DNA from: Acidobacteriaceae bacterium
Lineage (GTDB): Bacteria; Acidobacteriota; Terriglobia; Terriglobales; Acidobacteriaceae
Assembly (NCBI GenBank): GCA_030041435.1
Contig: JASHNW010000066.1
Span: 1 to 64,000, forward strand
Direction: 5' to 3'
DNA: 64,000 nt
The translations under genes were made by a program, and so were the position numbers. Shown here in pieces: positions 1 through 64,000 of the stretch; the first letter of the stretch is position 1, and each line of letters starts with the position of its first letter. The notes beneath the pieces were generated by a model. The model did not search any database, had not been told where the DNA came from, and saw only the letters and a program-made list of their open reading frames with translations.

Positions 1-148
1 TCCGCACCCCGGTCTCGTGCTCCCGGTCCCGCACCTGATAAACATAGAAGCGGCTGACCTCAAAGCGCTGCGCGATCGCCGATGGGCCCTCTCCCCGAGC
101 CAGCGCCCGAAGCACACGATCACGCAGATCCTGCGAATACGATTGCAT
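1..148 (-). CDS. IS630-type transposase, N-terminal part (cut by window start)
   Basis: Reading leftwards from an ATG at 148, the frame stays open to base 1 (49 codons). The protein begins MQSYSQDLRDRVLRAL and continues with ARGEGPSAIAQRFEVSR, a helix-turn-helix typical of the N-terminus of IS630/Tc1-type transposases (known family feature: HTH domain first, DDE catalytic domain later). Only the DNA-binding part is in the window, so I cannot say whether the element is intact or whether the usual frameshift is present. A good ribosome site (GGAGG) precedes the ATG. One end of the element should lie between about 149 and 210, in an AT-richer stretch; I could not identify a terminal repeat with certainty. 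Confidence 0.7.
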   Translation of the reverse strand, partial: MQSYSQDLRDRVLRALARGEGPSAIAQRFEVSRFYVYQVRDREHETGVR

Positions 149-214
149 CCGAACCCTCCTTCTAAAGGACAGGAGGATTATCGCATAAATGTAGATATTT
201 AAATTAGAACTGCT

Positions 215-967
215 CTAGCGGCCGTCGCGCAGCCGCGCCGCCAGGCGGTCCGGCAATCCGGCCTGCAGAATGCGCTCCTGCGCCTCGCGCAGATCGTACG
301 GAACGCGGTACCACGTCAGCAGCATCTGCGCATCGTCGTAGATCGCGAAGGCCGCGCGCCAGTCGCCGTCGCGCGGCTGGCCAACGGAGCCAGGGTTGAG
401 CAAATAGCGCGCGCCGTCCCGCAGCGGCAGCTCGAACTCCTCCTGCTCGTTGCGCGTGCTGTAGTGCGGCGTCAGCCGGAACCACTCGTCGCCGTTGGTG
501 GCAAAGCCGCCCTGCACGTGCGTATGGCCGAAGAAGGTGAGACGTCTGCCCGTCTCGATCAGCGACGGCCACGCGTCGCGCACGGTCACGATGTACTCAT
601 CCTCGTCGATGGGCGAGCCGTGGACGCAGCTCACCTGCGGACCATCCGGCATAATCGGCCCCGCGGCCAGCTGCCGCAGCCACTCGCGGTGCTCTTCGGT
701 CAGCACGCACTCGGTCCAGCGTGCCGCACGCTGCGCTACGGGATTGAACTCCTCCACGCCCCCAAGGCCGCAACAGGCGCGGTCGTGATTGCCGCGCACG
801 AAGACGCTGCCCAGGCGCCGCGACTCCTCGATGACCTCGTTCGGATTCGCGCCGTAACCGACCACGTCGCCCAGATTCCAGACCACGTCGTGCGCCGGAG
901 CTGCGGCCAGGACCGCTTCGAGAGCCTCGAGGTTAGCGTGGATATCGGAAAGGATGAGAGCGCGCAT
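215..967 (-). CDS. Metallophosphoesterase (calcineurin-like, YfcE/ApaH-type family)
   Basis: The 250-residue protein has the classic metal-binding series of the family: D-x-H near the start (D8, H10), then GD, a GNHD motif in the middle, and GHTHV in the C-terminal half. These residues bind two metal ions that activate water for phosphoester cleavage. Size and single-domain layout match small cytoplasmic phosphodiesterases, but the substrate cannot be read from sequence. The gene starts 19 bases after the stop of the OppD-like ATPase on the same strand, so the two are probably co-transcribed. No functional link between them is obvious. Confidence 0.85.
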   Translation of the reverse strand: MRALILSDIHANLEALEAVLAAAPAHDVVWNLGDVVGYGANPNEVIEESRRLGSVFVRGNHDRACCGLGGVEEFNPVAQRAARWTECVLTEEHREWLRQLAAGPIMPDGPQVSCVHGSPIDEDEYIVTVRDAWPSLIETGRRLTFFGHTHVQGGFATNGDEWFRLTPHYSTRNEQEEFELPLRDGARYLLNPGSVGQPRDGDWRAAFAIYDDAQMLLTWYRVPYDLREAQERILQAGLPDRLAARLRDGR

Positions 968-986
968 GGAAGATGAGAGCCGTTTA

Positions 987-1922
987 TCACTCTACATCAC
1001 GTTTGGATGAGGTTCGTACTGAATAAGGTGATTCGGCCGGGATGCGTGCCCAGTGACCGGGGGCGGCTTCCCGCAACGGAACGGCTGCCTGGGACTGCCG
1101 GGCTCCGGCGCGCAGAGTGGCCAGCGGCTCGCCGAGCCTGGTTTGCATGGTTGGGACCGCTCCGAGCAGGCTGCGCGTATACGGGTGCAGCGGATGGCCG
1201 AACAGCGTCCGGCGCGGCGCTTCCTCCAGAAGCAGGCCGTGCCGCATCACGGCGACGCGGTCCGCCACCTGGGAGACAACGGCCAAATCGTGAGAGATGA
1301 ACAGCATAGCCAGGCCAAACCGTTCGCGCAGCCCAGCCAGCAGCTCCAGGATCTGCGCCTGCACGGTCACGTCCAGCGCCGTGGTGGGCTCGTCGGCAAT
1401 CAGCAGCCGCGGCTGGTTGACGATGGCCATGGCAATCAGGATTCGCTGGCGCTGGCCGCCGGAAAACTGGTGCGGATAGTCGCCGCAGCGCACAGCCGGG
1501 TCGGGCAACGCGACAGCAGTCATCGCTTCGAGTACGCGCTCCCGGACGGCGCGCCGCCCAAGCCCATGCTGATGCGCGCGCACCGCCTCGGCCACCTGCT
1601 CGCCGACCGGCATAACCGGATTGAGCGCGGTCATCGGCTCCTGGAAGATCATGGCGATGTCGCGCCCACGCAATCGCCGCAGCGCGTCAGGGCCGAGCGC
1701 GAGCAGATCGCGCCCGTCGAATTCGATCCTTCCTGCGACGCAGGCCGCCTCGCCCAGCAGGCCGAGGATCGCCAAAGCGGTGACGGATTTCCCCGAGCCC
1801 GATTCACCCACCAGGCCCAGAGATTCCCCCTCCGCAATCTCCAGCGAGAGACCGCGAACGGCCTCGGTCGCACCGAAGCAGACGTTTAGATTGTCGATGC
1901 GAAGCAGCGCCACAGACGCCAT
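987..1922 (-). CDS. Oligopeptide/dipeptide-type ABC transporter ATP-binding protein (OppD/DppD-like)
   Basis: The 311-residue protein is a complete ABC ATPase: Walker A (GESGSGKS), Q-loop ([11 protein letters not shown]), signature SGGQRQRI, Walker B ([12 protein letters not shown]) and H-loop (ISHDLA). The [10 protein letters not shown] and [16 protein letters not shown] stretches are characteristic of OppD/DppD. Full-length relatives end in a tail with a cysteine-rich CxFHPRC-like motif; here the tail after about residue 255 has no cysteine. No permease, binding protein or second ATPase (OppF) lies nearby, so it is an orphan that must work with subunits encoded elsewhere, or has another role. 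It is the first gene of a likely two-gene unit with the downstream phosphoesterase. Confidence 0.85.
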
Positions 1923-1948
1923 GGTACAGGACGCCGGGCGGCAAGCAT

Positions 1949-2287
1949 TTAGGCGACAGGCTGCGCGGCAGCGCGACGTTTCCTGCGCGTGACGATCGCC
2001 GGGACCGGCGCAACAGGAGCCTCAGCTTCAGTAACGCTCATCTCCGGCTCGGCGCGGAAAGAACGGGGTAGTTCGGACGGGTTGAATTCGACGCCGTTCT
2101 CCGCCATCTGGCGCGCAGCGCGGGCCAACTGATCGCGCTTCAGCGTAATGCGCCGCGCCGCGGCATCCCGATCCGCGTCGCTGGCGAAGGCCTCGTAGCG
2201 CAGCAAGTGAGCGAGCTTGCGATCGAAGAGGTCGATCTCCTCATGAAGCGTTTTCAACTGGTATTTGTCCTGCACGAGTGCCTGCAT
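1949..2287 (-). CDS. Small hypothetical protein with helical core and basic tail
   Basis: This 112-residue protein is not recognised. Residues 1-75 are charged and strongly helical ([20 protein letters not shown] onwards), consistent with a short coiled coil. The last third holds an acidic/proline stretch followed by a basic RRKRR cluster, which might bind nucleic acid or membranes. It lies between the cold-shock gene and the OppD-like ATPase on the same strand, 26 bases upstream of the ATPase, and could be part of that transcript. It was chosen over the overlapping frames because its start and size fit the gap between neighbours. Function unknown. Confidence 0.6.
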
Positions 2288-2398
2288 GGGATACTCCGGC
2301 GGCCAGGGCCGCGGTTAAGCAAAGAAAAAACCGAAAAGTCTCCGCATCGCCGAGCAGGGGCGGGACGGTGACGAAGAGCAGAAACTCGGGGATATGGG

Positions 2399-2430
2399 CA
2401 AAGAGGGGCTGAACTGCAGCCCCTCGCGCT
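2399..2430 (-). terminator. Probable terminator of the cold-shock gene
   Basis: A perfect 9-bp stem (2403-2411 with 2417-2425, GAGGGGCTG/CAGCCCCTC) lies 23 bases after the stop of the cold-shock gene. In the direction of that gene it is followed by a weak TTTGCCC tract, so termination may be partial. Confidence 0.55.
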
Positions 2431-2447
2431 CACAGCTTCTCTGCCGC

Positions 2448-2648
2448 CTACAGAACCTGAACGTTCTCGGCCTGCCAGCCCTTAGGGCCTTTTACCACGT
2501 TGAACTGGACCGCCTGGCCTTCCTGGAGCGAACGGAAGCCGTTGCTCTGAATCGCCGAGAAGTGCACGAATACGTCTTCGCCGCTCTGGCGGCTGAGAAA
2601 TCCGAAGCCCTTGGCGTCGTTAAACCATTTCACTGTTCCCTGTTCCAT
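2448..2648 (-). CDS. Cold-shock protein (CspA family)
   Basis: The 66-residue protein is a single cold-shock domain: [16 protein letters not shown] at the start with RNP1 (KGFGF, residues 13-17) and RNP2 (VFVHF, 26-30), and the usual [11 protein letters not shown] end. It binds single-stranded RNA and DNA and acts as an RNA chaperone. It stands alone with a hairpin terminator just downstream and a long upstream gap, which fits the long 5' leaders of csp messages; I did not find a clear cold-box. Several paralogues are usual, so I give no number to the gene symbol. Confidence 0.95.
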
Positions 2649-3090
2649 ATCTCTGTTTCCTTTTTGTGTAAATGTATCGCTGAACTCAATGTGGAATTAC
2701 GCGAGTCAGGCGACAGAGCAGAACAGGCGAGAAAACCAGGTCGGATTCGACGATCTGCATCCAGTATAGCATTCGCCCTGCCGGCAGCTTCGCATGCAGA
2801 CCGGCCGCGACGCCTGTCTCCTCGTGAACGGCCGCGCATGGATCGTTGCCCGATCGAAAAGGAAACGCTGGGAGAAGCCGCGCAAACAGCGTATGCTGAA
2901 GGGAGAGACACTTCTTATCTGCTTGTCGGCAAGTTCTTTGAGTTCTTTGGCCCGCCCTCGACATCTCCGATTCCCTGCGGCTCCAGCGCAGCCGGGCAAA
3001 GGAGATTGTTCACCAGGTTGACCCGTTCGGGAACCTGGGTCGAGCCCGGCTTCTGTTGCAAACGCGGCACAACCGGGAAACGAGGCAAGT
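2649..3090. other. Gene-free stretch between divergent csp and omega-like genes
   Basis: These 442 bases contain only overlapping low-quality frames on both strands, none with a recognisable product. The region presumably holds the divergent promoters and leaders of the cold-shock gene and the omega-like gene. I see no convincing promoter, riboswitch or structured RNA. Confidence 0.4.
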
Positions 3091-3321
3091 ATGCGGTCAG
3101 ATCTGGTGTATTCCGCGGGACTCAAAATCGAAAACCGATTTCTTTTGGCCACGACGGTCATGCGGGCAGTGCGTAAGCTGCACCTCAATTCGACCCGCAC
3201 CGAGGACACCACCAATCAGGTGCTGGGCGAAGTGGCGCAGGGACGCTTCACCGAAGTGCAGCTGCCGGAAATCGTTCCGGCGCCGGCTATCGACGCGCTG
3301 CTGATTACCACTGCGGCCTGA
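3091..3321 (+). CDS. RNA polymerase omega (RpoZ)-like small protein
   Basis: The 76-residue protein begins MRSDLVYSAGLKIENRFLL and contains TVMRAVRKLHLNSTRTEDTTNQVL. This layout (basic helix, N-R-F/Y-L-L, A-x-R-K-L-H, then T-R-x-x-D-T-T-N) resembles omega subunits of acidobacterial RNA polymerase as I remember them. Omega helps fold and assemble the beta-prime subunit. It stands alone, not in the usual gmk-rpoZ setting, so it may be a paralogue or an omega-like protein with another role. A GAGG ribosome site lies just before the ATG. Identification is by pattern only and is moderate. Confidence 0.55.
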   Translation: MRSDLVYSAGLKIENRFLLATTVMRAVRKLHLNSTRTEDTTNQVLGEVAQGRFTEVQLPEIVPAPAIDALLITTAA

Positions 3322-3349
3322 CGCGTATCCAGCGCCGCCTTCCCTGCCG

Positions 3350-4834
3350 TCAGCCCTCAGCTTTCGCGATCCGCTCGGTCATGATCTGGAAGTGATACCC
3401 CATTACGGCCATGGTCATGGCTGCGCCGAAAGAACGACGGTGCCGGGTCGCCGCTGCGAGCAGAAATCTCCAGTAGCTGAGCCTGGATTTTCCCAGCACG
3501 CCCAGGCGCAGCATGGCGAGGCACAGGGCGCGCACATTGCCAAAGCTGATGTTCGCCTGGTATCGGGGCCGACAGCGGCTGAGATAAGCCCGCACCCTCG
3601 CGTAATACGCCTCGCGGTCGTAGATGCGCCGCAGGACGGAACGGTAGCCCTCGACCAGACGGGTCGAGTTCATGCGCGGCAGAAAATTCAGCTCGCAGCC
3701 CGTGTTGTTGCCGCCGCCCGCGTGCAGGATGCGGCCCTCGCCGGAAAGTCGACGAAAGAGCCGCGTGCCCGGCATGGCCTGCAGCAGGCCCACCATGGCA
3801 ATGGGAATCTCGCTCTTCTCGATGAAATCGACGAGCCGGTCGAAGACGTCTTCGCGGTCGGTGTCGAAACCGAGGATGAATCCGCCCATCACCTCGATGC
3901 CGTATTGCTGGATGAGGCGAATGCTCGCGAGCAGATTGCGCCGCGTGTTTTGCAGCTTGTGCGCCGCCACCAGGCTGGATTCGTCCGGTGTCTCGATGCC
4001 GAGAAATACCGAAGCGAAGCCGGCGTCCTTCATCGCCTGGAGCAGATGGAGATCGTCGGCAAGATTGAGCGATGCTTCGGTGATGAAGCGGAAGGGGTAG
4101 CGATGCGCCGCCTGCCATTCCGCCATGGCCGTCAGCAGTTCGCGCACGCGCACTTTGTTGCCGATGAAGTTGTCGTCGACGATGAAGACGGGGCCGCGCC
4201 AGCCGGCAGCGTACAGCTGGTCGAATTCGGCCAGCGCTTGCGCCACTGCTTTCGTGCGCGGACGGCGGCCGTAGATTTCGACGATGTCGCAGAACTCGCA
4301 GTTGAACGGACAGCCGCGCGAATACTGCACCGTCATGGTGCTGTATCGGTTCATGCGGATGAGGCTGAGCATGGGCAGCGGGCTGCGCTCCATCGAGGGC
4401 CGCTCGACGGCCTGATACGCCGCGCTGGCCTCGCCGCGCTCGAGATCCCGAGCCAGGCCGGCCATCAGATCCTCGGCTTCCCCAATCACGACGTGATCGG
4501 CCTCCAGCTCCGACGCAGGCACGCTGCTGGCGATTGGACCGCCGACCACGGTGCGGCAGCCATGGGCACGGCAGCGGCGCACGATGGAGACGAGGTCCTG
4601 CTGCTGCACGTGCATCCCGCTGAGGAAAACAACGTCGGCCCATGCAAGATCGCTGTCGCGCAGCCGCTCTACGTTCGTATCCACCAGCCGCTTGCTCCAC
4701 GATTCCGGCAACAGCGCAGCAACGGTCATCAGACCCAGCGGAGGCTGCGCGGCGCGCTTGCCCTGGAAGGAAAGCGCATAGCGAAAGCTCCAATACGTAT
4801 CGGGAAAGCGCGGATAAACAAGCAGCACATTCAC
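3350..4834 (-). CDS. B12-binding-domain radical SAM protein (DUF4070 type)
   Basis: The 494-residue protein has an N-terminal cobalamin-binding-like Rossmann domain (MNVLLVYPRFPDTYWSF to about residue 140, with VVGGP) followed by a radical SAM barrel with the cluster motif C-x3-C-x2-C (CPFNCEFC, about residue 175). The C-terminal extension resembles DUF4070. The opening YALSFQGKRAAQPPLGL is shared with a broad family that includes hopanoid methylases such as HpnP and many uncharacterised enzymes. It probably uses SAM, an iron-sulfur cluster and perhaps cobalamin for methyl transfer or another radical step; the substrate is unknown. It stands alone, and no hopanoid gene lies in the window. Confidence 0.8.
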   Translation of the reverse strand: MNVLLVYPRFPDTYWSFRYALSFQGKRAAQPPLGLMTVAALLPESWSKRLVDTNVERLRDSDLAWADVVFLSGMHVQQQDLVSIVRRCRAHGCRTVVGGPIASSVPASELEADHVVIGEAEDLMAGLARDLERGEASAAYQAVERPSMERSPLPMLSLIRMNRYSTMTVQYSRGCPFNCEFCDIVEIYGRRPRTKAVAQALAEFDQLYAAGWRGPVFIVDDNFIGNKVRVRELLTAMAEWQAAHRYPFRFITEASLNLADDLHLLQAMKDAGFASVFLGIETPDESSLVAAHKLQNTRRNLLASIRLIQQYGIEVMGGFILGFDTDREDVFDRLVDFIEKSEIPIAMVGLLQAMPGTRLFRRLSGEGRILHAGGGNNTGCELNFLPRMNSTRLVEGYRSVLRRIYDREAYYARVRAYLSRCRPRYQANISFGNVRALCLAMLRLGVLGKSRLSYWRFLLAAATRHRRSFGAAMTMAVMGYHFQIMTERIAKAEG

Positions 4835-4989
4835 GGATTCGTCTCCGCCGCATCAGGCGCTGGCTGTTCAATTCAGATGGGACAAATCCGCGCGCCGCGG
4901 CTACGGTCAGTGTGGCGTTTCTGTGCCGGGCGTTCACGCGCTGGTACGAAAAGATTACAAACGGCACGTGACCACGGTAATGCACCAAA

Positions 4990-5024
4990 CAAAAAAGAAA
5001 GCGGACCGAAGTCCGCTTTCTTGT
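4990..5024 (-). terminator. Rho-independent terminator of the HU gene
   Basis: A perfect 12-bp stem (4995-5006 with 5011-5022) closes a four-base loop that reads TTCG on the HU strand inside a C-G pair, an especially stable tetraloop. It is followed in the gene direction by TTTTTGTTTGG. It begins about 20 bases after the HU stop codon. Confidence 0.92.
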
Positions 5025-5043
5025 GTGATGCGGAGAACTGAAG

Positions 5044-5340
5044 CTACTTCTTCGGGGGCGCGATCGAGTCCTTAGCCGACTTCGCGACGCGGAATTTCAC
5101 CACCGTCTTGGCCTTGATCTTGATCTGTTCGCCGGTCTGCGGATTGCGGCCCATGCGCGCCTTCCGCTCCGCCTTCACCAGACGGCCGAGGCCGGGAATG
5201 ACAAAGACGCCGTTCTTCTTTGTCTCTTTAATCGCCGTCTCCGCGAGCAGGTCGAGAAACGCCGCCGACTGCTTGTTCGTGAGTTCCAGCTTCTCCGCCA
5301 GTTGCCGCACCAGCGCGGTTTTCGTCATTGTTGCTGCCAT
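5044..5340 (-). CDS. HU-family DNA-binding protein
   Basis: The 98-residue protein has the HU fold: MTKTALVRQLAEKLELTNKQ helix pair, the VFVIPGLGRLVKAERKARMGRNP arm region with GRNPQTGEQIKI, and KFRVAKSAKDSI near the end. It bends and compacts DNA as a dimer. The length is that of HU/IHF proteins with a short Pro-Lys tail. The gene is monocistronic: a strong terminator follows it and a 379-base gap precedes it. A TTGACA hexamer at 5504-5499 on this strand could be a -35 box, but I found no matching -10. Confidence 0.95.
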   Translation of the reverse strand: MAATMTKTALVRQLAEKLELTNKQSAAFLDLLAETAIKETKKNGVFVIPGLGRLVKAERKARMGRNPQTGEQIKIKAKTVVKFRVAKSAKDSIAPPKK

Positions 5341-5719
5341 AGAATCTTCCTCCTTTATGTTGCCTGTTCCGGACCGCCCGAAGGCGATCCTGCACCGGAA
5401 CCCCCGGAAACCGATGCGCGCCCATATGCAGAAGAGCCAGTATTGACGCGGGTCCGGAAGAACCTGCCGCCGTTAACCTTGCGGCTTTCAGCAGCGTTTG
5501 TCAATGGGAAAACCTCGGTTTCCACAGGATTTTTGCGGTTTTCCCTGGTTTTTCTCTGGAAAACCCCTAAAAATGCCCGTTTCCCGAGTAGAAGATACAC
5601 GCCTAACCGCGTCCCAGCCGCCTCCGAAGCGGGTTCCACGATGTTTCGTTGCTCGCGTGGAGTGTAGTCCCTGCGTCGCCATTGGTAAAGGCCGTTACCG
5701 CGGAAACTCAGGTCGGAAG
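5341..5719. other. Gene-free stretch upstream of HU
   Basis: These 379 bases separate HU from the DUF2461 gene on the same strand. The middle part (about 5505-5580) is AT-richer, with runs of GGAAAACC and GGTTTTTC, as expected for a strong promoter and leader. No open frame here is convincing. Confidence 0.4.
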
Positions 5720-6442
5720 TTACTTCGGCAACAGATGAGCCGCCCAGGCCGGGCACCGCTTCTCCGGTTTAGCCATGGGCTCGTTCAGAAAATTCACCAG
5801 CGGCGTTGCCATCCGGAACCGCCTCTCCACCTCCGCCGCCAGGTTCGGCTTGAGCGCTTCTTCTGCCGGCAAATGCGCGGTCACGCCCCACTGCCGCCAT
5901 TGAATCCACTCCATCGCCGGATGTTCGGCGGGGAATCCCCTGGGCGGCCGCGACAGCGACATGGGATCGTGCACGCTGAAGGCGCGCAGCAGTTTTTTGT
6001 CCTCGATCAGCCGCCGAAATGCCGCGTGATCTTCGAGCAGACGCCGCCGGATGGCCAGCGTTTGCTCTTTCTCCGGCATGTACGCGCCAGCCGCGATCAC
6101 CAGCTCCGTGGCGCTCACATGCAGGTAATAGCCGGCCCCCGAGGTCTTTTCCATCCCCTTGCGCGACCACCACGCGCCAAGGTGCGTCTTGTAGGGCGTT
6201 TTGTCCGCAGAGAAGCGCGTATCACGATAAATGCGAAAGAGAATCTTCGCCGCGGGGCGCATGTGCTCGGGGGCGTATTGGGCCATGCCTGCCGTCACCC
6301 GCTCGATCAGCGCCAGCATGGGCCTCTTCACTTCCTGCTCGAAGGTGGAGCGTTGCTCCTCGAACCACTCGCGCCGGTTGTTCCGTTTCAATCCTCGAAA
6401 AAAGCGCAGCGCCTCCTGGCTGAAATGCGGCTGGCTGGTCAT
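5720..6442 (-). CDS. DUF2461 domain-containing protein
   Basis: The 240-residue protein fits the DUF2461 (TIGR02453) family: FSQEALRFFRGLKRNNRREWFEEQRSTFE at the start, then RIYRDTRFSADKTPYKTHLGAWW with its conserved D-T-R-F-x-x-D-K-x-P-Y-K-T, and GAGYYLHVSATELVIAAGAYMPEKEQ. The family is widespread and has no established function. It stands alone and is divergent from the next gene. A second ATG eight bases upstream opens a two-codon frame (ATGAGCGAATGA) that overlaps the start; this may be chance. Confidence 0.85.
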   Translation of the reverse strand: MTSQPHFSQEALRFFRGLKRNNRREWFEEQRSTFEQEVKRPMLALIERVTAGMAQYAPEHMRPAAKILFRIYRDTRFSADKTPYKTHLGAWWSRKGMEKTSGAGYYLHVSATELVIAAGAYMPEKEQTLAIRRRLLEDHAAFRRLIEDKKLLRAFSVHDPMSLSRPPRGFPAEHPAMEWIQWRQWGVTAHLPAEEALKPNLAAEVERRFRMATPLVNFLNEPMAKPEKRCPAWAAHLLPK

Positions 6443-6525
6443 TCGCTCATTTTAATCACCTGGGCCCGCCCGAAAGGAGGCGTAACCGGTTGCCCGCAAC
6501 CGTGCTGACCCGTCACACTGGACAC

Positions 6526-7008
6526 ATGCGTCTCCTCCAGCTTTCCGCGCTGTTCCTGGGCCTGGCCGGCTCTGTGGCCGGCCAGGCCTCGGCAGCCGCA
6601 TTCCCGCTTCCGGCACCGGCTCCGCCCGCGGCACAGCACCGCCTCAGCCTGCGCCAGGCACGGCAGATCGCCTTGCTCGTCGCGCGTCACGACCACATCG
6701 ATCTCACCGACACGCACATCGAGTTCAACAGCATGGACCTGGGCGCCGATTTCATTCCCGGCTACTCGAGCTTCATCGTCATTCGCGAGAGCAGCACGCC
6801 CGGCCCCGACGAAACGCTGCGCCGCTACGCCGTCAACCGCGCCACAGGCGATGTCTGGGAGATGACGCTCTGCACGCACTATGACTTTCCCGAACTCCGC
6901 CGCATGCTGAAGACCTTTGCCGTGCAGGCAGGCACATCAGCCGGCGCCGTCGCTGCGCAGAGCAAGGAGCTCGGGTGCACGGAGCTGAAGACCGCGCCGA
7001 CGCTCTGA
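6526..7008 (+). CDS. Hypothetical exported protein
   Basis: The 160-residue protein is not recognised. From the ATG at 6526 it begins with a signal peptide (MRLLQLSALFLGLAGSVAGQ, cleavage likely near ASA-AA). A short Pro-rich linker is followed by a compact domain of about 120 residues (LSLRQARQIALLVARHDHID onwards) with one DVWEMTLCTHYDFPE segment and two cysteines. A longer frame from a TTG at 6490 exists, but it would put 12 residues before the signal peptide. It converges on the PgsA-like gene. Function unknown. Confidence 0.6.
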   Translation: MRLLQLSALFLGLAGSVAGQASAAAFPLPAPAPPAAQHRLSLRQARQIALLVARHDHIDLTDTHIEFNSMDLGADFIPGYSSFIVIRESSTPGPDETLRRYAVNRATGDVWEMTLCTHYDFPELRRMLKTFAVQAGTSAGAVAAQSKELGCTELKTAPTL

Positions 7009-7012
7009 GGAT

Positions 7013-7591
7013 TCACCCCTGGCCCGCGACTTCCGGGGCTCCGATTTGCCTCACCGCTCTCCAGGCGTAGTGGAACCCTGAGAACAGCGTGAGCACGACC
7101 GTTGCCGAGAGGCTCCATTGGCGCAGGGTAAGCACCCAGGCCGGGTGCCAGGTTTGGCTCAGGATCACCGACGCCAAGGCCAGAATCTGCGCGACCGTAT
7201 TCGACTTGCCGAAAATGCTCGGCTTGAAATTGCGAATCGACGTGGTGGCGAAGAGCACAGCGCCTACCACCAGAATTCCGAGATCTCGCGCGAAGACCAG
7301 CACCGTGACGCGCAGAGAGAGCAGCCCCTCGTGGTGCAGCACAAGAAAAAGCGTGCTCAGCATCAGCTTGTCCACCACCGGGTCAAGGTACTGCCCCAGC
7401 ATCGTCCGCTGATGCAGGACCCGGGCCAGCAGCCCGTCGAGCGCATCGGTCACTCCGGCCAGAACAAACAGCGCGAACGCGGCCTGGAAGTGGCCGTCGA
7501 GAACTGCCAGCACCAGAAAAGGCACGATGCAGAGGCGGAAAAACGTCAGGAGGTTGGGAGTCGCCCGAAAATCGTTCATTGCTTCCAGCAT
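7013..7591 (-). CDS. pgsA: CDP-alcohol phosphatidyltransferase, probable PgsA
   Basis: The 192-residue protein starts with the NLLTFFRLCIVPFL helix typical of PgsA. It carries the full CDP-alcohol phosphotransferase signature D-x2-D-G-x2-A-R-x8-G-x3-D-x3-D (DALDGLLAR, GQYLDPVVD, about residues 48-73). It has about five membrane helices. The likely reaction is CDP-diacylglycerol plus glycerol-3-phosphate to phosphatidylglycerophosphate, at the inner membrane. A paralogue with another alcohol acceptor is possible. The start at 7591 could instead be the ATG four codons later. Confidence 0.8.
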   Translation of the reverse strand: MLEAMNDFRATPNLLTFFRLCIVPFLVLAVLDGHFQAAFALFVLAGVTDALDGLLARVLHQRTMLGQYLDPVVDKLMLSTLFLVLHHEGLLSLRVTVLVFARDLGILVVGAVLFATTSIRNFKPSIFGKSNTVAQILALASVILSQTWHPAWVLTLRQWSLSATVVLTLFSGFHYAWRAVRQIGAPEVAGQG

Positions 7592-7770
7592 CTCAGCCGG
7601 CCTGAATTTGGCACGGCCTCGACAGCGTCACAAACCATCCATACTAATGCACCGCGCCCGGGTTCGAACGGCAAACCTGCGCCGGTCCTCGCGCGGCGGC
7701 CATCGCGGAGCTCCGCCAACGCTTCGGCCATCGCGATCCTGCTATCATGAAATTCACAGGTACCCGCTGT

Positions 7771-7847
7771 AGGCGCGTAGCTCAGTTGGTTAGAGCGCTA
7801 CCTTGACACGGTAGAGGTCAGGAGTTCGAGTCTCCTCGTGCCTACCA
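7771..7847 (+). tRNA. tRNA-Val (anticodon GAC), CCA encoded
   Basis: A full cloverleaf can be drawn: acceptor 7771-7777 with 7837-7843 (one G-U), T8-A9, D arm, anticodon stem CTACC/GGTAG around TTGACAC giving anticodon GAC, T arm AGGAG/CTCCT with TTCGAGT loop, discriminator A and encoded CCA at 7845-7847. It reads GUC and GUU valine codons. Confidence 0.95.
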
Positions 7848-7904
7848 TTCCCTCGCGAACAATTTGAATTTTCAGCGACCCCGATGCGGGTCCGGCTGCG
7901 TCTG

Positions 7905-7950
7905 ACAACAAAACGGCGGGACCAGGATGGTTCCGCCGTTTTGCGTTTTA
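7905..7950. terminator. Bidirectional terminator between tRNA-Val and norZ
   Basis: A 14-bp stem with one G-U pair (7910-7923 with 7929-7942) is flanked by A-rich sequence on the left and TTTT-GCG-TTTT on the right, so it can end transcription of the tRNA rightwards and of norZ leftwards. Confidence 0.85.
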
Positions 7951-7975
7951 GCATGGCCCTGAGTCAGCCGCCGGA

Positions 7976-10261
7976 TCAGTCGCCGGCCACGAGTACACCC
8001 TCCTTCTCCTCGATCGTGGAGGTGCTCCCTGCGATCGGCCGCGCGTAGGAGTGCCCGGTGATGAGCCCAACGACAAAGAGCCCGAGGATCGCCGCTCCGG
8101 CCGCGAACAGCACATCGCCCGGTACCCGCATCCAGCGCAGGAACTGCATCGACGGAGTCTGCAGGAAATCGGCCGAGCGAGCGTACCAGGTGCCCTGCTG
8201 GATCGATGCAATCGCCTGCAAAATGCCGATGGGCAACATGCTGATGACCACCATGAACGTGAGCCCGAGGTTGATCAGCCAGAAGGCCAGCTGCAGCGGG
8301 CGCTCCTTCCACTGCACGCCCGGCCGAATTGCCCGCAGGCAGAAGAGCGTAAGCCCCAGGCCCAGCATGCCGTACACGCCGAACAAGGCCGTGTGTCCAT
8401 GGACCGGGGTGAGGTTCAGGCCCTGCATGTAATAAAGCGCGACCGGCGGGTTGATGAGGAAGCCGAACAATCCCGCGCCGACCATGTTCCAGAAAGAGAC
8501 CGCAACAAAGAAATAGATAGGCCACTTGTAGTTCGCCACCCACGGAGCGCTGCTCCTGCCCCGGGCCAGGCGAATGTTCTCCCAGGCCTCGTAGCCGACG
8601 AGCGTCAGGGGGACGACTTCCAGAGCGCTGAAGACAGCGCCCAGAGCGATGACCGCCGGTGACGATCCTGCGAAGTACAGGTGGTGAAACGTCCCGATGA
8701 TGCCGCCCGACAGAAAGATGGTCGTCGAGAAAAGCACCGTGCGGGTGGCGGAGCGAATCTCCAGCAGGTTGAGCCGTGTGAACAGAAAAGCAATCACCAC
8801 GGTGGCAAATACTTCGAAGAAGCCCTCGACCCAGAGGTGAACCACCCACCAGCGCCAGTATTCGGCGGTGACCAGCTCGCTGCGCTGGCCGTACATGAGT
8901 CCGGCCGCGTAGAAAAGAGGAATCGCGATGCTGGAAATGAGGAACAGCACCATGAGAGGGCGGCTCTCGCTGCTGCGCACCAGCGCAGGCTTGAGAGCGC
9001 GGACCATGAGGAAGAGCCACAGGACCAGTCCCACAAACAGCAGGATCTGCCAGAACCGCCCGAGGTCCACATAGGTGTAGCCCTGATCGCCAAACCAGAA
9101 CCAAAGGTTGCCGAGCTTCTGCTCGATGCCGAACCACTCACCGGCCAGCGACCCGCCCACCACCAGGACCAGTGCGCCGAACAGCACGTTCACGCCCAGC
9201 CGCTGCCCCTTCGGCTCATGCCCGCTCACCGCCGGGCCCACGTAGAGGCCGGTTGCCAGCCACGACGTCGCGATCCAGAAGATCGCAAGCTGGATGTGCC
9301 AGGTGCGCGTGACCGCATAGGGCAGGATCCTGTCGAGATGGATGCCGTAGAACCCGCCGCCCTCCACGCCGTAGTGCGCGGTAAGAGCGCCCATCGCGAT
9401 TTGCACGCCCCACAGCGCCACCACCACAAAGAAGTACTTCATGGTGGCGCGCTGGCTGGGCGTTGCCTTCAGGCTTAGAAACGGATCTTTGCGGGGAAAC
9501 GCCGGGTGAAAATCGGGCTTCTCCTGCGACGCATACCACCAGACGAGGCCGCCGATGCCCGCCAGGAGAAACACGAAGCTGAGGATGCTCCAGAGAATCG
9601 CAGAGGGCGCAGGGCCGTTCGCCACCAGCGCCTCATGCGGCCAGTTGTTTGTATAGGTGATGCTGCTGCGGGGGCGATCCGTGTGCGCGGCCCACGAAGT
9701 CCACCAGAAGAACGCGGCCATTTGCTGCTGCTTCGCCGGATCGGTAAGCGCGCCGGCAGGAATGGCGTATTCCTTCCGTCCCGCGCTGAAGACATCGGCA
9801 TAATACGCGGCAAGCTGGTGGATGGCCGTTGCCGTATCGTCGCTGACAATGATGCGCCGGGCGACGGGGTCGTAGGTGTTCTTCCGCATCTCGCGAATCA
9901 GACGGGCCCTGAGAACCGCCTGCTGGTCGAGGCTGAGAGCGGCAAAGTTTGCCGCCCCTTCGCGCTGCGCCCAGAGGTCGAGCCGGATGAGGGATTCGCG
10001 ATGCAGCCAGTCGGCGGTCCAGTCGGGTGCGACATAGGCGCCATGGCCCCACACGGTGCCGATCTCCTGCCCGCCGATGGACTGCCAGACGTTCTGCCCG
10101 TCGGTGATGGCCGAGCCGGTAAAGAGCAACTGACCGTCCGTGGTGTAGACGTCGGGAAGGGGCGGAGCTTCGCTGATCATCTTCCGCCCCACTCCTCCGA
10201 GAACGGCGAACGATCCAACAATGACGATGGCCAGGGCCACCCAATAACGCTTATAAGACAT
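7976..10261 (-). CDS. norZ: Quinol-dependent nitric oxide reductase, single-subunit (NorZ/qNor type)
   Basis: The 761-residue protein reduces 2 NO to N2O with electrons from quinol, in the inner membrane. The N-terminal region (GQNVWQSIGGQEIGTVWGHG to about residue 215) is the periplasmic NorC-like extension of qNor without a haem-c motif. The rest is the 12-helix NorB core. TRTWHIQLAIFWIATSW and HGHTALFGVYGML carry haem-b ligands. HLWVEGFFEVFATV carries the FeB histidine and the nearby glutamates, and GTFHHLYFAG the other two FeB histidines. A GTGAC-N4-GTCAC type operator sits 90 bp upstream, with a -10-like box exactly 32 bp from its centre. It is divergent from the octahaem cytochrome gene and is the central NO-removing enzyme of the island. 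Confidence 0.93.
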   Translation of the reverse strand: MSYKRYWVALAIVIVGSFAVLGGVGRKMISEAPPLPDVYTTDGQLLFTGSAITDGQNVWQSIGGQEIGTVWGHGAYVAPDWTADWLHRESLIRLDLWAQREGAANFAALSLDQQAVLRARLIREMRKNTYDPVARRIIVSDDTATAIHQLAAYYADVFSAGRKEYAIPAGALTDPAKQQQMAAFFWWTSWAAHTDRPRSSITYTNNWPHEALVANGPAPSAILWSILSFVFLLAGIGGLVWWYASQEKPDFHPAFPRKDPFLSLKATPSQRATMKYFFVVVALWGVQIAMGALTAHYGVEGGGFYGIHLDRILPYAVTRTWHIQLAIFWIATSWLATGLYVGPAVSGHEPKGQRLGVNVLFGALVLVVGGSLAGEWFGIEQKLGNLWFWFGDQGYTYVDLGRFWQILLFVGLVLWLFLMVRALKPALVRSSESRPLMVLFLISSIAIPLFYAAGLMYGQRSELVTAEYWRWWVVHLWVEGFFEVFATVVIAFLFTRLNLLEIRSATRTVLFSTTIFLSGGIIGTFHHLYFAGSSPAVIALGAVFSALEVVPLTLVGYEAWENIRLARGRSSAPWVANYKWPIYFFVAVSFWNMVGAGLFGFLINPPVALYYMQGLNLTPVHGHTALFGVYGMLGLGLTLFCLRAIRPGVQWKERPLQLAFWLINLGLTFMVVISMLPIGILQAIASIQQGTWYARSADFLQTPSMQFLRWMRVPGDVLFAAGAAILGLFVVGLITGHSYARPIAGSTSTIEEKEGVLVAGD

Positions 10262-10316
10262 AGGAATTCCTCTTGAGTAAATGCGCGGTGCTGTGCTGCA
10301 TGCCGGTCATGGAGCC

Positions 10317-10322
10317 AGAGTA
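10317..10322 (-). promoter_or_regulatory. -10-like element of norZ
   Basis: TACTCT on the minus strand keeps the key TA---T positions. Its centre lies exactly 32 bp downstream of the centre of the operator at 10345-10358, the spacing of a class II Crp-activated promoter (site at -41.5). Start of transcription would be near 10310. Confidence 0.5.
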
Positions 10323-10344
10323 GCTGCCGGATTGCGACGATGCA

Positions 10345-10358
10345 GGGACTTATGTCAC
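10345..10358. promoter_or_regulatory. Predicted Crp/Fnr-family operator, norZ proximal
   Basis: GGGAC-TTAT-GTCAC matches the island palindrome GTGAC-N4-GTCAC with one mismatch. It lies 84-97 bp before the norZ ATG and is one of four such sites in the island. Confidence 0.6.
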
Positions 10359-10414
10359 AGGCTGGGAATACAATCCACTTCGGCCATCATGCCGACCACC
10401 GGCGCAATCGAAAA

Positions 10415-10428
10415 GTGATCGATATCAC
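10415..10428. promoter_or_regulatory. Predicted Crp/Fnr-family operator, octahaem-gene proximal
   Basis: GTGA-TCGATA-TCAC fits the CRP-type half-sites GTGA-N6-TCAC exactly. Its centre is 147 bp before the octahaem ATG. On the plus strand, weak -10 candidates lie downstream (TTTCAA at 10451, TCAAAT at 10453). With the site at 10345, it gives two operators in the 307-base divergent gap 10262-10568, which otherwise holds nothing I can identify. Confidence 0.6.
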
Positions 10429-10568
10429 ACGACAGCGGTGGCAGTGGCAATTTCAAATCGGCGCAAGTACCTGCCGGTGACAAAAACCGATTCGAATTGT
10501 TAGAGTGTTTCGATCTTCACACCGCGACCCTGAGACAGAGATTCATCTTTCTTCGGAGGCTGGCTGGC

Positions 10569-11804
10569 ATGTCGTTCCGCTCTGTCTTTGTGGCCGTCGT
10601 GATCGGCTTCGCGCTGATCCTCTCCGCTTTCCTCATCAACCGGGCGCGGCCGCGGGTGGAAACCAGCCAGCCCACCGCGGATTTTGTCCGTGCCTCCGGC
10701 AAATGCGCGGAGTGCCACGCCCGCCTGCAGTATTCCGTCGTGCATGAGTACGAGATGTCGGCGCACGCGCGAAAAGGCGTGAACTGCCTCGACTGCCACC
10801 AGCCTGCTCCAGGGCAGCAGAAGAAGGATCATCACGGCTTCGTGATCGCAACGCACCTGACCGCCGGCAATTGCCGCGCCTGCCACGAGACCATTTATCA
10901 GGAATTTCTGCGCAGCCGGCATGCCGCGCCCGCGTGGGCTGCCATTTACGGCGAACAGGGTCTCACTCCGGAGCAGGTCGCGTTCTCCGAGCAGTACCAG
11001 CCCGGAGGCACCCGGCGGCCGCCGCATCCTTTCGTCAAGGCCGAAGGCGCTTCCGCCATGATCAGCGGGTGCGAGCAGTGCCACTCCATTGGCAAGCCGA
11101 ACGACGACGGCACCATCGGCACCTGCACGGATTGCCACTCGCGCCATACCAGTTCCGTGGAGCTGGCGCGCCTGCCCAGCACCTGCGGGCAGTGCCACAT
11201 GGGCCCCGATCATTCCCAGATGGAGATCTACAACGAGTCGAAGCACGGCGTGATGTTTGCGGCGCAGAGGAACATCCTCAACCTGCAGGCGCCGCCGGAT
11301 ACTCTGACCACGCGGGATATGTTCGTGCCCACCTGCGCCACTTGCCATATGTCCGGCATCGACGGCCTCAAGGTGACCCACGATCCATCCGATCGCCTCT
11401 CGTGGTTCCTGGCGAGCGCCATCTCCACGAAGCGGCCGAATTACTACCGCGCCCAGGCCGCCATGAAACAGGTCTGCGAGCAGTGCCACACGGCAGCCAC
11501 CGTCGACCGCGTTTACGAGCAGGCCGAGCAGGTTATCCTCACCACCAATGCCCGCGTGCAGCACGCGCAGGACATTGTGAACAAGCTGCACGCCGACGGC
11601 TCGCTGCAGGGGCCGCCGTTCTCCAATCCCATCGACTTTCTGTATTTCGACATGTGGCACTACGACGGCCGCACCGCGAAGCATGCCGCCTTTATGGGCG
11701 GAGCCGATTTTGTGCAGTGGCACGGCAACTATCCCATGCTGCAGAAGACCGTCGAGCTGGAGCACATGGCCGCGCAGCTGCGAGGGCAGCATGGAGGGGA
11801 ATAG
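10569..11804 (+). CDS. Octahaem cytochrome c, HAO/ONR-like
   Basis: The 411-residue protein has an N-terminal membrane anchor (residues 5-24) and eight CxxCH haem sites at C46, C73, C102, C168, C186, C206, C256 and C303. The MGPDHSQMEIYNESKHGVMF stretch and the C-terminal DMWHYDGRTAKHAAFMGGADF/VQWHG block are characteristic of hydroxylamine oxidoreductase-like octahaem proteins. In oxidative HAO the D-Y-T-x-W-H-G tyrosine cross-links to the P460 haem (recalled, not aligned here); here that position is Phe381. A reductive role (nitrite, NO or hydroxylamine reduction, as for epsilon-HAO) is therefore more likely. The ATG at 10569 has a GGAGG site; the TTG at 10497 is less likely. The stop overlaps the next gene by 14 bp, so the two are translationally coupled. 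Confidence 0.85.
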   Translation: MSFRSVFVAVVIGFALILSAFLINRARPRVETSQPTADFVRASGKCAECHARLQYSVVHEYEMSAHARKGVNCLDCHQPAPGQQKKDHHGFVIATHLTAGNCRACHETIYQEFLRSRHAAPAWAAIYGEQGLTPEQVAFSEQYQPGGTRRPPHPFVKAEGASAMISGCEQCHSIGKPNDDGTIGTCTDCHSRHTSSVELARLPSTCGQCHMGPDHSQMEIYNESKHGVMFAAQRNILNLQAPPDTLTTRDMFVPTCATCHMSGIDGLKVTHDPSDRLSWFLASAISTKRPNYYRAQAAMKQVCEQCHTAATVDRVYEQAEQVILTTNARVQHAQDIVNKLHADGSLQGPPFSNPIDFLYFDMWHYDGRTAKHAAFMGGADFVQWHGNYPMLQKTVELEHMAAQLRGQHGGE

Positions 11805-12723
11805 CCTGCTCCTGCGCTGCCGCCGCGTCGTCCTCGATCCGCGCCTGCGCTGGGCACACGATCCGCAGCTCTGGCTGGAGCTGTTTGTGACTGCCAATCT
11901 GGCCATCCTCGCCGGAGATATTTACATCGCGCACTCGGTCAATCAGTTCGGCAAGCCGGCGGAATACGTCCCGCTCTATTTCTCCATTGCCGGCGCCGTC
12001 GTCCTCGCCGCCGTCGTCGCTCTGCGCTGGATCGCGGGGATGGTTGCCCCGTGGCGCATCGCGGGCAATATCGTTGCCTGGGCCGCGATCCTGACTGGAC
12101 TGGCCGGCGTGCTCTACCACCTGGATTGCCGGTTTTTTGCGGAGAGGACGCTGAAGAGCATCACCTACGCCGCGCCGTTTGCCGCGCCGCTGTCGTACAC
12201 CGGCCTCGGCTTTCTGCTGCTCATGAACCGCATGGTGCAACCCCGCGGCGCCGACTGGGCGCGCTGGGTCATGTTCCTTGCGCTGGGAGGGTTCTTCGGC
12301 AACTTCGTGCTCTCGCTCACCGACCACGCCTCCAACGGGTTCTTCCTGCGAACCGAGTGGATTCCCGTCGTCTCGTCCGCCTTCGCCGTCGGATTTCTCA
12401 TGGTTCCCCTGATCTCCACGGTCACACGCCGCTTCCTCGACGTGTGCCTGCTGGTTTTGCTCGGCCAGGCGCTGGTCGGTATGCTTGGCTTCTGGTTTCA
12501 CCTGCGCGCGAATCTGGTTGAGCCGGGGCACACCCTGTTTGAGAAACTGGTGAACGGCGCGCCTCCCATGGCTCCGCTGCTGTTCCCGAACCTCGTCGGT
12601 CTGGCGATGATTGGCCTTTGGGCGCTGATTCCGCACCTGCCGGAAGCCGCGCAGGGCCGCTCCTGGCTGGGAGCGACCTGGGTTTGGGCGCATCCCGAAG
12701 AGCCGGCGAGCTCCGCAACCTAA
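11791..12723 (+). CDS. Eight-helix membrane protein coupled to the octahaem cytochrome
   Basis: The 310-residue protein is not a family I recognise. Eight hydrophobic helices can be seen (from LELFVTANLAILAGDIYIAH to LFPNLVGLAMIGLWALIPHL), with short charged loops and several histidines near membrane edges (AHSV, LYHLDC, TDHA, FWFHL). The ATG at 11791 lies inside the end of the cytochrome gene, in another frame, so the products are probably made together and may form a complex. I infer a quinol-oxidising or haem-binding membrane subunit feeding the octahaem protein. Its stop codon overlaps the stop of the NnrS-like gene in the CTAA at 12720-12723. Confidence 0.8.
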   Translation: MEGNSLLLRCRRVVLDPRLRWAHDPQLWLELFVTANLAILAGDIYIAHSVNQFGKPAEYVPLYFSIAGAVVLAAVVALRWIAGMVAPWRIAGNIVAWAAILTGLAGVLYHLDCRFFAERTLKSITYAAPFAAPLSYTGLGFLLLMNRMVQPRGADWARWVMFLALGGFFGNFVLSLTDHASNGFFLRTEWIPVVSSAFAVGFLMVPLISTVTRRFLDVCLLVLLGQALVGMLGFWFHLRANLVEPGHTLFEKLVNGAPPMAPLLFPNLVGLAMIGLWALIPHLPEAAQGRSWLGATWVWAHPEEPASSAT

Positions 12724-14087
12724 GCGGACGCACGCCGTGGCTCGGCAGCGGCGAAGATGCTCGGTTCCAGCGTAAACGTGAGGATGAGCTGTAGCGCGAA
12801 GAGGAGCACGGCGCCGAGTTCAAGGCATCCGGAGAACGGCAGCAGCTTCCACGCAAAGGGCAGAATGCCCTCATAAGCCAGCGGCTCCATGCTGACGCGC
12901 AGCGTGCATCCGGCAAATAACAGCAGGAGCGTTGCAAACATCAGCCGCGGGCTCCGAAGCCCACGCACGCCGGCGAAGTGGGGCAGAATGCGCGGCCCCA
13001 CCGTCATCACCATCATCGCGGCGAAGCCCACCGTTAGCGCGTGGCGCGATCCGCCCCAGATGCCGCCATGCACATCGGACCACGATGCCCAGATACCCAG
13101 CAGCGAGGCCGCGATCGACCATGCATACGCGAGGCGCAGAAAGAAGGGGAAGCTGGGATGGAGGCCGATGGTCTTCGCCGGGCGTTCCGGCACAGGGAAT
13201 ACCCGCATGGCAATAGCGGCCAGAATAGCCGCAGCCGCCAGCAGCGGCGCCATCAGAATCGTTTGGTGCACCATTCCCAGCACCACCCCGATCAGATCCA
13301 CGGCCACGGCAATCTGCAGCAGCCGACCCCGCACCGGCGCCGCGCCGAGAAAGATGGGAAGCCACCGCGCGGAGAATCCCCACACCAACGGCGCCAGGAA
13401 TCCCCAGCCGAGCAGCACCAGAAAGCTCTGATCGAACCGGTGAGGAATTGCGGGTGCGGCGCCGTCGATGGCCAGCCGCACACCCTCGACGAAGTTGATC
13501 GCCAACGCCACCAGCAGCGCAGCGTTGCTGACCAGAACGGATTGCATCCACGGCTCAATGCGCGGTTGTGTGCGCGCCCGGGCTTCGCCTGAGCCAGCAC
13601 CCGCTGTGGGCAGCTTGTGCTGCCGCGCAGCATGGAGAAACAGCAGAATCGCGGCAAACTGCAGCCCTCCGGCAATGGGCAGGACCACACGCCACTGCCA
13701 GAGATAGCCGACAGCGAGCCAGTGCAGCGTCAGCCCTGCGGTCCACAGGCCCCAGCAGGTAATCGGAAGGCGCCCACGGTTGGCGCGCGTGTGCGGCTGC
13801 GAATAGAAGCCGATGCCCAGCACAAAGCTGCCAATCCAGCCGAACACCTGGGAGAAGCCGTGCGCCTGAATCCACGCTGGCGAGATCGCCTGGAGGCCAT
13901 GGTGCGCGCTGATGGCCAGCAGGTTGCTGAATCCCAGCACCGTCCCCGGAAGCACCATGAAGAAGATGCCCGTGCCAATCCAAAAACGTAACAGAAAGCT
14001 CTTCCGGCGCTCGGCAGCGACAACCGCAGCGCGATCGCCCGCAGGGGTTGCAGGGTTGGACAGGGTATCGACGAGAATGGCGGACAT
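12720..14087 (-). CDS. NnrS-like haem-copper membrane protein
   Basis: The 455-residue protein has about 12 membrane helices. The segment GGSRHALTVGFAAMMVMTVGPRILPHFAG matches the conserved H-A-L-T-x-G block of NnrS, and further histidines occur in helices (GFSNLLAISAHHGLQ, LTLHWLAVGYLWQW, GMVHQTILMAPLL). NnrS proteins accompany denitrification and NO-stress genes and help cells under NO; the exact reaction is not settled. Identification rests on the motif, the size and the setting between the octahaem genes and the Crp/Fnr regulator. An operator-like palindrome lies 47-60 bp upstream, but I see no good -10 box next to it. Confidence 0.72.
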   Translation of the reverse strand: MSAILVDTLSNPATPAGDRAAVVAAERRKSFLLRFWIGTGIFFMVLPGTVLGFSNLLAISAHHGLQAISPAWIQAHGFSQVFGWIGSFVLGIGFYSQPHTRANRGRLPITCWGLWTAGLTLHWLAVGYLWQWRVVLPIAGGLQFAAILLFLHAARQHKLPTAGAGSGEARARTQPRIEPWMQSVLVSNAALLVALAINFVEGVRLAIDGAAPAIPHRFDQSFLVLLGWGFLAPLVWGFSARWLPIFLGAAPVRGRLLQIAVAVDLIGVVLGMVHQTILMAPLLAAAAILAAIAMRVFPVPERPAKTIGLHPSFPFFLRLAYAWSIAASLLGIWASWSDVHGGIWGGSRHALTVGFAAMMVMTVGPRILPHFAGVRGLRSPRLMFATLLLLFAGCTLRVSMEPLAYEGILPFAWKLLPFSGCLELGAVLLFALQLILTFTLEPSIFAAAEPRRASA

Positions 14088-14133
14088 GAATCTCTCCTGC
14101 TGCCAGCTTCACGGCAGGAGACGCCCCCGGGCA

Positions 14134-14147
14134 GTGACATTGGTCAC
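14134..14147. promoter_or_regulatory. Predicted Crp/Fnr-family operator, nnrS-like gene
   Basis: GTGAC-ATTG-GTCAC is a perfect GTGAC-N4-GTCAC palindrome in the 78-base gap between the regulator gene and the NnrS-like gene, both on the minus strand. Its centre is 53 bp before the NnrS-like ATG, so activation from -41.5 would leave a very short leader. Confidence 0.65.
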
Positions 14148-14165
14148 GCCCGCTGAAACAAATTT

Positions 14166-14876
14166 TTACGAGCTGCTCTCGAGGATTGCCGTCAGCCCCG
14201 GCATATCGCGCACCACGATGCTGCGCGCCTCCACCTGCAGCAGGCCCTCCGCCTGCAGCCGCATCAGGTTGCGCGAGACCAACTCGCGCACCGTGCCCAG
14301 TTGATGGGCCATCTCCTGGTGCGTCCCCGGCAGGTCGAACTCGATGCCCAGTTCGGACCGCCGGCCTTCTGTCTGCGCCATTCGGACCAGCGCGGCAACC
14401 AGCCTCTGCCGCACTGTGGTGAAGGACAGCTCCTCAATAATGCCCACCAGCCGCCGCAGCCGCGCCCCAACCACGGCGAGCATCTTAAGCGCCACTTCGG
14501 GATGTTCCAGACAAAAACTGCGCAAATCCTGGCGGGAGATGAAGAGAATCTGCGCATCCTCCACCGCGCTCACCGACGCCGGATAGGGACCGCCGTCGAA
14601 GACCGGCAGCTCAGCCACCGATCCTCCCGGGCCCTCCACCGCCAGCACCTGCTCACGCCCGCTCGCGGAGCTCTTGAAGATGCGCAGCCTGCCGCTTTCG
14701 ATGATGTAGAGGCCGTTGCAGGGATCGCCCTCGGAAAATAACAGCTCACCCTGGGAAAACTTCCTGCGTACGAAGCGCGCCGCCAGCAGGTGAACTTCTT
14801 CCGGCGAAAGCTCCGAGAAGAGGGCCACAGCCGCAAGGGCCGTCGAAACATTTCTGGTTTCTGCCATCGCGGGCAT
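14166..14876 (-). CDS. Crp/Fnr-family transcription regulator, probable NO/N-oxide sensor
   Basis: The 236-residue protein has a cyclic-nucleotide-type sensor domain (about residues 15-130: LFSELSPEEVHLLAARF, YIIESGRLRIF, GGSVAELPVFDGGPYPASV), a long dimer helix, and a winged helix (GTHQEMAHQLGTVRELVSRNLMRL is cited by position: 184-207). The recognition helix has R197-E198-x3-R202, the CRP pattern that reads GTGA half-sites, not the Fnr pattern for TTGAT. The Fnr four-cysteine N-terminus is absent (only C53 and C122), so oxygen sensing by a 4Fe-4S cluster is unlikely; haem-based NO sensing as in DNR is possible. A perfect operator lies just upstream and covers its own promoter region, suggesting autoregulation. 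Confidence 0.88.
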   Translation of the reverse strand: MPAMAETRNVSTALAAVALFSELSPEEVHLLAARFVRRKFSQGELLFSEGDPCNGLYIIESGRLRIFKSSASGREQVLAVEGPGGSVAELPVFDGGPYPASVSAVEDAQILFISRQDLRSFCLEHPEVALKMLAVVGARLRRLVGIIEELSFTTVRQRLVAALVRMAQTEGRRSELGIEFDLPGTHQEMAHQLGTVRELVSRNLMRLQAEGLLQVEARSIVVRDMPGLTAILESSS

Positions 14877-14896
14877 TCTAACGAATTTCCCCGGCC

Positions 14897-14912
14897 TGTG
14901 ACTTTAGTCACA
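14897..14912. promoter_or_regulatory. Predicted Crp/Fnr-family operator between regulator and ric
   Basis: TGTGAC-TTTA-GTCACA is a perfect 16-base palindrome matching CRP half-sites TGTGA-N6-TCACA. It lies between the divergent regulator and ric genes, 47-62 bp before the ric ATG. Confidence 0.75.
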
Positions 14913-14933
14913 GCGCACGCGCGGTCGGCCCGT

Positions 14934-14939
14934 TAATTT
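14934..14939 (+). promoter_or_regulatory. -10-like element of ric
   Basis: TAATTT keeps the TA---T core and is centred exactly 32 bp from the centre of the operator at 14897-14912, the same spacing as at norZ. Transcription would start near 14946, only 14 bases before the ATG. Confidence 0.55.
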
Positions 14940-14959
14940 TCGATGCAGGAGAGTTCCTC

Positions 14960-15679
14960 ATGAGCATCGCTGAGACTACCGTTCGCGAAATCGCCCTCGA
15001 AAACCCGGCATCCATTCGCGTCTTTGAGAAATTTGGCATCGACTATTGCTGCGGTGGCCGCAAACCGCTCGCCCAGGCCTGCGCGGAGCGTGCCCTGGAC
15101 CCAACGGCGGTGCTCGCCGCCCTCGAGACCGCCGCAGAGCCACCCGACCACGGCGCAACGGACTGGACCACGGCATCGCTCGAGTCTCTCTGCAACCACA
15201 TCGTCCAGACGCATCATGAATATGTCCGGGCAGCGATCCCTCGCCTCACGGAACTGGCGCGGAAAGTGGTGTCGCGGCACGGAGCCGACCGTTCCGAGCT
15301 GCCCCGCATTCAGCAGCTCATTCACAGCCTCGGCGAAGAGCTTCTGCAGCACCTCGGCAAAGAGGAGAGCATCCTCTTTCCGTACATCGCCAATCTGGAG
15401 CGCAATCTCGCCAGCTGCGGTCCCCGCTCGCTGGGCTGCTTCGGAACGGTGAGGAATCCCATTCACGTCATGATGGCCGAGCACGACGCCGCCGGCGACA
15501 TCCTCGCCCAGATTCGCCAGCTCAGCAACGGCTACACGCCGCCCGTCGGCGCCTGCCCCACCTACTTCGGCTTCTATCAGGCGCTCTCCGACTTCGAGCG
15601 CGACCTGCACCAGCACATTCATCTCGAGAACAACATCCTCTTCCTGCGCGCCATCGAAATGGAAGAGAGCTGCGGCTGA
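14960..15679 (+). CDS. ric: Iron-sulfur cluster repair di-iron protein (RIC/YtfE/ScdA)
   Basis: The 239-residue protein has the ScdA N-terminal domain (TTVREIALENPASIRVFEKF, then DYCCGG with C30 and C31) followed by a hemerythrin-like four-helix domain. Candidate di-iron ligands are the histidines and glutamates in HIVQTHHEYV, HLGKEESILFP, EHDAAGDI and HQHIHLENNILF. Family members repair iron-sulfur clusters damaged by NO or peroxide, and E. coli YtfE also turns over NO. The length is normal (about 220-250). An ideal Crp-type operator and -10 box lie upstream, so it is very likely a target of the divergent regulator. Confidence 0.92.
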   Translation: MSIAETTVREIALENPASIRVFEKFGIDYCCGGRKPLAQACAERALDPTAVLAALETAAEPPDHGATDWTTASLESLCNHIVQTHHEYVRAAIPRLTELARKVVSRHGADRSELPRIQQLIHSLGEELLQHLGKEESILFPYIANLERNLASCGPRSLGCFGTVRNPIHVMMAEHDAAGDILAQIRQLSNGYTPPVGACPTYFGFYQALSDFERDLHQHIHLENNILFLRAIEMEESCG

Positions 15680-15777
15680 TCGGGTTTCCATAGCCGGCAG
15701 CGCAGAACAGAGACATTTGGCGTGTGTCGAGCGCCTGAAACCGTGGAACCGGCCTGTCACCCCATGCGCCGCCCGGA

Positions 15778-18177
15778 TCAGTGGCGGGCCAGCAGCTGTG
15801 CCTGGAGCCGCTGCGCGCTCTTCAGCAGCGGCAGGCCAGGATCGGCATTCGTCCAGTGGCCCAGCATTTGACCGACGGTGCTCGTCGCCTGCGCGCTGTC
15901 TCCCTTTTTTCGATAGTCCACCGCCAGCAAGTACCAGGCCGCGAACATCTGCTGCTGTGGCTCCCAGCTCAGCGCGTGACTCGCCCCGCCGTTCAGAAAT
16001 CTCTGGTACCACTGGATCGCCGCGTCGGTATTGCCAGCCTGCTGATTGAGATGTGCGAAGGTTTCGCAGGTGAGCGTAGCCGCGGAGTCGCTGTCGTATG
16101 GCCCGGGCGGCTTCAACATCGCGAGCGCGCTGGGCACGTCTCCCGATGCAGCGGACACTTCCGCCCGGAGCACCTGCACGAAGGCGGTCTGCTCCTCGGC
16201 CCGCGCGTTTGCGAGCGGAGCGATCCGGTCCAGAATATTCTTCGCCTGGGCGGGCTGCCCGGCGCGGGCGTAAGCCTGGCCGACCAGAGCGCCGTACAGG
16301 ACTTTTTCTCCCAGGGCATCGAAGTTCGCCATGATGCGGTCCAACTGCGCAATCTGCTCGCGCCGGTTGCCCTGGCCTTCAGCGATCACCGCCAGCATGT
16401 AGCGGATGCGCGCCACGGAAAAGGGATCCTGCGAGACCGGCAGCGCCAGCAACAGCCGCTGACGGGCGCTCGAATAGCGCCCATGGTACAGATCGAGAAA
16501 CGCGAGCGATCGCTCGCTGTTGGCGTAGGTGGCAGGACTGGCAAGAGCCGCTGTAAACAGCTGTTCGGCCTTCGCGTCCTGCCCGGCCCGCACCAGCGTA
16601 AAACCGTACTCGCGCGCCAGATTGCCGGTTCCCATGAGCGCAGGTTCCAGAGAAAAGGCCGTCTGATACTCTCGCAGCGCAGCCGGCCACTGCCCCAGAT
16701 CTCCGTACGACGCCGCCAATGAGGTGTGCGTGGTGGCGTCGTCCGGGTCGTTCCGGACTACCTGCTGCAGGATAGGAATCGATTCCTGGATGCGGCCGTG
16801 CATGCGCAGCAGCCGTGCGTAGGATTCGTGAATCGGCATGTCGTCGGGGTATTGCCGCAGGTAATCCTGATAGAGCCGGAAGGCGTCCTCCATGCGCCCC
16901 TGGCTCTCGGCATAGCGCGCTTCGATCAGCGCGTGCTCGCGATCGGAGGTCCGCGAAACCAGCGCCAGCGCCTTGCGGTACTCGGGCTCGCCCTTCGCGG
17001 GCAGATTGAAATAGAAGCTGTAATACGCGTAGCCGAGCGCCGCGTGCGCCATGGCAAAGTCGGGATCGGCCGCGATCGCCGCCCGGTACAGGCTCACCGC
17101 CTCCTGGTGCTGGCCATGGGAAAACGCGGTCGCCCCGTCGGCGAAATCCTGCAGCGCGATGAACGAGGCCGTGGTCACTTCGGGCAGCGGACGATGCGTG
17201 CGGTAAATTTCGTAGCGCGACTCGCCCAGGTCGCGCCGCAAGTCAGTGGAGATGGAATCGAGCGCCGCGAGGATGCGATCCTCCCCATCGGCGCGTTCCA
17301 GATACGACTGCACCACGTTTCCGTTTTGCGGATCGACCAGCTGCGCCGTCAGCAGGTAGTAGCGGCCGGTGCGCGTAATGCCCGGAACCACCAGCGCATG
17401 GATGTCTTCGCGGCGGCAGATTTCGCCGCCCACCACCGCCGTCACCCGGTCGTTCTCGCTGCGCGCCATCAGCCGCAGCGCGTTGGCAGTTTGCAGGCGC
17501 GAGTAGATATTCAGATGCTTCGACTGCTCGAGGCTCACGCTGAACGCGGTCGCCAGCGCGCTGTCGAAGCGCGGATTGCCGGTCTGGTTATCAAAATCGG
17601 CCACCAGCACGGAATTGTGACCGCTGAAGGAAAGCACGGGACGCGCCCGCGTGAACCAGTACCAGAATCCGGCGACGACGGCCGCGCACAAGATCAGGAG
17701 GAAAGCTGCCCCAGGCCAACCATTGAATCTCCGGTCCCGCTTCCCGTTGCCGGCCTCCGCGTACGATACCTCACTCGCCGCCGGCCCCGTAAGCACCGTC
17801 GCGGATTCCCCTGCCCCTCGAACGCGCAGCCGCTCCTGCGCCGTCATCGGCTCCACTTCTGCTACGAACCGATACCCGCGGCCGCGCACCGTCTCGATAA
17901 AGCGGGGCGCCTGCGGGTCATCTTCGAGGGCCTCGCGCAGCTTGCGCATGGCGGTGTTGAGCCCGTCTTCGAAATCGACAAAGGTATCGTTGGGCCACAG
18001 GCGCTCGCGCAGCTCGGCGCGCGTCAGCACTTCGCCGGGACGCTCGGCGAAGGCGACCAGCAGGCTGCGGGGTTTCTCCTGCAGGCGGATGCGGCGGCCG
18101 TTTTTGGTCAGCTCTCCGGAGCGCAAATCCAGCGTGAACGGGCCGAAGCGATAGCCGGTTACGAGCGACGTGGCCAT
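15778..18177 (-). CDS. Membrane winged-helix regulator with TPR sensor region (CadC/ToxR-like)
   Basis: From the ATG at 18177 the protein has 799 residues. Residues 8-105 form an OmpR/PhoB-type winged helix without a receiver domain (FGPFTLDLRSGELTKNGR, EVLTRAELRERLWP, DFEDGLNTAMRKLREAL, FIETVRGRGYRF). One membrane helix follows (about 156-176). The outer part starts with a TolB/adenylate-cyclase-like segment (VLVADFDNQTGNPRFDSALA) and continues with many TPR-like helix pairs to the end. This is a one-component, membrane-bound regulator typical of Acidobacteria. The longer frame to 18306 adds 43 residues of poor quality. The divergent neighbour is a giant FG-GAP lipoprotein, a possible target. 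Signal unknown. Confidence 0.85.
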   Translation of the reverse strand: MATSLVTGYRFGPFTLDLRSGELTKNGRRIRLQEKPRSLLVAFAERPGEVLTRAELRERLWPNDTFVDFEDGLNTAMRKLREALEDDPQAPRFIETVRGRGYRFVAEVEPMTAQERLRVRGAGESATVLTGPAASEVSYAEAGNGKRDRRFNGWPGAAFLLILCAAVVAGFWYWFTRARPVLSFSGHNSVLVADFDNQTGNPRFDSALATAFSVSLEQSKHLNIYSRLQTANALRLMARSENDRVTAVVGGEICRREDIHALVVPGITRTGRYYLLTAQLVDPQNGNVVQSYLERADGEDRILAALDSISTDLRRDLGESRYEIYRTHRPLPEVTTASFIALQDFADGATAFSHGQHQEAVSLYRAAIAADPDFAMAHAALGYAYYSFYFNLPAKGEPEYRKALALVSRTSDREHALIEARYAESQGRMEDAFRLYQDYLRQYPDDMPIHESYARLLRMHGRIQESIPILQQVVRNDPDDATTHTSLAASYGDLGQWPAALREYQTAFSLEPALMGTGNLAREYGFTLVRAGQDAKAEQLFTAALASPATYANSERSLAFLDLYHGRYSSARQRLLLALPVSQDPFSVARIRYMLAVIAEGQGNRREQIAQLDRIMANFDALGEKVLYGALVGQAYARAGQPAQAKNILDRIAPLANARAEEQTAFVQVLRAEVSAASGDVPSALAMLKPPGPYDSDSAATLTCETFAHLNQQAGNTDAAIQWYQRFLNGGASHALSWEPQQQMFAAWYLLAVDYRKKGDSAQATSTVGQMLGHWTNADPGLPLLKSAQRLQAQLLARH

Positions 18178-18495
18178 AGTGCTGCGCCTGGTCAGGCGGT
18201 AAAAGAGGAGCTTCTGAGCAAAACGCTGCCCCGTGGGTGCCAACACCATATCACAACTTTCCCCGGGCGGGCGCGCCCATTCTGCCGTTAAACTCCGCGC
18301 AATCAAACCCTTCGCTGTTCAGACAAAGTTCAGCTACAAGTCAGACGCAGTCCATTGACCTTCCCCCGCCGGCTTGCTTACCTTCCCCTGAGATCGGAGC
18401 GATCTTCCCTCCGGCGGCCTTTCCGTGCCGCTGAACGGCGCCGAAGCCGTGCTCTCCAGCGAGCGGCAATCGCCGTTGGGCCAGAAGGAAGAGAG
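18178..18495. other. Divergent gap between the TPR regulator and the FG-GAP lipoprotein
   Basis: These 318 bases separate two divergent genes and must hold their promoters. I see no clear operator or structured RNA. The upstream extensions of both open frames into this gap are judged non-coding. Confidence 0.35.
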
Positions 18496-21400
18496 ATGCG
18501 CAGACGGCCAGAAACAATTCGTGACGCGAATCCTCGACGCAGTGGTGCATCCGCCTCCCCAGGTCTGCGTGCATCTCTGGTCTGGATTTCCATCGTCGTC
18601 ATATTCCTCATTTTCGGCTGCTCGTCGTCTGCACACACGCAGACGCTCACATTCGGCGGATTCCAGGGCGAGATCAGCTACACCAACATCAACACCGGCC
18701 CGAGCTCGGCGGCCGCCAATCAGGTGAGCGTCGCCGTGGGGCACTTCCAGCATTCCAGCGCGTCGAGCTCCGTCCTGGACCTCGCGGTAGCCGATGCGGC
18801 CAACAGCACCGTTGAAATCTGGTTCGGCAATGGCGACGGCACATTCCAGCTGCCCTCGGGCAGCCAAATCTACTCGCTTCCTCCGCTCACTTCTATTTAC
18901 CCCAATGCGCCTCCGTCGTCGGTTGAGCCGACGTCCATCTCCGTAACGGGCAACACGCAGATTGCCGCCGCCGATCTGACTTCCGACACCGGAGCCAGCG
19001 GCTACGACGACGTGGTGCTGGCTAACTTCCAGGGGCCCGGCACCATAACCGTGCTCAAAAACAATCGCGACGGTTCCGGCACGTTTACCGCCTCTTTGCT
19101 TCCTGCGGAGGTTCCTGAGGGGACCAATGACATCAGCTACGTCACCACCGGCGGCGGCTCGGTTTCCCTGGCCATCGGCGACTTCAACGGCGACGGCGTC
19201 CCCGACCTCGTGGTTGGCAACAGCAACACCAATTATGGTGGCTCGATCGATGTGGTGCTGAACAACTGCAGCGGCGCCGGAGCATACAACTTTTGCGCGC
19301 CAGTCTCGTACAACGCGGGTCTCCAGATCGTTGGAGTTGCGGCAGCGCCGCTTCGGAAATCGAATACCACCTACCAGGACATCGTCGCCACCGACGGGGC
19401 CAATGTTTATGTTTTGCTGAACGATGAAAAGACCGGTACTTTTCCCTGCGCAGCGTCTTCCACCTGCCAAACCACCCTGATGAGCAGTTACAACAACGCC
19501 ATCAGCGGGCTGATCGCTGAAGACGTGAATGACGATGGCTATCCGGACGTGGTCGTGGAGGACCAGTACGGCGATCCGGCGGTGATGCTGAATAACGGGT
19601 CGGGGGGGCTGGGAACGCCGTCCACCCCGCTACCCGTCAACTTTGCGGCCGCCGCCGGAGTCTTCAATTCCGCAAATCCGGACTATCCCGGTCTGGTCCT
19701 GCTCGCCAACGGGGGCATGACGTATTTGCCCAACACGACGTCCACTCCGGGCGGCAGCGTATCGCTCGGAACTCCGGCGGTCATTGGTCCTTTCACCTCG
19801 AAGTTCGACATCGGAGCCGCGCTCGCCACCGGCGGCTTCAACGGCGACGGTAACCTGGACGTGGTTGCGGTGACGGGAAGCGAACTGCACGTGGCGCTGG
19901 GGAACGGCAACGGCACGTTCCAGACCACGCCGAGTTATCTCGAAAGCCTGGCCGACCCGTCCGAAACGACAAAGAACGCTTCGACGTCGATCGCCGCCAT
20001 CGCCGTGGGCGACCTGCACGGAACCACGAATGGCGCCATGGATACAGTCAGCGCCGACGTGGGCTCCGCGAACACCGAGTATCCCAACGCCGTAACCTCG
20101 CTGATTGTGCGGCTGGCCAATGCGAATGGAACTCTGCAGGCGGGCACGGTGATCTTCCAGGAGCCGGTGACCACGGCGCAGTTCAACTCCATCGTGCTGG
20201 GCAATTATGGCGGCGCGGGGTTCCAGCCAGGTGGCGACGGGGCGATGGATATCGCCGCCGTTACCACCACAGGCGAGATTTATATCTTTCAGAATAAAAA
20301 CGGCAACGGTAGTTTCACCGAGGCCGCCGATTCTCCCGTTGTTACGGGATTCAGTTCGCTGACCGGTGCGGTCGCAGGCGATTTTGCCGGAAACGGTTCG
20401 CCCACGGATATCGCTGCGATCGGACCGGTCGCGAATGCTGACAATTATTCCGGAGTACCGCAGAGCGGGAGCGTCATCGTCATCCTGGGAAGCGGAAATG
20501 GCTCGTTTGTGCAGAATGGGGATGGCGGTTACGGCACCCAGTACCAGGGAACTGAGAACTCCTCGGCTTCCTCGCTCACCACCTTCGTGAACCCTGCGCA
20601 GCTGGCTGTGGGAAGTCTCGGGTCCAGCGGTTATCCGGACATTGTGGTGGCGGATTCAGGGCAGACTTACCCCACGCAGGCCGGCGGCGGCGTATGGGTG
20701 CTCCGCAATCAGGGCAGTGGAACGTTCAGCACCGATCCGCTGCAGGTTTCGGCAACCAGCGCTCAGTGCTGCGGAAGCCTGACCGCTGGACCGAGCATGA
20801 TCGCCCTGGGGCACTTGTTCGGGACCCCGTATTTTGACATTGTCGCGGCAACGACGCCCGGGAGCGACCAATTTCTCGAGGTTCTCGAGAACAACGGAAG
20901 CTATACGTTCCCCATTGCGTCGACCGCAACGACGATCTACCCATTCGGCGGGGAATTGGCCGTCGCGGACGTGAACCACGATAACGCCCCGGACGTGCTC
21001 GTATTCAATGGCGACACCGTACAGGCGCTGCTGAACACCACCAATGAGCCGTCAGTGATGGCGTCCAGCGGCATTCTGCTTCCGTGGGACCCCTCCTGGT
21101 CGACTGGGCCGTCTCCATCTCTCACATTTACCGGCGCGCAGCCTCCGCTCTTCGCCGTGGGCTATTCGGCGTCCAACCCCGCGGCGCCCAACGCGGTGGC
21201 TGGGGACGCGCAGCCGGCCGTGGACGTGCTGCTCAATGGCGCGAACGGCTCCGGCACCCAGACCCTCGATATCTCCCCGGCCACATTGCCCGCCGGCATC
21301 GTCGGCCAGGCGTATTCACAAACGCTGACGGCTACCGGCGGCAGCGGCACGGGTTATACCTGGGATGTTTTTTCGGGCACGGCTTTGTCCGCGGCAGGGC

Positions 21401-22176
21401 TCTCCCTGTCATCCGGTGGAGTGATTACAGGAACGCCGACCACGGCGGAAAAGGCAGCCTCGGTGTCCATCCAGGTGACCGACTCCCAGGGCAACCTCGG
21501 CAGCGTGGCCTACAGCCTCACCGTCTACCCGGCGCTCTCAATTTCTCCGGCCAGCCTGCCCACAGGAGCGGCGGGAGTCGCGTATTCCGAGACACTCCGG
21601 GCGACCGGCGGCAGCGGGACTGGGTATACGTGGTCCGTCACCACCGGCTCAGCCGGTCTGGCGGCGCTGGGGCTGCACCTGTCCGCCGCGGGCATAATTT
21701 CCGGCATCCCGGTAGCGGGCCAGGCGAGCTTTACAGTGAAGGTTGCGGATTCAGCCGGCAACTCCACCACGACGATGTACCAGCTCATTGTCACCGCGTT
21801 CGTCAATATCCCCACGAAGACCCTCTTGAGTTCGTCCACCGTGGCGAGTTCGGCAGGACACCCAATAGTGCTCCGCGCGACCGTCACGACATCCGTTCCC
21901 GGCACACCCACGGGCTCCGTCATGTTCTATGACGGCGCCACAGTGCTGGGAACGGAGACCCTTACAAATGGCGTTGCCGTGTACAGCACCTCTGCGCTGC
22001 ACAATGGAGCGAATGCCATCAAAGCGGTCTACACCCCCACCCCCGGCACCCACGAATTTCTCACCAGCACTTCCGCCACACTCGACATAACCATCGGGGG
22101 ATTCGGCCCGGGCTTCTCGTCCAATGGGAACGCAAACCCCGGCCCGGTCAAAGCGCCGCGATCGCCCTCACCCTAA
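18496..22176 (+). CDS. Large FG-GAP/VCBS-repeat lipoprotein with Ig-like C-terminal domains
   Basis: From the ATG at 18496 (GGAAGAGAG site) the protein has 1226 residues. A hydrophobic helix ending in LIFGCSSS looks like a lipoprotein signal. The body contains repeated Ca-binding FG-GAP/VCBS-type units (for example AIGDFNGDGVPDLVVGNSNT, ATGGFNGDGNLDVVAV, AVADVNHDNAPDVLVFNGD), expected to form a beta-propeller. After about residue 915 two putative-Ig (He_PIG-like) units follow, each with G-x-A-Y-S-x-T-L-x-A-T-G-G-S-G-T-G-Y-T-W, then a Big_3-type domain (TGSVMFYDGATVLGTETL). It is probably displayed on the outer membrane or released, in adhesion or ligand binding. Ligand unknown. Confidence 0.8.
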   Translation: MRRRPETIRDANPRRSGASASPGLRASLVWISIVVIFLIFGCSSSAHTQTLTFGGFQGEISYTNINTGPSSAAANQVSVAVGHFQHSSASSSVLDLAVADAANSTVEIWFGNGDGTFQLPSGSQIYSLPPLTSIYPNAPPSSVEPTSISVTGNTQIAAADLTSDTGASGYDDVVLANFQGPGTITVLKNNRDGSGTFTASLLPAEVPEGTNDISYVTTGGGSVSLAIGDFNGDGVPDLVVGNSNTNYGGSIDVVLNNCSGAGAYNFCAPVSYNAGLQIVGVAAAPLRKSNTTYQDIVATDGANVYVLLNDEKTGTFPCAASSTCQTTLMSSYNNAISGLIAEDVNDDGYPDVVVEDQYGDPAVMLNNGSGGLGTPSTPLPVNFAAAAGVFNSANPDYPGLVLLANGGMTYLPNTTSTPGGSVSLGTPAVIGPFTSKFDIGAALATGGFNGDGNLDVVAVTGSELHVALGNGNGTFQTTPSYLESLADPSETTKNASTSIAAIAVGDLHGTTNGAMDTVSADVGSANTEYPNAVTSLIVRLANANGTLQAGTVIFQEPVTTAQFNSIVLGNYGGAGFQPGGDGAMDIAAVTTTGEIYIFQNKNGNGSFTEAADSPVVTGFSSLTGAVAGDFAGNGSPTDIAAIGPVANADNYSGVPQSGSVIVILGSGNGSFVQNGDGGYGTQYQGTENSSASSLTTFVNPAQLAVGSLGSSGYPDIVVADSGQTYPTQAGGGVWVLRNQGSGTFSTDPLQVSATSAQCCGSLTAGPSMIALGHLFGTPYFDIVAATTPGSDQFLEVLENNGSYTFPIASTATTIYPFGGELAVADVNHDNAPDVLVFNGDTVQALLNTTNEPSVMASSGILLPWDPSWSTGPSPSLTFTGAQPPLFAVGYSASNPAAPNAVAGDAQPAVDVLLNGANGSGTQTLDISPATLPAGIVGQAYSQTLTATGGSGTGYTWDVFSGTALSAAGLSLSSGGVITGTPTTAEKAASVSIQVTDSQGNLGSVAYSLTVYPALSISPASLPTGAAGVAYSETLRATGGSGTGYTWSVTTGSAGLAALGLHLSAAGIISGIPVAGQASFTVKVADSAGNSTTTMYQLIVTAFVNIPTKTLLSSSTVASSAGHPIVLRATVTTSVPGTPTGSVMFYDGATVLGTETLTNGVAVYSTSALHNGANAIKAVYTPTPGTHEFLTSTSATLDITIGGFGPGFSSNGNANPGPVKAPRSPSP

Positions 22177-22369
22177 CGCCCCTCCAGGCATCGTTCTGCG
22201 ATTTTGGGTCACCCGCTGAGACCGGCCCCGCCAGTGCCGCCCGAGGAACCTACCCCAAAAGTGGAATAGCCCGCGCCCACCCCGCGCCTATAATTCCGGA
22301 CAGACTCGCAGCCCAGAAGCTTGAGAGCCAGGCCCTGCTCTTCAGTTTTCCTGAGGACGGTGATCCTTT

Positions 22370-23092
22370 ATGCCATTATTGAAAATCCTCCCTGTTCGCA
22401 TGCCCTCCCGCCTTGCTTCTCTGGGGCTTAGCCTGATTGTCTGTGCCGCGATGCTCGGCACCAACGGGTGCATCTCATACAAGTTGACCGGAATCTATGT
22501 GGAGCCGTCGGCCGGCGCCTGCATCTACCCCGGATTCACCGCTCAGTTCACTGCCTACGGAACCTATACCGAAAGCGGCCATGCTACGGTTACGAAGAAC
22601 ATTACCGATCAGGCGAGCTGGACGGTCGATTTACCCAACCTCGCGACAGTGAACTCCTCAGGTCTGGTCACCTCCACAGGAACCGCAATCGGTATTACCG
22701 ATATCATCGCGTCCGCCCCAGGCGAGTTTGGGACCGTTCGCAGCAGCGCACCCCTTACGGTGGAGACAAACTGCGTTTCCAGCAGCGGGGCCGTCAGAAC
22801 GCTCTCCTCCATCCATATTCTCCCGGCGAATCAAAATCTGCTGTCCGCTGGAGACACGTCGCAGTTCGTCGCGGTTGGCCACTTCGCGATTGCGCCTTTC
22901 AGCGACGATCTGACCCGTCAGGTGACATGGCAGTCCAGCAATCCGCAGGTCGCCACCGTCGATGCGGCCGGCGTCGTGACCGCCGTTGGGGCGGGTGAGG
23001 CAACCATCACTGCAAGGCAGACCCTGTCCGACGGCATGATGGTGACCGGAACGCAGAAAGTCCAGGTGGACAGCGGATCCACGTCGCGGTAA
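22370..23092 (+). CDS. Lipoprotein with two bacterial Ig-like (Big_2) domains
   Basis: The 240-residue protein has a lipoprotein signal peptide ending LGTNGC. It contains two Ig-like domains of the Big_2 type: the first with TDQASWTVDLPNLATVNSSG, the second with TRQVTWQSSNPQVATVDAAG, each followed by the G-x-A-x-I-T-A element. Such domains are found in surface proteins and adhesins. It follows the FG-GAP lipoprotein by 193 bases on the same strand and may work with it at the cell surface. A weak 8-bp hairpin (23104-23124) follows its stop codon. Confidence 0.75.
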   Translation: MPLLKILPVRMPSRLASLGLSLIVCAAMLGTNGCISYKLTGIYVEPSAGACIYPGFTAQFTAYGTYTESGHATVTKNITDQASWTVDLPNLATVNSSGLVTSTGTAIGITDIIASAPGEFGTVRSSAPLTVETNCVSSSGAVRTLSSIHILPANQNLLSAGDTSQFVAVGHFAIAPFSDDLTRQVTWQSSNPQVATVDAAGVVTAVGAGEATITARQTLSDGMMVTGTQKVQVDSGSTSR

Positions 23093-23414
23093 ACCGTTCG
23101 GAAGAGCGATCCACTTGATCGCTCCCCCACATGATTGGAGTGAACCGAGGCGTCTGCTTCCCAGCGGGCGCCTTGCATTTAATGGCTCTGCAAACCTTCC
23201 TCTCGCGGCTTGAGCCCGCTCCTCCGCAGCCGGCGTCGAAGTCTTCTTTTGAACCGCGATCGATAGCTGCGCGTCCATTCGATCTCTGTAAACTTTGCCT
23301 CTCCCCTTCTCGTCAATTGAGAGAGCGTGAAGCGCAGCGGATATTTGTGTTTTGTCGCGCTCCGCTGATCCCCCTGCTGCCCAGCCTGGAACTCCCGCGC
23401 CGATGGACCGACGA
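23093..23414. other. Gene-free stretch before the heptahaem cytochrome
   Basis: It holds an 8-bp perfect hairpin (GAGCGATC/GATCGCTC, 23104-23124) without a T-run, perhaps a weak terminator, and otherwise only low-quality frames. The promoter of the cytochrome is presumably here, but I cannot point to it. Confidence 0.35.
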
Positions 23415-24662
23415 ATGAAATCTGCTGGTAGTCCGCTGACTCTCCCCTTACGCAAAGTGTGCGGTTACGCATCTCTGCTCGCAGTCTGTCTGTTGCCGCA
23501 ATCCGCCGTCGTCTCCCAGCAGCCGCAGTCCAACACCGCCAGCGCAACCCCGCTGCACGCCCCACCCCCGGCCAGCGTTTATGCGGGAGACAGCGCCTGC
23601 GCAGGCTGCCACCAAACTGAGTTCCAGGAGTATCAATCCAGCCCGCACCATCACGATTCAGCCGAAGCTACCCGAGATACGGTGCTCGGCAACTTCACCC
23701 CCGGCAGGAACGTGTTGCGCACCAGGAATCCCAATCTGATCTTTGCCATGATCAAGGCGGATGACGGCTACTGGCAAAGCTCGGTCGATATCGCCCACCC
23801 CGACCATCTGACCGGCATCGCCGAGCGGTTCGACATCGTGATCGGCTCGGGACGCCGCGGTCAGACTTCGCTCTACTGGAAGGGCGACCAACTCTACGAA
23901 CTGCCCGTCACCTGGTGGGCCTACACCCACCGGTGGATCAACAGCCCCGGATATCCTGATGGCCAAGTCCACTTCGACCGGCCCATCATCCCGCGCTGCC
24001 TCGAATGCCACACCACCTGGTTCGAAGCGCTCGACCCGCCCAACCACTACGAGCGCGATAACATGATTCTCGGCATCGGCTGCGAGAAATGCCATGGCCC
24101 GGGCCGTGAACATGTGGAGCGCGAGAGTTCCCCCCATCCGCCTCCGCCCGGCTCGCCCGAAGAGGCCATCGTGAATCCGGCGCGACTGTCGCCGGACCGT
24201 CAGATGGATGTGTGCGCCCTCTGCCATGCCGGGGTGGGAGACTCGACTGCGCCTCCGCTCTCCTACCGCCCCGGAGACGTGCTTGCGGATTACGTGAAGA
24301 TCACGCCTCCACCTCCGAATGTGCCCGTGGACGTGCATGGAAACCAGGTTAATGCCCTGGAGCGCAGCAAGTGCTACACCTCCGGAAAAATGACGTGCGC
24401 CACCTGCCATGACGTTCACCAAAAGCAGGAGGATGTCGACTCGTATTCCACCCACTGTCTCGCATGCCACGAGGTCCAGGCCTGCGGGCGGTTCAGGGTG
24501 ATGGGCGAGGCGATCCGCACCAAATGCGTGGAATGCCATATGCCGGAAGGCAAGTCGCAGGGGCTCAACTCGCACACCGGCGGCCAGCTGCTCCAGGCGG
24601 AACTGCGCGCGCACAGGATCGCCATCTATCCGGAAGCCACAGCCCATCTCGCCGGGCGCTGA
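23415..24662 (+). CDS. Exported multihaem cytochrome c (seven CxxCH)
   Basis: From the ATG at 23415 the protein has 415 residues with an N-terminal signal peptide (MKSAGSPLTLPLRKVCGYAS onwards). Seven CxxCH sites occur: CAGCH, CLECH, CEKCH, CALCH, CATCH, CLACH, CVECH. The C-terminal pattern S-K-C-x5-M-T-C-A-T-C-H-D-V-H-Q is common in cytochrome c554-like electron carriers of Acidobacteria. It is periplasmic and should pass electrons; partner and acceptor are unknown. It is not part of the NO island 8 kb upstream and lacks the operator seen there. An ATG four codons earlier (23403) is possible. Confidence 0.82.
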   Translation: MKSAGSPLTLPLRKVCGYASLLAVCLLPQSAVVSQQPQSNTASATPLHAPPPASVYAGDSACAGCHQTEFQEYQSSPHHHDSAEATRDTVLGNFTPGRNVLRTRNPNLIFAMIKADDGYWQSSVDIAHPDHLTGIAERFDIVIGSGRRGQTSLYWKGDQLYELPVTWWAYTHRWINSPGYPDGQVHFDRPIIPRCLECHTTWFEALDPPNHYERDNMILGIGCEKCHGPGREHVERESSPHPPPPGSPEEAIVNPARLSPDRQMDVCALCHAGVGDSTAPPLSYRPGDVLADYVKITPPPPNVPVDVHGNQVNALERSKCYTSGKMTCATCHDVHQKQEDVDSYSTHCLACHEVQACGRFRVMGEAIRTKCVECHMPEGKSQGLNSHTGGQLLQAELRAHRIAIYPEATAHLAGR

Positions 24663-24716
24663 GACGTTGCCGGCAATCGCCACCCGCCGCGCAATCGACG
24701 CGGCGGCTGCACCTGG

Positions 24717-26528
<1,812 letters not shown>

Positions 26529-26652
26529 GAATGGAAAAACGCTGCCCCGCGCCGCGGCCAGGGCTGCCGGAGGAAAGAAGTTCGCCGGAAGCCTCAGTTT
26601 ACCATCCGCGGCGCCGGGTCTCGGGTCATACAATAGAGCTTCCGCCGTGCTC

Positions 26653-28437
26653 ATGGTAGTGAAACGACTTCTTCTTGCAGGCAGCCTGGCTGCACTCGTC
26701 GCTCTCACCGGTTGCCCGTCGAACCAGACGGCAAATCCGCGTCCGCCGGCACAGGCCACGGCTCCGGCTCTGCCGGCAGAGCCGGCGGCAGCCGAGGCGC
26801 CGGGCGCAGCTCCCGCTGTCTCCCAGTCGCAGACTTCTGCTCCGCAAACTCCGGCCCCGCCGGCGCAAACCGCGGCGAATGCGCAGCGCGATCGCACGCT
26901 GATCGATGCGGTAGAGAATGCCTACCACACCGGTCTGAGCGACTACCAGCAGGGCCACCTCGCCTCGGCCCGCGCGAACTTCGATTATGCCGTGGACCTG
27001 ATGCTGCGCTGCAACTGCGACATCCGCAGCGATCAGGCCATTTCCGACGAATTCGACCGCATCGTCGACGCCGTCAACACGCTGGAACTGGACGCCCTGC
27101 GCCAGGGCAATCCACTCAACCCTCAGGCCGAGCCGTCACCCGTCGACGTGGCCGGCAACATCACCACCCCGGCGAATCCGAACGTGGCCGCCAAAGCCAC
27201 CGCGGAACTGAAGACCACCCAGTCGGACCTTCCCCTGGTGATGAATGAATACGTCGCCGCCTATATCGATTTCTTCACGAACAGCGCAAAGGGACACGCG
27301 ACCATCGAGGCCTCGCTCGAACGCATGGGCCGCTATAAAGACATGATCCAGCGCGTGCTTCGCGAGGAAGGCGTACCCCAGGACCTCATCTATCAGGCCG
27401 TCGCGGAATCGGGCTTCCGCCCTCAAGCCGTCAACCCCCGCTCCGGCGCCGGCGGCATGTGGCAGTTTATGCCCTGGGGTACCTACGGCCTTGAGCGCAC
27501 CGCCTGGTTCGATCAGCGCTTCGATCCTGAAGAGTCCACGCGCGCCTACGCCCGCGAAATAAAGAAGATGTACGACCAGCTCGGCGACTGGTACCTCGCC
27601 ATGGCCGCCTACGACTGGGGCCCCGGCAATATCCAGCGCGCCGTGGAGCGCACCGGCTACGCCGATTTCTGGGAGCTCTACAAGCGCAACAATCTGCCCC
27701 AGGAAACGAAGAACTACGTCCCCATTATTCTGGCCGTCACCATCATGGCCAAGAATCCCCAGCAGTACGGGCTGAACGACCTTACCCCCGATCCACCGCT
27801 GGTAACCGACACGGTGACGACGGATTATGCCGTGGACCTGCGCCTCGTCTCCGATATCGTCGGCGCGCCGGTGCAGGAGATCGCCGCACTCAATCCCAGC
27901 CTGCTGCGCATGAGTACTCCGCCCGACGACACCTTCGAGCTGCATCTGCCCGCCGGCACAAAGGACGTCTACGACCGCGACATCGCGGAGATCCCTGTGG
28001 ACAAGCGCCGCTACTGGCGCTTCCATACCGTCGACGATGGCGACACGCTGGAGAGCGTCGCGCACACATGGCACGTTTCGGAGTCGGAACTGGCCTTTGT
28101 CAATCAGCTCACGGCCACCTCGAGCCTGGCCGGCGTGGATTCCCTGGTGATCCCGCTGGCCCCCGAGAGCGAGCCCGGCGCCCTGCGCAATGCGCTCTAC
28201 CGCCCGCACCGCGGCGATACTCTGGTGACCATTGCCGATCGCTTCGGCGTCACCGTCGCGCAGCTCCGCCGCTGGAATCACCTGCGCAGCGAGGCCGTCG
28301 TCCCAGGCCACGGCCTCTATGTTGCAGAACCGGCCCACATCTCCGCCGCCAGCCGATCTCGGAGCCATCGCCGACGGCATCCGGAGAAGAAGCCGGCTTC
28401 CACGCAGCACAGGACGGCCAAGAAGAAGCGACGGTGA
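26653..28437 (+). CDS. Membrane-bound lytic murein transglycosylase (MltD-like), SLT plus LysM
   Basis: From the ATG at 26653 the lipoprotein (lipobox ALTGC, C21) has 594 residues. A Pro/Ala-rich linker is followed by a helical region and an SLT catalytic domain with the glutamate in AVAESGF, then [10 protein letters not shown] and [10 protein letters not shown] LysM-like segment follows ([20 protein letters not shown]) and a clearer one near the end ([20 protein letters not shown]), then a very basic tail. It cleaves peptidoglycan glycan strands to 1,6-anhydro products. The usual N in A-Y-N-x-G is D here. It is preceded by only 124 bases shared with lepA. Confidence 0.88.
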
Positions 28438-28513
28438 GGCGCGGGCAGCCGTCCTGACAATCGTGCCGGTCTCCCGTACACTCGATAGAACCTAATCTGC
28501 TGAAGGAAGGCCG

Positions 28514-30013
28514 ATGTCCTCACTGTATGCAATCGTGCTGGTTGCGATTGTCCTGAGCCTGCTCACCGTTTCGCTCACGCGTGTGAGCAAGGTGAAGACG
28601 AAGGCGGACTTTCTGGTGGCGGGCCGCACCCTGCCCGCGTTCGTGCTCATCTTCACGCTGCTCTCTTCCTGGATCGGCTCCGGTTCGCTCCTCGCGGGCG
28701 CGGAAAACGCATACCGGCATGGCTTTGCCGCGCTGTGGCAGGCGGCCGGCGGATGGTTCGGCCTCCTCCTCATCTACTTCATCGCCCCGCGCGCGCGCAA
28801 ATTTGCGCAGTACACCATCCCCGATCTTCTCGAAGCGCGCTACAGCCAGACGGCGCGTGTCCTTGGCGTCATCGCCATCCTGTTCGCCTACACGGGCATC
28901 GCCAGCTATCAGTTCATCGGCGGCGGAGACATTCTGCACCTCGTGTTTCCAGCCACCATCACGCCGCAGCTGGGCGCGTATATTATGGCTGCCTTCACCA
29001 TCGTCTTCACTGCCATCGCGGGCATGTCGTCCGTGGCGTATATGGATGTGGTGATCGGGCTGCTGGCGACCGTGACCATGGTGGTGGCGCTGCCCGTTCT
29101 GGCGCATGCGGCAGGCGGCTGGAGCCATATCGCCCACGTTCTGCCGGCGACGCATTTCGAAGTGCTGGGCGATTTCTCCTTCGTCCAGGCGATGGAGCTG
29201 ATGCTGCCCACGCTGCTGCTGATGCTGGGCAACCAGGCTATGTATCAAAAGTTCTTCTCGGCGAAGTCGGAGAAGGACGCCCGCGTCGCGGTCGTGGGCT
29301 GGGTCATCGGGACGATCATCCTGGAAACGGTCATCGTCGCCATCGCGGTGGTGGGCTCCGCGCTCTTCGCGCACGGCGAAGTCGCGCAGCATCCGCGCGA
29401 GATCATCGCGTACTCGGCGCTCCACGGGCTGCCGGCGCTGCTGGGAGCGCTGCTCATGGGCGCGGTCTTCGCGAAGATCATGTCCACGGCCAACAATTTT
29501 CTTTTCTCCCCGGCGACCAATCTCATCAACGACATCTTCGTGCGCTACATTTCGCCGGATGCTTCGAACCAGCGCATCCTGCTTGTGTCGCGGCTGATGG
29601 TGGTGCTTCTGGGCATCTGGGCGCTGGTGCAGGCTACCGGGATCACCAACGTGCTGCAGCAGACGCTGTACGCTTACACGGTGTATTCGGCGGCGCTCAC
29701 GCCGGTGATTCTGGCGGCGTTCTATTCGAAGCGCGCTACCGCCGCCGGGGCGGTTACGGCCATCGGTGCGGGGACATTCGTCACGGTGTTGTGGAACTTC
29801 GCCTTCCCCGACGGCACTGTCTCCCACTGGATTGTCCGCGCCGGCCTCGCGCCGCAGTTCGCCGCCCGCTTGGCTCTGCATGACGCCATCTTCCCCGCCC
29901 TGCTCGCCGCGGTGCTGGGACTGGTGCTGGTGAGCGCACTGACGAAGGCGCCGAGCCGGGAGCATCTGGACCTGTTCCACGGAGTGGCGGCATCGGAAGC
30001 GACGGCGGACTGA
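28514..30013 (+). CDS. Sodium:solute symporter family (SSS) transporter
   Basis: The 499-residue protein has about 13 membrane helices and the SSS pattern: KTKADFLVAGRTLPAFVLIF at the start, SSWIGSGSLLAGAENAYRHG, YTIPDLLEARYSQTARVLG, and a later ANNFLFSPATNLINDIFVRY segment matching the sodium-site helix region. It imports an organic solute with Na+. Substrate cannot be read and there is no linked catabolic gene. A strong AAGGAAGG ribosome site precedes the ATG. Confidence 0.88.
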   Translation: MSSLYAIVLVAIVLSLLTVSLTRVSKVKTKADFLVAGRTLPAFVLIFTLLSSWIGSGSLLAGAENAYRHGFAALWQAAGGWFGLLLIYFIAPRARKFAQYTIPDLLEARYSQTARVLGVIAILFAYTGIASYQFIGGGDILHLVFPATITPQLGAYIMAAFTIVFTAIAGMSSVAYMDVVIGLLATVTMVVALPVLAHAAGGWSHIAHVLPATHFEVLGDFSFVQAMELMLPTLLLMLGNQAMYQKFFSAKSEKDARVAVVGWVIGTIILETVIVAIAVVGSALFAHGEVAQHPREIIAYSALHGLPALLGALLMGAVFAKIMSTANNFLFSPATNLINDIFVRYISPDASNQRILLVSRLMVVLLGIWALVQATGITNVLQQTLYAYTVYSAALTPVILAAFYSKRATAAGAVTAIGAGTFVTVLWNFAFPDGTVSHWIVRAGLAPQFAARLALHDAIFPALLAAVLGLVLVSALTKAPSREHLDLFHGVAASEATAD

Positions 30014-30022
30014 GCATACAGG

Positions 30023-31387
30023 TCAGCCCGCCGGGAACATCGCTCGCACCAGTTCGATTCCCTGCTTTCTCGTGAGAATCCGTCCCTCCAGCTGCGCATC
30101 CTCCGCCGCCGCCAGCATCTGCTTGAACTGCGGCCCCGGCATGTAGCCTGCTTCGATCAGATCGCGCCCGGTCACCAGCAGCGCGGGCCGCACCTGTTCC
30201 TCCGGCAACTCTTCGCGACGGCGTTTCGCGAATTCGTACAGGCTCAGGTCGCCATGGCTCGAGAGGCAGTCGATGCGATGCAGCTCCAGATGCTCGTCGA
30301 ACCGCGGCAGCCGGAAGAAGCGTTTCAGCGTCGACTCCCGCATCTTCTCCACGTCGCCAAAGCGCATGTGGTTCTCCACCAGGCTCAGAATCTGCGTGCA
30401 CTCCTCGTTCGAAAACCGCAGCCGCCGCAGAATTTCGTGCGCGATCTTCACGCCCACTTCCACGTGGCCGTTGAAACGGATGCGATCCGGCGGGTTGTGC
30501 GAGAAGGTCGCCGGCTTGCCCACGTCATGCAGCAGCGCACCCCACGCCAGCGTCGCGGGCGCACCGGCGCGCAGCTTCTCCAGCAGCAGCAGCGTGTGAA
30601 TCCACGCGTCGCCTTCGGGATGGTACTCCGGCGGCTGCTCGATACCGTGCAGCCGGTCGATCTCCGGCAGCACCTGGCGCAGCAGCCCGACGCGATCCAG
30701 CAGCTCGAACGCGCGTCGCGCATGGCCCTCGGTCAGCATGCGCGTCAGCTCGTCGCGGACGCGCTCGCGGCTCACCTGTGCGATGCCTGGCGCCAGCTCC
30801 CGAATCGCCTGCTCCGTTGCCGGATCAATCACGTAGTCGAAACGCGCTGCAAAACGAACGGCTCGCAGCATGCGCAGCTTGTCTTCCTCAAAGCGTCGAT
30901 GCGGCTCCCCGATGGCGCGCACGATCCCGTCCCGCAGATCGTTCTGGCCACCCACATAATCGAGAAGCGACGAAGTCAGGCTGCACGTTTCGCGCTGGAG
31001 AATCGGGTCCAGCATCATCCCGTTGATGGTGAAATCGCGCCGCAGCACATCCTCGCGCGCGCTCGCCGAAAATCGAACCTCCGCCGGATGCCGCCCGTCG
31101 AGATAGACGCCGTCGCTGCGAAACGTAGCCACTTCGGTGACAATTTCCCGGACGTCCACCTTGTCGCACACCAGCACCACGCCAAAGTGTGCCCCCACCG
31201 CAAAGGTCTTTGGAAACATCGCCAACACCGCGTCGGGATGCGCGCTGGTGGCCACGTCGAAATCTTTCGGAACCACGCCCAGCAGCAGATCGCGCACGCA
31301 TCCGCCGGCAAAGTACGCCTCGTACGCCGCCTCGCGCAGCCGCTCCACGATGCGCTCCGCCACGATTTGTGCCGCTGACGGCTTCAT
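30023..31387 (-). CDS. cca: CCA tRNA nucleotidyltransferase / poly(A) polymerase family
   Basis: The 454-residue protein has the class II nucleotidyltransferase head: FAGGCVRDLLLG, then PKDFDVATSA with the metal-binding D-x-D, and RRDFTINGMMLDP. The RNA-binding neck follows (DKLRMLRAVRFAARFDY), and then an HD-like domain (ALLHDVGKPAT, GHVEVGVKIAHEILRRLRFS). It adds or repairs the 3' CCA of tRNAs; the tRNA-Val in this window already encodes CCA, so repair may be the main task. It converges on the symporter gene and is divergent from the next membrane protein. Confidence 0.9.
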   Translation of the reverse strand: MKPSAAQIVAERIVERLREAAYEAYFAGGCVRDLLLGVVPKDFDVATSAHPDAVLAMFPKTFAVGAHFGVVLVCDKVDVREIVTEVATFRSDGVYLDGRHPAEVRFSASAREDVLRRDFTINGMMLDPILQRETCSLTSSLLDYVGGQNDLRDGIVRAIGEPHRRFEEDKLRMLRAVRFAARFDYVIDPATEQAIRELAPGIAQVSRERVRDELTRMLTEGHARRAFELLDRVGLLRQVLPEIDRLHGIEQPPEYHPEGDAWIHTLLLLEKLRAGAPATLAWGALLHDVGKPATFSHNPPDRIRFNGHVEVGVKIAHEILRRLRFSNEECTQILSLVENHMRFGDVEKMRESTLKRFFRLPRFDEHLELHRIDCLSSHGDLSLYEFAKRRREELPEEQVRPALLVTGRDLIEAGYMPGPQFKQMLAAAEDAQLEGRILTRKQGIELVRAMFPAG

Positions 31388-31516
31388 GCTTCGCCCTCGC
31401 CGCGCAGCCGCGCTCCGAACCAGCGTTCAGACGCCGAATCGGATCGGAGAGCACCCAGCCGAACAAACGTGGTATTCGGACGCCGCGGCTTCGCTGATAG
31501 CATTTGTCTCCGAGGC

Positions 31517-33019
31517 ATGAGCGGAGCCAACCAACCTGTCGTACCCGCTGTTCCGCGCAGGACCTGGAGCGCGCGTGTGTTTAGTTTACCCACCGTCTTC
31601 GGACTGCTGCTGGTCATGCTCCTCTTCCTCTTCATGTCCTCGGGCCCCGGCGCCAGCGGCGCCATCGTCGACCCCGATATCTGGTGGCATTTGCGCGACG
31701 CCGGCCAGCTGCTCCACACCGGCCACTTCATCCGAGCCGAATCCTGGACCTTCACCGTCGCCGGCAAACCCTGGATCAACTTCGAGTGGCTGGCCGAGCT
31801 GCCCTACTACATCGCCTTTGTGCACCTGGGCTACCGCGGCATTTACTTCGTCATGATGCTGGTCGCCTCTACGATTCTGGTGGGCATCTACGCCCTCGGT
31901 TGCCTGCGCTCCGGCGACTGCAAAGCCGCCTTCATCGCCTCGTTCATCGGCTTCCATTTCGTCACCGTCTCCATGGCGCCACGCACGCTGCTTTTCGGAT
32001 GGCTCTTCCTGGTTGTCGAGCTGGCCATCCTCTGGAGCCTCGAAAAGGGCCGCGACTTCACCCTGTGGCTGCCCCCGCTCTTCCTGCTCTGGATCAACAC
32101 CCATGGCTCCTGGCTCATCGGATTCGTGCTCATGGTCCTCTTCTTCGCATGCGGCGCCGTCAAAGGAGAATGGGGCAACCTCTGCGCCACGCGCTGGACC
32201 GGTGGCCAGCTGCGCAAGTTCGCCGCCGTCACAGCCGCGTCGTTTGCCGTCCTCTTCATCAATCCTTACGGCTGGCGGCTGGTCGCGTATCCGTTCGACG
32301 TCGCCTTCCACCAGAAGCTCACCATCGAGCACGTGGCCGAGTGGGCCAGCCTCGACTTCCACTCCATCCGCGGCAAAACCGTGCTGGCGACGTTTCTCCT
32401 GGTCGCCATCCTGACGCTTGTGCGCAAGCGCCGCTGGAGCCTGCAGGATCTGCTCTTCGCCCTCATCGCCGTCTATGGCGCATTCACCTACGAGCGCTTC
32501 CTCTTTCTTGCCGGCATCCTCATCGTTCCCCTGCTGGCCATGGACCTGCCCGACCTCCTGCTGAGCCGTTATCAGCCGGAGAAAGACCGCCGCTGGATCA
32601 ACGTCGTTGCCATGGCCGTGCTGCTCGCCATCATTGCCTTCTTCCTTCCGACTGAAAAGCAACTGCGCGCCGGCGTGAACCAGGCTTTCCCGGAGAAGGC
32701 ATTGCCCTACGTGCGCAACCTCGCCGGCCAGGGACATCTCTTCAACACCTTCAACTGGGGCGCGTATCTGGAATGGAACGCACCACAGGTGCCGGAGTTC
32801 ATCGACTCGCGCGTCGACATCTTCGTCCACGAAGGAATCCTGGCCGACTACCTCCAGGCGACCGAAGTTCACGACACCTTCGCCGTTCTGGAAAAATATC
32901 AGATCCGTTTCGTGCTGCTCGGCAAAGATGCCCCCATGACCTATCTGCTTGAGCACAGCTCCGCCTGGAAGCAAACCTACTCGGATCAGCAAGCCGTGGC
33001 GTTCGAGCGCACACACTGA
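31517..33019 (+). CDS. Polytopic membrane protein, unknown (DPDIWWHL type)
   Basis: From the ATG at 31517 the protein has 500 residues. About ten membrane helices are seen. A first outer loop has IVDPDIWWHLRDAGQLLHTG and a further SWTFTVAGKPWINFEWLAEL, a pattern resembling GT-C type glycosyltransferases and related membrane proteins (acidic residues after the first helix). The C-terminal soluble part (LFNTFNWGAYLEWNAPQVPE, FIDSRVDIFVHEGILADYLQ) is conserved in acidobacterial relatives as far as I recall. It may transfer sugars from lipid carriers, but this is inference. Confidence 0.7.
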   Translation: MSGANQPVVPAVPRRTWSARVFSLPTVFGLLLVMLLFLFMSSGPGASGAIVDPDIWWHLRDAGQLLHTGHFIRAESWTFTVAGKPWINFEWLAELPYYIAFVHLGYRGIYFVMMLVASTILVGIYALGCLRSGDCKAAFIASFIGFHFVTVSMAPRTLLFGWLFLVVELAILWSLEKGRDFTLWLPPLFLLWINTHGSWLIGFVLMVLFFACGAVKGEWGNLCATRWTGGQLRKFAAVTAASFAVLFINPYGWRLVAYPFDVAFHQKLTIEHVAEWASLDFHSIRGKTVLATFLLVAILTLVRKRRWSLQDLLFALIAVYGAFTYERFLFLAGILIVPLLAMDLPDLLLSRYQPEKDRRWINVVAMAVLLAIIAFFLPTEKQLRAGVNQAFPEKALPYVRNLAGQGHLFNTFNWGAYLEWNAPQVPEFIDSRVDIFVHEGILADYLQATEVHDTFAVLEKYQIRFVLLGKDAPMTYLLEHSSAWKQTYSDQQAVAFERTH

Positions 33020-33103
33020 TTTTCAGACAGAATCACCAGAGAAATCGCGCTGCTTCAGCCTCAACCCGCAGTGGGGGCCGCTGCGGTGACTAAACTGGAA
33101 ACA

Positions 33104-34324
33104 ATGGCGGCAGCTTCCAGCGGACTCATCCTCGGTATCGAAAGCTCCTGCGACGAAACCGCTGCGGCCGTGGTTCGGCGTGGCGCAGAGATCCTGTCGA
33201 ACGTCGTCGCCTCGCAAATCCCCATCCATTCGCCCTACGGCGGCGTCGTCCCTGAGCTCGCCTCGCGCGAGCACCTGCGCAACATCGTCCCCGTCGTCCG
33301 CTCCGCGCTTGCCCAAGCCGGCGTCACTTACCAGGACCTCGACGCCATCGCCGTTACCGAAGGCCCAGGCCTCGCTGGCGCGCTGCTGGTCGGCATCAGC
33401 TTCGCGAAGGCCTTGGCGGCCTCCCTCGAGAAGCCGCTTATCGCCGTCAACCATCTCGAAGGACATATCCATGCGGTCCTGCTGGAGGAAGCACACGGCA
33501 GGCATTCCGCCCGACAGCCTGCCCTCAGCGACCCTGAGGAAGCGAAGCGCGCCAAAGGCGAGTCGAAAGAGCCCGCCCTCCTCGCGCTCGTCGTCTCCGG
33601 CGGACACACGCATCTCTACCTCGCCCGCATGCACGACGGCGCATGGGCCTACCGCAATGTCGGACGCACCGTCGACGACGCCGCCGGCGAGGCCTTCGAC
33701 AAAGTGGCCAAGCTGCTCGGCCTCGGCTATCCCGGCGGACCCTGGATCGACGCGCTCGCCCCGCACGGCAACCCCGAGGCGGTTCCCTTCAGCTTCTCGC
33801 AGATCAAGGCCAAGGCCCACCGCAAGGGCGATCCGGGCGCGCTCGACCCCGCCGAAGCCACCTACTTTTCTTTCAGTGGGATTAAGACCGCGGTCCTGCG
33901 TTACGTCCACGTGCACGAGATGGAAGCCTCGATCGGGAAACGCCGCGCTGCGCTGGCCGGCCTTGCCGATCCCAAACCGTCTGACGCGCTGCCTCTCTGC
34001 GATCGCCGCACCCTCGACCTCATCGCCTCGTTCCAGCGCTCGGTGATCGACGACCTCCGCCGCAAAACCTTCCGCGCTGCAGAGCGTTTCCATGTCGACC
34101 GGATCCTCGTTTCCGGCGGAGTCGCCGCCAACCGCGAGCTTCGCGTGCGCTTCACCGCCGACGCCGCCGAGAACGACGTAGCCATCGCGTTTCCTGCGCT
34201 CGCTCTCGCCACCGACAACGCCGCCATGATCGCCGCTGCCGCCTGGCCCAAATTTCTGGGCCGCGAATTCGCCGCCGCATCGCTCACCGCCGAACCCTCC
34301 CTGGCCCTCGGTTCGCCCGCATGA
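33104..34324 (+). CDS. tsaD: tRNA N6-threonylcarbamoyladenosine transferase subunit TsaD
   Basis: The 406-residue protein has the Kae1/TsaD signature: ILGIESSCDETAAAVV, SPYGGVVPELASREHL, EGPGLAGALLVG, and the metal-binding NHLEGHIHA (H117, H121). It then has VVSGGHTH, DDAAGEAFDKVAKLLGL and VSGGVAANRELR. It makes t6A37 in ANN-decoding tRNAs together with TsaB and TsaE (not in this window). An extra charged stretch of about 26 residues (130-156) lies between the HxxxH motif and VVSGGHTH, longer than in typical TsaD (about 340 residues). It is followed closely by cysS. Confidence 0.95.
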   Translation: MAAASSGLILGIESSCDETAAAVVRRGAEILSNVVASQIPIHSPYGGVVPELASREHLRNIVPVVRSALAQAGVTYQDLDAIAVTEGPGLAGALLVGISFAKALAASLEKPLIAVNHLEGHIHAVLLEEAHGRHSARQPALSDPEEAKRAKGESKEPALLALVVSGGHTHLYLARMHDGAWAYRNVGRTVDDAAGEAFDKVAKLLGLGYPGGPWIDALAPHGNPEAVPFSFSQIKAKAHRKGDPGALDPAEATYFSFSGIKTAVLRYVHVHEMEASIGKRRAALAGLADPKPSDALPLCDRRTLDLIASFQRSVIDDLRRKTFRAAERFHVDRILVSGGVAANRELRVRFTADAAENDVAIAFPALALATDNAAMIAAAAWPKFLGREFAAASLTAEPSLALGSPA

Positions 34325-34355
34325 GGCACGCTGATAGAATCGTGTTACGTCCTGC

Positions 34356-35942
<1,587 letters not shown>

Positions 35943-35945
35943 AAC

Positions 35946-38111
35946 TTAGTCAGCCGCGACCGCGCTCGGACGTGCCCTTGCTGGCCGCTTCGGTTCACCG
36001 GAAACATCCACCCTCGGAATGTCCTTCGCGTCCGCTCTGCCCTCCGCCGCCTCGATAAAGAAGTCCTGCGCGCTGAACGCCGGGATCTTGCTCTCACGTC
36101 CTGGCTCCCGCACCCGCACGTACGATCCATCCGTACGCAGCAGCCTCGCCTTCACGGTGTCCGCCAGATACGCGGCCAGAATCTCATCGCGAACGCGCGC
36201 GCGAATCTGCGCGTCGCGGATCGGGAAGATCACCTCGCATCGCTCGAACAGATTGCGTGGCATCCAGTCCGCGCTGCCGCAGTAAAACTCCTCTTCCCCG
36301 CCGTTCAGGAAGTAATAGACGCGGCTGTGCTCGAGGAACCGCCCCACAATCGACCGCACCCGAATGCGCTCGCTCAGATTCTTCAGCCCCGGCCGCAGCG
36401 CGCAGATGCCGCGCACGATCAGGTCGATCTCCACACCGGCATGCGCCGCCGAATACAGCGCCTCGATCACGCGCTGCTCCAGCAGCGAGTTCATCTTGGC
36501 GATAATCCGCGCCGGCCGCCCCGCAGCCGCGTGTTCCATCTCGCGCTGGATCATGCGAATGAAGCTCTCGGCCAGGGTCAGCGGCGCCACCAGCAGCGGC
36601 CGGTAGTCGTCGGACTCGGAATGCGCCGTCAGGTAATTGAACACGCTGTGCACCGCAGCCGTGATCTCCGGGTCGGCCGTCAGCAAACTCAGGTCCGTAT
36701 AGAAGCGCGCCGTGTCCGGGTTGTAATTCCCCGTGCCCAGGTGCGCGTAGCGCCGCATCACGCCGTCCGGATCGCGCCGCACCAGCAGCGCCAGCTTGCA
36801 GTGCGTCTTCAGCCCCACAATCCCATGAAATACCTGGACCCCCGCATCTTCCAGGTTACGCGCCCAGCGAATGTTCGACGCTTCGTCAAAGCGCGCGGTC
36901 AGCTCCACCACTGCCGTCACTTCCTTGGTCTGCGCGGCTTCGGTCAGCGCCTGGAAAATCGGCGAGTCGGCGCTGGTCCGATACAGCGTCTGCTTCATCG
37001 AGACCACGTTTGGGTCCTGCGCTCCCGCCTCCACAAACCCCACCACCGCATCGTAGGAATCGTACGGATGGTGCAGCAGGATATCGCGGTGCCTCAGCTC
37101 ATCGAAAAGATCCGACGATTTCCGGTTCAGGCGCAGTTCGCGCGGTACGAAAAGCCTGAATTTCAGCTCCGGCCGCGGCGACGCGCCGTAGAGCATCATC
37201 ACCCGCGACAGATTCACCGGCCCGTCCGTGTGATAGACCAGCGACTCGTCCAGCTCGAAGTTCACGCGCAGGCGATCGACAATTTCCGGGTCGGCCCCGC
37301 TCTCGATCTCCAGCCGTACCGCGTCGCCCTTGCGCCGGTTGTGCAACTCCGCGCGCACCGTCTCCAGCAGCGACCGCGATTCTTCCTCCTGGAAGTAGAG
37401 ATTGCTGTTGCGCGTCACGCGAAACGCCGCCCGCGACAGGATCTCGTAGCCGCGGTACATGGCGGCGGCATTGCGCTCGATCAGGTCGTGCAGAAAGATG
37501 AAGTCTTCTGTGCCGTTCGCCGAGGGCAGGCGCACAAAGCGCGGCAGCGCCCGCGGCACGGTCAGCACGCCCAGCACCGGGCCGAGGGTCCCCCGCCTCT
37601 TGCGCCGCAGCAGCAGCGCCAAACACATGGCTTTGTTCAGCACGCGCGGAAACGGATGCGCCGGATCGATGGTGATGGGCGTCAGCAGCGGGTCCACTTC
37701 GCGCTGGTAGTAGTCGCTCGCCGACTGGCGCGCGTCGTCGTCCATCTCGTCCCATTTCAGAACGCGAATGCCCGCCTTGCGCATTGCCGGCAGCAACTGC
37801 TCGTTCCAGCACTGGTACTGGTCGGCAACAAACCGGTGCGTCTCTTCCTTGATCGCTTCGAGCGACTCGCGCAGGGTCTTGCCGTCCGGAGCGGCCTCGT
37901 TGTATCCGTCCTCCAGCCGCTGCAGCACACCGGCAATGCGGATCTCGAAGAACTCGTCGAGATTGCTGGCCGTGATGGCCAGAAACTTCGCCCGCTCCAG
38001 CAGCGGATTGGTCGGATCCTGCGCCTCTTCCAGCACCCGCCGGTTAAAGCCCAGCCACGATTCGTCCCGGCTGAGAAACAACGTCTGCGTCATTTTCTTA
38101 GCTCTTGCCAT
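35946..38111 (-). CDS. ppk1: Polyphosphate kinase 1
   Basis: The 721-residue protein matches PPK1 over its full length: SRDESWLGFNRRVLEEAQDP and ITASNLDEFFEIR in the N-domain, the head domain, then HHPYDSYDAVVGFVEAGAQD and the histidine-containing catalytic part (FHGIVGLKTHCKLALLVRRD, GTGNYNPDTARFYTDLSLLT). It ends with EALYSAAHAGVEIDLIVRGICALRPG and CGSADWMPRNLFERCEVIFP. It makes inorganic polyphosphate from ATP reversibly. It converges on cysS with only three bases between the stops. Confidence 0.95.
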   Translation of the reverse strand: MARAKKMTQTLFLSRDESWLGFNRRVLEEAQDPTNPLLERAKFLAITASNLDEFFEIRIAGVLQRLEDGYNEAAPDGKTLRESLEAIKEETHRFVADQYQCWNEQLLPAMRKAGIRVLKWDEMDDDARQSASDYYQREVDPLLTPITIDPAHPFPRVLNKAMCLALLLRRKRRGTLGPVLGVLTVPRALPRFVRLPSANGTEDFIFLHDLIERNAAAMYRGYEILSRAAFRVTRNSNLYFQEEESRSLLETVRAELHNRRKGDAVRLEIESGADPEIVDRLRVNFELDESLVYHTDGPVNLSRVMMLYGASPRPELKFRLFVPRELRLNRKSSDLFDELRHRDILLHHPYDSYDAVVGFVEAGAQDPNVVSMKQTLYRTSADSPIFQALTEAAQTKEVTAVVELTARFDEASNIRWARNLEDAGVQVFHGIVGLKTHCKLALLVRRDPDGVMRRYAHLGTGNYNPDTARFYTDLSLLTADPEITAAVHSVFNYLTAHSESDDYRPLLVAPLTLAESFIRMIQREMEHAAAGRPARIIAKMNSLLEQRVIEALYSAAHAGVEIDLIVRGICALRPGLKNLSERIRVRSIVGRFLEHSRVYYFLNGGEEEFYCGSADWMPRNLFERCEVIFPIRDAQIRARVRDEILAAYLADTVKARLLRTDGSYVRVREPGRESKIPAFSAQDFFIEAAEGRADAKDIPRVDVSGEPKRPARARPSAVAAD

Positions 38112-38295
38112 GCCCGCTGGCCCGCGTTTGCTGGTGCCGTAGCAGGAAGTTTACCTGATTGGCTATAACGCACGCCGGGTGCACGCAGCATGAATCCAGA
38201 GCGAAAGTTAACCAAATTTCTCAGCTAGTTGAACGATTTGACGCCTCGCCCCGTCTCGGTGACGATAGAGTTACCAGTTTCCACGGAGGTGCCTC

Positions 38296-38865
38296 ATGGC
38301 GGAATCCCCCTGTTCCGGCGAATCAGTCCTCACAGCGGAGAACGCGGCCGTCGAGATGTACCGCTTCGCCGCCCTCATGCTCGGCAGCGAATCGGAAGCG
38401 CTGCGCCTGGTGGAAAGCACCGTAGCTTCGGTTGAAGTCGACCCCTGCGCCGATCCCTCGGCCGCCAAAGGTTTCGTCCGCGAGCGCGTGCTGCAGGGCG
38501 CTCTTGAAATCATGCATCGCCAGGACCCCGCCTCTTTCGCCGCGGTTCCCGTGGCCGACGCTCCCTCCTCCTGTCTGGAAGACGAAGACGGGGGAACCCT
38601 TTCCGCCGCAGAGATTTCCGAGCTGGTTTCCGGCGCGGGACGCAACCGCCTGCGCGACTGGCTCGGCCGGCTTTCGCATGCCCAGCGGGCCGTATTTGTG
38701 CAGCGTGCTGTCCTCGGCCAGGACAATGCCGCCACGGCCACCGCGATCAACCGCTTCGCCCGGCCCGCCACCTGGACTGCCGACGCCGTCGGACGGCTCT
38801 TCCGCCAGGCGCTCTGCTCGCTGGCGTCCTCGCTGGCGCAGGCGGCCGCAGCCGCACACGCCTGA
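38296..38865 (+). CDS. Small protein with degenerate sigma-factor-like layout
   Basis: The 189-residue protein is not firmly recognised. Its C-terminal part, RDWLGRLSHAQRAVFVQRAVLGQDNAATATAI then WTADAVGRLFRQALCSLAS, has the spacing of a sigma-70 region 4 (L-x-x-x-Q-R-x-V-F-x-x-R ... helix-turn-helix). The N-terminal part, AVEMYRFAALMLGSESEALRLVESTV, resembles region 2 (mono-helix with aromatic residue). Key aromatic and basic promoter-melting residues are poor, so it may be an inactive or specialised sigma-like protein. A GGAGG site precedes the ATG. It is divergent from ppk1. Confidence 0.6.
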   Translation: MAESPCSGESVLTAENAAVEMYRFAALMLGSESEALRLVESTVASVEVDPCADPSAAKGFVRERVLQGALEIMHRQDPASFAAVPVADAPSSCLEDEDGGTLSAAEISELVSGAGRNRLRDWLGRLSHAQRAVFVQRAVLGQDNAATATAINRFARPATWTADAVGRLFRQALCSLASSLAQAAAAAHA

Positions 38866-39087
38866 AACCTGTTTCCAGGGCCGGGATGCGCCTCCGTGGG
38901 CACCTGATAACCCGAGCCCGCCCGGTTACCTTTGGCGTCGATTCGGCGAGACGCGAAAGCACCCCTTCGACTACTCTGTATGTCAGAGATTCTTCTGAAT
39001 TTTTTGCTCGGTAGCGTGCATCCAAAGCACATACCTCGACCGGAAGATTGAAATCTTCCCACAAGTCATGACGAAAGGCTTCTTTCT

Positions 39088-40563
39088 GTGCCGGAGGCTG
39101 TTGCAACCGATTACCGGCTCCTGCGTCTGAGACGGATGGCCGCTGCGCTGGCAATCGCCGCGTTGCCGGTCCTCCCCGTGCTCGCCCAGGCACCATCCAC
39201 CGGCAGTACGGTCGCCGTACCGGCTGCGCCTGTCCAGATTCCCCAGCCTCAGATCGACAGCTCGACCTACCAGGGCAGCATAGTGCAGCAGCCAGCCACC
39301 TCCGGCGTCCTTTCCCTGTCGCTCGACGACGCTGTCCAGCGCGGCCTGCGCTTCAACCTGGGGCTGATCCTCACCAGCCAGAACGTCGAATCGGCGCGCG
39401 GCGCCCGGCTGGAAGAACTGCAGTCGCTGCTGCCCACAGCCAAGGCCCACATCACCGAAGCCGACCAGGAAACCGACCTCCAGGCCGAAGGGCTGCGTAT
39501 TCCTGGCTTCCCCGCTGTCATCGGCCCCTACGGATACACCGACATTCGCGGCACGCTCAGCTGGACCCTGCTCGATCTGACCGCGCTGCAGAATTATCTG
39601 GCGCAGAAGCACAATTTCGCCGCCGCCACGCTCTCCGCGCAGGATGCGCGCGATCTGGTCGTCCTTACCGTGGGCAACGCCTACCTCACCGTCATCGCCG
39701 ACGCCGCCCGCGTGCAGGCTGCCGAGGCTCAGGTGGCAACCTCAAAAGTTTCCCTCGATCAGGCCATCGGCAACCACCAGGCCGGGACGGCTCCGCTGCT
39801 CGACGAACTGCGCGCCCGCGTCGACTACCAGACCCAGCAGCAAACGCTCATCGCCGCCCGCAACGCCTGGGCCAAAGACAAGATCGCTCTGGCCCGCGCC
39901 ATCGGCCTGTCCCTTGACCAGCAATTCGATCTCACCGATCAGGTTCCCTACAAAGCCCTCGACAATCTCGATCCCGACGCCGCCGTGCAGCACGCCCTTG
40001 CCAGCCGCACTGACCTCAAGGCCCTCGAGCAGCAGGTGGAAGCCGCCGAGCACGCCCGCAAGGCAGCCACCGACGAGCGGTTGCCCACCGTCAGCTTCAA
40101 TGGCGACTACGGCGACATCGGCATCAACGTGTCGCACTCGCACGGCACCGGCGACGCCACCGGTTCGCTGGACGCGCCGATTTTTGAGGAAGGCAAGCTG
40201 CGCGGCGATGCCAAACAGGCCCAGTCGCAGCTCGATCAGGCGCGCGCCCGCCTTAGCGACATGCGCGGGCAGATCAGCGCCGACGTGCGCGACAGCATCC
40301 TCGATATCCAGGCCGCGGCAAAGCTCGTCGACGTGGCCAAAAGCAACGTCGACCTCGCCAACGAAGCCCTGAGCGAAGCCCAGCAGCGCTACAAGGCCGG
40401 CGTCTCCGACAATCTTGCCGTTTCCCAGGCCCAGCAGGCCGTCGCCCAGGCCGACGAGCAGTACGTCGACAGCCTCTACCGGCACAACATCGCGAAGTTA
40501 TCGCTGGCGCGCGCCCTCGGCGTCGCCCAGACCAGTTACAAGGACTACGTGGGAGGAAAGTAA
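39088..40563 (+). CDS. TolC-family outer-membrane efflux protein
   Basis: The 491-residue protein starts at a GTG (AAAGG site) and has a signal peptide (RRMAAALAIAALPVLPVLAQ). Two TolC/OEP repeats are visible with the typical long coiled-coil helices (LSLDDAVQRGLRFNLGLILT, NYLAQKHNFAAATLSAQDAR; second half HALASRTDLKALEQQVEAAE, DIQAAAKLVDVAKSNVDLAN, RYKAGVSDNLAVSQAQQAVA). It forms the trimeric outer-membrane channel. The EmrA-like adaptor follows after two bases, so the two are translationally coupled and probably serve one pump. Confidence 0.9.
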   Translation: MPEAVATDYRLLRLRRMAAALAIAALPVLPVLAQAPSTGSTVAVPAAPVQIPQPQIDSSTYQGSIVQQPATSGVLSLSLDDAVQRGLRFNLGLILTSQNVESARGARLEELQSLLPTAKAHITEADQETDLQAEGLRIPGFPAVIGPYGYTDIRGTLSWTLLDLTALQNYLAQKHNFAAATLSAQDARDLVVLTVGNAYLTVIADAARVQAAEAQVATSKVSLDQAIGNHQAGTAPLLDELRARVDYQTQQQTLIAARNAWAKDKIALARAIGLSLDQQFDLTDQVPYKALDNLDPDAAVQHALASRTDLKALEQQVEAAEHARKAATDERLPTVSFNGDYGDIGINVSHSHGTGDATGSLDAPIFEEGKLRGDAKQAQSQLDQARARLSDMRGQISADVRDSILDIQAAAKLVDVAKSNVDLANEALSEAQQRYKAGVSDNLAVSQAQQAVAQADEQYVDSLYRHNIAKLSLARALGVAQTSYKDYVGGK

Positions 40564-40565
40564 GC

Positions 40566-41798
40566 GTGGCGGACCAGACTTCCGAGCAATCGAAACCCGA
40601 GATTCACGAGGAGCAGCCGGAACTTCCGCGCCAGGGCTCGCGCCGCCGGTTTGTCATCATCGGCGCGGTCGCCGTGCTCGTGGTCGGCGCGCTCCTCTTC
40701 TGGTGGCACTCCACCTATTACGAAGACACCGACGACGCCGCGGTCGACGGCAACCTCGTCCAGATCAGCGCGCGCATTCAGGGCCACGTCAAGGCGGTCG
40801 CCGTCAATCAGAACCAGTTCGTCGAAGCCGGCGCCACCCTGGTGCTCATCGATCCCTCTGACTTCGAGACCGCTCTCCACCAGGCAGAAGCCAATCTGGA
40901 AGCGGCGGAAGCCAGTTACGAGGCCGCCCGGGTCAACGTTCCCGTCATCCACATCAACACCGGGGCGAACCTGGACAATGCCAGTGTCGACGTGATCAGC
41001 GCCAACGAGTCCGTCACCGAGACGGAAAACCAGCTGAAAGCGGCTGAGGCCCGCGTGGTGGCCGCCCAGGCCAATTCCGAAAAGGCCAACCTCGACCTCC
41101 AGCGCTACACGCCGCTGGTCCAGAAGGACATCATCTCCAAACAACAGTACGACGCCGCCGTGGACGCCGCTGACGCCGACAAAGCTGCGGTCGACGAGGC
41201 CCAGGCAGACGTTGTCGCCGCTCAGGACGCCGTGCGCGTCGCACATGATCGCGTCGTTCAGGCGCGATCAACACTGACCTACGCCAAAACCGCGCCGCAG
41301 CAAGTCGCCATCCAGAAGGCCAAAGCCGATCAGGCCGCCGCCCAGGTCGACCAGGCCCGCGCCGCTCTTGCCCAGGCCAGGCTGAACCTCGAGTACTGCA
41401 CCATCGTCGCCCCGGCATCGGGCATCGTCACCACCAAGAGCGTCCAGCCCGGACAGAACGTGGCCATCGGTCAGGCGCTCATGACGCTGGTTTCGCTCAA
41501 CGATGTGTGGATCACGGCTAACTTCAAGGAAACGCAGCTCCGCCACATGCAGGTCGGCCAGCCCGTCGTCATCCACGTCGACGCCTACGATCGCGACTAC
41601 GACGGCAAAGTCACCCAGGTCGGCGGCGCCACCGGCTCTGAGCTCAGCCTGTTCCCGCCCGAAAACGCCACCGGCAACTATGTGAAAGTGGTGCAGCGCA
41701 TTCCCGTTCGCATCGACCTGACCAACCCCAGCCAGAACAACGATCACCTGCTGCGCCCGGGCATGTCGGTCGAACCAAAGGTTCGGGTGAAGAATTAG
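40566..41798 (+). CDS. HlyD/EmrA-type membrane fusion protein
   Basis: The 410-residue protein starts at a GTG with a GGAGG site inside the end of the TolC gene. One membrane helix (FVIIGAVAVLVVGALLFWW) is followed by the lipoyl half-motif (TDDAAVDGNLVQISARIQGH), a long Ala-rich coiled-coil hairpin, the second lipoyl half (CTIVAPASGIVTTKSVQPGQ) and a beta-barrel part (DVWITANFKETQLRHMQVGQ). This matches EmrA-like adaptors that bridge an inner-membrane MFS pump to TolC. No EmrB-like pump lies next to it; the partner must be elsewhere. Confidence 0.9.
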   Translation: MADQTSEQSKPEIHEEQPELPRQGSRRRFVIIGAVAVLVVGALLFWWHSTYYEDTDDAAVDGNLVQISARIQGHVKAVAVNQNQFVEAGATLVLIDPSDFETALHQAEANLEAAEASYEAARVNVPVIHINTGANLDNASVDVISANESVTETENQLKAAEARVVAAQANSEKANLDLQRYTPLVQKDIISKQQYDAAVDAADADKAAVDEAQADVVAAQDAVRVAHDRVVQARSTLTYAKTAPQQVAIQKAKADQAAAQVDQARAALAQARLNLEYCTIVAPASGIVTTKSVQPGQNVAIGQALMTLVSLNDVWITANFKETQLRHMQVGQPVVIHVDAYDRDYDGKVTQVGGATGSELSLFPPENATGNYVKVVQRIPVRIDLTNPSQNNDHLLRPGMSVEPKVRVKN

Positions 41799-41931
41799 CC
41801 GCACTTGCCCCGGCCGCCCGCTTCGGCGGGGTCGCGCCGGCGGCACGGGAAATTCAGGGCGTGAACTAATTCTTCTCGCTCAAACTCCCCGTTCATTGCT
41901 ATAATCCGCGCACTCTCCCACCGAGGCGCCT

Positions 41932-43140
41932 ATGAATGCGGATCAGATTATCGCCGCCTTCCGGGGGAGTTTACCGGAGTTGGCGGTTCTGCTGCTCATC
42001 CTTGTCTTTGTTGCTCTTGTCATGCGCGAAGGCCGCAGGATGCGCCGCAACCTCTCCAGCGAGATCGAAACCGGGGTCCAGGCCGAGATCGGCAGCTTCA
42101 CCATCGACATCCTCCGCCGCGTCGACGATGCCCGGCAGCAGCTCTCCTCGCTGGCGCGCCTGCTCACCGCCATCAACGACGACCGGAACAAGTTCGAAGC
42201 CCAGCTCGACTCCGCGAAGCAGGAAGCGGACAGGCTCCTCGCCGAGATTCGCGCCGTCAGCGAGGAAGTGGCCAAGCTCGCCCCCACACGCAAAGACCTC
42301 GACTGGATTGCGCCTGAGACGCTGCTTGGCCTCGCTGCCAGGGCGGCGGACTGGCCAGAAGCAGCCGGCTACCTGGCGCGCATCGACCACGAGAACGCGA
42401 CCTCCAAAGACCTCGAGCACGCCGGAGATATTTGCCGCAATCGAGCCGCCTTCGTCAAAGCCATAGAGTTTTACGGCGAGTCGGTCAGCAAAGACCCTGA
42501 GAATCTGCTTGCACAGGCCGAACTCCTCGCGCTCTCCGCTCAGATGCGCCCCGCCGAGCGCAACCAGCTTCTCGGCCAACTGCAAAGCCTGGCCGCGCAA
42601 TATCTCGACGATGCTGCCGACGGCCTCAACCTCCAGGCGAAGTTAAGCTGCGTCCTGAAGGGCCTGGGACGGTACCGGGAGCTTGCGGAGTTCTGCGAAA
42701 CGCAGCTGAAGCGGCCGCTCCCATGGGCTGTCGAAGCCGCGCTGCACCGCAACTTCGCTATCTGCCTGGAGGAAATGGGCAAGCACGAAGAGGCGTTGGC
42801 CCAGTGCGCCGCCGCCCTCAAGGCCCTCGGCGACGACAGCGTTACGCTCGGCCTCTACGGCCGCCTGCTGCTCAGCGCCAAAGAGTTCGATGACGCCTAT
42901 CGCGTCGCCCTCCGGGGCATCCAGATCGATCCCGCCTCCGCAGCCCGTTACATCTTTCTGGCTGAAGTCCAGGAGAAGCGCGTCGGCCGAGTGGCCGCGC
43001 GGGAGGTTCTCAAGACCGCACTCAAATGGGCCGATTCCCGCGACAAATTGAACATCGAGGAACGCCTGGCACGGCTGGCTGCGCTCGATGAATTGTCCGA
43101 TGTCCTGCCCACAACCCGTCCGCAAATCATCCAGGCCTGA
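41932..43140 (+). CDS. Membrane-anchored coiled-coil/TPR protein
   Basis: The 402-residue protein has one N-terminal membrane helix (LAVLLLILVFVALVM), a charged coiled coil (about residues 35-115, RRVDDARQQLSSLARLLTAI onwards) and a TPR-type helical repeat domain to the end (AAGYLARIDHENATSKDLEH, HRNFAICLEEMGKHEEALAQ, AKEFDDAYRVALRGIQIDPA). It probably is an inner-membrane scaffold facing the cytoplasm. No known family assigned. It lies between the efflux pair and the Pro/Ala-rich exported protein. Confidence 0.7.
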   Translation: MNADQIIAAFRGSLPELAVLLLILVFVALVMREGRRMRRNLSSEIETGVQAEIGSFTIDILRRVDDARQQLSSLARLLTAINDDRNKFEAQLDSAKQEADRLLAEIRAVSEEVAKLAPTRKDLDWIAPETLLGLAARAADWPEAAGYLARIDHENATSKDLEHAGDICRNRAAFVKAIEFYGESVSKDPENLLAQAELLALSAQMRPAERNQLLGQLQSLAAQYLDDAADGLNLQAKLSCVLKGLGRYRELAEFCETQLKRPLPWAVEAALHRNFAICLEEMGKHEEALAQCAAALKALGDDSVTLGLYGRLLLSAKEFDDAYRVALRGIQIDPASAARYIFLAEVQEKRVGRVAAREVLKTALKWADSRDKLNIEERLARLAALDELSDVLPTTRPQIIQA

Positions 43141-43312
43141 CGCGGGCAGTCCCGGTCCGGCGCCGAGGGCGCGTGTCGCCGGCCTTCCGGCCCGAGTCTC
43201 GCTCACTCCTGCCCCGTCCCGCCAGTCCAAACCTGAGCGCCTGCACCGCATTTGGCAGCGCCACCAGCCTCCTGTTTCAGGCACAATAAAGGAGGCCCCC
43301 GGGAGGCCGCTT

Positions 43313-44266
43313 GTGAAGACCGCCAGCCTGTCCCTCATCGGATTCCTGCTCGCCGGCGCCGCGGCCGCCGTCGCGCAGACCGCCCCGTCTGCCGCTCCAC
43401 AGCCGGCAGTCCCGGCACCGGCCCAGACGGCAAGCCCGACCGTACCGGCCCCGACCGCACCTGCCCAGACCCAGACCGCCTCGGCCACCGCGGCCCCGAC
43501 GGCCTCGGCAGCAGCCCAGCCGGCATCCATACCCGCGCCCGCATCCACCGCCACGCCCGCCCCGAAGGTCTTCATCGTCCCCGCAGGCACCAGAGTCCTG
43601 CTCGAGCTGCGCAGCGCCATCAATACCAAAAGCGCCAAACCCGGTGACGGCGTTTATCTTTCCTCCACTTTCCCAGTGGTCGTCGGCAATCGCGTGCTCA
43701 TCCCCGCAGGCGTGTACGTCCAGGGAGTCATCGACAGCGTCGAGCGACCCACCCGCCGCAAAGAAGCCCAGCTCAACATGCACTTCACTTCCATGATCTT
43801 TCCCAATGGGTCGGTGGTGGAGATCCCCGGCATGGTCAACAGCCTGCCCGGCGCGGAACACCAAACCGTCAACGGTGACGAAGGCACCATCGAGCAGCAG
43901 GGCGGCAACAATAAAGGCCACAATGCGGGCGAAACCGCCAAAGTCGCCGTCCCCACCGGCGCCACCATCGGCTCGATTGCCGGCATCGACTCCGGTCATC
44001 CCCTCGCGGGCGGCCTGGAAGGCGCAGGCGCAGGCCTCGCCGCCGCCGGCATCGTCGCCCTCCTCACCCGCAAGGCCGACATCAGCATTCCCTCCGGCTC
44101 CCAGGTGGAAATGGTAATCCAGCGTCCGCTCGATCTCGAGGAGAACAACCTCACCGGACCAACCACGCTCGTCCCAGCCTCCACCCAGCCGCAACCCATG
44201 GCCAAGCCCGTCCTCCACGGACGGCCCAACATGATCTGCCCTCCGGGCAGCCTGGGCTGCAGCTAG
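43313..44266 (+). CDS. Exported Pro/Ala-rich protein with TrbI/VirB10-like barrel region
   Basis: The frame extends further upstream, but the GTG at 43313 has a GGAGG site seven bases away and is followed by a signal peptide (VKTASLSLIGFLLAGAAAAV). The product has 317 residues: a long Pro/Ala/Thr-rich linker (about residues 22-80) and then a domain with VFIVPAGTRVLLELRSAINT, KPGDGVYLSSTFPVVVGNRV and IPAGVYVQGVIDSVERPTRR. This pattern is reminiscent of the barrel of TrbI/VirB10-like proteins, but no secretion genes are nearby. It is followed by lepB after 17 bases. Confidence 0.68.
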   Translation: MKTASLSLIGFLLAGAAAAVAQTAPSAAPQPAVPAPAQTASPTVPAPTAPAQTQTASATAAPTASAAAQPASIPAPASTATPAPKVFIVPAGTRVLLELRSAINTKSAKPGDGVYLSSTFPVVVGNRVLIPAGVYVQGVIDSVERPTRRKEAQLNMHFTSMIFPNGSVVEIPGMVNSLPGAEHQTVNGDEGTIEQQGGNNKGHNAGETAKVAVPTGATIGSIAGIDSGHPLAGGLEGAGAGLAAAGIVALLTRKADISIPSGSQVEMVIQRPLDLEENNLTGPTTLVPASTQPQPMAKPVLHGRPNMICPPGSLGCS

Positions 44267-44283
44267 GCGAGGAACCCTGATCC

Positions 44284-44799
44284 GTGCGAAAAGGCAATTT
44301 TCATGTTTGGCTGCGCGACATCGTCATCTCGTTCCTCGCCTCCATCTTTATCATCACTTTCCTCTACCAGCCGGTGCGCGTGGAAGGCACCAGCATGCAG
44401 CCCGGCCTGCGCGACCAGGACCGCCTCTTCATCGATAAGTTCTTCTTCCGCTTTGAAAAAATCGACCGCGGCGACGTAGTCGTCTTCCACTATCCGCGCG
44501 ATCCCGAAAAAAGCTACATCAAGCGCGTCATCGGGCTGCCCGGCGATACCATCTATATCCGTCAGGGCAAGGTATTCATCAACGGCAAGGCCACCAGCGA
44601 GCCCTATGTTCCCCGCCGCTATCAGGACACCCGCTCCATGGGCACACTCGTCGTTCCCCCCGACGAATACTTCGTCATGGGCGACCATCGCTCCATCTCC
44701 AGCGACAGCCGCGACTTCGGCCCCGTCGACCGCGACCTCATCTACGGCAAGGCCGAATTCATCTACTGGCCCGCGGATAACATGGGAGTCGTGCGCTAA
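44284..44799 (+). CDS. lepB: Signal peptidase I
   Basis: The 171-residue protein starts at a GTG. One membrane helix (DIVISFLASIFIITFLYQPV) is followed by box B with the catalytic serine (VEGTSMQPGL, S37), box D with the catalytic lysine (YIKRVIGLPGD, K80) and box E (MGDHRSISSDSRDFGPV). It cleaves signal peptides of exported proteins, many of which are encoded in this window. Box E has GDH instead of the more usual GDN. It is compact, lacking the second membrane helix of E. coli LepB, as in many bacteria. Confidence 0.95.
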   Translation: MRKGNFHVWLRDIVISFLASIFIITFLYQPVRVEGTSMQPGLRDQDRLFIDKFFFRFEKIDRGDVVVFHYPRDPEKSYIKRVIGLPGDTIYIRQGKVFINGKATSEPYVPRRYQDTRSMGTLVVPPDEYFVMGDHRSISSDSRDFGPVDRDLIYGKAEFIYWPADNMGVVR

Positions 44800-45116
44800 C
44801 GCAGCGCATGTTGCACATTCGCCGAACACAACTGCCCCCGAACTTCAGATAGCATGAGCGGACTTTCGCTGCGGCGATAAAGGCCGCTCGACCACATTCG
44901 GCCCGCTCCAGTACACCGAGGAGCAACTCAAAAGAAAAAAGCAGATCCAACGGATTCATAGAACCCAGGGCCCCAACTACCAGGCGCTCTGGGTTCTTTA
45001 GTAACCAATGCGAAAATTTCTGGACACACTGCCTCTCCCTGGCTGAGAATTCGTCCACCCCGGAGCCTGCCGCATTCCACGCGGCAATCCCACACCCCGG
45101 GTCACAAGGAGAGAAC
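44800..45116. other. Gap before the S53 protease with a hairpin
   Basis: It contains a 9-bp perfect stem (44960-44968 with 44989-44997, AGAACCCAG/CTGGGTTCT) followed by TTTA; it may be a weak terminator after lepB or a structure in the protease leader. No coding frame is convincing. Confidence 0.4.
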
Positions 45117-47393
45117 GTGATTCGCCTTCTCAGGAAGTCTCTGCTCTCACTGTTCGCGCTGCTGTTCGTCGCAGCCGCGTTTGGCCAGATGCAACCTCCC
45201 CTCACCCGCCATCTGCGCTCCGTCGTTGCCACCGGCCAGGCAAAGCCCGTCGGCACGCTGCCCGCCGCCCAGAGCATGCGTCTTGTCCTGGTGCTGCCGC
45301 TGCGCAACCAAACGCAGGTCGACAATCTCCTCCAGGATCTCTACAACCCCAACAGTCCCTCGTATCACCACTTCCTCACCGTCGATGAGTTCACCGCGCA
45401 GTTCGGACCTACGCAGGACGACTATAACGCCGTTCTTGAATTCGCCCGGGAGCACGGCCTCGCCGTCGTTGGCACCTCGCGCAACCGCCTCAATATCGAT
45501 GTCGAAGGCACGGTGGGCGCTATCAATCGCGCCTTCCACATCACCATGCGCACCTACCAGCATCCCACCGAGAACCGCACCTTCTTCTCGCCGGATCGCG
45601 AGCCCACTGTCGATCTGCCCTTCCAGCTCTGGCATATCGCCGGCCTTGACGACTACTCCCTGCCCCATCCCGCCGGACTCAGCAGGCGGCCTGCGAACTT
45701 CGGCGTGAAATCCAGCGCCACCACTGGCTCCGGTCCATCCGCTTCGTTCCTCGGCAGCGACATGCGCGCCGCCTACTACGGCAATGGATCGCTCACCGGC
45801 ACCGGCCAGTACCTCGGCCTGCTGGAGTACTACGGCACCGACCTGGCGGACCTTCAGACCTACTACGCGAATGCCGGACAAACCTATCCCGGCAGCATCA
45901 TCACGCTCCTCTCCACTGACGGCACCAGCACCAGCTGCACCGAAAGCAGCGGCTGCGACGACACGGAGCAGACCCTCGACATGACCCAGGCCCTGGGCAT
46001 GGCGCCCGGGCTATCCGGCCTGGTCATGTACGTCGGCTCCACAGACTCGGCCATCTTCAACTCCATGGCCACCCATACACCGCTCAACGCCCAGCTCAGT
46101 TCTTCGTGGACGTGGAGCCCCGCCGATCCCAACACCGACAATCCGTACTTCGAGGAATTCGCCGCCCAGGGCCAGAACCTCTTCCAGGCGGCCGGCGACA
46201 GCGGTAAGTGGACCACCTCCGGCACAGCCTCGGAAATCTACCCCGCAGACGACGTCTACGTCACCAGCGTGGGCGGCACCGATCTGGAGACTTCTTCCGC
46301 AGCCGGGCCATGGGCTTCGGAGACCGCCTGGTCCGATGGCGGTGGCGGCATCTCGCCCGATAAGTACGCCATACCCTCCTGGCAAACCACTGCAGCGGCC
46401 GGTTGCTCCAGTTGCTCGAAGACCTACCGCAATGGGCCTGACGTGTCGGCCAACGCCAACTTCACCTTCTACGTCTGCGCTGACCAGACCACCTGCACCG
46501 CCAACGAGTACGGCGGCACCAGCTTCGCTACGCCTATGTGGGCCGGCTTCCTGGCTCTCACCAACCAGCAGTCGGTCGCCAATGGCAACAAGACTCTGGG
46601 CTTCATCAACCCCAGCCTCTACACCATCGGCGAAGGCTCCAGCTACGACTCCGACTTCCACGACATCACCAGCGGCAGCAATGGTTATTCGGCGACCACC
46701 GGATACGACCTCGCCAGTGGCTGGGGCAGCCCGCAGGCGGCCCTCATCAGCGCGCTTGCCGGATCGGTGTCCACGCAGCCCGGCTTTACGCTCTCCGCGT
46801 CGCCCGGCTCCGTCTCCGTACAAGCCGGCAACTCCGGCGGCTCTACCATCACCAGCACCGTCACCGGCGGATTTGACTCCGCCGTCACGCTCTCCGCTTC
46901 CGGCCAGCCTTCCGGCGTCACCGTGACCTTCAGTCCAACGTCGATCACCGGCAACGGTACATCGAGCATGACCATGGCCGTCGCTTCCTCCGTCGCCGCC
47001 GGCACCTACACCATTACCGTGACGGGAACCTCCGGCAGCACCGTGGAAACCACACCGGTATCGCTGACCGTCACCACCACCTCATCGGGCAACTTCACCA
47101 TCTCCGTTTCACCCTCCTCCGGATATCTTTTCCAGGGGCAGAGCGGGTATGCCGTCGTCACGACAGCGGTCTCCGGTGGATTTGACTCGGCCATCTCGTT
47201 CTCCGCGACCGGCGTTCCCTCCGGAGTTACCTCCAGCTTCACACCATCGTCCATCGGCGCGCCGGGTTCCGGCACAACCGATTTCAACCTCAGCGTCTCC
47301 AGACGTGCCAGGACCGGCACCTACGTGATCACCATCACCGGTACCGGCGGCGGCACGTCGCATTCCACCACATTGACCTTCACCATCTACTAG
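45117..47393 (+). CDS. Secreted S53 family peptidase (sedolisin/kumamolisin type) with Ig-like tails
   Basis: The 758-residue protein starts at a GTG with an AAGGAG site and has a signal peptide (LLSLFALLFVAAAFG). A pro-kumamolisin activation domain follows (about 30-175: NPNSPSYHHFLTVDEFTAQF). The catalytic domain has E284 and D288 (DDTEQTLDMTQ), D361 (AAGDSG) and the nucleophile S469 (GGTSFATP). After about residue 565 come two Ig-like repeats of about 90 residues that resemble each other (both with GGFDSA-x-x-x-S-A-x-G-x-P-S-G-V). It is an acid-active endopeptidase outside the cell by family knowledge. The usual S-G-T-S is G-G-T-S here. Confidence 0.92.
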   Translation: MIRLLRKSLLSLFALLFVAAAFGQMQPPLTRHLRSVVATGQAKPVGTLPAAQSMRLVLVLPLRNQTQVDNLLQDLYNPNSPSYHHFLTVDEFTAQFGPTQDDYNAVLEFAREHGLAVVGTSRNRLNIDVEGTVGAINRAFHITMRTYQHPTENRTFFSPDREPTVDLPFQLWHIAGLDDYSLPHPAGLSRRPANFGVKSSATTGSGPSASFLGSDMRAAYYGNGSLTGTGQYLGLLEYYGTDLADLQTYYANAGQTYPGSIITLLSTDGTSTSCTESSGCDDTEQTLDMTQALGMAPGLSGLVMYVGSTDSAIFNSMATHTPLNAQLSSSWTWSPADPNTDNPYFEEFAAQGQNLFQAAGDSGKWTTSGTASEIYPADDVYVTSVGGTDLETSSAAGPWASETAWSDGGGGISPDKYAIPSWQTTAAAGCSSCSKTYRNGPDVSANANFTFYVCADQTTCTANEYGGTSFATPMWAGFLALTNQQSVANGNKTLGFINPSLYTIGEGSSYDSDFHDITSGSNGYSATTGYDLASGWGSPQAALISALAGSVSTQPGFTLSASPGSVSVQAGNSGGSTITSTVTGGFDSAVTLSASGQPSGVTVTFSPTSITGNGTSSMTMAVASSVAAGTYTITVTGTSGSTVETTPVSLTVTTTSSGNFTISVSPSSGYLFQGQSGYAVVTTAVSGGFDSAISFSATGVPSGVTSSFTPSSIGAPGSGTTDFNLSVSRRARTGTYVITITGTGGGTSHSTTLTFTIY

Positions 47394-47435
47394 CCTGACG
47401 CGCCGGCTGCCCGCGTGGCCGGCGCATCCCCAGCG

Positions 47436-47470
47436 AAAGCCCGGATCCCCCAGGGTCCGGGCTTTTTGTT
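47436..47470 (+). terminator. Rho-independent terminator of the S53 protease gene
   Basis: A perfect 9-bp stem AAGCCCGGA/TCCGGGCTT (47437-47445 with 47456-47464) is followed by TTTTTGTTG, 43 bases after the stop codon. Confidence 0.92.
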
Positions 47471-47614
47471 GCCGTTACGGGCCCGCTGTGCCCTTCCCGA
47501 ATCGGTTCAGCTCTCGACCTCCATCCCGTTTCGCCACACAGCCCGATTTCGCTTGCCTCTTTCTGATGCCATGCGCTGCCGCCGCCGATAACCTCTTCAC
47601 TGAGGCAACCCTGT

Positions 47615-47824
47615 ATGACCGTGCACACCGTCGATCCTGGCTTCTTCTCCAATGCATCCGCCCCTCTTTCCGAACGCCACGGACTCCCGGTCACAGAATG
47701 TCAGCCTCGGCCTCTCGACAACCCCATTGGCGCATTCCGTGGCCTCGCGTTCGCGCTCCTCTTTGATACCATCGCCGCAGTCGCCGGCCTCATCGTCTGG
47801 CATCTCCTTCACCACCTCCACTAA
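47615..47824 (+). CDS. Small single-helix membrane protein, hypothetical
   Basis: The 69-residue protein has a hydrophilic N-terminal part and one C-terminal membrane helix (GLAFALLFDTIAAVAGLIVW) ending in HLLHHLH. A GAGG element precedes the ATG and it ends 34 bases before the ThiS-like gene. Not recognised; it could be spurious, but the clean membrane helix argues for a real small protein. Confidence 0.45.
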   Translation: MTVHTVDPGFFSNASAPLSERHGLPVTECQPRPLDNPIGAFRGLAFALLFDTIAAVAGLIVWHLLHHLH

Positions 47825-47858
47825 TCTCGCCCACGCCGCACCCTGTACCCTGTAAAAG

Positions 47859-48074
47859 ATGAACCTCCTCATCAACGGCCAGCCGCGCACCTTCGAGCTG
47901 CCCCCCGCCGCCACCGTCCAGGACCTTCTCGCCGCATTGGGCCTCAAGCAGGACCGCGTCGCCGTCGAGCACAACGGCTCCATCGTCTCCCGCCCGGCGT
48001 GGCCGACGACCCCCGTTGCCGACGGCGACAAATTCGAGATCGTCCATTTTGTGGGAGGCGGCGCGGGCGCATAA
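47859..48074 (+). CDS. thiS: ThiS-like sulfur carrier protein
   Basis: The 71-residue protein has the ThiS/MoaD beta-grasp pattern: MNLLINGQPRTFELPPAATV, DLLAALGLKQDRVAVEHNGS, and DGDKFEIVHFVGGG. ThiS carries sulfur as a thiocarboxylate on its C-terminal Gly-Gly for thiazole synthesis. Here four glycine/alanine residues run on after VGG (ending G-G-G-A-G-A), so the active GG is not terminal unless it is trimmed. No other thi gene is adjacent. The stop lies 11 bases before the beta-helix gene. Confidence 0.82.
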   Translation: MNLLINGQPRTFELPPAATVQDLLAALGLKQDRVAVEHNGSIVSRPAWPTTPVADGDKFEIVHFVGGGAGA

Positions 48075-48085
48075 GCTGGTGAGTC

Positions 48086-49276
48086 ATGCCTGACCCTGGC
48101 TCGCCCGTCCTCAACCGCCGCCATCTCGCCCGTGCCGCGTTCCTCGGCGGCGCGTCGGCCCTCTACTCCGCATCGGCCTTCGCCGCAGACAGACCGGATG
48201 GAGTCTTCGGATTCCTCAACGTTCGCAATTTCGGCGCGGCCGGAGATGGCAAAACGGACGATACCGCCCCACTGCAACGCGCCATCGATGCCGCGGCGGT
48301 AAACAGCAGTGGGGTCTTCCTGCCGCCCGCCATCTACATCACGCGCGAGCTCCACGTCCGTCCTGGCATCGCCCTCATTGGCATACCCGCGTGGAATTAC
48401 AGCGGCCCCGGCGGCTCCACGCTCCGCCTCGCCGGCCCCGATGCCCCCGGCCTGCTCAACCTCACCGACGCGCGCGGCGCCACCATCGACGGCCTCGCCC
48501 TCGACGGCCGCGGCCTCGGTCAAAATGTCCACGGCATCTTCACCGAGCGCACGGCCTACGGCCCGCACGAAGACGGCTTCCGCATCGAGCGCTGTCAGAT
48601 CACCTGCTTCACCGGCGACGGCCTGCACCTTGAACGCGCCTGGTGCTTCAGCGTCCGCCACTGCGAGTGCATGGCCAACCACGGCGACGGCCTCAGCCTG
48701 CGCGGCTGGGACGGTTTCATCCTCGACAACTGGCTCTCCGGCAACGGACGCGCCGGGTTTGCCGCCCGTGACGAAAACGCCTCCGTCACCTTCACCGCCA
48801 ACCGCGTCGAATGGAACAGCGAGGAGAACTTCGTCGTCGTGGGCGGCGACGGCTACCAGATCACCGGCAATTTCTTCGACCGCGCCGGAACGGTCGGCAT
48901 CGCGCTGCGCCACAACCCGCAAACCGCGGGGTGGAACAAGGGCCCCTGTACGCAGTTCGCGATCACCGGCAACTTCATCAAGCGCAGCGGACGCTTCGCA
49001 AAAGCCGGCACGCACGACTCGGCGCAAATCGTTCTCGAGGGATCCAGCGGCGTCACCTGTGCCGGCAACGTCCTCGAATCCGGCCGCGACGACGGCAACC
49101 AGGGCGTCTGGAGTCCGTCGTTCGGCATCGTCTGGCAGGGCCTCGAAAACTGCGTCCTCGCCAACAACGTCCTCCACGAAGGCGCTCTGCAGCAACTGAT
49201 GGTCGACCTCGGCGGCAAACGCGACGGCGTCATCGTCAAAGACAACCCCGGCAGCCTGTTCACGCCCGGCCACTAA
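48086..49276 (+). CDS. Tat-exported right-handed beta-helix protein (pectate-lyase-3-like)
   Basis: The 396-residue protein has a twin-arginine-like signal (NRRHLARAAFLGGAS, residues 10-24). The mature part begins with FLNVRNFGAAGDGKTDDTAP, the hallmark of pectate_lyase_3/phage-tailspike-type beta-helices, followed by repeated parallel beta-helix coils (for example GDGLHLERAWCFSVRHCECM, NHGDGLSLRGWDGFILDNWL, TGNFFDRAGTVGIALRHNPQ). It probably binds or cleaves a polysaccharide outside the cytoplasm. Catalytic residues cannot be assigned by eye. Confidence 0.82.
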   Translation: MPDPGSPVLNRRHLARAAFLGGASALYSASAFAADRPDGVFGFLNVRNFGAAGDGKTDDTAPLQRAIDAAAVNSSGVFLPPAIYITRELHVRPGIALIGIPAWNYSGPGGSTLRLAGPDAPGLLNLTDARGATIDGLALDGRGLGQNVHGIFTERTAYGPHEDGFRIERCQITCFTGDGLHLERAWCFSVRHCECMANHGDGLSLRGWDGFILDNWLSGNGRAGFAARDENASVTFTANRVEWNSEENFVVVGGDGYQITGNFFDRAGTVGIALRHNPQTAGWNKGPCTQFAITGNFIKRSGRFAKAGTHDSAQIVLEGSSGVTCAGNVLESGRDDGNQGVWSPSFGIVWQGLENCVLANNVLHEGALQQLMVDLGGKRDGVIVKDNPGSLFTPGH

Positions 49277-49363
49277 ATCCGCTATGTCCGCGCGGATGGC
49301 GCTGCCGCATTCGCCCCCGTTACCGGCGCCCCAGCCGCAACTGGGGCCGACACTTCACTCCCT

Positions 49364-50953
49364 TTACGACGCCGGTGCAGCGTCAATTGCTTTGCGCTCC
49401 AGTTCCGCAGCGCCCACCTTCCCGTCCGCCGCCGTCTCTATCGCGACGCGGATGATCTGCGCTTTCTTTGGCACCCGAACCGATATCCGGAACGCGATCG
49501 TTCTCCCTTCCAGATGCAGCGTGTCCTGGGTGGGCGTTGACATCGTCAACCGAGTCAGCTTAGCGGCCATGATTCTGTGGTCGCCATTCAGGCTGGCCGT
49601 CGCCGCCGTCAGGTTTGTCGAGCTGTTGCCGTCCGCACCCGCGGTCCAGGTCAGGCTGGCGGCCGGCAGTCGCACCGTAAAGTCGGCGGAACCTGCGTCG
49701 GGATGCCGGACGATCTGGCTGACCGCGAGTTGCAGCGTGTCGAAGGGCACTGTAGCCCGCTCCGCCTCCACCAGCCGCTCCGTAGCTTCCACGCGCGCAT
49801 CCCGCGGCGCGTTCCGGTCTGGCGCATAGTAGCCGTCTCTGGTCACGACGCGCAGTTCAGGATTGCTCATCGTTACCCGGATGCGCCGAAACCGGCCGTT
49901 GTCGTCGCCACCGTGCGGCTGATAGGTCAGCGTGTAGTAATCCGTGCCCAGAGCTTCCGACTCGTGCAACTCCCCGTCGAGATCGTTGCGGTTATAGAAG
50001 AGCCTGCCGCCCGTCTGCCCTACGAATAATGGGAAATTGATTTCTCCTGCAAAGGGGTCGCCGACGGCCACCTGGCTGGCCGAATTCAGGTTTTCAACCT
50101 GATCCGGCGAGTTCACCGGAACGCTCACCCAGCCCGGAGGGGGAAGTCCCGGATAGATGAGATACAGACTCACCCGCGAGTCCACCATCAGGTTAACCAC
50201 GGCGTGGATATACCGGTCCACCCCCTCGCGATTCTGCTCCGGCATGATTCCGGTCTGCAGCGGCGGCGCGCCGTAGCCCAGCCACAGGATGTTCTTTCTG
50301 CCGGGCACGCCCGCATTCTCGATCGCAATCTGCTGCAGCGCATCCAGCGATTGCCCGATCCGCTCCGACCAGAAGTCTGACCTCATCTCCTTAAAAGGAA
50401 TGTCGTGCGGAACCTGGCGGAGGGCAGAGAGCAGGTCGTCGCGGCTGCGCGTCCAGCCCTGCATCAGCTCCAGCGACCGGTTGCCCACCACCATCAGCTC
50501 TGCCGGAGAACGCAGCTCCTTCGGCTGTCCCTCGAGAAAATTCTGGGCCTCGCGCCGAATGTAGCTGAAATCCTGGAGGCTCGAGTTGAGCTGATCCAGG
50601 ACCAGAATGGTCAGCGGAACCGCCGCATCGGCACTCTGATCGTGCCCATCGGCCAGGTGCGCCTGCGGCGTCTCAAAAGAGAAAATTTCCTGCGGTCGGT
50701 TGTCCTCGGTAATCCGGAAATCGTCCCGGGTCAACCCGGTTGTTACCGGCCGGCCTTTTTTATCGAGCACGGTGACATCCAGAAAAACCAGCTTCGACGT
50801 CACCCCGAACGTCTGCTGCGCGCCAGAATCGGACGGCGCCCCCTGCGCCGCCGCACCGAAAACGGGAAGAATCGCCGCCACCATTGCCATGCACAACCCA
50901 CATCGCAGAATCTTCGCGCCAGATCTCGTTTCTCTTTGAAGGTCGCAGAGCAC
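49364..50953 (-). CDS. Secreted VWA-domain protein (acidobacterial VWFA-related family)
   Basis: I place the start at the GTG at 50953, which has a perfect AGGAG eight bases upstream (50962-50966); the frame continues to 50998, but that leaves only 23 bases to the divergent gene. The product has 529 residues with a signal peptide (LRCGLCMAMVAAILPVFGAA). It contains VTVLDKKGRPVTTGLTRDDF, a Ca-binding-like Ig segment, then a VWA-type domain (VPLTILVLDQLNSSLQDFSY) and NILWLGYGAPPLQTG. This matches the VWFA-related family (TIGR03436) that is abundant in Acidobacteria. Function unknown; the metal-site DxSxS is degenerate (DQLNSS). Confidence 0.82.
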   Translation of the reverse strand: MLCDLQRETRSGAKILRCGLCMAMVAAILPVFGAAAQGAPSDSGAQQTFGVTSKLVFLDVTVLDKKGRPVTTGLTRDDFRITEDNRPQEIFSFETPQAHLADGHDQSADAAVPLTILVLDQLNSSLQDFSYIRREAQNFLEGQPKELRSPAELMVVGNRSLELMQGWTRSRDDLLSALRQVPHDIPFKEMRSDFWSERIGQSLDALQQIAIENAGVPGRKNILWLGYGAPPLQTGIMPEQNREGVDRYIHAVVNLMVDSRVSLYLIYPGLPPPGWVSVPVNSPDQVENLNSASQVAVGDPFAGEINFPLFVGQTGGRLFYNRNDLDGELHESEALGTDYYTLTYQPHGGDDNGRFRRIRVTMSNPELRVVTRDGYYAPDRNAPRDARVEATERLVEAERATVPFDTLQLAVSQIVRHPDAGSADFTVRLPAASLTWTAGADGNSSTNLTAATASLNGDHRIMAAKLTRLTMSTPTQDTLHLEGRTIAFRISVRVPKKAQIIRVAIETAADGKVGAAELERKAIDAAPAS

Positions 50954-51021
50954 CAGAATTACTCCTATTGACGATAGCGCATCGCGTTCGGACTCCATCC
51001 GCTCGAATTATCATTCCCACC

Positions 51022-52038
51022 ATGAACCAACAGCTTCGCTGGGGCGTCCTCTCCACGGCCAACATCGGCGTCAAAAAAGTCATTCCCGCCATGCAGCGCG
51101 GCCAGTACACCACCGTCGCTGCCATCGCCTCGCGCAATCTCTCCCGCGCTCGGAACGCCGCAGCTCAACTCGGCATCCCCACCGCATACGGCTCCTATGA
51201 AGAACTCCTCGCCGACCCGCATATCGACGCCATCTACAACCCGCTCCCCAATCAGCTCCACGTTCCCTGGACGGCCAAAGCCGCCGAGGCAGGCAAGCAT
51301 GTCCTTTGCGAAAAACCAATCAGCATGACCGTCGCCGAAGCCGAATCGCTGTTCGCGCTTCGCGACCGCACCGGCGTCGTCATCGGCGAAGCCTTTATGA
51401 TCCGCAGCCACCCGCAGTGGCTGCGCGCTCGCCAGCTCATCGACGCAGGCCGCATCGGTCCCCTGCGCGCCGTCATCGCCGCCTTCAGCTACTTCAACGA
51501 CGACCCCACCAACATCCGCAATCGGCCCGAAACCGGCGGCGGCGCGCTCTACGACATCGGCTGCTACTGCATTCAGGCAGCGCGCTGCGGTTTCGGCCAG
51601 GAGCCCGCGCGCGTCTGCGGCCTCATCGACCGCGATCCGCAGATGCGCACCGACCGCCTCACCTCCGCCCTGCTTGACTTCCCCGCCGGCCACGCCATCT
51701 TCACCTGCAGCACCCAGCTCGTCCCCTACCAGCGTGTTCAGTTCTATGGCACGAAAGGCCGCATCGACATCGAAATTCCCTTCAACGCCCCTCCCGACCG
51801 CCCCACCCGCCTCTTCATCGACGACGGCAGCGACCTCTTCGGCGCCGGCATCGCCACTGAAACCTTCCCCATCGTCGATCAGTACACGCTGCAGGGCGAC
51901 GCCTTCTCCAAAGCCGTCCTCGACGGCACGCCCCCACCCCTCCCGCTCGAAGAAGCCATCGCCAACATGCGCGTCATCGAAGCCATCTTCCAGTCTGCCC
52001 ACTCCGGGAGGTGGACAACGATCGACCCCAACCGATGA
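51022..52038 (+). CDS. Gfo/Idh/MocA-family oxidoreductase
   Basis: From the ATG at 51022 the protein has 338 residues. The N-terminal Rossmann fold has LRWGVLSTANIGVKKVIPAM, and the family motif E-K-P occurs in GKHVLCEKPISMTVAEAE. The C-terminal part (ETGGGALYDIGCYCIQAARC) is typical of NAD(P)-dependent dehydrogenases that act on sugars or inositol. The substrate is unknown. It is divergent from the VWA gene and precedes the Tat-exported GH94-like gene by 109 bases on the same strand. Confidence 0.9.
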   Translation: MNQQLRWGVLSTANIGVKKVIPAMQRGQYTTVAAIASRNLSRARNAAAQLGIPTAYGSYEELLADPHIDAIYNPLPNQLHVPWTAKAAEAGKHVLCEKPISMTVAEAESLFALRDRTGVVIGEAFMIRSHPQWLRARQLIDAGRIGPLRAVIAAFSYFNDDPTNIRNRPETGGGALYDIGCYCIQAARCGFGQEPARVCGLIDRDPQMRTDRLTSALLDFPAGHAIFTCSTQLVPYQRVQFYGTKGRIDIEIPFNAPPDRPTRLFIDDGSDLFGAGIATETFPIVDQYTLQGDAFSKAVLDGTPPPLPLEEAIANMRVIEAIFQSAHSGRWTTIDPNR

Positions 52039-52147
52039 AAATCGCCAGCCGGATGAAGCCCGATCCCATCCAGCGCTGACATTGCATCGCGCAACCCTGC
52101 GCTCCACGCGCTGCTACAATTCCCTCCGCACAAGCTACGGAGTTCTC

Positions 52148-54487
52148 ATGCCTTCTGAATCGGATTTCTTCTCCCGCCGCGACTTCCTGGCCGGCGCCGG
52201 AGCCCTCGCCGCCACCACGCTGCTCTCGCCATCGCGCGCCGCCGCCGCAAGCTCGCCCCTGGGTAACTCGCCACTCGGGGACTCGCCTCTGGGGGACTCG
52301 CCTCTGGGGGATTGGATCGACGACGACTTCGGCCTTCCCGCCTGGCACTACACCGGACCGCTGCGTTTCCCCGGCAGTCCCGTCTTTGAAAACACGCCCA
52401 TGCTCCCCGACGATCCGTTCTTTCTCACCGGCAACTACCGCCTTACACTTTTTGCGCACTCGAGCGGCGCGCTCCAGGTGCTCACCGGGGAACGCGCCTG
52501 GGGCCGCATGAATCAGGGCCCCATTCCCTTCAGCGGCGCGAATACCGCCAGCGTCGAAATCGCCGGCAGCAAGCACGCCCTCATCGGACTCGACGAGCCC
52601 GCCGCCGCGGCCGCCGACAAACGCTTCGGCATCGGCTTCGCACGTTACGACTACACACTCCCGTCAGCCCTGGCCGTCACGCGCCTCATCTCCGTCATGC
52701 CGTCCACGAGAGTGAACGAAGGCGTCTCCGCGTTCCTCCTGCAAATTCGCCTGCGCAACACCGGTCAGCAGCCCCTCGGCATGCATTACGAAGAGGCTAT
52801 CGCGGCACGCTACCAGCAAATCCTCGCTGCCTGGGACGAAGACCGCGGCGCAGTTGCTTATTCTCCTGACCCTGCGCAGCAAATCGGCGGCTCTACTGCG
52901 TTCGTCAGCTTTACGCTGCATCCTAAGCGACTGCTCGCCTTCCCGACGTCCGGCCAGATGTCCCACCTCGAGCAGTTCCCTCCTGCCCTCTTCGTTCACT
53001 CCGCCGATACTCAGGCGCGGCCCTTCGCCGTAAAGGATCCCAACGGCGATACCTGGCTCGGCACGCGATGGAACGGCACTCTGCAGCCCGGCCAGCAGCA
53101 GAATCTCGCCTGCATCATCGGCTACACCCGCGACATCTCTGCCGCGTCCATCCACAACCTCGCCGCACAGCTCCAGTCCGCATCCACGCGCGAAATCGCC
53201 CTCGGCTCGGCTTTCGGCGATGCATGGCGCGCCAAAATTCCGGCTTACGTCAACGAGGCCGACCTCACCCTGCGCCGGGAGATGCGCTGGAACACCGCGG
53301 TCCTCGAGCAGATGGCCAAGTGGCGCGAGTACTACGACGAGACCATCATGCCCCAGGGCACCGATTATGACTTCAAGTGGGGCATGGTGGGCTCCATGCG
53401 CGACCAGGCGCAGCACGCCCTGCCCCTCTGCCACACCAATCCCGCCATCGCCCGCTCCACGCTCCGCTTCATCATGAAGCGCACCGTCCCCGACGGCGAA
53501 ATCAAGCTCAACGACGGTGGCTTCGGCTGGTCGCCCAGCGGCCCGCAGCAAACCAGCGATCAGCAGCTCTACTTCTTCATGCTGCTCACCGAGTATCTCC
53601 GCGTCACCGGCGACGCGTCGGTCCTCACCGAGACCATCGGCTACTACCCGCTCAATTGCTCCGGCCGCGACACCGGCCTCGCCCACGTCCGCCAGGCCTT
53701 CCTCTATTTGCGCGATCGCGTCGGCGTCGGCCAGCACGGCATCGTCAAGCGCTGGAACTCCGACTGGAACGACATGTTCTTCTGGTGGCCCTCCAACCAC
53801 CCCTACAACGACGTCTTTCCCATCGCCGAAAGCCACATGAACTCCGCCATGGCCATCGTGATCCTTGGCGACCTCGCCACGCAGCTCGACGCGCATGCTC
53901 CCGAGGCCGCCGACGTCTCCGCCGCCCTGCGCGAATACCGCACGCAGCTCAGCGACGCATTTATGCGCGACCTCGGCGATCGCACTTTCCCCCGCCGCGC
54001 GTGGACCTGGACCAACACCGCCCTCGGCGAGCAGGACATGTGGCTCGAGCCGCAGGGCTTTACGCTTCTCAATCCCGATTTCCCCGCGGACCGCAAGCGC
54101 CGTCTCTACGCCGAGCTCGAGCAGCGCCTCCTTGCCGGAGAATCCCAGGGCGCTCGCCAGATCGAAAAGCCCGTCGTCGAGCCGGGCACGCCGCAGGGCT
54201 CCCGCGAAAATGGGGGCTTCTGGTACGCGCTCAACGGCCCGCTCATCCTCGGCGTCTCCACCTTCGATCAGGCCGCAGCCGAGAGCCTGCTGCGCCGCAT
54301 CACCTTCGCGCACTACGCAGAAACGTTTCCCAATTACTGGACCGGCCACTGGTCCGGCTCCGACTCCCTCGACTCCGCGCTGCTGAAAACCAACGGCCTC
54401 GCGCAAATGATCCCGTGGTGCGCCCACGCGCACGCCTGGCCGCTCTACTGCTGGCTGCGCCTGCGTGAATTGCCGCGCAGCACATAG
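52148..54487 (+). CDS. Tat-exported GH94-like carbohydrate-active protein
   Basis: From the ATG at 52148 the protein has 779 residues. A twin-arginine signal (SRRDFLAGAGALAATTLL, residues 9-26) is followed by four SPLG(D/N) repeats (residues 36-55). The middle is a beta-sandwich like that of GH94 and related enzymes, then an (alpha/alpha)6 barrel with IVKRWNSDWNDMFFWWP, where D539 or D542 corresponds to the general-acid aspartate of D-W-N-D in GH94 phosphorylases. Most GH94 phosphorylases work in the cytoplasm with phosphate; an exported member may hydrolyse instead or use another substrate. A hairpin (54535-54570) follows the stop. Confidence 0.78.
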   Translation: MPSESDFFSRRDFLAGAGALAATTLLSPSRAAAASSPLGNSPLGDSPLGDSPLGDWIDDDFGLPAWHYTGPLRFPGSPVFENTPMLPDDPFFLTGNYRLTLFAHSSGALQVLTGERAWGRMNQGPIPFSGANTASVEIAGSKHALIGLDEPAAAAADKRFGIGFARYDYTLPSALAVTRLISVMPSTRVNEGVSAFLLQIRLRNTGQQPLGMHYEEAIAARYQQILAAWDEDRGAVAYSPDPAQQIGGSTAFVSFTLHPKRLLAFPTSGQMSHLEQFPPALFVHSADTQARPFAVKDPNGDTWLGTRWNGTLQPGQQQNLACIIGYTRDISAASIHNLAAQLQSASTREIALGSAFGDAWRAKIPAYVNEADLTLRREMRWNTAVLEQMAKWREYYDETIMPQGTDYDFKWGMVGSMRDQAQHALPLCHTNPAIARSTLRFIMKRTVPDGEIKLNDGGFGWSPSGPQQTSDQQLYFFMLLTEYLRVTGDASVLTETIGYYPLNCSGRDTGLAHVRQAFLYLRDRVGVGQHGIVKRWNSDWNDMFFWWPSNHPYNDVFPIAESHMNSAMAIVILGDLATQLDAHAPEAADVSAALREYRTQLSDAFMRDLGDRTFPRRAWTWTNTALGEQDMWLEPQGFTLLNPDFPADRKRRLYAELEQRLLAGESQGARQIEKPVVEPGTPQGSRENGGFWYALNGPLILGVSTFDQAAAESLLRRITFAHYAETFPNYWTGHWSGSDSLDSALLKTNGLAQMIPWCAHAHAWPLYCWLRLRELPRST
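52253..52312 (+). repeat. In-frame tandem repeat, four 15-bp units (SPLGD)
   Basis: Four consecutive 15-bp units at 52253, 52268, 52283 and 52298 encode SPLGN-SPLGD-SPLGD-SPLGD just after the Tat signal of the GH94-like protein. The last two are nearly identical at DNA level, so the number of copies could vary by slippage. Confidence 0.9.
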
Positions 54488-54534
54488 CCAGGCAGGTTCG
54501 TCCGCAGAGCGCAATAAAAAAAGGCTCCGCAGGC

Positions 54535-54570
54535 TCTTCTGTCCAGCTGTTGAACAAGCTGGACAGAAGA
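54535..54570. terminator. Long hairpin between convergent genes, probable terminator
   Basis: A perfect 14-bp stem (54535-54548 with 54557-54570, loop GTTGAACA) lies between the convergent GH94-like and DUF4382-like genes. On the minus strand a TTTTTTT tract follows 14 bases later (54523-54517), so it may end transcription of the leftward gene. Confidence 0.6.
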
Positions 54571-54598
54571 ACGCTGCGAAACCCTTCGCAATCGTTCG

Positions 54599-56128
54599 TC
54601 AGAACATGCCGTTGAACCGCAGCACCACTCCCTGCGCCACGATCGTTGGCGCAGCGCCGCTGCTCGCCGGCGCAAACAACCAACCGCCCGCCGACACCAG
54701 GTCCTGGTCCTGGATGCCCGCAAAGCTCTCCGGATTGAAACCGTCAAAGGTCGTCTGCGAGGTCGTGTCCACATCGAACGACACTGCGTTGGCCGCCATG
54801 GGCCACGGCGCAAAGAACGGGCCGCCGTTGCTCAGCGTAAAGCTCGATGTAGTGGAGTCGGTCGCCGTCACCATGCCTGTGATCTGGCTTGGCTCCAGCC
54901 CCACGCTGTCGGTCGTAAAGGACAAACCTCGTGGTGGTCCCCATCCGCCCGAATTGTTTTGCCCGTTCGAACTGCTCAGCGATCCCGCCACCACATCCAC
55001 CCGCACCTCCTGCCCCATGTAGAGATCGGAGGCGCTGGTAAAGCTCAGTCCCGACGGAATCGTGAAGCCGTTGGCATCCACAGAGAACATCGCGTTGCTG
55101 GCCACCGTCACTTCTGCTTCCCCGCCCAGCGGCAACCCGCTTGTATTCGCGGGGTCCTTGTGCAGGATCAGCTTGATGATCCACGGCGCACTCGTGTTCG
55201 TCGCAGTCGGCCCGGTCACGCGAATAATCGTCCCCTCCGCCGTCTGCTGGCCCGCCGCCTGCACATACGTCACCTGCGATGCCGTCAGCACTCCGCCGCT
55301 GCCGACGCTCGCAATCTGCGCCTGCACAATCTGTCCGGCAGACAGGCAGCCGATGCCGGCCGTCGTGCACGCGCTTGTCGGGAAGTTGTCAAACGTTGTG
55401 CTGCTGGTGGTGTCGATCGTGAACGTCCTGCCCCACGCCGTCTGCAGCGTGAACTGATTCTGGCTGGTGTTCACGGTCCCGACTTCCCCTGTCAGGGTTC
55501 CGAAACGCGGATGCGAAGGCAGCGATGGCAATTCCGCAATCGTCACCCCGTTGGCCACTCCGAGGTTCACGGAAAGATCGGACTGAATCACGGTGTTCAG
55601 ATGGAAATCGACCAAGAAGCCGAGAGGATTATTGGCAGACACCGTAACCGGAAAGGGAGCTGAAGTGAAGTTAACCGTTGCGGAATTGTCGATCGTCGGC
55701 GCGATCTGGCAAATCGTGCCCACCGCGCAGCTGCTCGCGATCGATGTGTCCGAGGCGTTGAAGATTACCAGTTCCGGGCTGCCAAAGGTCAGGCTCATGC
55801 TGTTGTAAGTGCCCGCAGCCACATTTGCTGTGCTCAGAAAATCGGAGAACGCCTGCAGCTGCGTCACGTCAATCTGGATCGGCGTGTTGTTGCTCAGCAG
55901 CGATACCGGCGATCCCGCTGCCGATGCCGGCGTCAGCGTCGCGGCCGTCAGGCTTACCTGGAAGAACAATACCGACACCCCGGCTGGCGGGTCGTCGGTG
56001 ATGGACAGGGATACGGGAACCGTTCCCGCAGCGGGAGCGATCGAGTTACCGGTGGTTGTGCCGCACCCGGCCAGCAACGCCAGCACCGTGACCGGAAGGA
56101 AAGAAAGGAACAGAGACTTGCCTGTCAT
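54599..56128 (-). CDS. Lipoprotein with DUF4382/DUF5666-like domains
   Basis: The 509-residue protein has a lipoprotein signal (VTVLALLAGCGTTTGN). The N-terminal part (VPVSLSITDDPPAGVSVLFF, QLQAFSDFLSTANVAAGTYN) fits DUF4382. The C-terminal part contains repeated beta-rich units of about 70-90 residues (TGEVGTVNTSQNQFTLQTAW, GRTFTIDTTSSTTFDNFP, GMVTATDSTTSSFTLSNGG, FDVDTTSQTTFDGFNPESF) of the DUF5666 type. It is probably anchored to the outer membrane. A perfect AGGAGG precedes the ATG. Function unknown. Confidence 0.8.
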   Translation of the reverse strand: MTGKSLFLSFLPVTVLALLAGCGTTTGNSIAPAAGTVPVSLSITDDPPAGVSVLFFQVSLTAATLTPASAAGSPVSLLSNNTPIQIDVTQLQAFSDFLSTANVAAGTYNSMSLTFGSPELVIFNASDTSIASSCAVGTICQIAPTIDNSATVNFTSAPFPVTVSANNPLGFLVDFHLNTVIQSDLSVNLGVANGVTIAELPSLPSHPRFGTLTGEVGTVNTSQNQFTLQTAWGRTFTIDTTSSTTFDNFPTSACTTAGIGCLSAGQIVQAQIASVGSGGVLTASQVTYVQAAGQQTAEGTIIRVTGPTATNTSAPWIIKLILHKDPANTSGLPLGGEAEVTVASNAMFSVDANGFTIPSGLSFTSASDLYMGQEVRVDVVAGSLSSSNGQNNSGGWGPPRGLSFTTDSVGLEPSQITGMVTATDSTTSSFTLSNGGPFFAPWPMAANAVSFDVDTTSQTTFDGFNPESFAGIQDQDLVSAGGWLFAPASSGAAPTIVAQGVVLRFNGMF

Positions 56129-56472
56129 TGGACCTCCTGAATCGAGAGGCCAGGGCAGCTCTGCATCCTGCGGTCAAGCGCAGCGTATTCGGATAATCAG
56201 AAACCAATCCGGGATTGCACCCGGTCTTGCAGGCCTGGCACACCTCGCGCGCACGCGAAGAAATGCCGCACAGAAACCCGCGCACGCACCCCTTCGGGGT
56301 CCTCGTGTCTGACGCCAGTTTATAGACGCAAATCTTTTACAGAAGTTGCGGCGCAAAGTTGCGATTGCACGGGTCGGGTAACCGCCCGCACAACGCCCCG
56401 GAATGACCTGACGCAATTCTCCAAAACGCCCGCATCCGCTGACCGTACGTCATCCCGATGAGTCGACAGAGG
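56129..56472. other. Gene-free stretch between two leftward genes
   Basis: These 344 bases hold the promoter side of the lipoprotein gene and the end of the NAD(P)-binding gene. I see only a small hairpin around 56288-56300 with a TTC loop and no convincing frame. Confidence 0.35.
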
Positions 56473-57114
56473 CTAATATCCCACCGTGAATCGCTCCCGC
56501 ACATGCTGCGGCTTCTCCAGCTCGTCCACCAGCGCGATCGCGTAGTCCTCCGCGGAAATCCGGCTCTCCCCCTGCGCATCGACGATCAGATCGTCTTTGC
56601 CCAGCCGAAACTTTCCTGTCCGCTCGCCCGGCTGGATGAACCCCGCAGGGCTGAAATACGTCCACTCGAGGCCCGCCGCCTCATCCGAATTGCGCAGCAT
56701 CTCCAGCACGTCCGCATGCGCCTGCGCAATCCCTACCCACTCCTTCGGCAGATGCCCTGAAGCGATCACCGTTATGCCCGGCGCAACCAACAAGCTACCC
56801 GCACCGCCGGCAAGCAGCACCCGCCTGACCCCGGCCTGCCTGGCCGACGCCAGCAGCGACCGGGTCGCCTCCATCAATCGCCCCTCGGTTCCCTGCCCGG
56901 GACTGTACGCGCTGACCACCGCATCCGCGCCCTTGAATATCCGCGCCATCGCCGTGGTATTCATCACGTCGCCTTCCACCACCGTCACACCTGGCTCCGC
57001 TGCCACCCGCGACGGATCGCGCACCACCGCCGTCACCTTATGTCTCCGCGCAACCAGTTCCTGCAGCACGCGGCTCCCAATCATCCCGCTCGCGCCAATC
57101 AAAACAATATTCAT
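56473..57114 (-). CDS. NAD(P)-binding oxidoreductase, atypical SDR (YwnB/NmrA-like)
   Basis: The 213-residue protein begins MNIVLIGASGMIGSRVLQEL, with the G-x-x-G-x-x-G dinucleotide site. It has VVEGDVMNTTAMARIFKGAD and RRVLLAGGAGSLLVAPG, typical of single-domain atypical SDRs that act as reductases or redox sensors. The last part (FIQPGERTGKFRLGKDDLIV, SRISAEDYAIALVDELEKPQ) matches the family. A GGAGGGACGGGC site precedes the ATG. Substrate unknown; often found near redox regulators, but here it stands alone. Confidence 0.85.
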   Translation of the reverse strand: MNIVLIGASGMIGSRVLQELVARRHKVTAVVRDPSRVAAEPGVTVVEGDVMNTTAMARIFKGADAVVSAYSPGQGTEGRLMEATRSLLASARQAGVRRVLLAGGAGSLLVAPGITVIASGHLPKEWVGIAQAHADVLEMLRNSDEAAGLEWTYFSPAGFIQPGERTGKFRLGKDDLIVDAQGESRISAEDYAIALVDELEKPQHVRERFTVGY

Positions 57115-57282
57115 GCCCGTCCCTCCCGCCTTTCAGATGGCGCAATCTTCGGGGGGATTCGCCGAATTATCCCGGTCTGGCTCTCCAGCGTACGCCGCAA
57201 CAACGATGCAGCCGGTTCACCGGACATAACACCGGACCGGACTACACGAAGTCGCAACGCCCCCGGATTTCAATGCAGCCCC

Positions 57283-57324
57283 AGGAGGCCTCGGGTGCTC
57301 TGGAGAGAGCACCCGAGGCCGGTC
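57283..57324. terminator. Perfect 15-bp hairpin downstream of the small exported gene
   Basis: GGCCTCGGGTGCTCT at 57287-57301 pairs perfectly with 57306-57320 around a GGAG loop, 33 bases after the stop of the leftward gene at 57354. Neither side has a T-run, so it may protect the 3' end or pause transcription. Confidence 0.5.
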
Positions 57325-57353
57325 AAAGACACCGGCGGGAAGGCAGTGCGATG

Positions 57354-57692
57354 TTACAGCAGCTTCACGGAAGAAACTTTCAGCGTGTTCCCCTGAACCT
57401 CCCCTGTCACGTCGACGCGAAGGTGATCCGTCTCGTTGGACGCCTTCAGGGCAGCCAGGATTTGCTTGTTTCCTGCCGCGTCGAACTTAAGGTACCGATG
57501 GTCGCTGGTGATAATTCCGAAGCCGCCTTTGGCGCAGCGCAGCGCACACGCCCGCGTGTGGCTGTCCGGAGCGTTGGCGACTCTTGCGGAACATTGAGTA
57601 TCCACAACGGGTACATTCGTGAACGTCTGGGCGCCGGCAATTCCTGGAATTATCAGCATCCCTGCAAGCAAGAACCAGAATCCTCTTCGCAA
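57354..57692 (-). CDS. Small exported protein, hypothetical
   Basis: The 112-residue protein starts at a TTG with a strong GGAGG site five bases away. A signal peptide (FWFLLAGMLIIPGIAGAQ) is followed by a short mature domain with three cysteines (VVDTQCSARV, RACALRCAKGG) and a small beta-rich end (HLRVDVTGEVQGNTLKVSSV). The end resembles the OB-like tail of small periplasmic proteins that are common in Acidobacteria. Function unknown. Confidence 0.65.
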   Translation of the reverse strand: MRRGFWFLLAGMLIIPGIAGAQTFTNVPVVDTQCSARVANAPDSHTRACALRCAKGGFGIITSDHRYLKFDAAGNKQILAALKASNETDHLRVDVTGEVQGNTLKVSSVKLL

Positions 57693-57754
57693 AGTCTCCT
57701 CCTTATTTGTGGTTCCTCGTTAGAGTTTGTCCTGAGTTAGTCTTATCCGGACGA

Positions 57755-58192
57755 TTATAATGTGGCCATGCTCGACGTGGCCGCCTCCTTTCCCCCCTTC
57801 CCAGGCAGGGCGCTTTCACGAACTACCGTCAGGCGGTTCAGGGCGAATGCGCCAATGGCAATTTCGACGTCGCGAACCGCCAGATCGTAAAACATCCCCG
57901 TGGTCACAAGGTTCACGGCGATTGCCAGAAGCCACAGCCCTACAATGATGCTTCCGATCTTCGTCCACCGCGTCAGAACGATGATTCCTGCGACGATCTC
58001 GATCGCTCCAACCGCACGCATGAATACTGGCACACTCACGGGAATAACCTTGACGGCGATCGGGCTCAGATACATGCCCCAGTCCGCGAGCTTGTTGAAA
58101 TACTTGTCGATTCCCGCAATAATCGGCCCCAGCGCCAGACCGAGGCGCAGGGCCCACCAGGCTCTCCCTAACCGGCTGTCGAATTCACTCAT
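57755..58192 (-). CDS. DoxX-like small membrane protein
   Basis: From the ATG at 58192, which has AGGAGG six bases upstream, the protein has 145 residues. Four membrane helices can be seen (WWALRLGLALGPIIAGIDKY, VFMRAVGAIEIVAGIIVL, IGSIIVGLWLLAIAVNLV, VEIAIGAFALNRL). The layout resembles DoxX/DUF417-type membrane proteins. Its role is not known; members are often tied to redox stress. It is divergent from the ECF sigma factor and may be controlled by it. Confidence 0.7.
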   Translation of the reverse strand: MSEFDSRLGRAWWALRLGLALGPIIAGIDKYFNKLADWGMYLSPIAVKVIPVSVPVFMRAVGAIEIVAGIIVLTRWTKIGSIIVGLWLLAIAVNLVTTGMFYDLAVRDVEIAIGAFALNRLTVVRESALPGKGGKEAATSSMATL

Positions 58193-58360
58193 CCCGCACC
58201 TCCTGAACAAATGGAGCGCCGAGGCTGCGGAAGGTTACAGAGTTCCTTTTACCTCTGTCCCCGGGTCTGGCTCGACCGGCTTCTCGCCCCGATCGGCAGA
58301 AGTTACCGCATCCGGCGTAACCTTTTGGCATCTCGCCGCTCCATAGAACAGGCGAACCCT

Positions 58361-59047
58361 ATGGGACTTCTGGAAATTGCGCGTTGCGATAGCCTGACCG
58401 ATGAGCAGGTGGTCGAGCGGGTCCTGGCCGGTGATACCGCCCTGTACGAGATCATTATGCGTCGTCATAATCAGCGCCTGTATCGTGTCGTTCGGTCCAT
58501 CCTTCGTGATGACGGCGAGTCGGAAGACGTCATGCAGACGGCTTACGTTCGCGCCTATGAGCATCTCCGGCAGTTTGAAAATCGTGCGGCGTTTTCCACC
58601 TGGCTCATCCGCATTGCGGTTCATGAGTCTCTGGCGCGGCTTCGCATGCGCAGCCGCTTTCATTCTCTGGATGGAGACGATACCGATCGGGAGTCTGCGT
58701 TCAACCCCGTTGCCATTGCACCCGATCCGGAACAGAGCACCTCCTGCTCTGAGCTGAGCCGGATTCTGGAAGAAGCCGTCCTGGGCCTGCCCGAGCGCTA
58801 CCGAGTCGTCGTCATGCTGCGCGACATCGAGGAGTTAAGTACAGCGGAAACCGCCGCCTGCCTGGGTATCACGGAGCAGAATGTGAAAGTCCGGCTGCAT
58901 CGCGGCCATGCGCTGGCGCGCCACGCGCTGTTTGCGCGCGTGGGACTGTCTGCCAAAACGGCCTTCCCGTTTATGGGCGAGCGCTGCGATCGCGTGGTTG
59001 CCGGCGTCTTCGCTCGCCTGGCGAATTCCGATCTCCGCGATCTTTGA
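58361..59047 (+). CDS. ECF-type RNA polymerase sigma factor
   Basis: From the ATG at 58361 the protein has 228 residues. Region 2 is clear (LYEIIMRRHNQRLYRVVRSI, DDGESEDVMQTAYVRAYEHL, FSTWLIRIAVHESLARLRMR), as is region 4 (LPERYRVVVMLRDIEELSTA, ETAACLGITEQNVKVRLHRG). The tail after region 4 (about 35 residues) is longer than in the shortest ECF factors but no zinc-finger is present. No anti-sigma gene follows, so regulation is unclear. It directs transcription of a stress or envelope set; the divergent DoxX-like gene is a candidate target. Confidence 0.9.
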   Translation: MGLLEIARCDSLTDEQVVERVLAGDTALYEIIMRRHNQRLYRVVRSILRDDGESEDVMQTAYVRAYEHLRQFENRAAFSTWLIRIAVHESLARLRMRSRFHSLDGDDTDRESAFNPVAIAPDPEQSTSCSELSRILEEAVLGLPERYRVVVMLRDIEELSTAETAACLGITEQNVKVRLHRGHALARHALFARVGLSAKTAFPFMGERCDRVVAGVFARLANSDLRDL

Positions 59048-59319
59048 CGTGAAACCAGCCGGTCGCAGACTCAACAGGAGCCATCGATCGGAATCGGAGA
59101 TCGGCTCGCTCTTCATCGAATTCACCCATCCACTTCCTGGAGGCGGGTTCGCCGAAAACCTATTTCAGTTCCGCTCAGCTCGCTTCGCGATGGCCGGCAA
59201 ATCTGCGATGAACTGGCCGACGATTCCCGCACACGCATTGTGCAATTCCTTCGCTTCACCCTTCCCATAGAACGTCTTCTGGTGTACGCTTCTTTCCATA
59301 GACCTTCTAGGGAGGCCTC

Positions 59320-59673
59320 GTGGTTCGATCCAATAAAGAGCAGGAGCTGCTCCTCGGCACCCTCGACATGCTCATCCTGCAAACCCTGGTTATGGGCCCT
59401 GCCCACGGCCACACCATCGCCCACATCATCGAACACACCTCCGACCAGGTCCTCCAGATCGAGCAAGGCTCGCTTTACCCCGCCCTCCATCGCCTCGAAG
59501 ACCGCGGCTGGGTCTCGTCCTGCTGGGGCGCCAGCGAGAACAACCGCAGGGCGCGCTTCTACCGGCTCACCGCCGCCGGCCGCAAACACCTCCACCAGCA
59601 AACCCACCGTTGGCGCACCATGGTTCACGCCATCGGAAGCGTCCTGAGCAAAGCCGGCGAAGTTTCCCGGTAA
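59320..59673 (+). CDS. PadR-family transcription regulator
   Basis: The 117-residue protein starts at a GTG and has the PadR pattern: ELLLGTLDMLILQTLVMGPA, HGHTIAHIIEHTSDQVLQIE, QGSLYPALHRLEDRGWVSS, then NRRARFYRLTAAGRKHL. The winged helix binds DNA as a dimer. In Acidobacteria it is regularly placed right before an ADOP permease gene, as here (18 bases), and probably represses that unit. Confidence 0.93.
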   Translation: MVRSNKEQELLLGTLDMLILQTLVMGPAHGHTIAHIIEHTSDQVLQIEQGSLYPALHRLEDRGWVSSCWGASENNRRARFYRLTAAGRKHLHQQTHRWRTMVHAIGSVLSKAGEVSR

Positions 59674-59691
59674 CCCTGAAAGAGCGCCACG

Positions 59692-62367
59692 ATGAGCCTC
59701 CGCCGCTTCTTCCGCCGCCGCCAGTGGGATGAAGAGCGGGCCCGCGAGCTCGAGGCGCATCTGGCCCACGAAATCGACGACAACCTGGCCCGCGGCCTCT
59801 CGCCGCAGGAAGCCCGCCGCCAGGCATATCTCAAGCTCGGCAATCCCACCGCCATTCGCGAGGAGATCTGGAAGATGAACAGCCTGGTGTCAATCGAAGA
59901 CCTCGGCCGCGATATCCGCTACGCCTTTCGCCAGCTGCTGCACAGCCCCGGCTTCGCCGCCATCGCCATCGTCACTCTGGCTCTCGGCATCGGCATCAAC
60001 ACCGCCATCTTCAGCATGGTCAACGGCCTCGTCCTCAGCTCCCTCCATATTCAGGATGAAAGCCGTGTGCTCGAAATTGGATTCCGCCAGCAGGGTGCGC
60101 CCTGGCAGCCCACGCTCTCCGTACCGGAGTACCAGCAGCTCTCTGCGCAAACCACGAATGTCTTCTCCAGTGTCTTCGGCGATCAGTACGGCCTCGACGG
60201 CCTCAGCATGGAAGGCAGCAGGCCCGACCGCGTCTTCACCGATTACGTCACCGGCAATTTCTTTCAGTCGCTCGGCGTGCATCCCATGCTGGGCCGCTTC
60301 TTCCATCCCTCCGAGGGCGTCACCCCCGGCGCCGACCCCTACATGGTCCTTAGCTACGCCTACTGGAAGCAGCACTTCGCGGCGGACCCCAGCATCGTCG
60401 GCCGGCACATCGATCTCGATGGCCAGCCCATCACCGTCATCGGCGTCGCACCGCCCAGCTATCGCGGGCTCAGCAGCATACTCGAAGTTCAGGCATACCT
60501 CCCCATGGCGATGAACGTCACCGTCGAGAACACGCCCGTCGCCGACTACAACAAGCAGGCCAACCGAGGTCTCAGGCTCTACGGACGCCTGCTGCCGGGG
60601 GTCACAGCACGCCAGGCCGACGCGGCCCTCGCCCTCGCCGCCCGTTCGCTTGCCGCCGCCCATCCCAGCGAGGAACGCGGCGCCGATCTGCGTGTCTTTT
60701 CCCTCGCCGCCGGCCGGCTCACCGGCGGCCTCGACCAGAACAATTCGTTCGAAACCGTCTCCGCCATCTTCCTCTCCCTCGCCGCTCTCGTTCTGCTCCT
60801 CGCCTGCGTCAACGTCGCCAATCTCCTCCTCGTCCGCGCTACCGTGCGCGAGCGCGAAATGGTCATCCGCTCCGCTCTCGGCGCGCAGCGCTTTCGCCTC
60901 ATCCGCCAGATGCTGACCGAAAGCCTGCTCCTGGCCCTCTTCGGCGGCATCGGCGGCGTCAGCCTGGGACTCGCCGGCAGCTACCTGCTCAGCAACATCA
61001 ACCTCCAGTCCGACCTTCCTCTTAACTTCGACTTCGGATTCGACTGGCACGTCTTCGTCTTCTCCGCCCTCGTCGCCGTCGTCGCCGGGCTCTTCGTCGG
61101 CGTCGTGCCCGCCGTTCGTCTCGCCCGCGCCAATCTCAACCTCATCCTGCGCGAAGGCGGCCGCGGCATTGCCGGACGCGGGCATAAGTTCCGCGACGCC
61201 CTTGTCACCATCCAGATCGGCGCAGCGCTCCTGCTGCTCATCATCGCCGGCCTCTTCACCCGTACCCTCTCGCAGAGCGAGCACGCCGACCTCGGCTACG
61301 ACCCCAGCCACGTCCTCACGCTGATGATCGATCCCAGCGAAATCGGCTACAACGAGGCCCGCTCCCTGGAGTTTTACAAGGATCTTCTCCCGCGCATGCG
61401 CACCGTGCCCGGCGTCGTCTCTGCTACTGCGGCGGAGTCCATCCCCATGGGCATGATCGACAACGCCTCCGACACCGTCACCATCGACGGCTATGCGCCG
61501 CCTCCCGGCCAGGCGCCTCCCAGCATCGGCTACAACCTCATCACCACGGAATACTTTCAGACCCTCCGCATCCCCATCGTCGAAGGCCGCGATTTCACCA
61601 ATGCCGACAACGGCAACAGCCTCTCCGTCGCCATCGTCAGCGAGGCCATGGCGCAGAAATACTGGCCGCACCAGGACCCCATCGGCCGCCACTTCACCAT
61701 GTCCCAGGACCCGTCCCACTCCCTGCAGATTGTCGGTGTCGCCGCCAATGCCCGGTACGGCACCATCGCCGGCGCCATCCCGGATTATTTCTACGTGCCC
61801 TTCCTGCAGCACTCGCAGCTCAATACGTTGCTCGCCCTCGAGTTCCGCACCCTCGGCGATCCCGCATCCATGGCGCCCGAGATCGAGCGTGCCATTCACT
61901 CCATAACGCCCGGCCTTCCCGTCTTCGAGATCAAGACCCTCCACCAGGCGCTTTACTCGCCCAACGGTCTGCTTCTCTTTCAGGTGGTCGCTTCGCTCGC
62001 TGGCGTCATGGGCATGCTCGGCCTCGTCCTCGCCATCGTCGGCGTCTACGGTGTGCTGTCGTATGTGGTCAGCCAGAAGACCAGCGAAATAGGTGTCCGC
62101 ATGGCCCTCGGCGCGCAGCGCTCCGACATTCTCGCCATGGTCTACCGCCAGGGCCTCTGGATCGTAGGCATCGGTCTCGTGATTGGCCTCGCCGCCAGTT
62201 ATGGAGCCGCGCATCTTCTGCGCAGCATGATCACGGTCAGCGCTGCCGACCCGGCGACCTTCATCTCCGTCCCCGCGCTGCTCGCCGTCATCGCCCTGCT
62301 CGCCTGCTATGTTCCCGCGCGCCGCGCCACCCGCACCGAGCCCATGGAGGCCCTCCGCACGCAATAG
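59692..62367 (+). CDS. ADOP-family permease (MacB_PCD plus two FtsX domains)
   Basis: The 891-residue protein has a cytoplasmic N-terminal part typical of the acidobacterial duplicated orphan permeases (DEERARELEAHLAHEIDDNL, SPQEARRQAYLKLGNPTAIR). A first membrane helix (IAIVTLALGIGINTAIFSMV), a large periplasmic MacB-type core and an FtsX block (VLLLACVNVANLLLVRATVR) follow. Then come a second periplasmic core and a C-terminal FtsX block ending YVPARRATRTEPMEALRTQ. No ATPase is encoded with it. Transported substrate unknown. It forms a unit with PadR. Confidence 0.93.
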   Translation: MSLRRFFRRRQWDEERARELEAHLAHEIDDNLARGLSPQEARRQAYLKLGNPTAIREEIWKMNSLVSIEDLGRDIRYAFRQLLHSPGFAAIAIVTLALGIGINTAIFSMVNGLVLSSLHIQDESRVLEIGFRQQGAPWQPTLSVPEYQQLSAQTTNVFSSVFGDQYGLDGLSMEGSRPDRVFTDYVTGNFFQSLGVHPMLGRFFHPSEGVTPGADPYMVLSYAYWKQHFAADPSIVGRHIDLDGQPITVIGVAPPSYRGLSSILEVQAYLPMAMNVTVENTPVADYNKQANRGLRLYGRLLPGVTARQADAALALAARSLAAAHPSEERGADLRVFSLAAGRLTGGLDQNNSFETVSAIFLSLAALVLLLACVNVANLLLVRATVREREMVIRSALGAQRFRLIRQMLTESLLLALFGGIGGVSLGLAGSYLLSNINLQSDLPLNFDFGFDWHVFVFSALVAVVAGLFVGVVPAVRLARANLNLILREGGRGIAGRGHKFRDALVTIQIGAALLLLIIAGLFTRTLSQSEHADLGYDPSHVLTLMIDPSEIGYNEARSLEFYKDLLPRMRTVPGVVSATAAESIPMGMIDNASDTVTIDGYAPPPGQAPPSIGYNLITTEYFQTLRIPIVEGRDFTNADNGNSLSVAIVSEAMAQKYWPHQDPIGRHFTMSQDPSHSLQIVGVAANARYGTIAGAIPDYFYVPFLQHSQLNTLLALEFRTLGDPASMAPEIERAIHSITPGLPVFEIKTLHQALYSPNGLLLFQVVASLAGVMGMLGLVLAIVGVYGVLSYVVSQKTSEIGVRMALGAQRSDILAMVYRQGLWIVGIGLVIGLAASYGAAHLLRSMITVSAADPATFISVPALLAVIALLACYVPARRATRTEPMEALRTQ

Positions 62368-62451
62368 TCGCTCGCCTCCACGCTGCTCATCGCAGGATTC
62401 CGATCCGGCAGACCCTGGGGAAGAACGCGTGCCCGGGATTCTGCCTGCGTC

Positions 62452-64000
62452 CTACGGACCAGCGGGACACCGGTCCGTGTGCAGGTACTGGCGGCACTCG
62501 TCGTTCGTCAATCCGCGTGTGACGTGAGCGCGCGCCACCGCCAGCAGCTCGTTGTCGTCCAGCGGAAAAGTGCGTACCACCCCGTCATCGCATCCGGTGG
62601 CCAGGTACTTGCCATCAGCGGTGAACGCCACCGCTTCGACTCCACGAGGATGCGTGAACACGAGGGTTGCCGTATGGGAGGCCACATCCCAGACGCGCGC
62701 TGTACGGTCCCAGCTCGAAGTCGCCAGACGCTTCCCGCTCGCATCGAAGACTACCGTGGTCACGGCCATGCGGTGTCCGATCAACAGGAAGTCCCGTCCG
62801 CCCACGAGGTCGAAGACTTCAACTGTGCCGTCCAGGGTCGAAGCGGCAAGCAGCTTTCCGTCGGGGCTGAAGGCCAGGCTCATGACCACATCCTGTAACC
62901 GCCTGACAAACTGCTTCGCTCCGGAGCCCGGCCAGGGGTTGCCGGATGCGTCCCACAATCGCACCATCTGGTCGGAGCCCGCCGTGGCAATCTGCTGTCC
63001 GTCGGGGCTGTAGATGGCGGCGTTCACCGCCCCCTGGTAGTGGGTGATATTGAAAACCTCGGAGCCGGAGGATGCATCCCAAACCCTCACCGATCCGCCC
63101 TCGGGCCCAACATCGTGCGCCGTTACGATGCGGTCTCCTGTGGGGTTGAAGGCAATGCTGTTCACGTCGCGGTTCGACGCCGGCAGAGAGAAGAGCAGGT
63201 TACCCGAAGAATCGAACACCTTCGCCCACCCGTTGGCGCCCGAGGCCGCCAGTCGATCGCCTTTAGGACTGAAGGCAACGCTGGACATGTTGTCGGACTT
63301 TTCCGGCAGCACCAGCAGGCTGCGCGGCGGGTAGCTGGAAAGGTCCCAGATGCGGGCGGTGCCGTCCTGGCCACTGCTGGCAAGCCGTGTGCCGCTGATC
63401 GCGAGACTGGTGACGGGACCGCTGTGAAACGAGGAGGCGTCCCACAAGGCGGCAGTTCCATCCCAGCTGGCGGTTACAATCGTCCGGCCATCCGGACTGA
63501 AATTGACGCTGTTCACGACGCTCCGGTGACCGGTCAGGATCGCCAGCGGGTGTCCGGTGGTGATGTTCCAGATCCTCTCGGTCCCATCGGCGCTCGCGGT
63601 GGCGACGCGCAGGGGATTCGCAGGATCGAAGGCCACGCGAAACACTGTATTCGTGTGGCCTCTGAGATTCATGACCAGTTCCCCGGTTTTCGCATCCCAA
63701 ATCTTCGCCGTTCCATCCGTGCTGCCGGTAGCCAGCTGCTTCCCATCCGGGCTGAAGGCTACGGAGTAGATGGTGCCGGTGTGGCCGGAAAGCATGAAGA
63801 CCTGCTGCGGATGAAACTGCAGGATCATTGCCACGTGGCTCGATCCGGCAAACGCCATGCGCGAACTGTCGGGACTGATCGCGATCGCGTCGCCGTAGTC
63901 CCTGATGAATTCAGCCGGGACTGGGACAGAGGTTTTGTTCCCCAAAGTGCTCTGGGATATCTCCCAAAAATCGATCGCCGCAGGCGCGTCGGAGCCGCGG
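62452..64000 (-). CDS. WD40-repeat protein, C-terminal part (cut by window end)
   Basis: The frame is open from the right edge of the window to the stop at 62452 and has no ATG start here (an internal TTG at 63945 is not preceded by a stop), so the N-terminus lies beyond base 64000. At least ten WD40 repeats are seen, with typical G-H ... W-D ends (LSGHTGTIYSVAFSPDGKQL, LTGHRSVVNSVNFSPDGRTI, IGHRMAVTTVVFDASGKRLA). It ends LTNDECRQYLHTDRCPAGP, a tail common in multidomain WD40 proteins with kinase, caspase-like or STAND domains. Which of these is in front cannot be told. Confidence 0.88.
   Translation of the reverse strand, partial: RGSDAPAAIDFWEISQSTLGNKTSVPVPAEFIRDYGDAIAISPDSSRMAFAGSSHVAMILQFHPQQVFMLSGHTGTIYSVAFSPDGKQLATGSTDGTAKIWDAKTGELVMNLRGHTNTVFRVAFDPANPLRVATASADGTERIWNITTGHPLAILTGHRSVVNSVNFSPDGRTIVTASWDGTAALWDASSFHSGPVTSLAISGTRLASSGQDGTARIWDLSSYPPRSLLVLPEKSDNMSSVAFSPKGDRLAASGANGWAKVFDSSGNLLFSLPASNRDVNSIAFNPTGDRIVTAHDVGPEGGSVRVWDASSGSEVFNITHYQGAVNAAIYSPDGQQIATAGSDQMVRLWDASGNPWPGSGAKQFVRRLQDVVMSLAFSPDGKLLAASTLDGTVEVFDLVGGRDFLLIGHRMAVTTVVFDASGKRLATSSWDRTARVWDVASHTATLVFTHPRGVEAVAFTADGKYLATGCDDGVVRTFPLDDNELLAVARAHVTRGLTNDECRQYLHTDRCPAGP

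Follow-up and report, generated by a model that had tools for sequence, protein, structure and literature searches.

The DNA analysed here, the window, is a 64,000-nucleotide stretch from a soil-dwelling Acidobacteriaceae bacterium in which an octahaem cytochrome c and an eight-helix membrane protein are encoded among genes of nitric oxide (NO) defence. Do these two proteins belong to the NO response, and what reaction could they carry out? An earlier sequence-only reading described a self-contained, six-gene island with shared palindromes in its gaps. All six genes are present and adjoin one another: the NO reductase qNor, the octahaem cytochrome (OCC), the membrane protein (MEM), an NnrS-like protein, a Crp/Fnr-family regulator and the repair protein Ric (Table 1).

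Table 1. Genes and palindromes of the locus, in window positions.
Feature	Position	Strand	Evidence or placement
qNor, quinol-dependent NO reductase, 761 aa	7976..10261	-	PF22085, PF00115, PDB qNor
Palindrome GGGACTTATGTCAC, 1 mismatch	10345..10358	.	centre 90.5 bases before qNor start, 217.5 before OCC start
Palindrome GTGATCGATATCAC, 2 mismatches to consensus, itself a perfect palindrome	10415..10428	.	centre 147.5 bases before OCC start; weak alone
OCC, membrane-anchored octahaem cytochrome c, HAO fold, 411 aa	10569..11804	+	PF13447, 4qo5, model
MEM, eight-helix membrane protein, 310 aa	11791..12723	+	AlphaFold2, invariant residues, OCC pairing
NnrS-like membrane protein, 455 aa	12720..14087	-	PF05940 below cut-off; paralogue passes
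Exact palindrome GTGACATTGGTCAC	14134..14147	.	centre 53.5 bases before NnrS start
Crp/Fnr-family regulator, 236 aa	14166..14876	-	PF00027 and PF13545 above cut-off
Exact palindrome GTGACTTTAGTCAC, Crp-Ric gap	14898..14911	.	centre 55.5 bases before Ric start, 28.5 before Crp start
Ric, di-iron iron-sulfur cluster repair protein, 239 aa	14960..15679	+	TIGR03652, PF04405, PF01814

Domain models and a PDB match identify qNor as a NorB cytochrome c-like domain fused to a COX1-type core. PF22085 (219 bits) and PF00115 (199 bits) both exceed their cut-offs in a Pfam profile search, and residues 3-740 match PDB qNor 28pn/8bgw (E 6e-243). Ric reaches 238 bits with TIGR03652 (cut-off 204.7). The NnrS-like protein scores 18.2 bits with PF05940, below the cut-off of 28. 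The genome encodes a paralogue with 42% identity to it, and this paralogue passes with 39 bits. The NCBIfam search returned no equivalog above cut-off for the regulator. The genome has two NirK above cut-off; no Hcp was found in it, and no NrfA above cut-off.

OCC contains eight CxxCH motifs, as do all 70 full-length orthologues, and matches PF13447 with 86 bits (cut-off 21.9). Its frame opens at 10497 with TTG, and the conserved ATG gives the start in Table 1. The N-terminal helix, residues 1-28, is conserved nearly like the remainder (0.70 vs 0.73). The nearest solved structure, by sequence and by fold, is IhOCC from Ignicoccus hospitalis (4qo5; E 6e-31, 26% identity), which differs from OCC in being archaeal and 521 residues long. 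The OCC model (pLDDT 81) aligns with it at Z 26.0 over 349 residues (rmsd 2.4). Z values of 21.0-22.5 were obtained with HAO, HOX, HAOr and HDH, among them the reducing HAO of Kuenenia (Kustc0457/0458, 6h5l; Z 21.8), which has the same HAO fold. NrfA and ONR reach at most 9.8, and the NrfA family PF02335 (Cytochrom_C552) gives 18.4 bits, below its cut-off of 24.1.

Comparison with relatives revealed that the conserved unit is OCC-MEM, not the set of six genes. All 80 MEM loci, drawn from six phyla, have OCC immediately upstream, 79 of them outright and one (L136) in a sequence that opens with the last 26 OCC codons. In the phylum sample, MEM follows all 14 nearly full-length OCC matches of at least 42% identity. 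The two frames overlap by 14 bases in the window and also overlap in 59 of the 69 loci measured, with starts chosen by script. The exact order of the six genes is found in none of the 80 loci nor in a second set of 20; the two sets share some contigs, and some loci (e.g. L098) are too short. In the nearest relatives NnrS and the outer Ric are separated by additional genes, which contradicts the idea of one conserved set. In L097, L101 and L103 an extra Ric separates NnrS from Crp; a radical-SAM gene, hemerythrin, polyferredoxin, Hcp and the outer Ric at 58-59% identity come after it. L108 is similar without the clustered Hcp, and the L099 sequence, which includes the inner Ric, stops sooner. 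The window's island looks like a shortened form of this cluster. At L119, and at L029, which judging by its length is the same contig, OCC-MEM is retained beside a broken qNor, and in genome G183 (L041) NnrS and Ric are retained beside a MEM remnant.

Some NO-related neighbours do recur near OCC-MEM. qNor, NnrS, Ric or Hcp are found, variously arranged, in Acidobacteriaceae, Bryobacterales, Sulfotelmatobacter and Verrucomicrobiota. A complete lack of conserved neighbourhood in relatives, which would have refuted the earlier reading, was not observed. The four genes occur in the fetched flank of only 16 of the 80 loci, the flank being short in many; none was found in the other 64. Of the 30 loci whose flanks are long on either side, 23 have none. 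Hcp-like genes are present at three loci of the Verrucomicrobia clade and three of Acidobacteriaceae. qNor lies near OCC-MEM at 12 loci in at least three different arrangements, and about 0.06 would be expected by chance in 1.2 Mb of flanks (from 71 of 299 genomes with qNor in the class sample and an assumed genome size of about 5 Mb). At the level of whole genomes qNor, scored at E 1e-80, is not enriched with OCC-MEM (3/14 vs 68/285 in the class sample, some genomes being incomplete). These counts rule out an obligatory tie. On the OCC tree, the label 'NO genes nearby' needs seven changes, at least six of which are forced by the starred branches. The best reading is that OCC-MEM has repeatedly been drafted into NO regulons.

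The palindromes proved to be real. Two exact copies of GTGAC-N4-GTCAC are found in the window, compared with a mean of 0.0 in 10 simulated 64-kb sequences. Sites with up to one mismatch number 4 (1.8 expected), and those with up to two number 26 (27.1 expected). Since two-mismatch sites occur at the simulated frequency, the one at 10415 carries no weight by itself. The operators occupy the qNor-OCC gap, the region in front of NnrS and the Crp-Ric gap. Genome-wide, 25 exact copies contrast with 3 of the reversed pattern. The operator also precedes one of the two NirK, the second NnrS, polyferredoxin, cydA (cytochrome bd) and four Usp genes. The island is thus not self-contained, since the regulon reaches these genes elsewhere in the genome. 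The regulator presumably binds GTGAC-N4-GTCAC and responds to NO.

Similar sites are kept in relatives. Eight related loci (L097, L098, L099, L100, L101, L103, L108 and L119) have sites with at most one mismatch in the gap that separates qNor from OCC. Across 71 regions upstream of OCC, 20 contain such a site, against a background mean of 1.74 and maximum of 6 in 200 draws, the regions being mutually related. The other 51 have none at this threshold, and no one palindrome upstream of every OCC was found. Sites occur in 12 of 20 regions in the 'NO' group and 8 of 51 others; this group includes L124, L131 and L152, where a Crp gene and other genes are present but qNor, NnrS, Ric and Hcp are all missing. 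Operators are also present upstream of OCC at loci with no NO genes nearby. The one-mismatch sites of L123, L124 and L131 near -340 are probably chance. The only other prominent palindrome upstream of OCC is TTGAC-N4-GTCAA, in four Verrucomicrobia copies. Together, the operators in the gaps, the upstream sites in relatives and the recurring neighbours support the proposal that OCC-MEM belongs to the same response as the NO genes.

Our main reading is that OCC and MEM form one membrane-bound enzyme, a quinol-fed octahaem reductase of nitrite, NO or hydroxylamine; we give it a probability of about 0.55, and we infer the substrate and the cofactors of MEM. The reading draws on the strict pairing, the HAO fold, the Met/Trp pattern of OCC, the operators and the recurring NO neighbours. 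Against it stand the 64 loci with no NO gene found in the fetched flank, the lack of qNor enrichment in OCC-MEM genomes and the 51 OCC upstream regions in which the operator was not found. Nitrogen oxides are probably reduced with electrons that OCC-MEM brings from the membrane. MEM would accept quinol electrons on its periplasmic side, and each bundle might use a bis-His b haem or a metal for this. The electrons would pass through the OCC haem chain to the active haem, where nitrite, NO or hydroxylamine would be reduced, most likely towards ammonium. The presumably NO-responsive regulator would turn on OCC-MEM with qNor, which converts NO to N2O, and with NnrS and Ric, and also the distant NirK, second NnrS, polyferredoxin and cytochrome bd. 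NO might come from the cell's own NirK or from neighbours. With qNor and OCC-MEM there would be two quinol-fed ways to remove it, besides repair.

In an unlikely alternative, OCC-MEM would reduce nitrite to NO, the reaction proposed for Kuenenia HAOr, and supply qNor with it, as part of a short respiratory denitrification instead of defence. The shared fold with the reducing HAO and the 12 loci with qNor fit this alternative, and nitrite-to-NO activity of HAOr is reported in the available part of PMC12758564. However, the genome already has two NirK, one with the operator. The neighbours also include Ric, and Hcp-like genes at six loci. In addition, 11 of the 14 OCC-MEM genomes in the class sample lack a qNor at E 1e-80, and an NO product would therefore be left without qNor there.

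The AlphaFold2 model of MEM (pLDDT 92.9) contains eight long helices that form two four-helix bundles. His48, Glu58, His110, His179, Glu189 and His237 are invariant in 61 of 61 members and in the model cluster at one end of the helices, presumably the periplasmic face. Counts of Lys and Arg favour an N-terminus inside, so that the His/Glu sites would face the periplasm. No cofactor or quinone site is evident from the sequence. The window MEM has no Pfam match, and the 61 members show only scattered weak ones. Foldseek found no match at E 0.001 or better. Among the VIA-align matches listed, the soluble Bacillus proteins 3dby and 3d19 lead (Z 15.6, rmsd 3.9-4.0, 230-240 residues); this modelled likeness to soluble helical bundles may be a mere common arrangement. 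Quinol dehydrogenases of the NrfD/PsrC type also consist of two four-helix bundles. No NrfD-type protein or any known quinol dehydrogenase was recognised among the matches listed by either program.

MEM could instead help to assemble or anchor OCC, or sense haem or metal for it, while another quinol dehydrogenase supplies OCC with electrons. This is improbable. The lack of a Pfam family for MEM and of any recognised quinol dehydrogenase among the fold matches listed agrees with it, as does the N-terminal helix that OCC has of its own. Against it stand the strict pairing in both surveys and the invariant paired His and Glu on the presumed periplasmic face. Furthermore, only three of the 80 loci (L102, L118 and L127) have another frame of at least 100 residues with at least three CxxCH as a possible cytochrome donor. 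A distant relative of MEM (hhalign 96.6%, E 5e-10) lies near a gene that reads as a GMC oxidoreductase in all five loci read by eye. At L046 the GMC oxidoreductase and gluconate dehydrogenase subunit 3 are Pfam-confirmed near this relative; such enzymes, too, need an electron partner in the membrane.

Tentatively, and with less confidence than in the reductase itself, we suggest that MEM defines a so far undescribed superfamily, one of modular redox anchors in the membrane. Each four-helix bundle would hold one b haem or metal at its periplasmic-face His pair, and through the protein various periplasmic enzymes would be linked to the quinone pool. Paired with octahaem cytochromes it would be a quinol:nitrogen-oxide reductase in six phyla that NO regulons have recruited repeatedly. 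Together with GMC oxidoreductase and gluconate dehydrogenase subunit 3 it would run in the opposite direction.

It is quite improbable that OCC-MEM acts outside nitrogen, on sulfur oxyanions or metals, and merely lies beside qNor. The 64 loci with no NO gene found nearby are in line with such a role, and two frames with 23 and 25 CxxCH adjoining OCC in L127 hint at metal reduction there. A chance neighbourhood does not agree with operators upstream of OCC even at loci without NO genes, with NO genes near OCC-MEM in four lineages, or with the number and varied arrangements of the qNor loci.

Active-site residues bear on the direction of the reaction. Asp214, His215, His226, Met376 and Trp384 are invariant in 60 of 60 OCCs, and the Asp214-His215 pair aligns with the Asp-His of HAO. 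According to the available part of PMC8940962, epsilon-Hao has a Trp in place of the HAO cross-link Tyr and a Met eight residues before it, the spacing of Met376 and Trp384 in OCC. Reductive HAO members are marked by the missing cross-link Tyr, and Kuenenia HAOr is one of them (PMC12758564, available part). The presumed absence of this Tyr from OCC rests on the Met/Trp spacing, because the HMMER alignments of OCC with HAO stop short of the Tyr; the spacing speaks against a cross-link Tyr. OCC looks like a reductive HAO. That OCC-MEM oxidises hydroxylamine or NO and delivers electrons to the quinone pool, like nitrifier HAO, is very improbable, the HAO fold and Asp-His pair being compatible with it but the Met376/Trp384 pattern being that of the reductive epsilon-Hao group.

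The partner of epsilon-Hao is a NapC/NrfH-type tetrahaem protein, HaoC. No NapC/NrfH-type partner was found for the window OCC, whose neighbours are qNor and MEM, the latter lacking CxxCH and a Pfam match. Epsilon-Hao, known from Campylobacterota and Caldithrix abyssi, is likewise an octahaem cytochrome of the HAO family, proposed to reduce nitrite to ammonium. For the Caldithrix protein, a Rieske/cytochrome b complex or ACIII beside Nap has been proposed as the electron source (PMC5317091, in part). Unlike epsilon-Hao, OCC has about 411 residues, keeps its N-terminal helix and is followed by MEM in every locus examined; its window locus has no NapC/NrfH, Rieske or Nap and would be co-regulated with NO defence genes. 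No MEM-like partner of either Kuenenia system, the reducing HAO complex or HAOr, is named in the passages covered. Octahaem cytochromes detected with an HAO HMM in Phycisphaerae/Planctomycetota were read as putative Onr, with neither a membrane partner nor an NO-defence link named in the available part of PMC11266412; they may overlap with the OCCs found here.

In regulons of the DNR/NnrR/HcpR type, a Crp/Fnr gene goes together with a palindrome upstream of qNor, NnrS, Ric, NirK and bd oxidase. The window regulon resembles them in its Crp/Fnr gene and shared palindrome before NO genes. Its operator GTGAC-N4-GTCAC is unlike that of DNR, TTGAT-N4-ATCAA, and its regulator has no named equivalog above cut-off. 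In the available part of PMC5900883, 24 acidobacterial genomes have no nirS and no complete denitrification, three have nrfHA, and qNor-type genes occur also in strains without dissimilatory nitrate or nitrite reductase.

No description of the OCC-MEM pair or of MEM was met in the literature searched, most subscription journals falling outside its scope. Should OCC-MEM form ammonium from nitrite, NO or hydroxylamine, nitrogen would be retained instead of leaving as N2O. The pair would then be a marker for nitrogen retention, now represented by one general Pfam match (PF13447) and none for MEM. MEM would be a new connection of quinol to multihaem enzymes, for which NapC, NapGH, Rieske/cytochrome b and ACIII are the electron inputs considered in the passages covered (including PMC5317091, in part). 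More distant OCCs are found in operons that read by eye as Rieske/cytochrome b with NapA (L088-L091) and, at L096, beside a cupin, also read by eye, and a qNor-like gene.

All six genes that the sequence-only reading had placed in a NO-response island are present where it located them. The qNor gene encodes a quinol NO reductase of full length, and Ric scores above its NCBIfam cut-off. The NnrS-like protein reaches 18.2 bits in Pfam, below the cut-off of 28; a paralogue from the same genome, with 42% identity to it, does clear that cut-off. The genes for the octahaem cytochrome c (OCC) and the eight-helix membrane protein (MEM) overlap by 14 bases.

Features of the island, and NirK genes elsewhere in the same genome
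Feature	Position	Strand	Remarks
tRNA-Val(GAC)	7771-7847		immediately beyond the qNor end of the island
qNor	7976-10261	-
GTGAC-N4-GTCAC, one mismatch	10345		between qNor and OCC
GTGAC-N4-GTCAC, two mismatches	10415		between qNor and OCC
OCC	10569-11804	+	411 aa; start is a conserved ATG at 10569
MEM	11791-12723	+	310 aa
NnrS-like	12720-14087	-
GTGAC-N4-GTCAC, exact	14134		before NnrS
Crp/Fnr	14166-14876	-
GTGAC-N4-GTCAC, exact	14898		between the Crp gene and Ric
Ric	14960-15679	+
NirK, over cut-off	G000:C72:37978-38892		window's genome
NirK, over cut-off	G000:C131:4211-5110		window's genome

Comparison of gene order across genomes indicated that OCC and MEM form a unit in its own right. MEM was found in 23 of 299 genomes of the class, as 14 strong long matches, one remnant and eight members of a distant family. 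Two peptide patterns derived from aligned MEM sequences, and biased to close relatives of MEM, retrieved 167 relatives in a scan of genome_contigs (GTDB 220; one genome per species, 84,980 species). The best 80 of the 167 were retained, some of them near kin or duplicate copies of one genome; they span Acidobacteriota, Planctomycetota, Verrucomicrobiota, Poribacteria, Zixiibacteriota and Neomarinimicrobiota. By tblastn, OCC lies directly upstream of MEM in 79 of these best 80 loci, and the remaining locus (L136) opens at a contig edge, where the final 26 OCC codons are present. The two frames overlap in 59 of 69 measured loci, with starts set by script. All 70 full-length OCCs contain exactly eight CxxCH motifs in 407-424 residues, and mean column identity is 69% (60 sequences). 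Among 396 genomes sampled from the phylum, MEM accompanies each of the 14 nearly full-length OCC matches with at least 42% identity; it is absent by tblastn from all nine more distant OCC loci read (35-40% identity, 437-470 aa). In Acidobacteria bacterium AB60 (L030/L117) a frame change divides the OCC gene. MEM is an unnamed membrane family and the more novel part of the pair, and the literature searched yielded no description of MEM or of OCC-MEM.

From the pairing, predicted fold, conserved residues, operators and neighbourhoods read in the sequences, the most likely function is quinol-fed reduction of nitrogen oxides. Electrons would pass from quinol through putative cofactors in MEM to OCC, which would reduce nitrite, NO or hydroxylamine. 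In the window's organism, the Crp/Fnr protein would bind the palindromic operator GTGAC-N4-GTCAC, with NO as the presumed signal, and switch on OCC-MEM together with qNor, NnrS and Ric.

MEM belongs to no Pfam family: zero matches came from the window copy, and just scattered weak ones from 61 members. The model (pLDDT 92.9) consists of eight long helices arranged in two bundles. All 61 sequences share Asp43, His48, Glu58, His110, Asp178, His179, Glu189 and His237, which occupy corresponding positions in both halves. These residues probably face the periplasm, because segments expected inside are richer in Lys and Arg (N-terminus 3.07, then 1.54, 1.61, 1.74 and C-terminus 1.31, sum 9.3) than those expected outside (0.93, 1.51, 0.48 and 0.92, sum 3.8). 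The distant family shares the His pattern (hhalign 96.6%, E 5e-10, 237 columns). Its members, which are duplicated with paired His and also lack a Pfam family, are located near GMC oxidoreductase-like genes in all five acidobacterial loci read (L043-L047). In L046, the sole locus tested in Pfam, GMC and gluconate 2-dehydrogenase subunit 3 were confirmed. Since GMC/gluconate-type dehydrogenases require a membrane electron acceptor, the MEM superfamily may be a quinone-side module. No known quinol dehydrogenase was recognised among the listed fold matches of MEM.

Among solved proteins, profile comparison places OCC nearest to the octahaem cytochrome of Ignicoccus and to the HAO family. The AlphaFold2 model (pLDDT 81) superimposes on 4qo5 with Z 26.0 over 349 residues (rmsd 2.4), and scores 22.5 against Kuenenia HOX, 21.8 against the Kuenenia reducing HAO, 21.7 against Nitrosomonas HAO and at most 9.8 against NrfA and ONR. 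The Asp-His pair of HAO, which is catalytic, is matched in the alignment by Asp214-His215. All 60 sequences have Met376 and Trp384; the cross-link Tyr of HAO itself falls outside every alignment made. In the part of PMC8940962 consulted, epsilon-Hao is marked by a Trp replacing this Tyr, with a Met eight residues earlier. Passages of PMC8940962 and PMC12758564 associate absence of the Tyr cross-link with reduction. The N-terminal helix of OCC is conserved at 0.70, compared to 0.73 elsewhere in the protein, which is consistent with a fixed membrane partner.

The sequence-only reading had described the island as self-contained, with OCC and MEM as its second route for nitrogen-oxide removal. The operator does not bear out the first description. 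Exact sites average 0.0 in ten simulated 64-kb sequences. Sites with up to two mismatches (26, against 27.1 expected from simulated sequences) show no excess, so the one at 10415 is weak on its own. Genome-wide, there are 25 exact sites and 3 for the reversed pattern. Surroundings were read for 23 of the 25 (two in the window and 21 elsewhere; those on contigs C118 and C133 were left out). Exact sites precede genes for a second NnrS (PF05940, 39 bits), a polyferredoxin, a cNMP-binding protein and cytochrome bd subunit I, where site and longest frame overlap in the initial codons. In the window's genome (L198, L200 and L208), four genes for universal stress proteins start at or up to about 90 bases behind exact sites, a sign that the regulon may extend to low oxygen or dormancy. 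The remaining exact sites lie within frames or ahead of genes with no evident link. A site with one mismatch lies immediately ahead of the open frame of one NirK gene, which shares a contig with the second NnrS gene; the other NirK gene has no site. With sites before the second NnrS, polyferredoxin, bd, stress and one NirK genes, the regulon therefore extends well outside the window.

Across relatives, a qNor, NnrS, Ric or Hcp gene is found within the fetched flanks of 16 of the 80 loci (qNor 12, NnrS 7, Ric 7, Hcp-like 6; Pfam Prismane confirmed in two of two tested), and in 7 of the 30 loci whose flanks exceed 8 kb upstream of OCC and 10 kb downstream of it. About 0.06 qNor would be expected by chance in the 1.2 Mb of flanks, an estimate that applies the class density (roughly a single copy apiece in 71 of 299 genomes, with genome size set at about 5 Mb) to other phyla too and to non-independent loci. 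The arrangements differ. qNor is divergent from OCC in Acidobacteriaceae; in L139 (Bryobacterales) there is a block upstream, with the Crp gene adjoining OCC; in L142, L151 and L154 (Verrucomicrobiota) OCC-MEM-qNor lie on a single strand; and L135 has Ric and Crp without qNor. On an OCC tree built by a quick method, with 22 of 57 inner branches unsupported, the NO label (16 of 60 rows, where L152 counts just on account of its Crp, cupin and DGC genes) requires 7 changes, of which the starred branches force 6 or more, compared to a shuffled mean of 14.4. The operator with at most one mismatch occurs upstream of OCC in 20 of 71 regions; 200 background draws averaged 1.74 and reached 6 at most. 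Eight of these 20 regions belong to loci grouped as lacking NO genes, and in five of these loci (L109, L110, L113, L115 and L116) it sits near -102. A different palindrome, TTGAC-N4-GTCAA, is present at -105 to -112 in four Verrucomicrobia copies (L142, L151, L152 and L154), whose loci also contain a diverged Crp gene.

A role in service to qNor suits these data less well. The majority of OCC-MEM loci have no NO gene in the fetched flanks, and the majority of the 71 upstream regions lack GTGAC-N4-GTCAC. qNor is no commoner in genomes with OCC-MEM (3 of 14, compared to 68 of 285 in the class sample), and in a Granulicella sp. MAG (L029/L119) OCC-MEM is intact next to a broken qNor. OCC-MEM must thus be useful in itself, and general nitrogen-oxide reduction fits this better. 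Two loci from one MAG, L099 and L121, differ in having NO genes; L142 and L152 are on the same contig. In L127 (4003-8382), OCC-MEM is immediately preceded, on the opposite strand, by two frames that contain 25 and 23 CxxCH motifs and may hint at other electron routes.

Related octahaem systems differ in electron input. Epsilon-Hao of Caldithrix, as described in part of PMC5317091, is instead linked to Rieske/cytochrome b and Nap. A similar arrangement is found in four acidobacterial loci (L088-L091), where, with names assigned by eye, a distant OCC shares an operon with Rieske/cytochrome b, a NapA-like molybdoenzyme, a porin-like protein and a tetrahaem cytochrome. Octahaem cytochromes of Phycisphaerae are called putative nitrite reductases in the portion of PMC11266412 consulted. 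In L096 (7457-11595), genes for a distant OCC, a cupin-like protein and a qNor-like protein share a strand and follow one another; this OCC-qNor neighbourhood is independent and lacks MEM.
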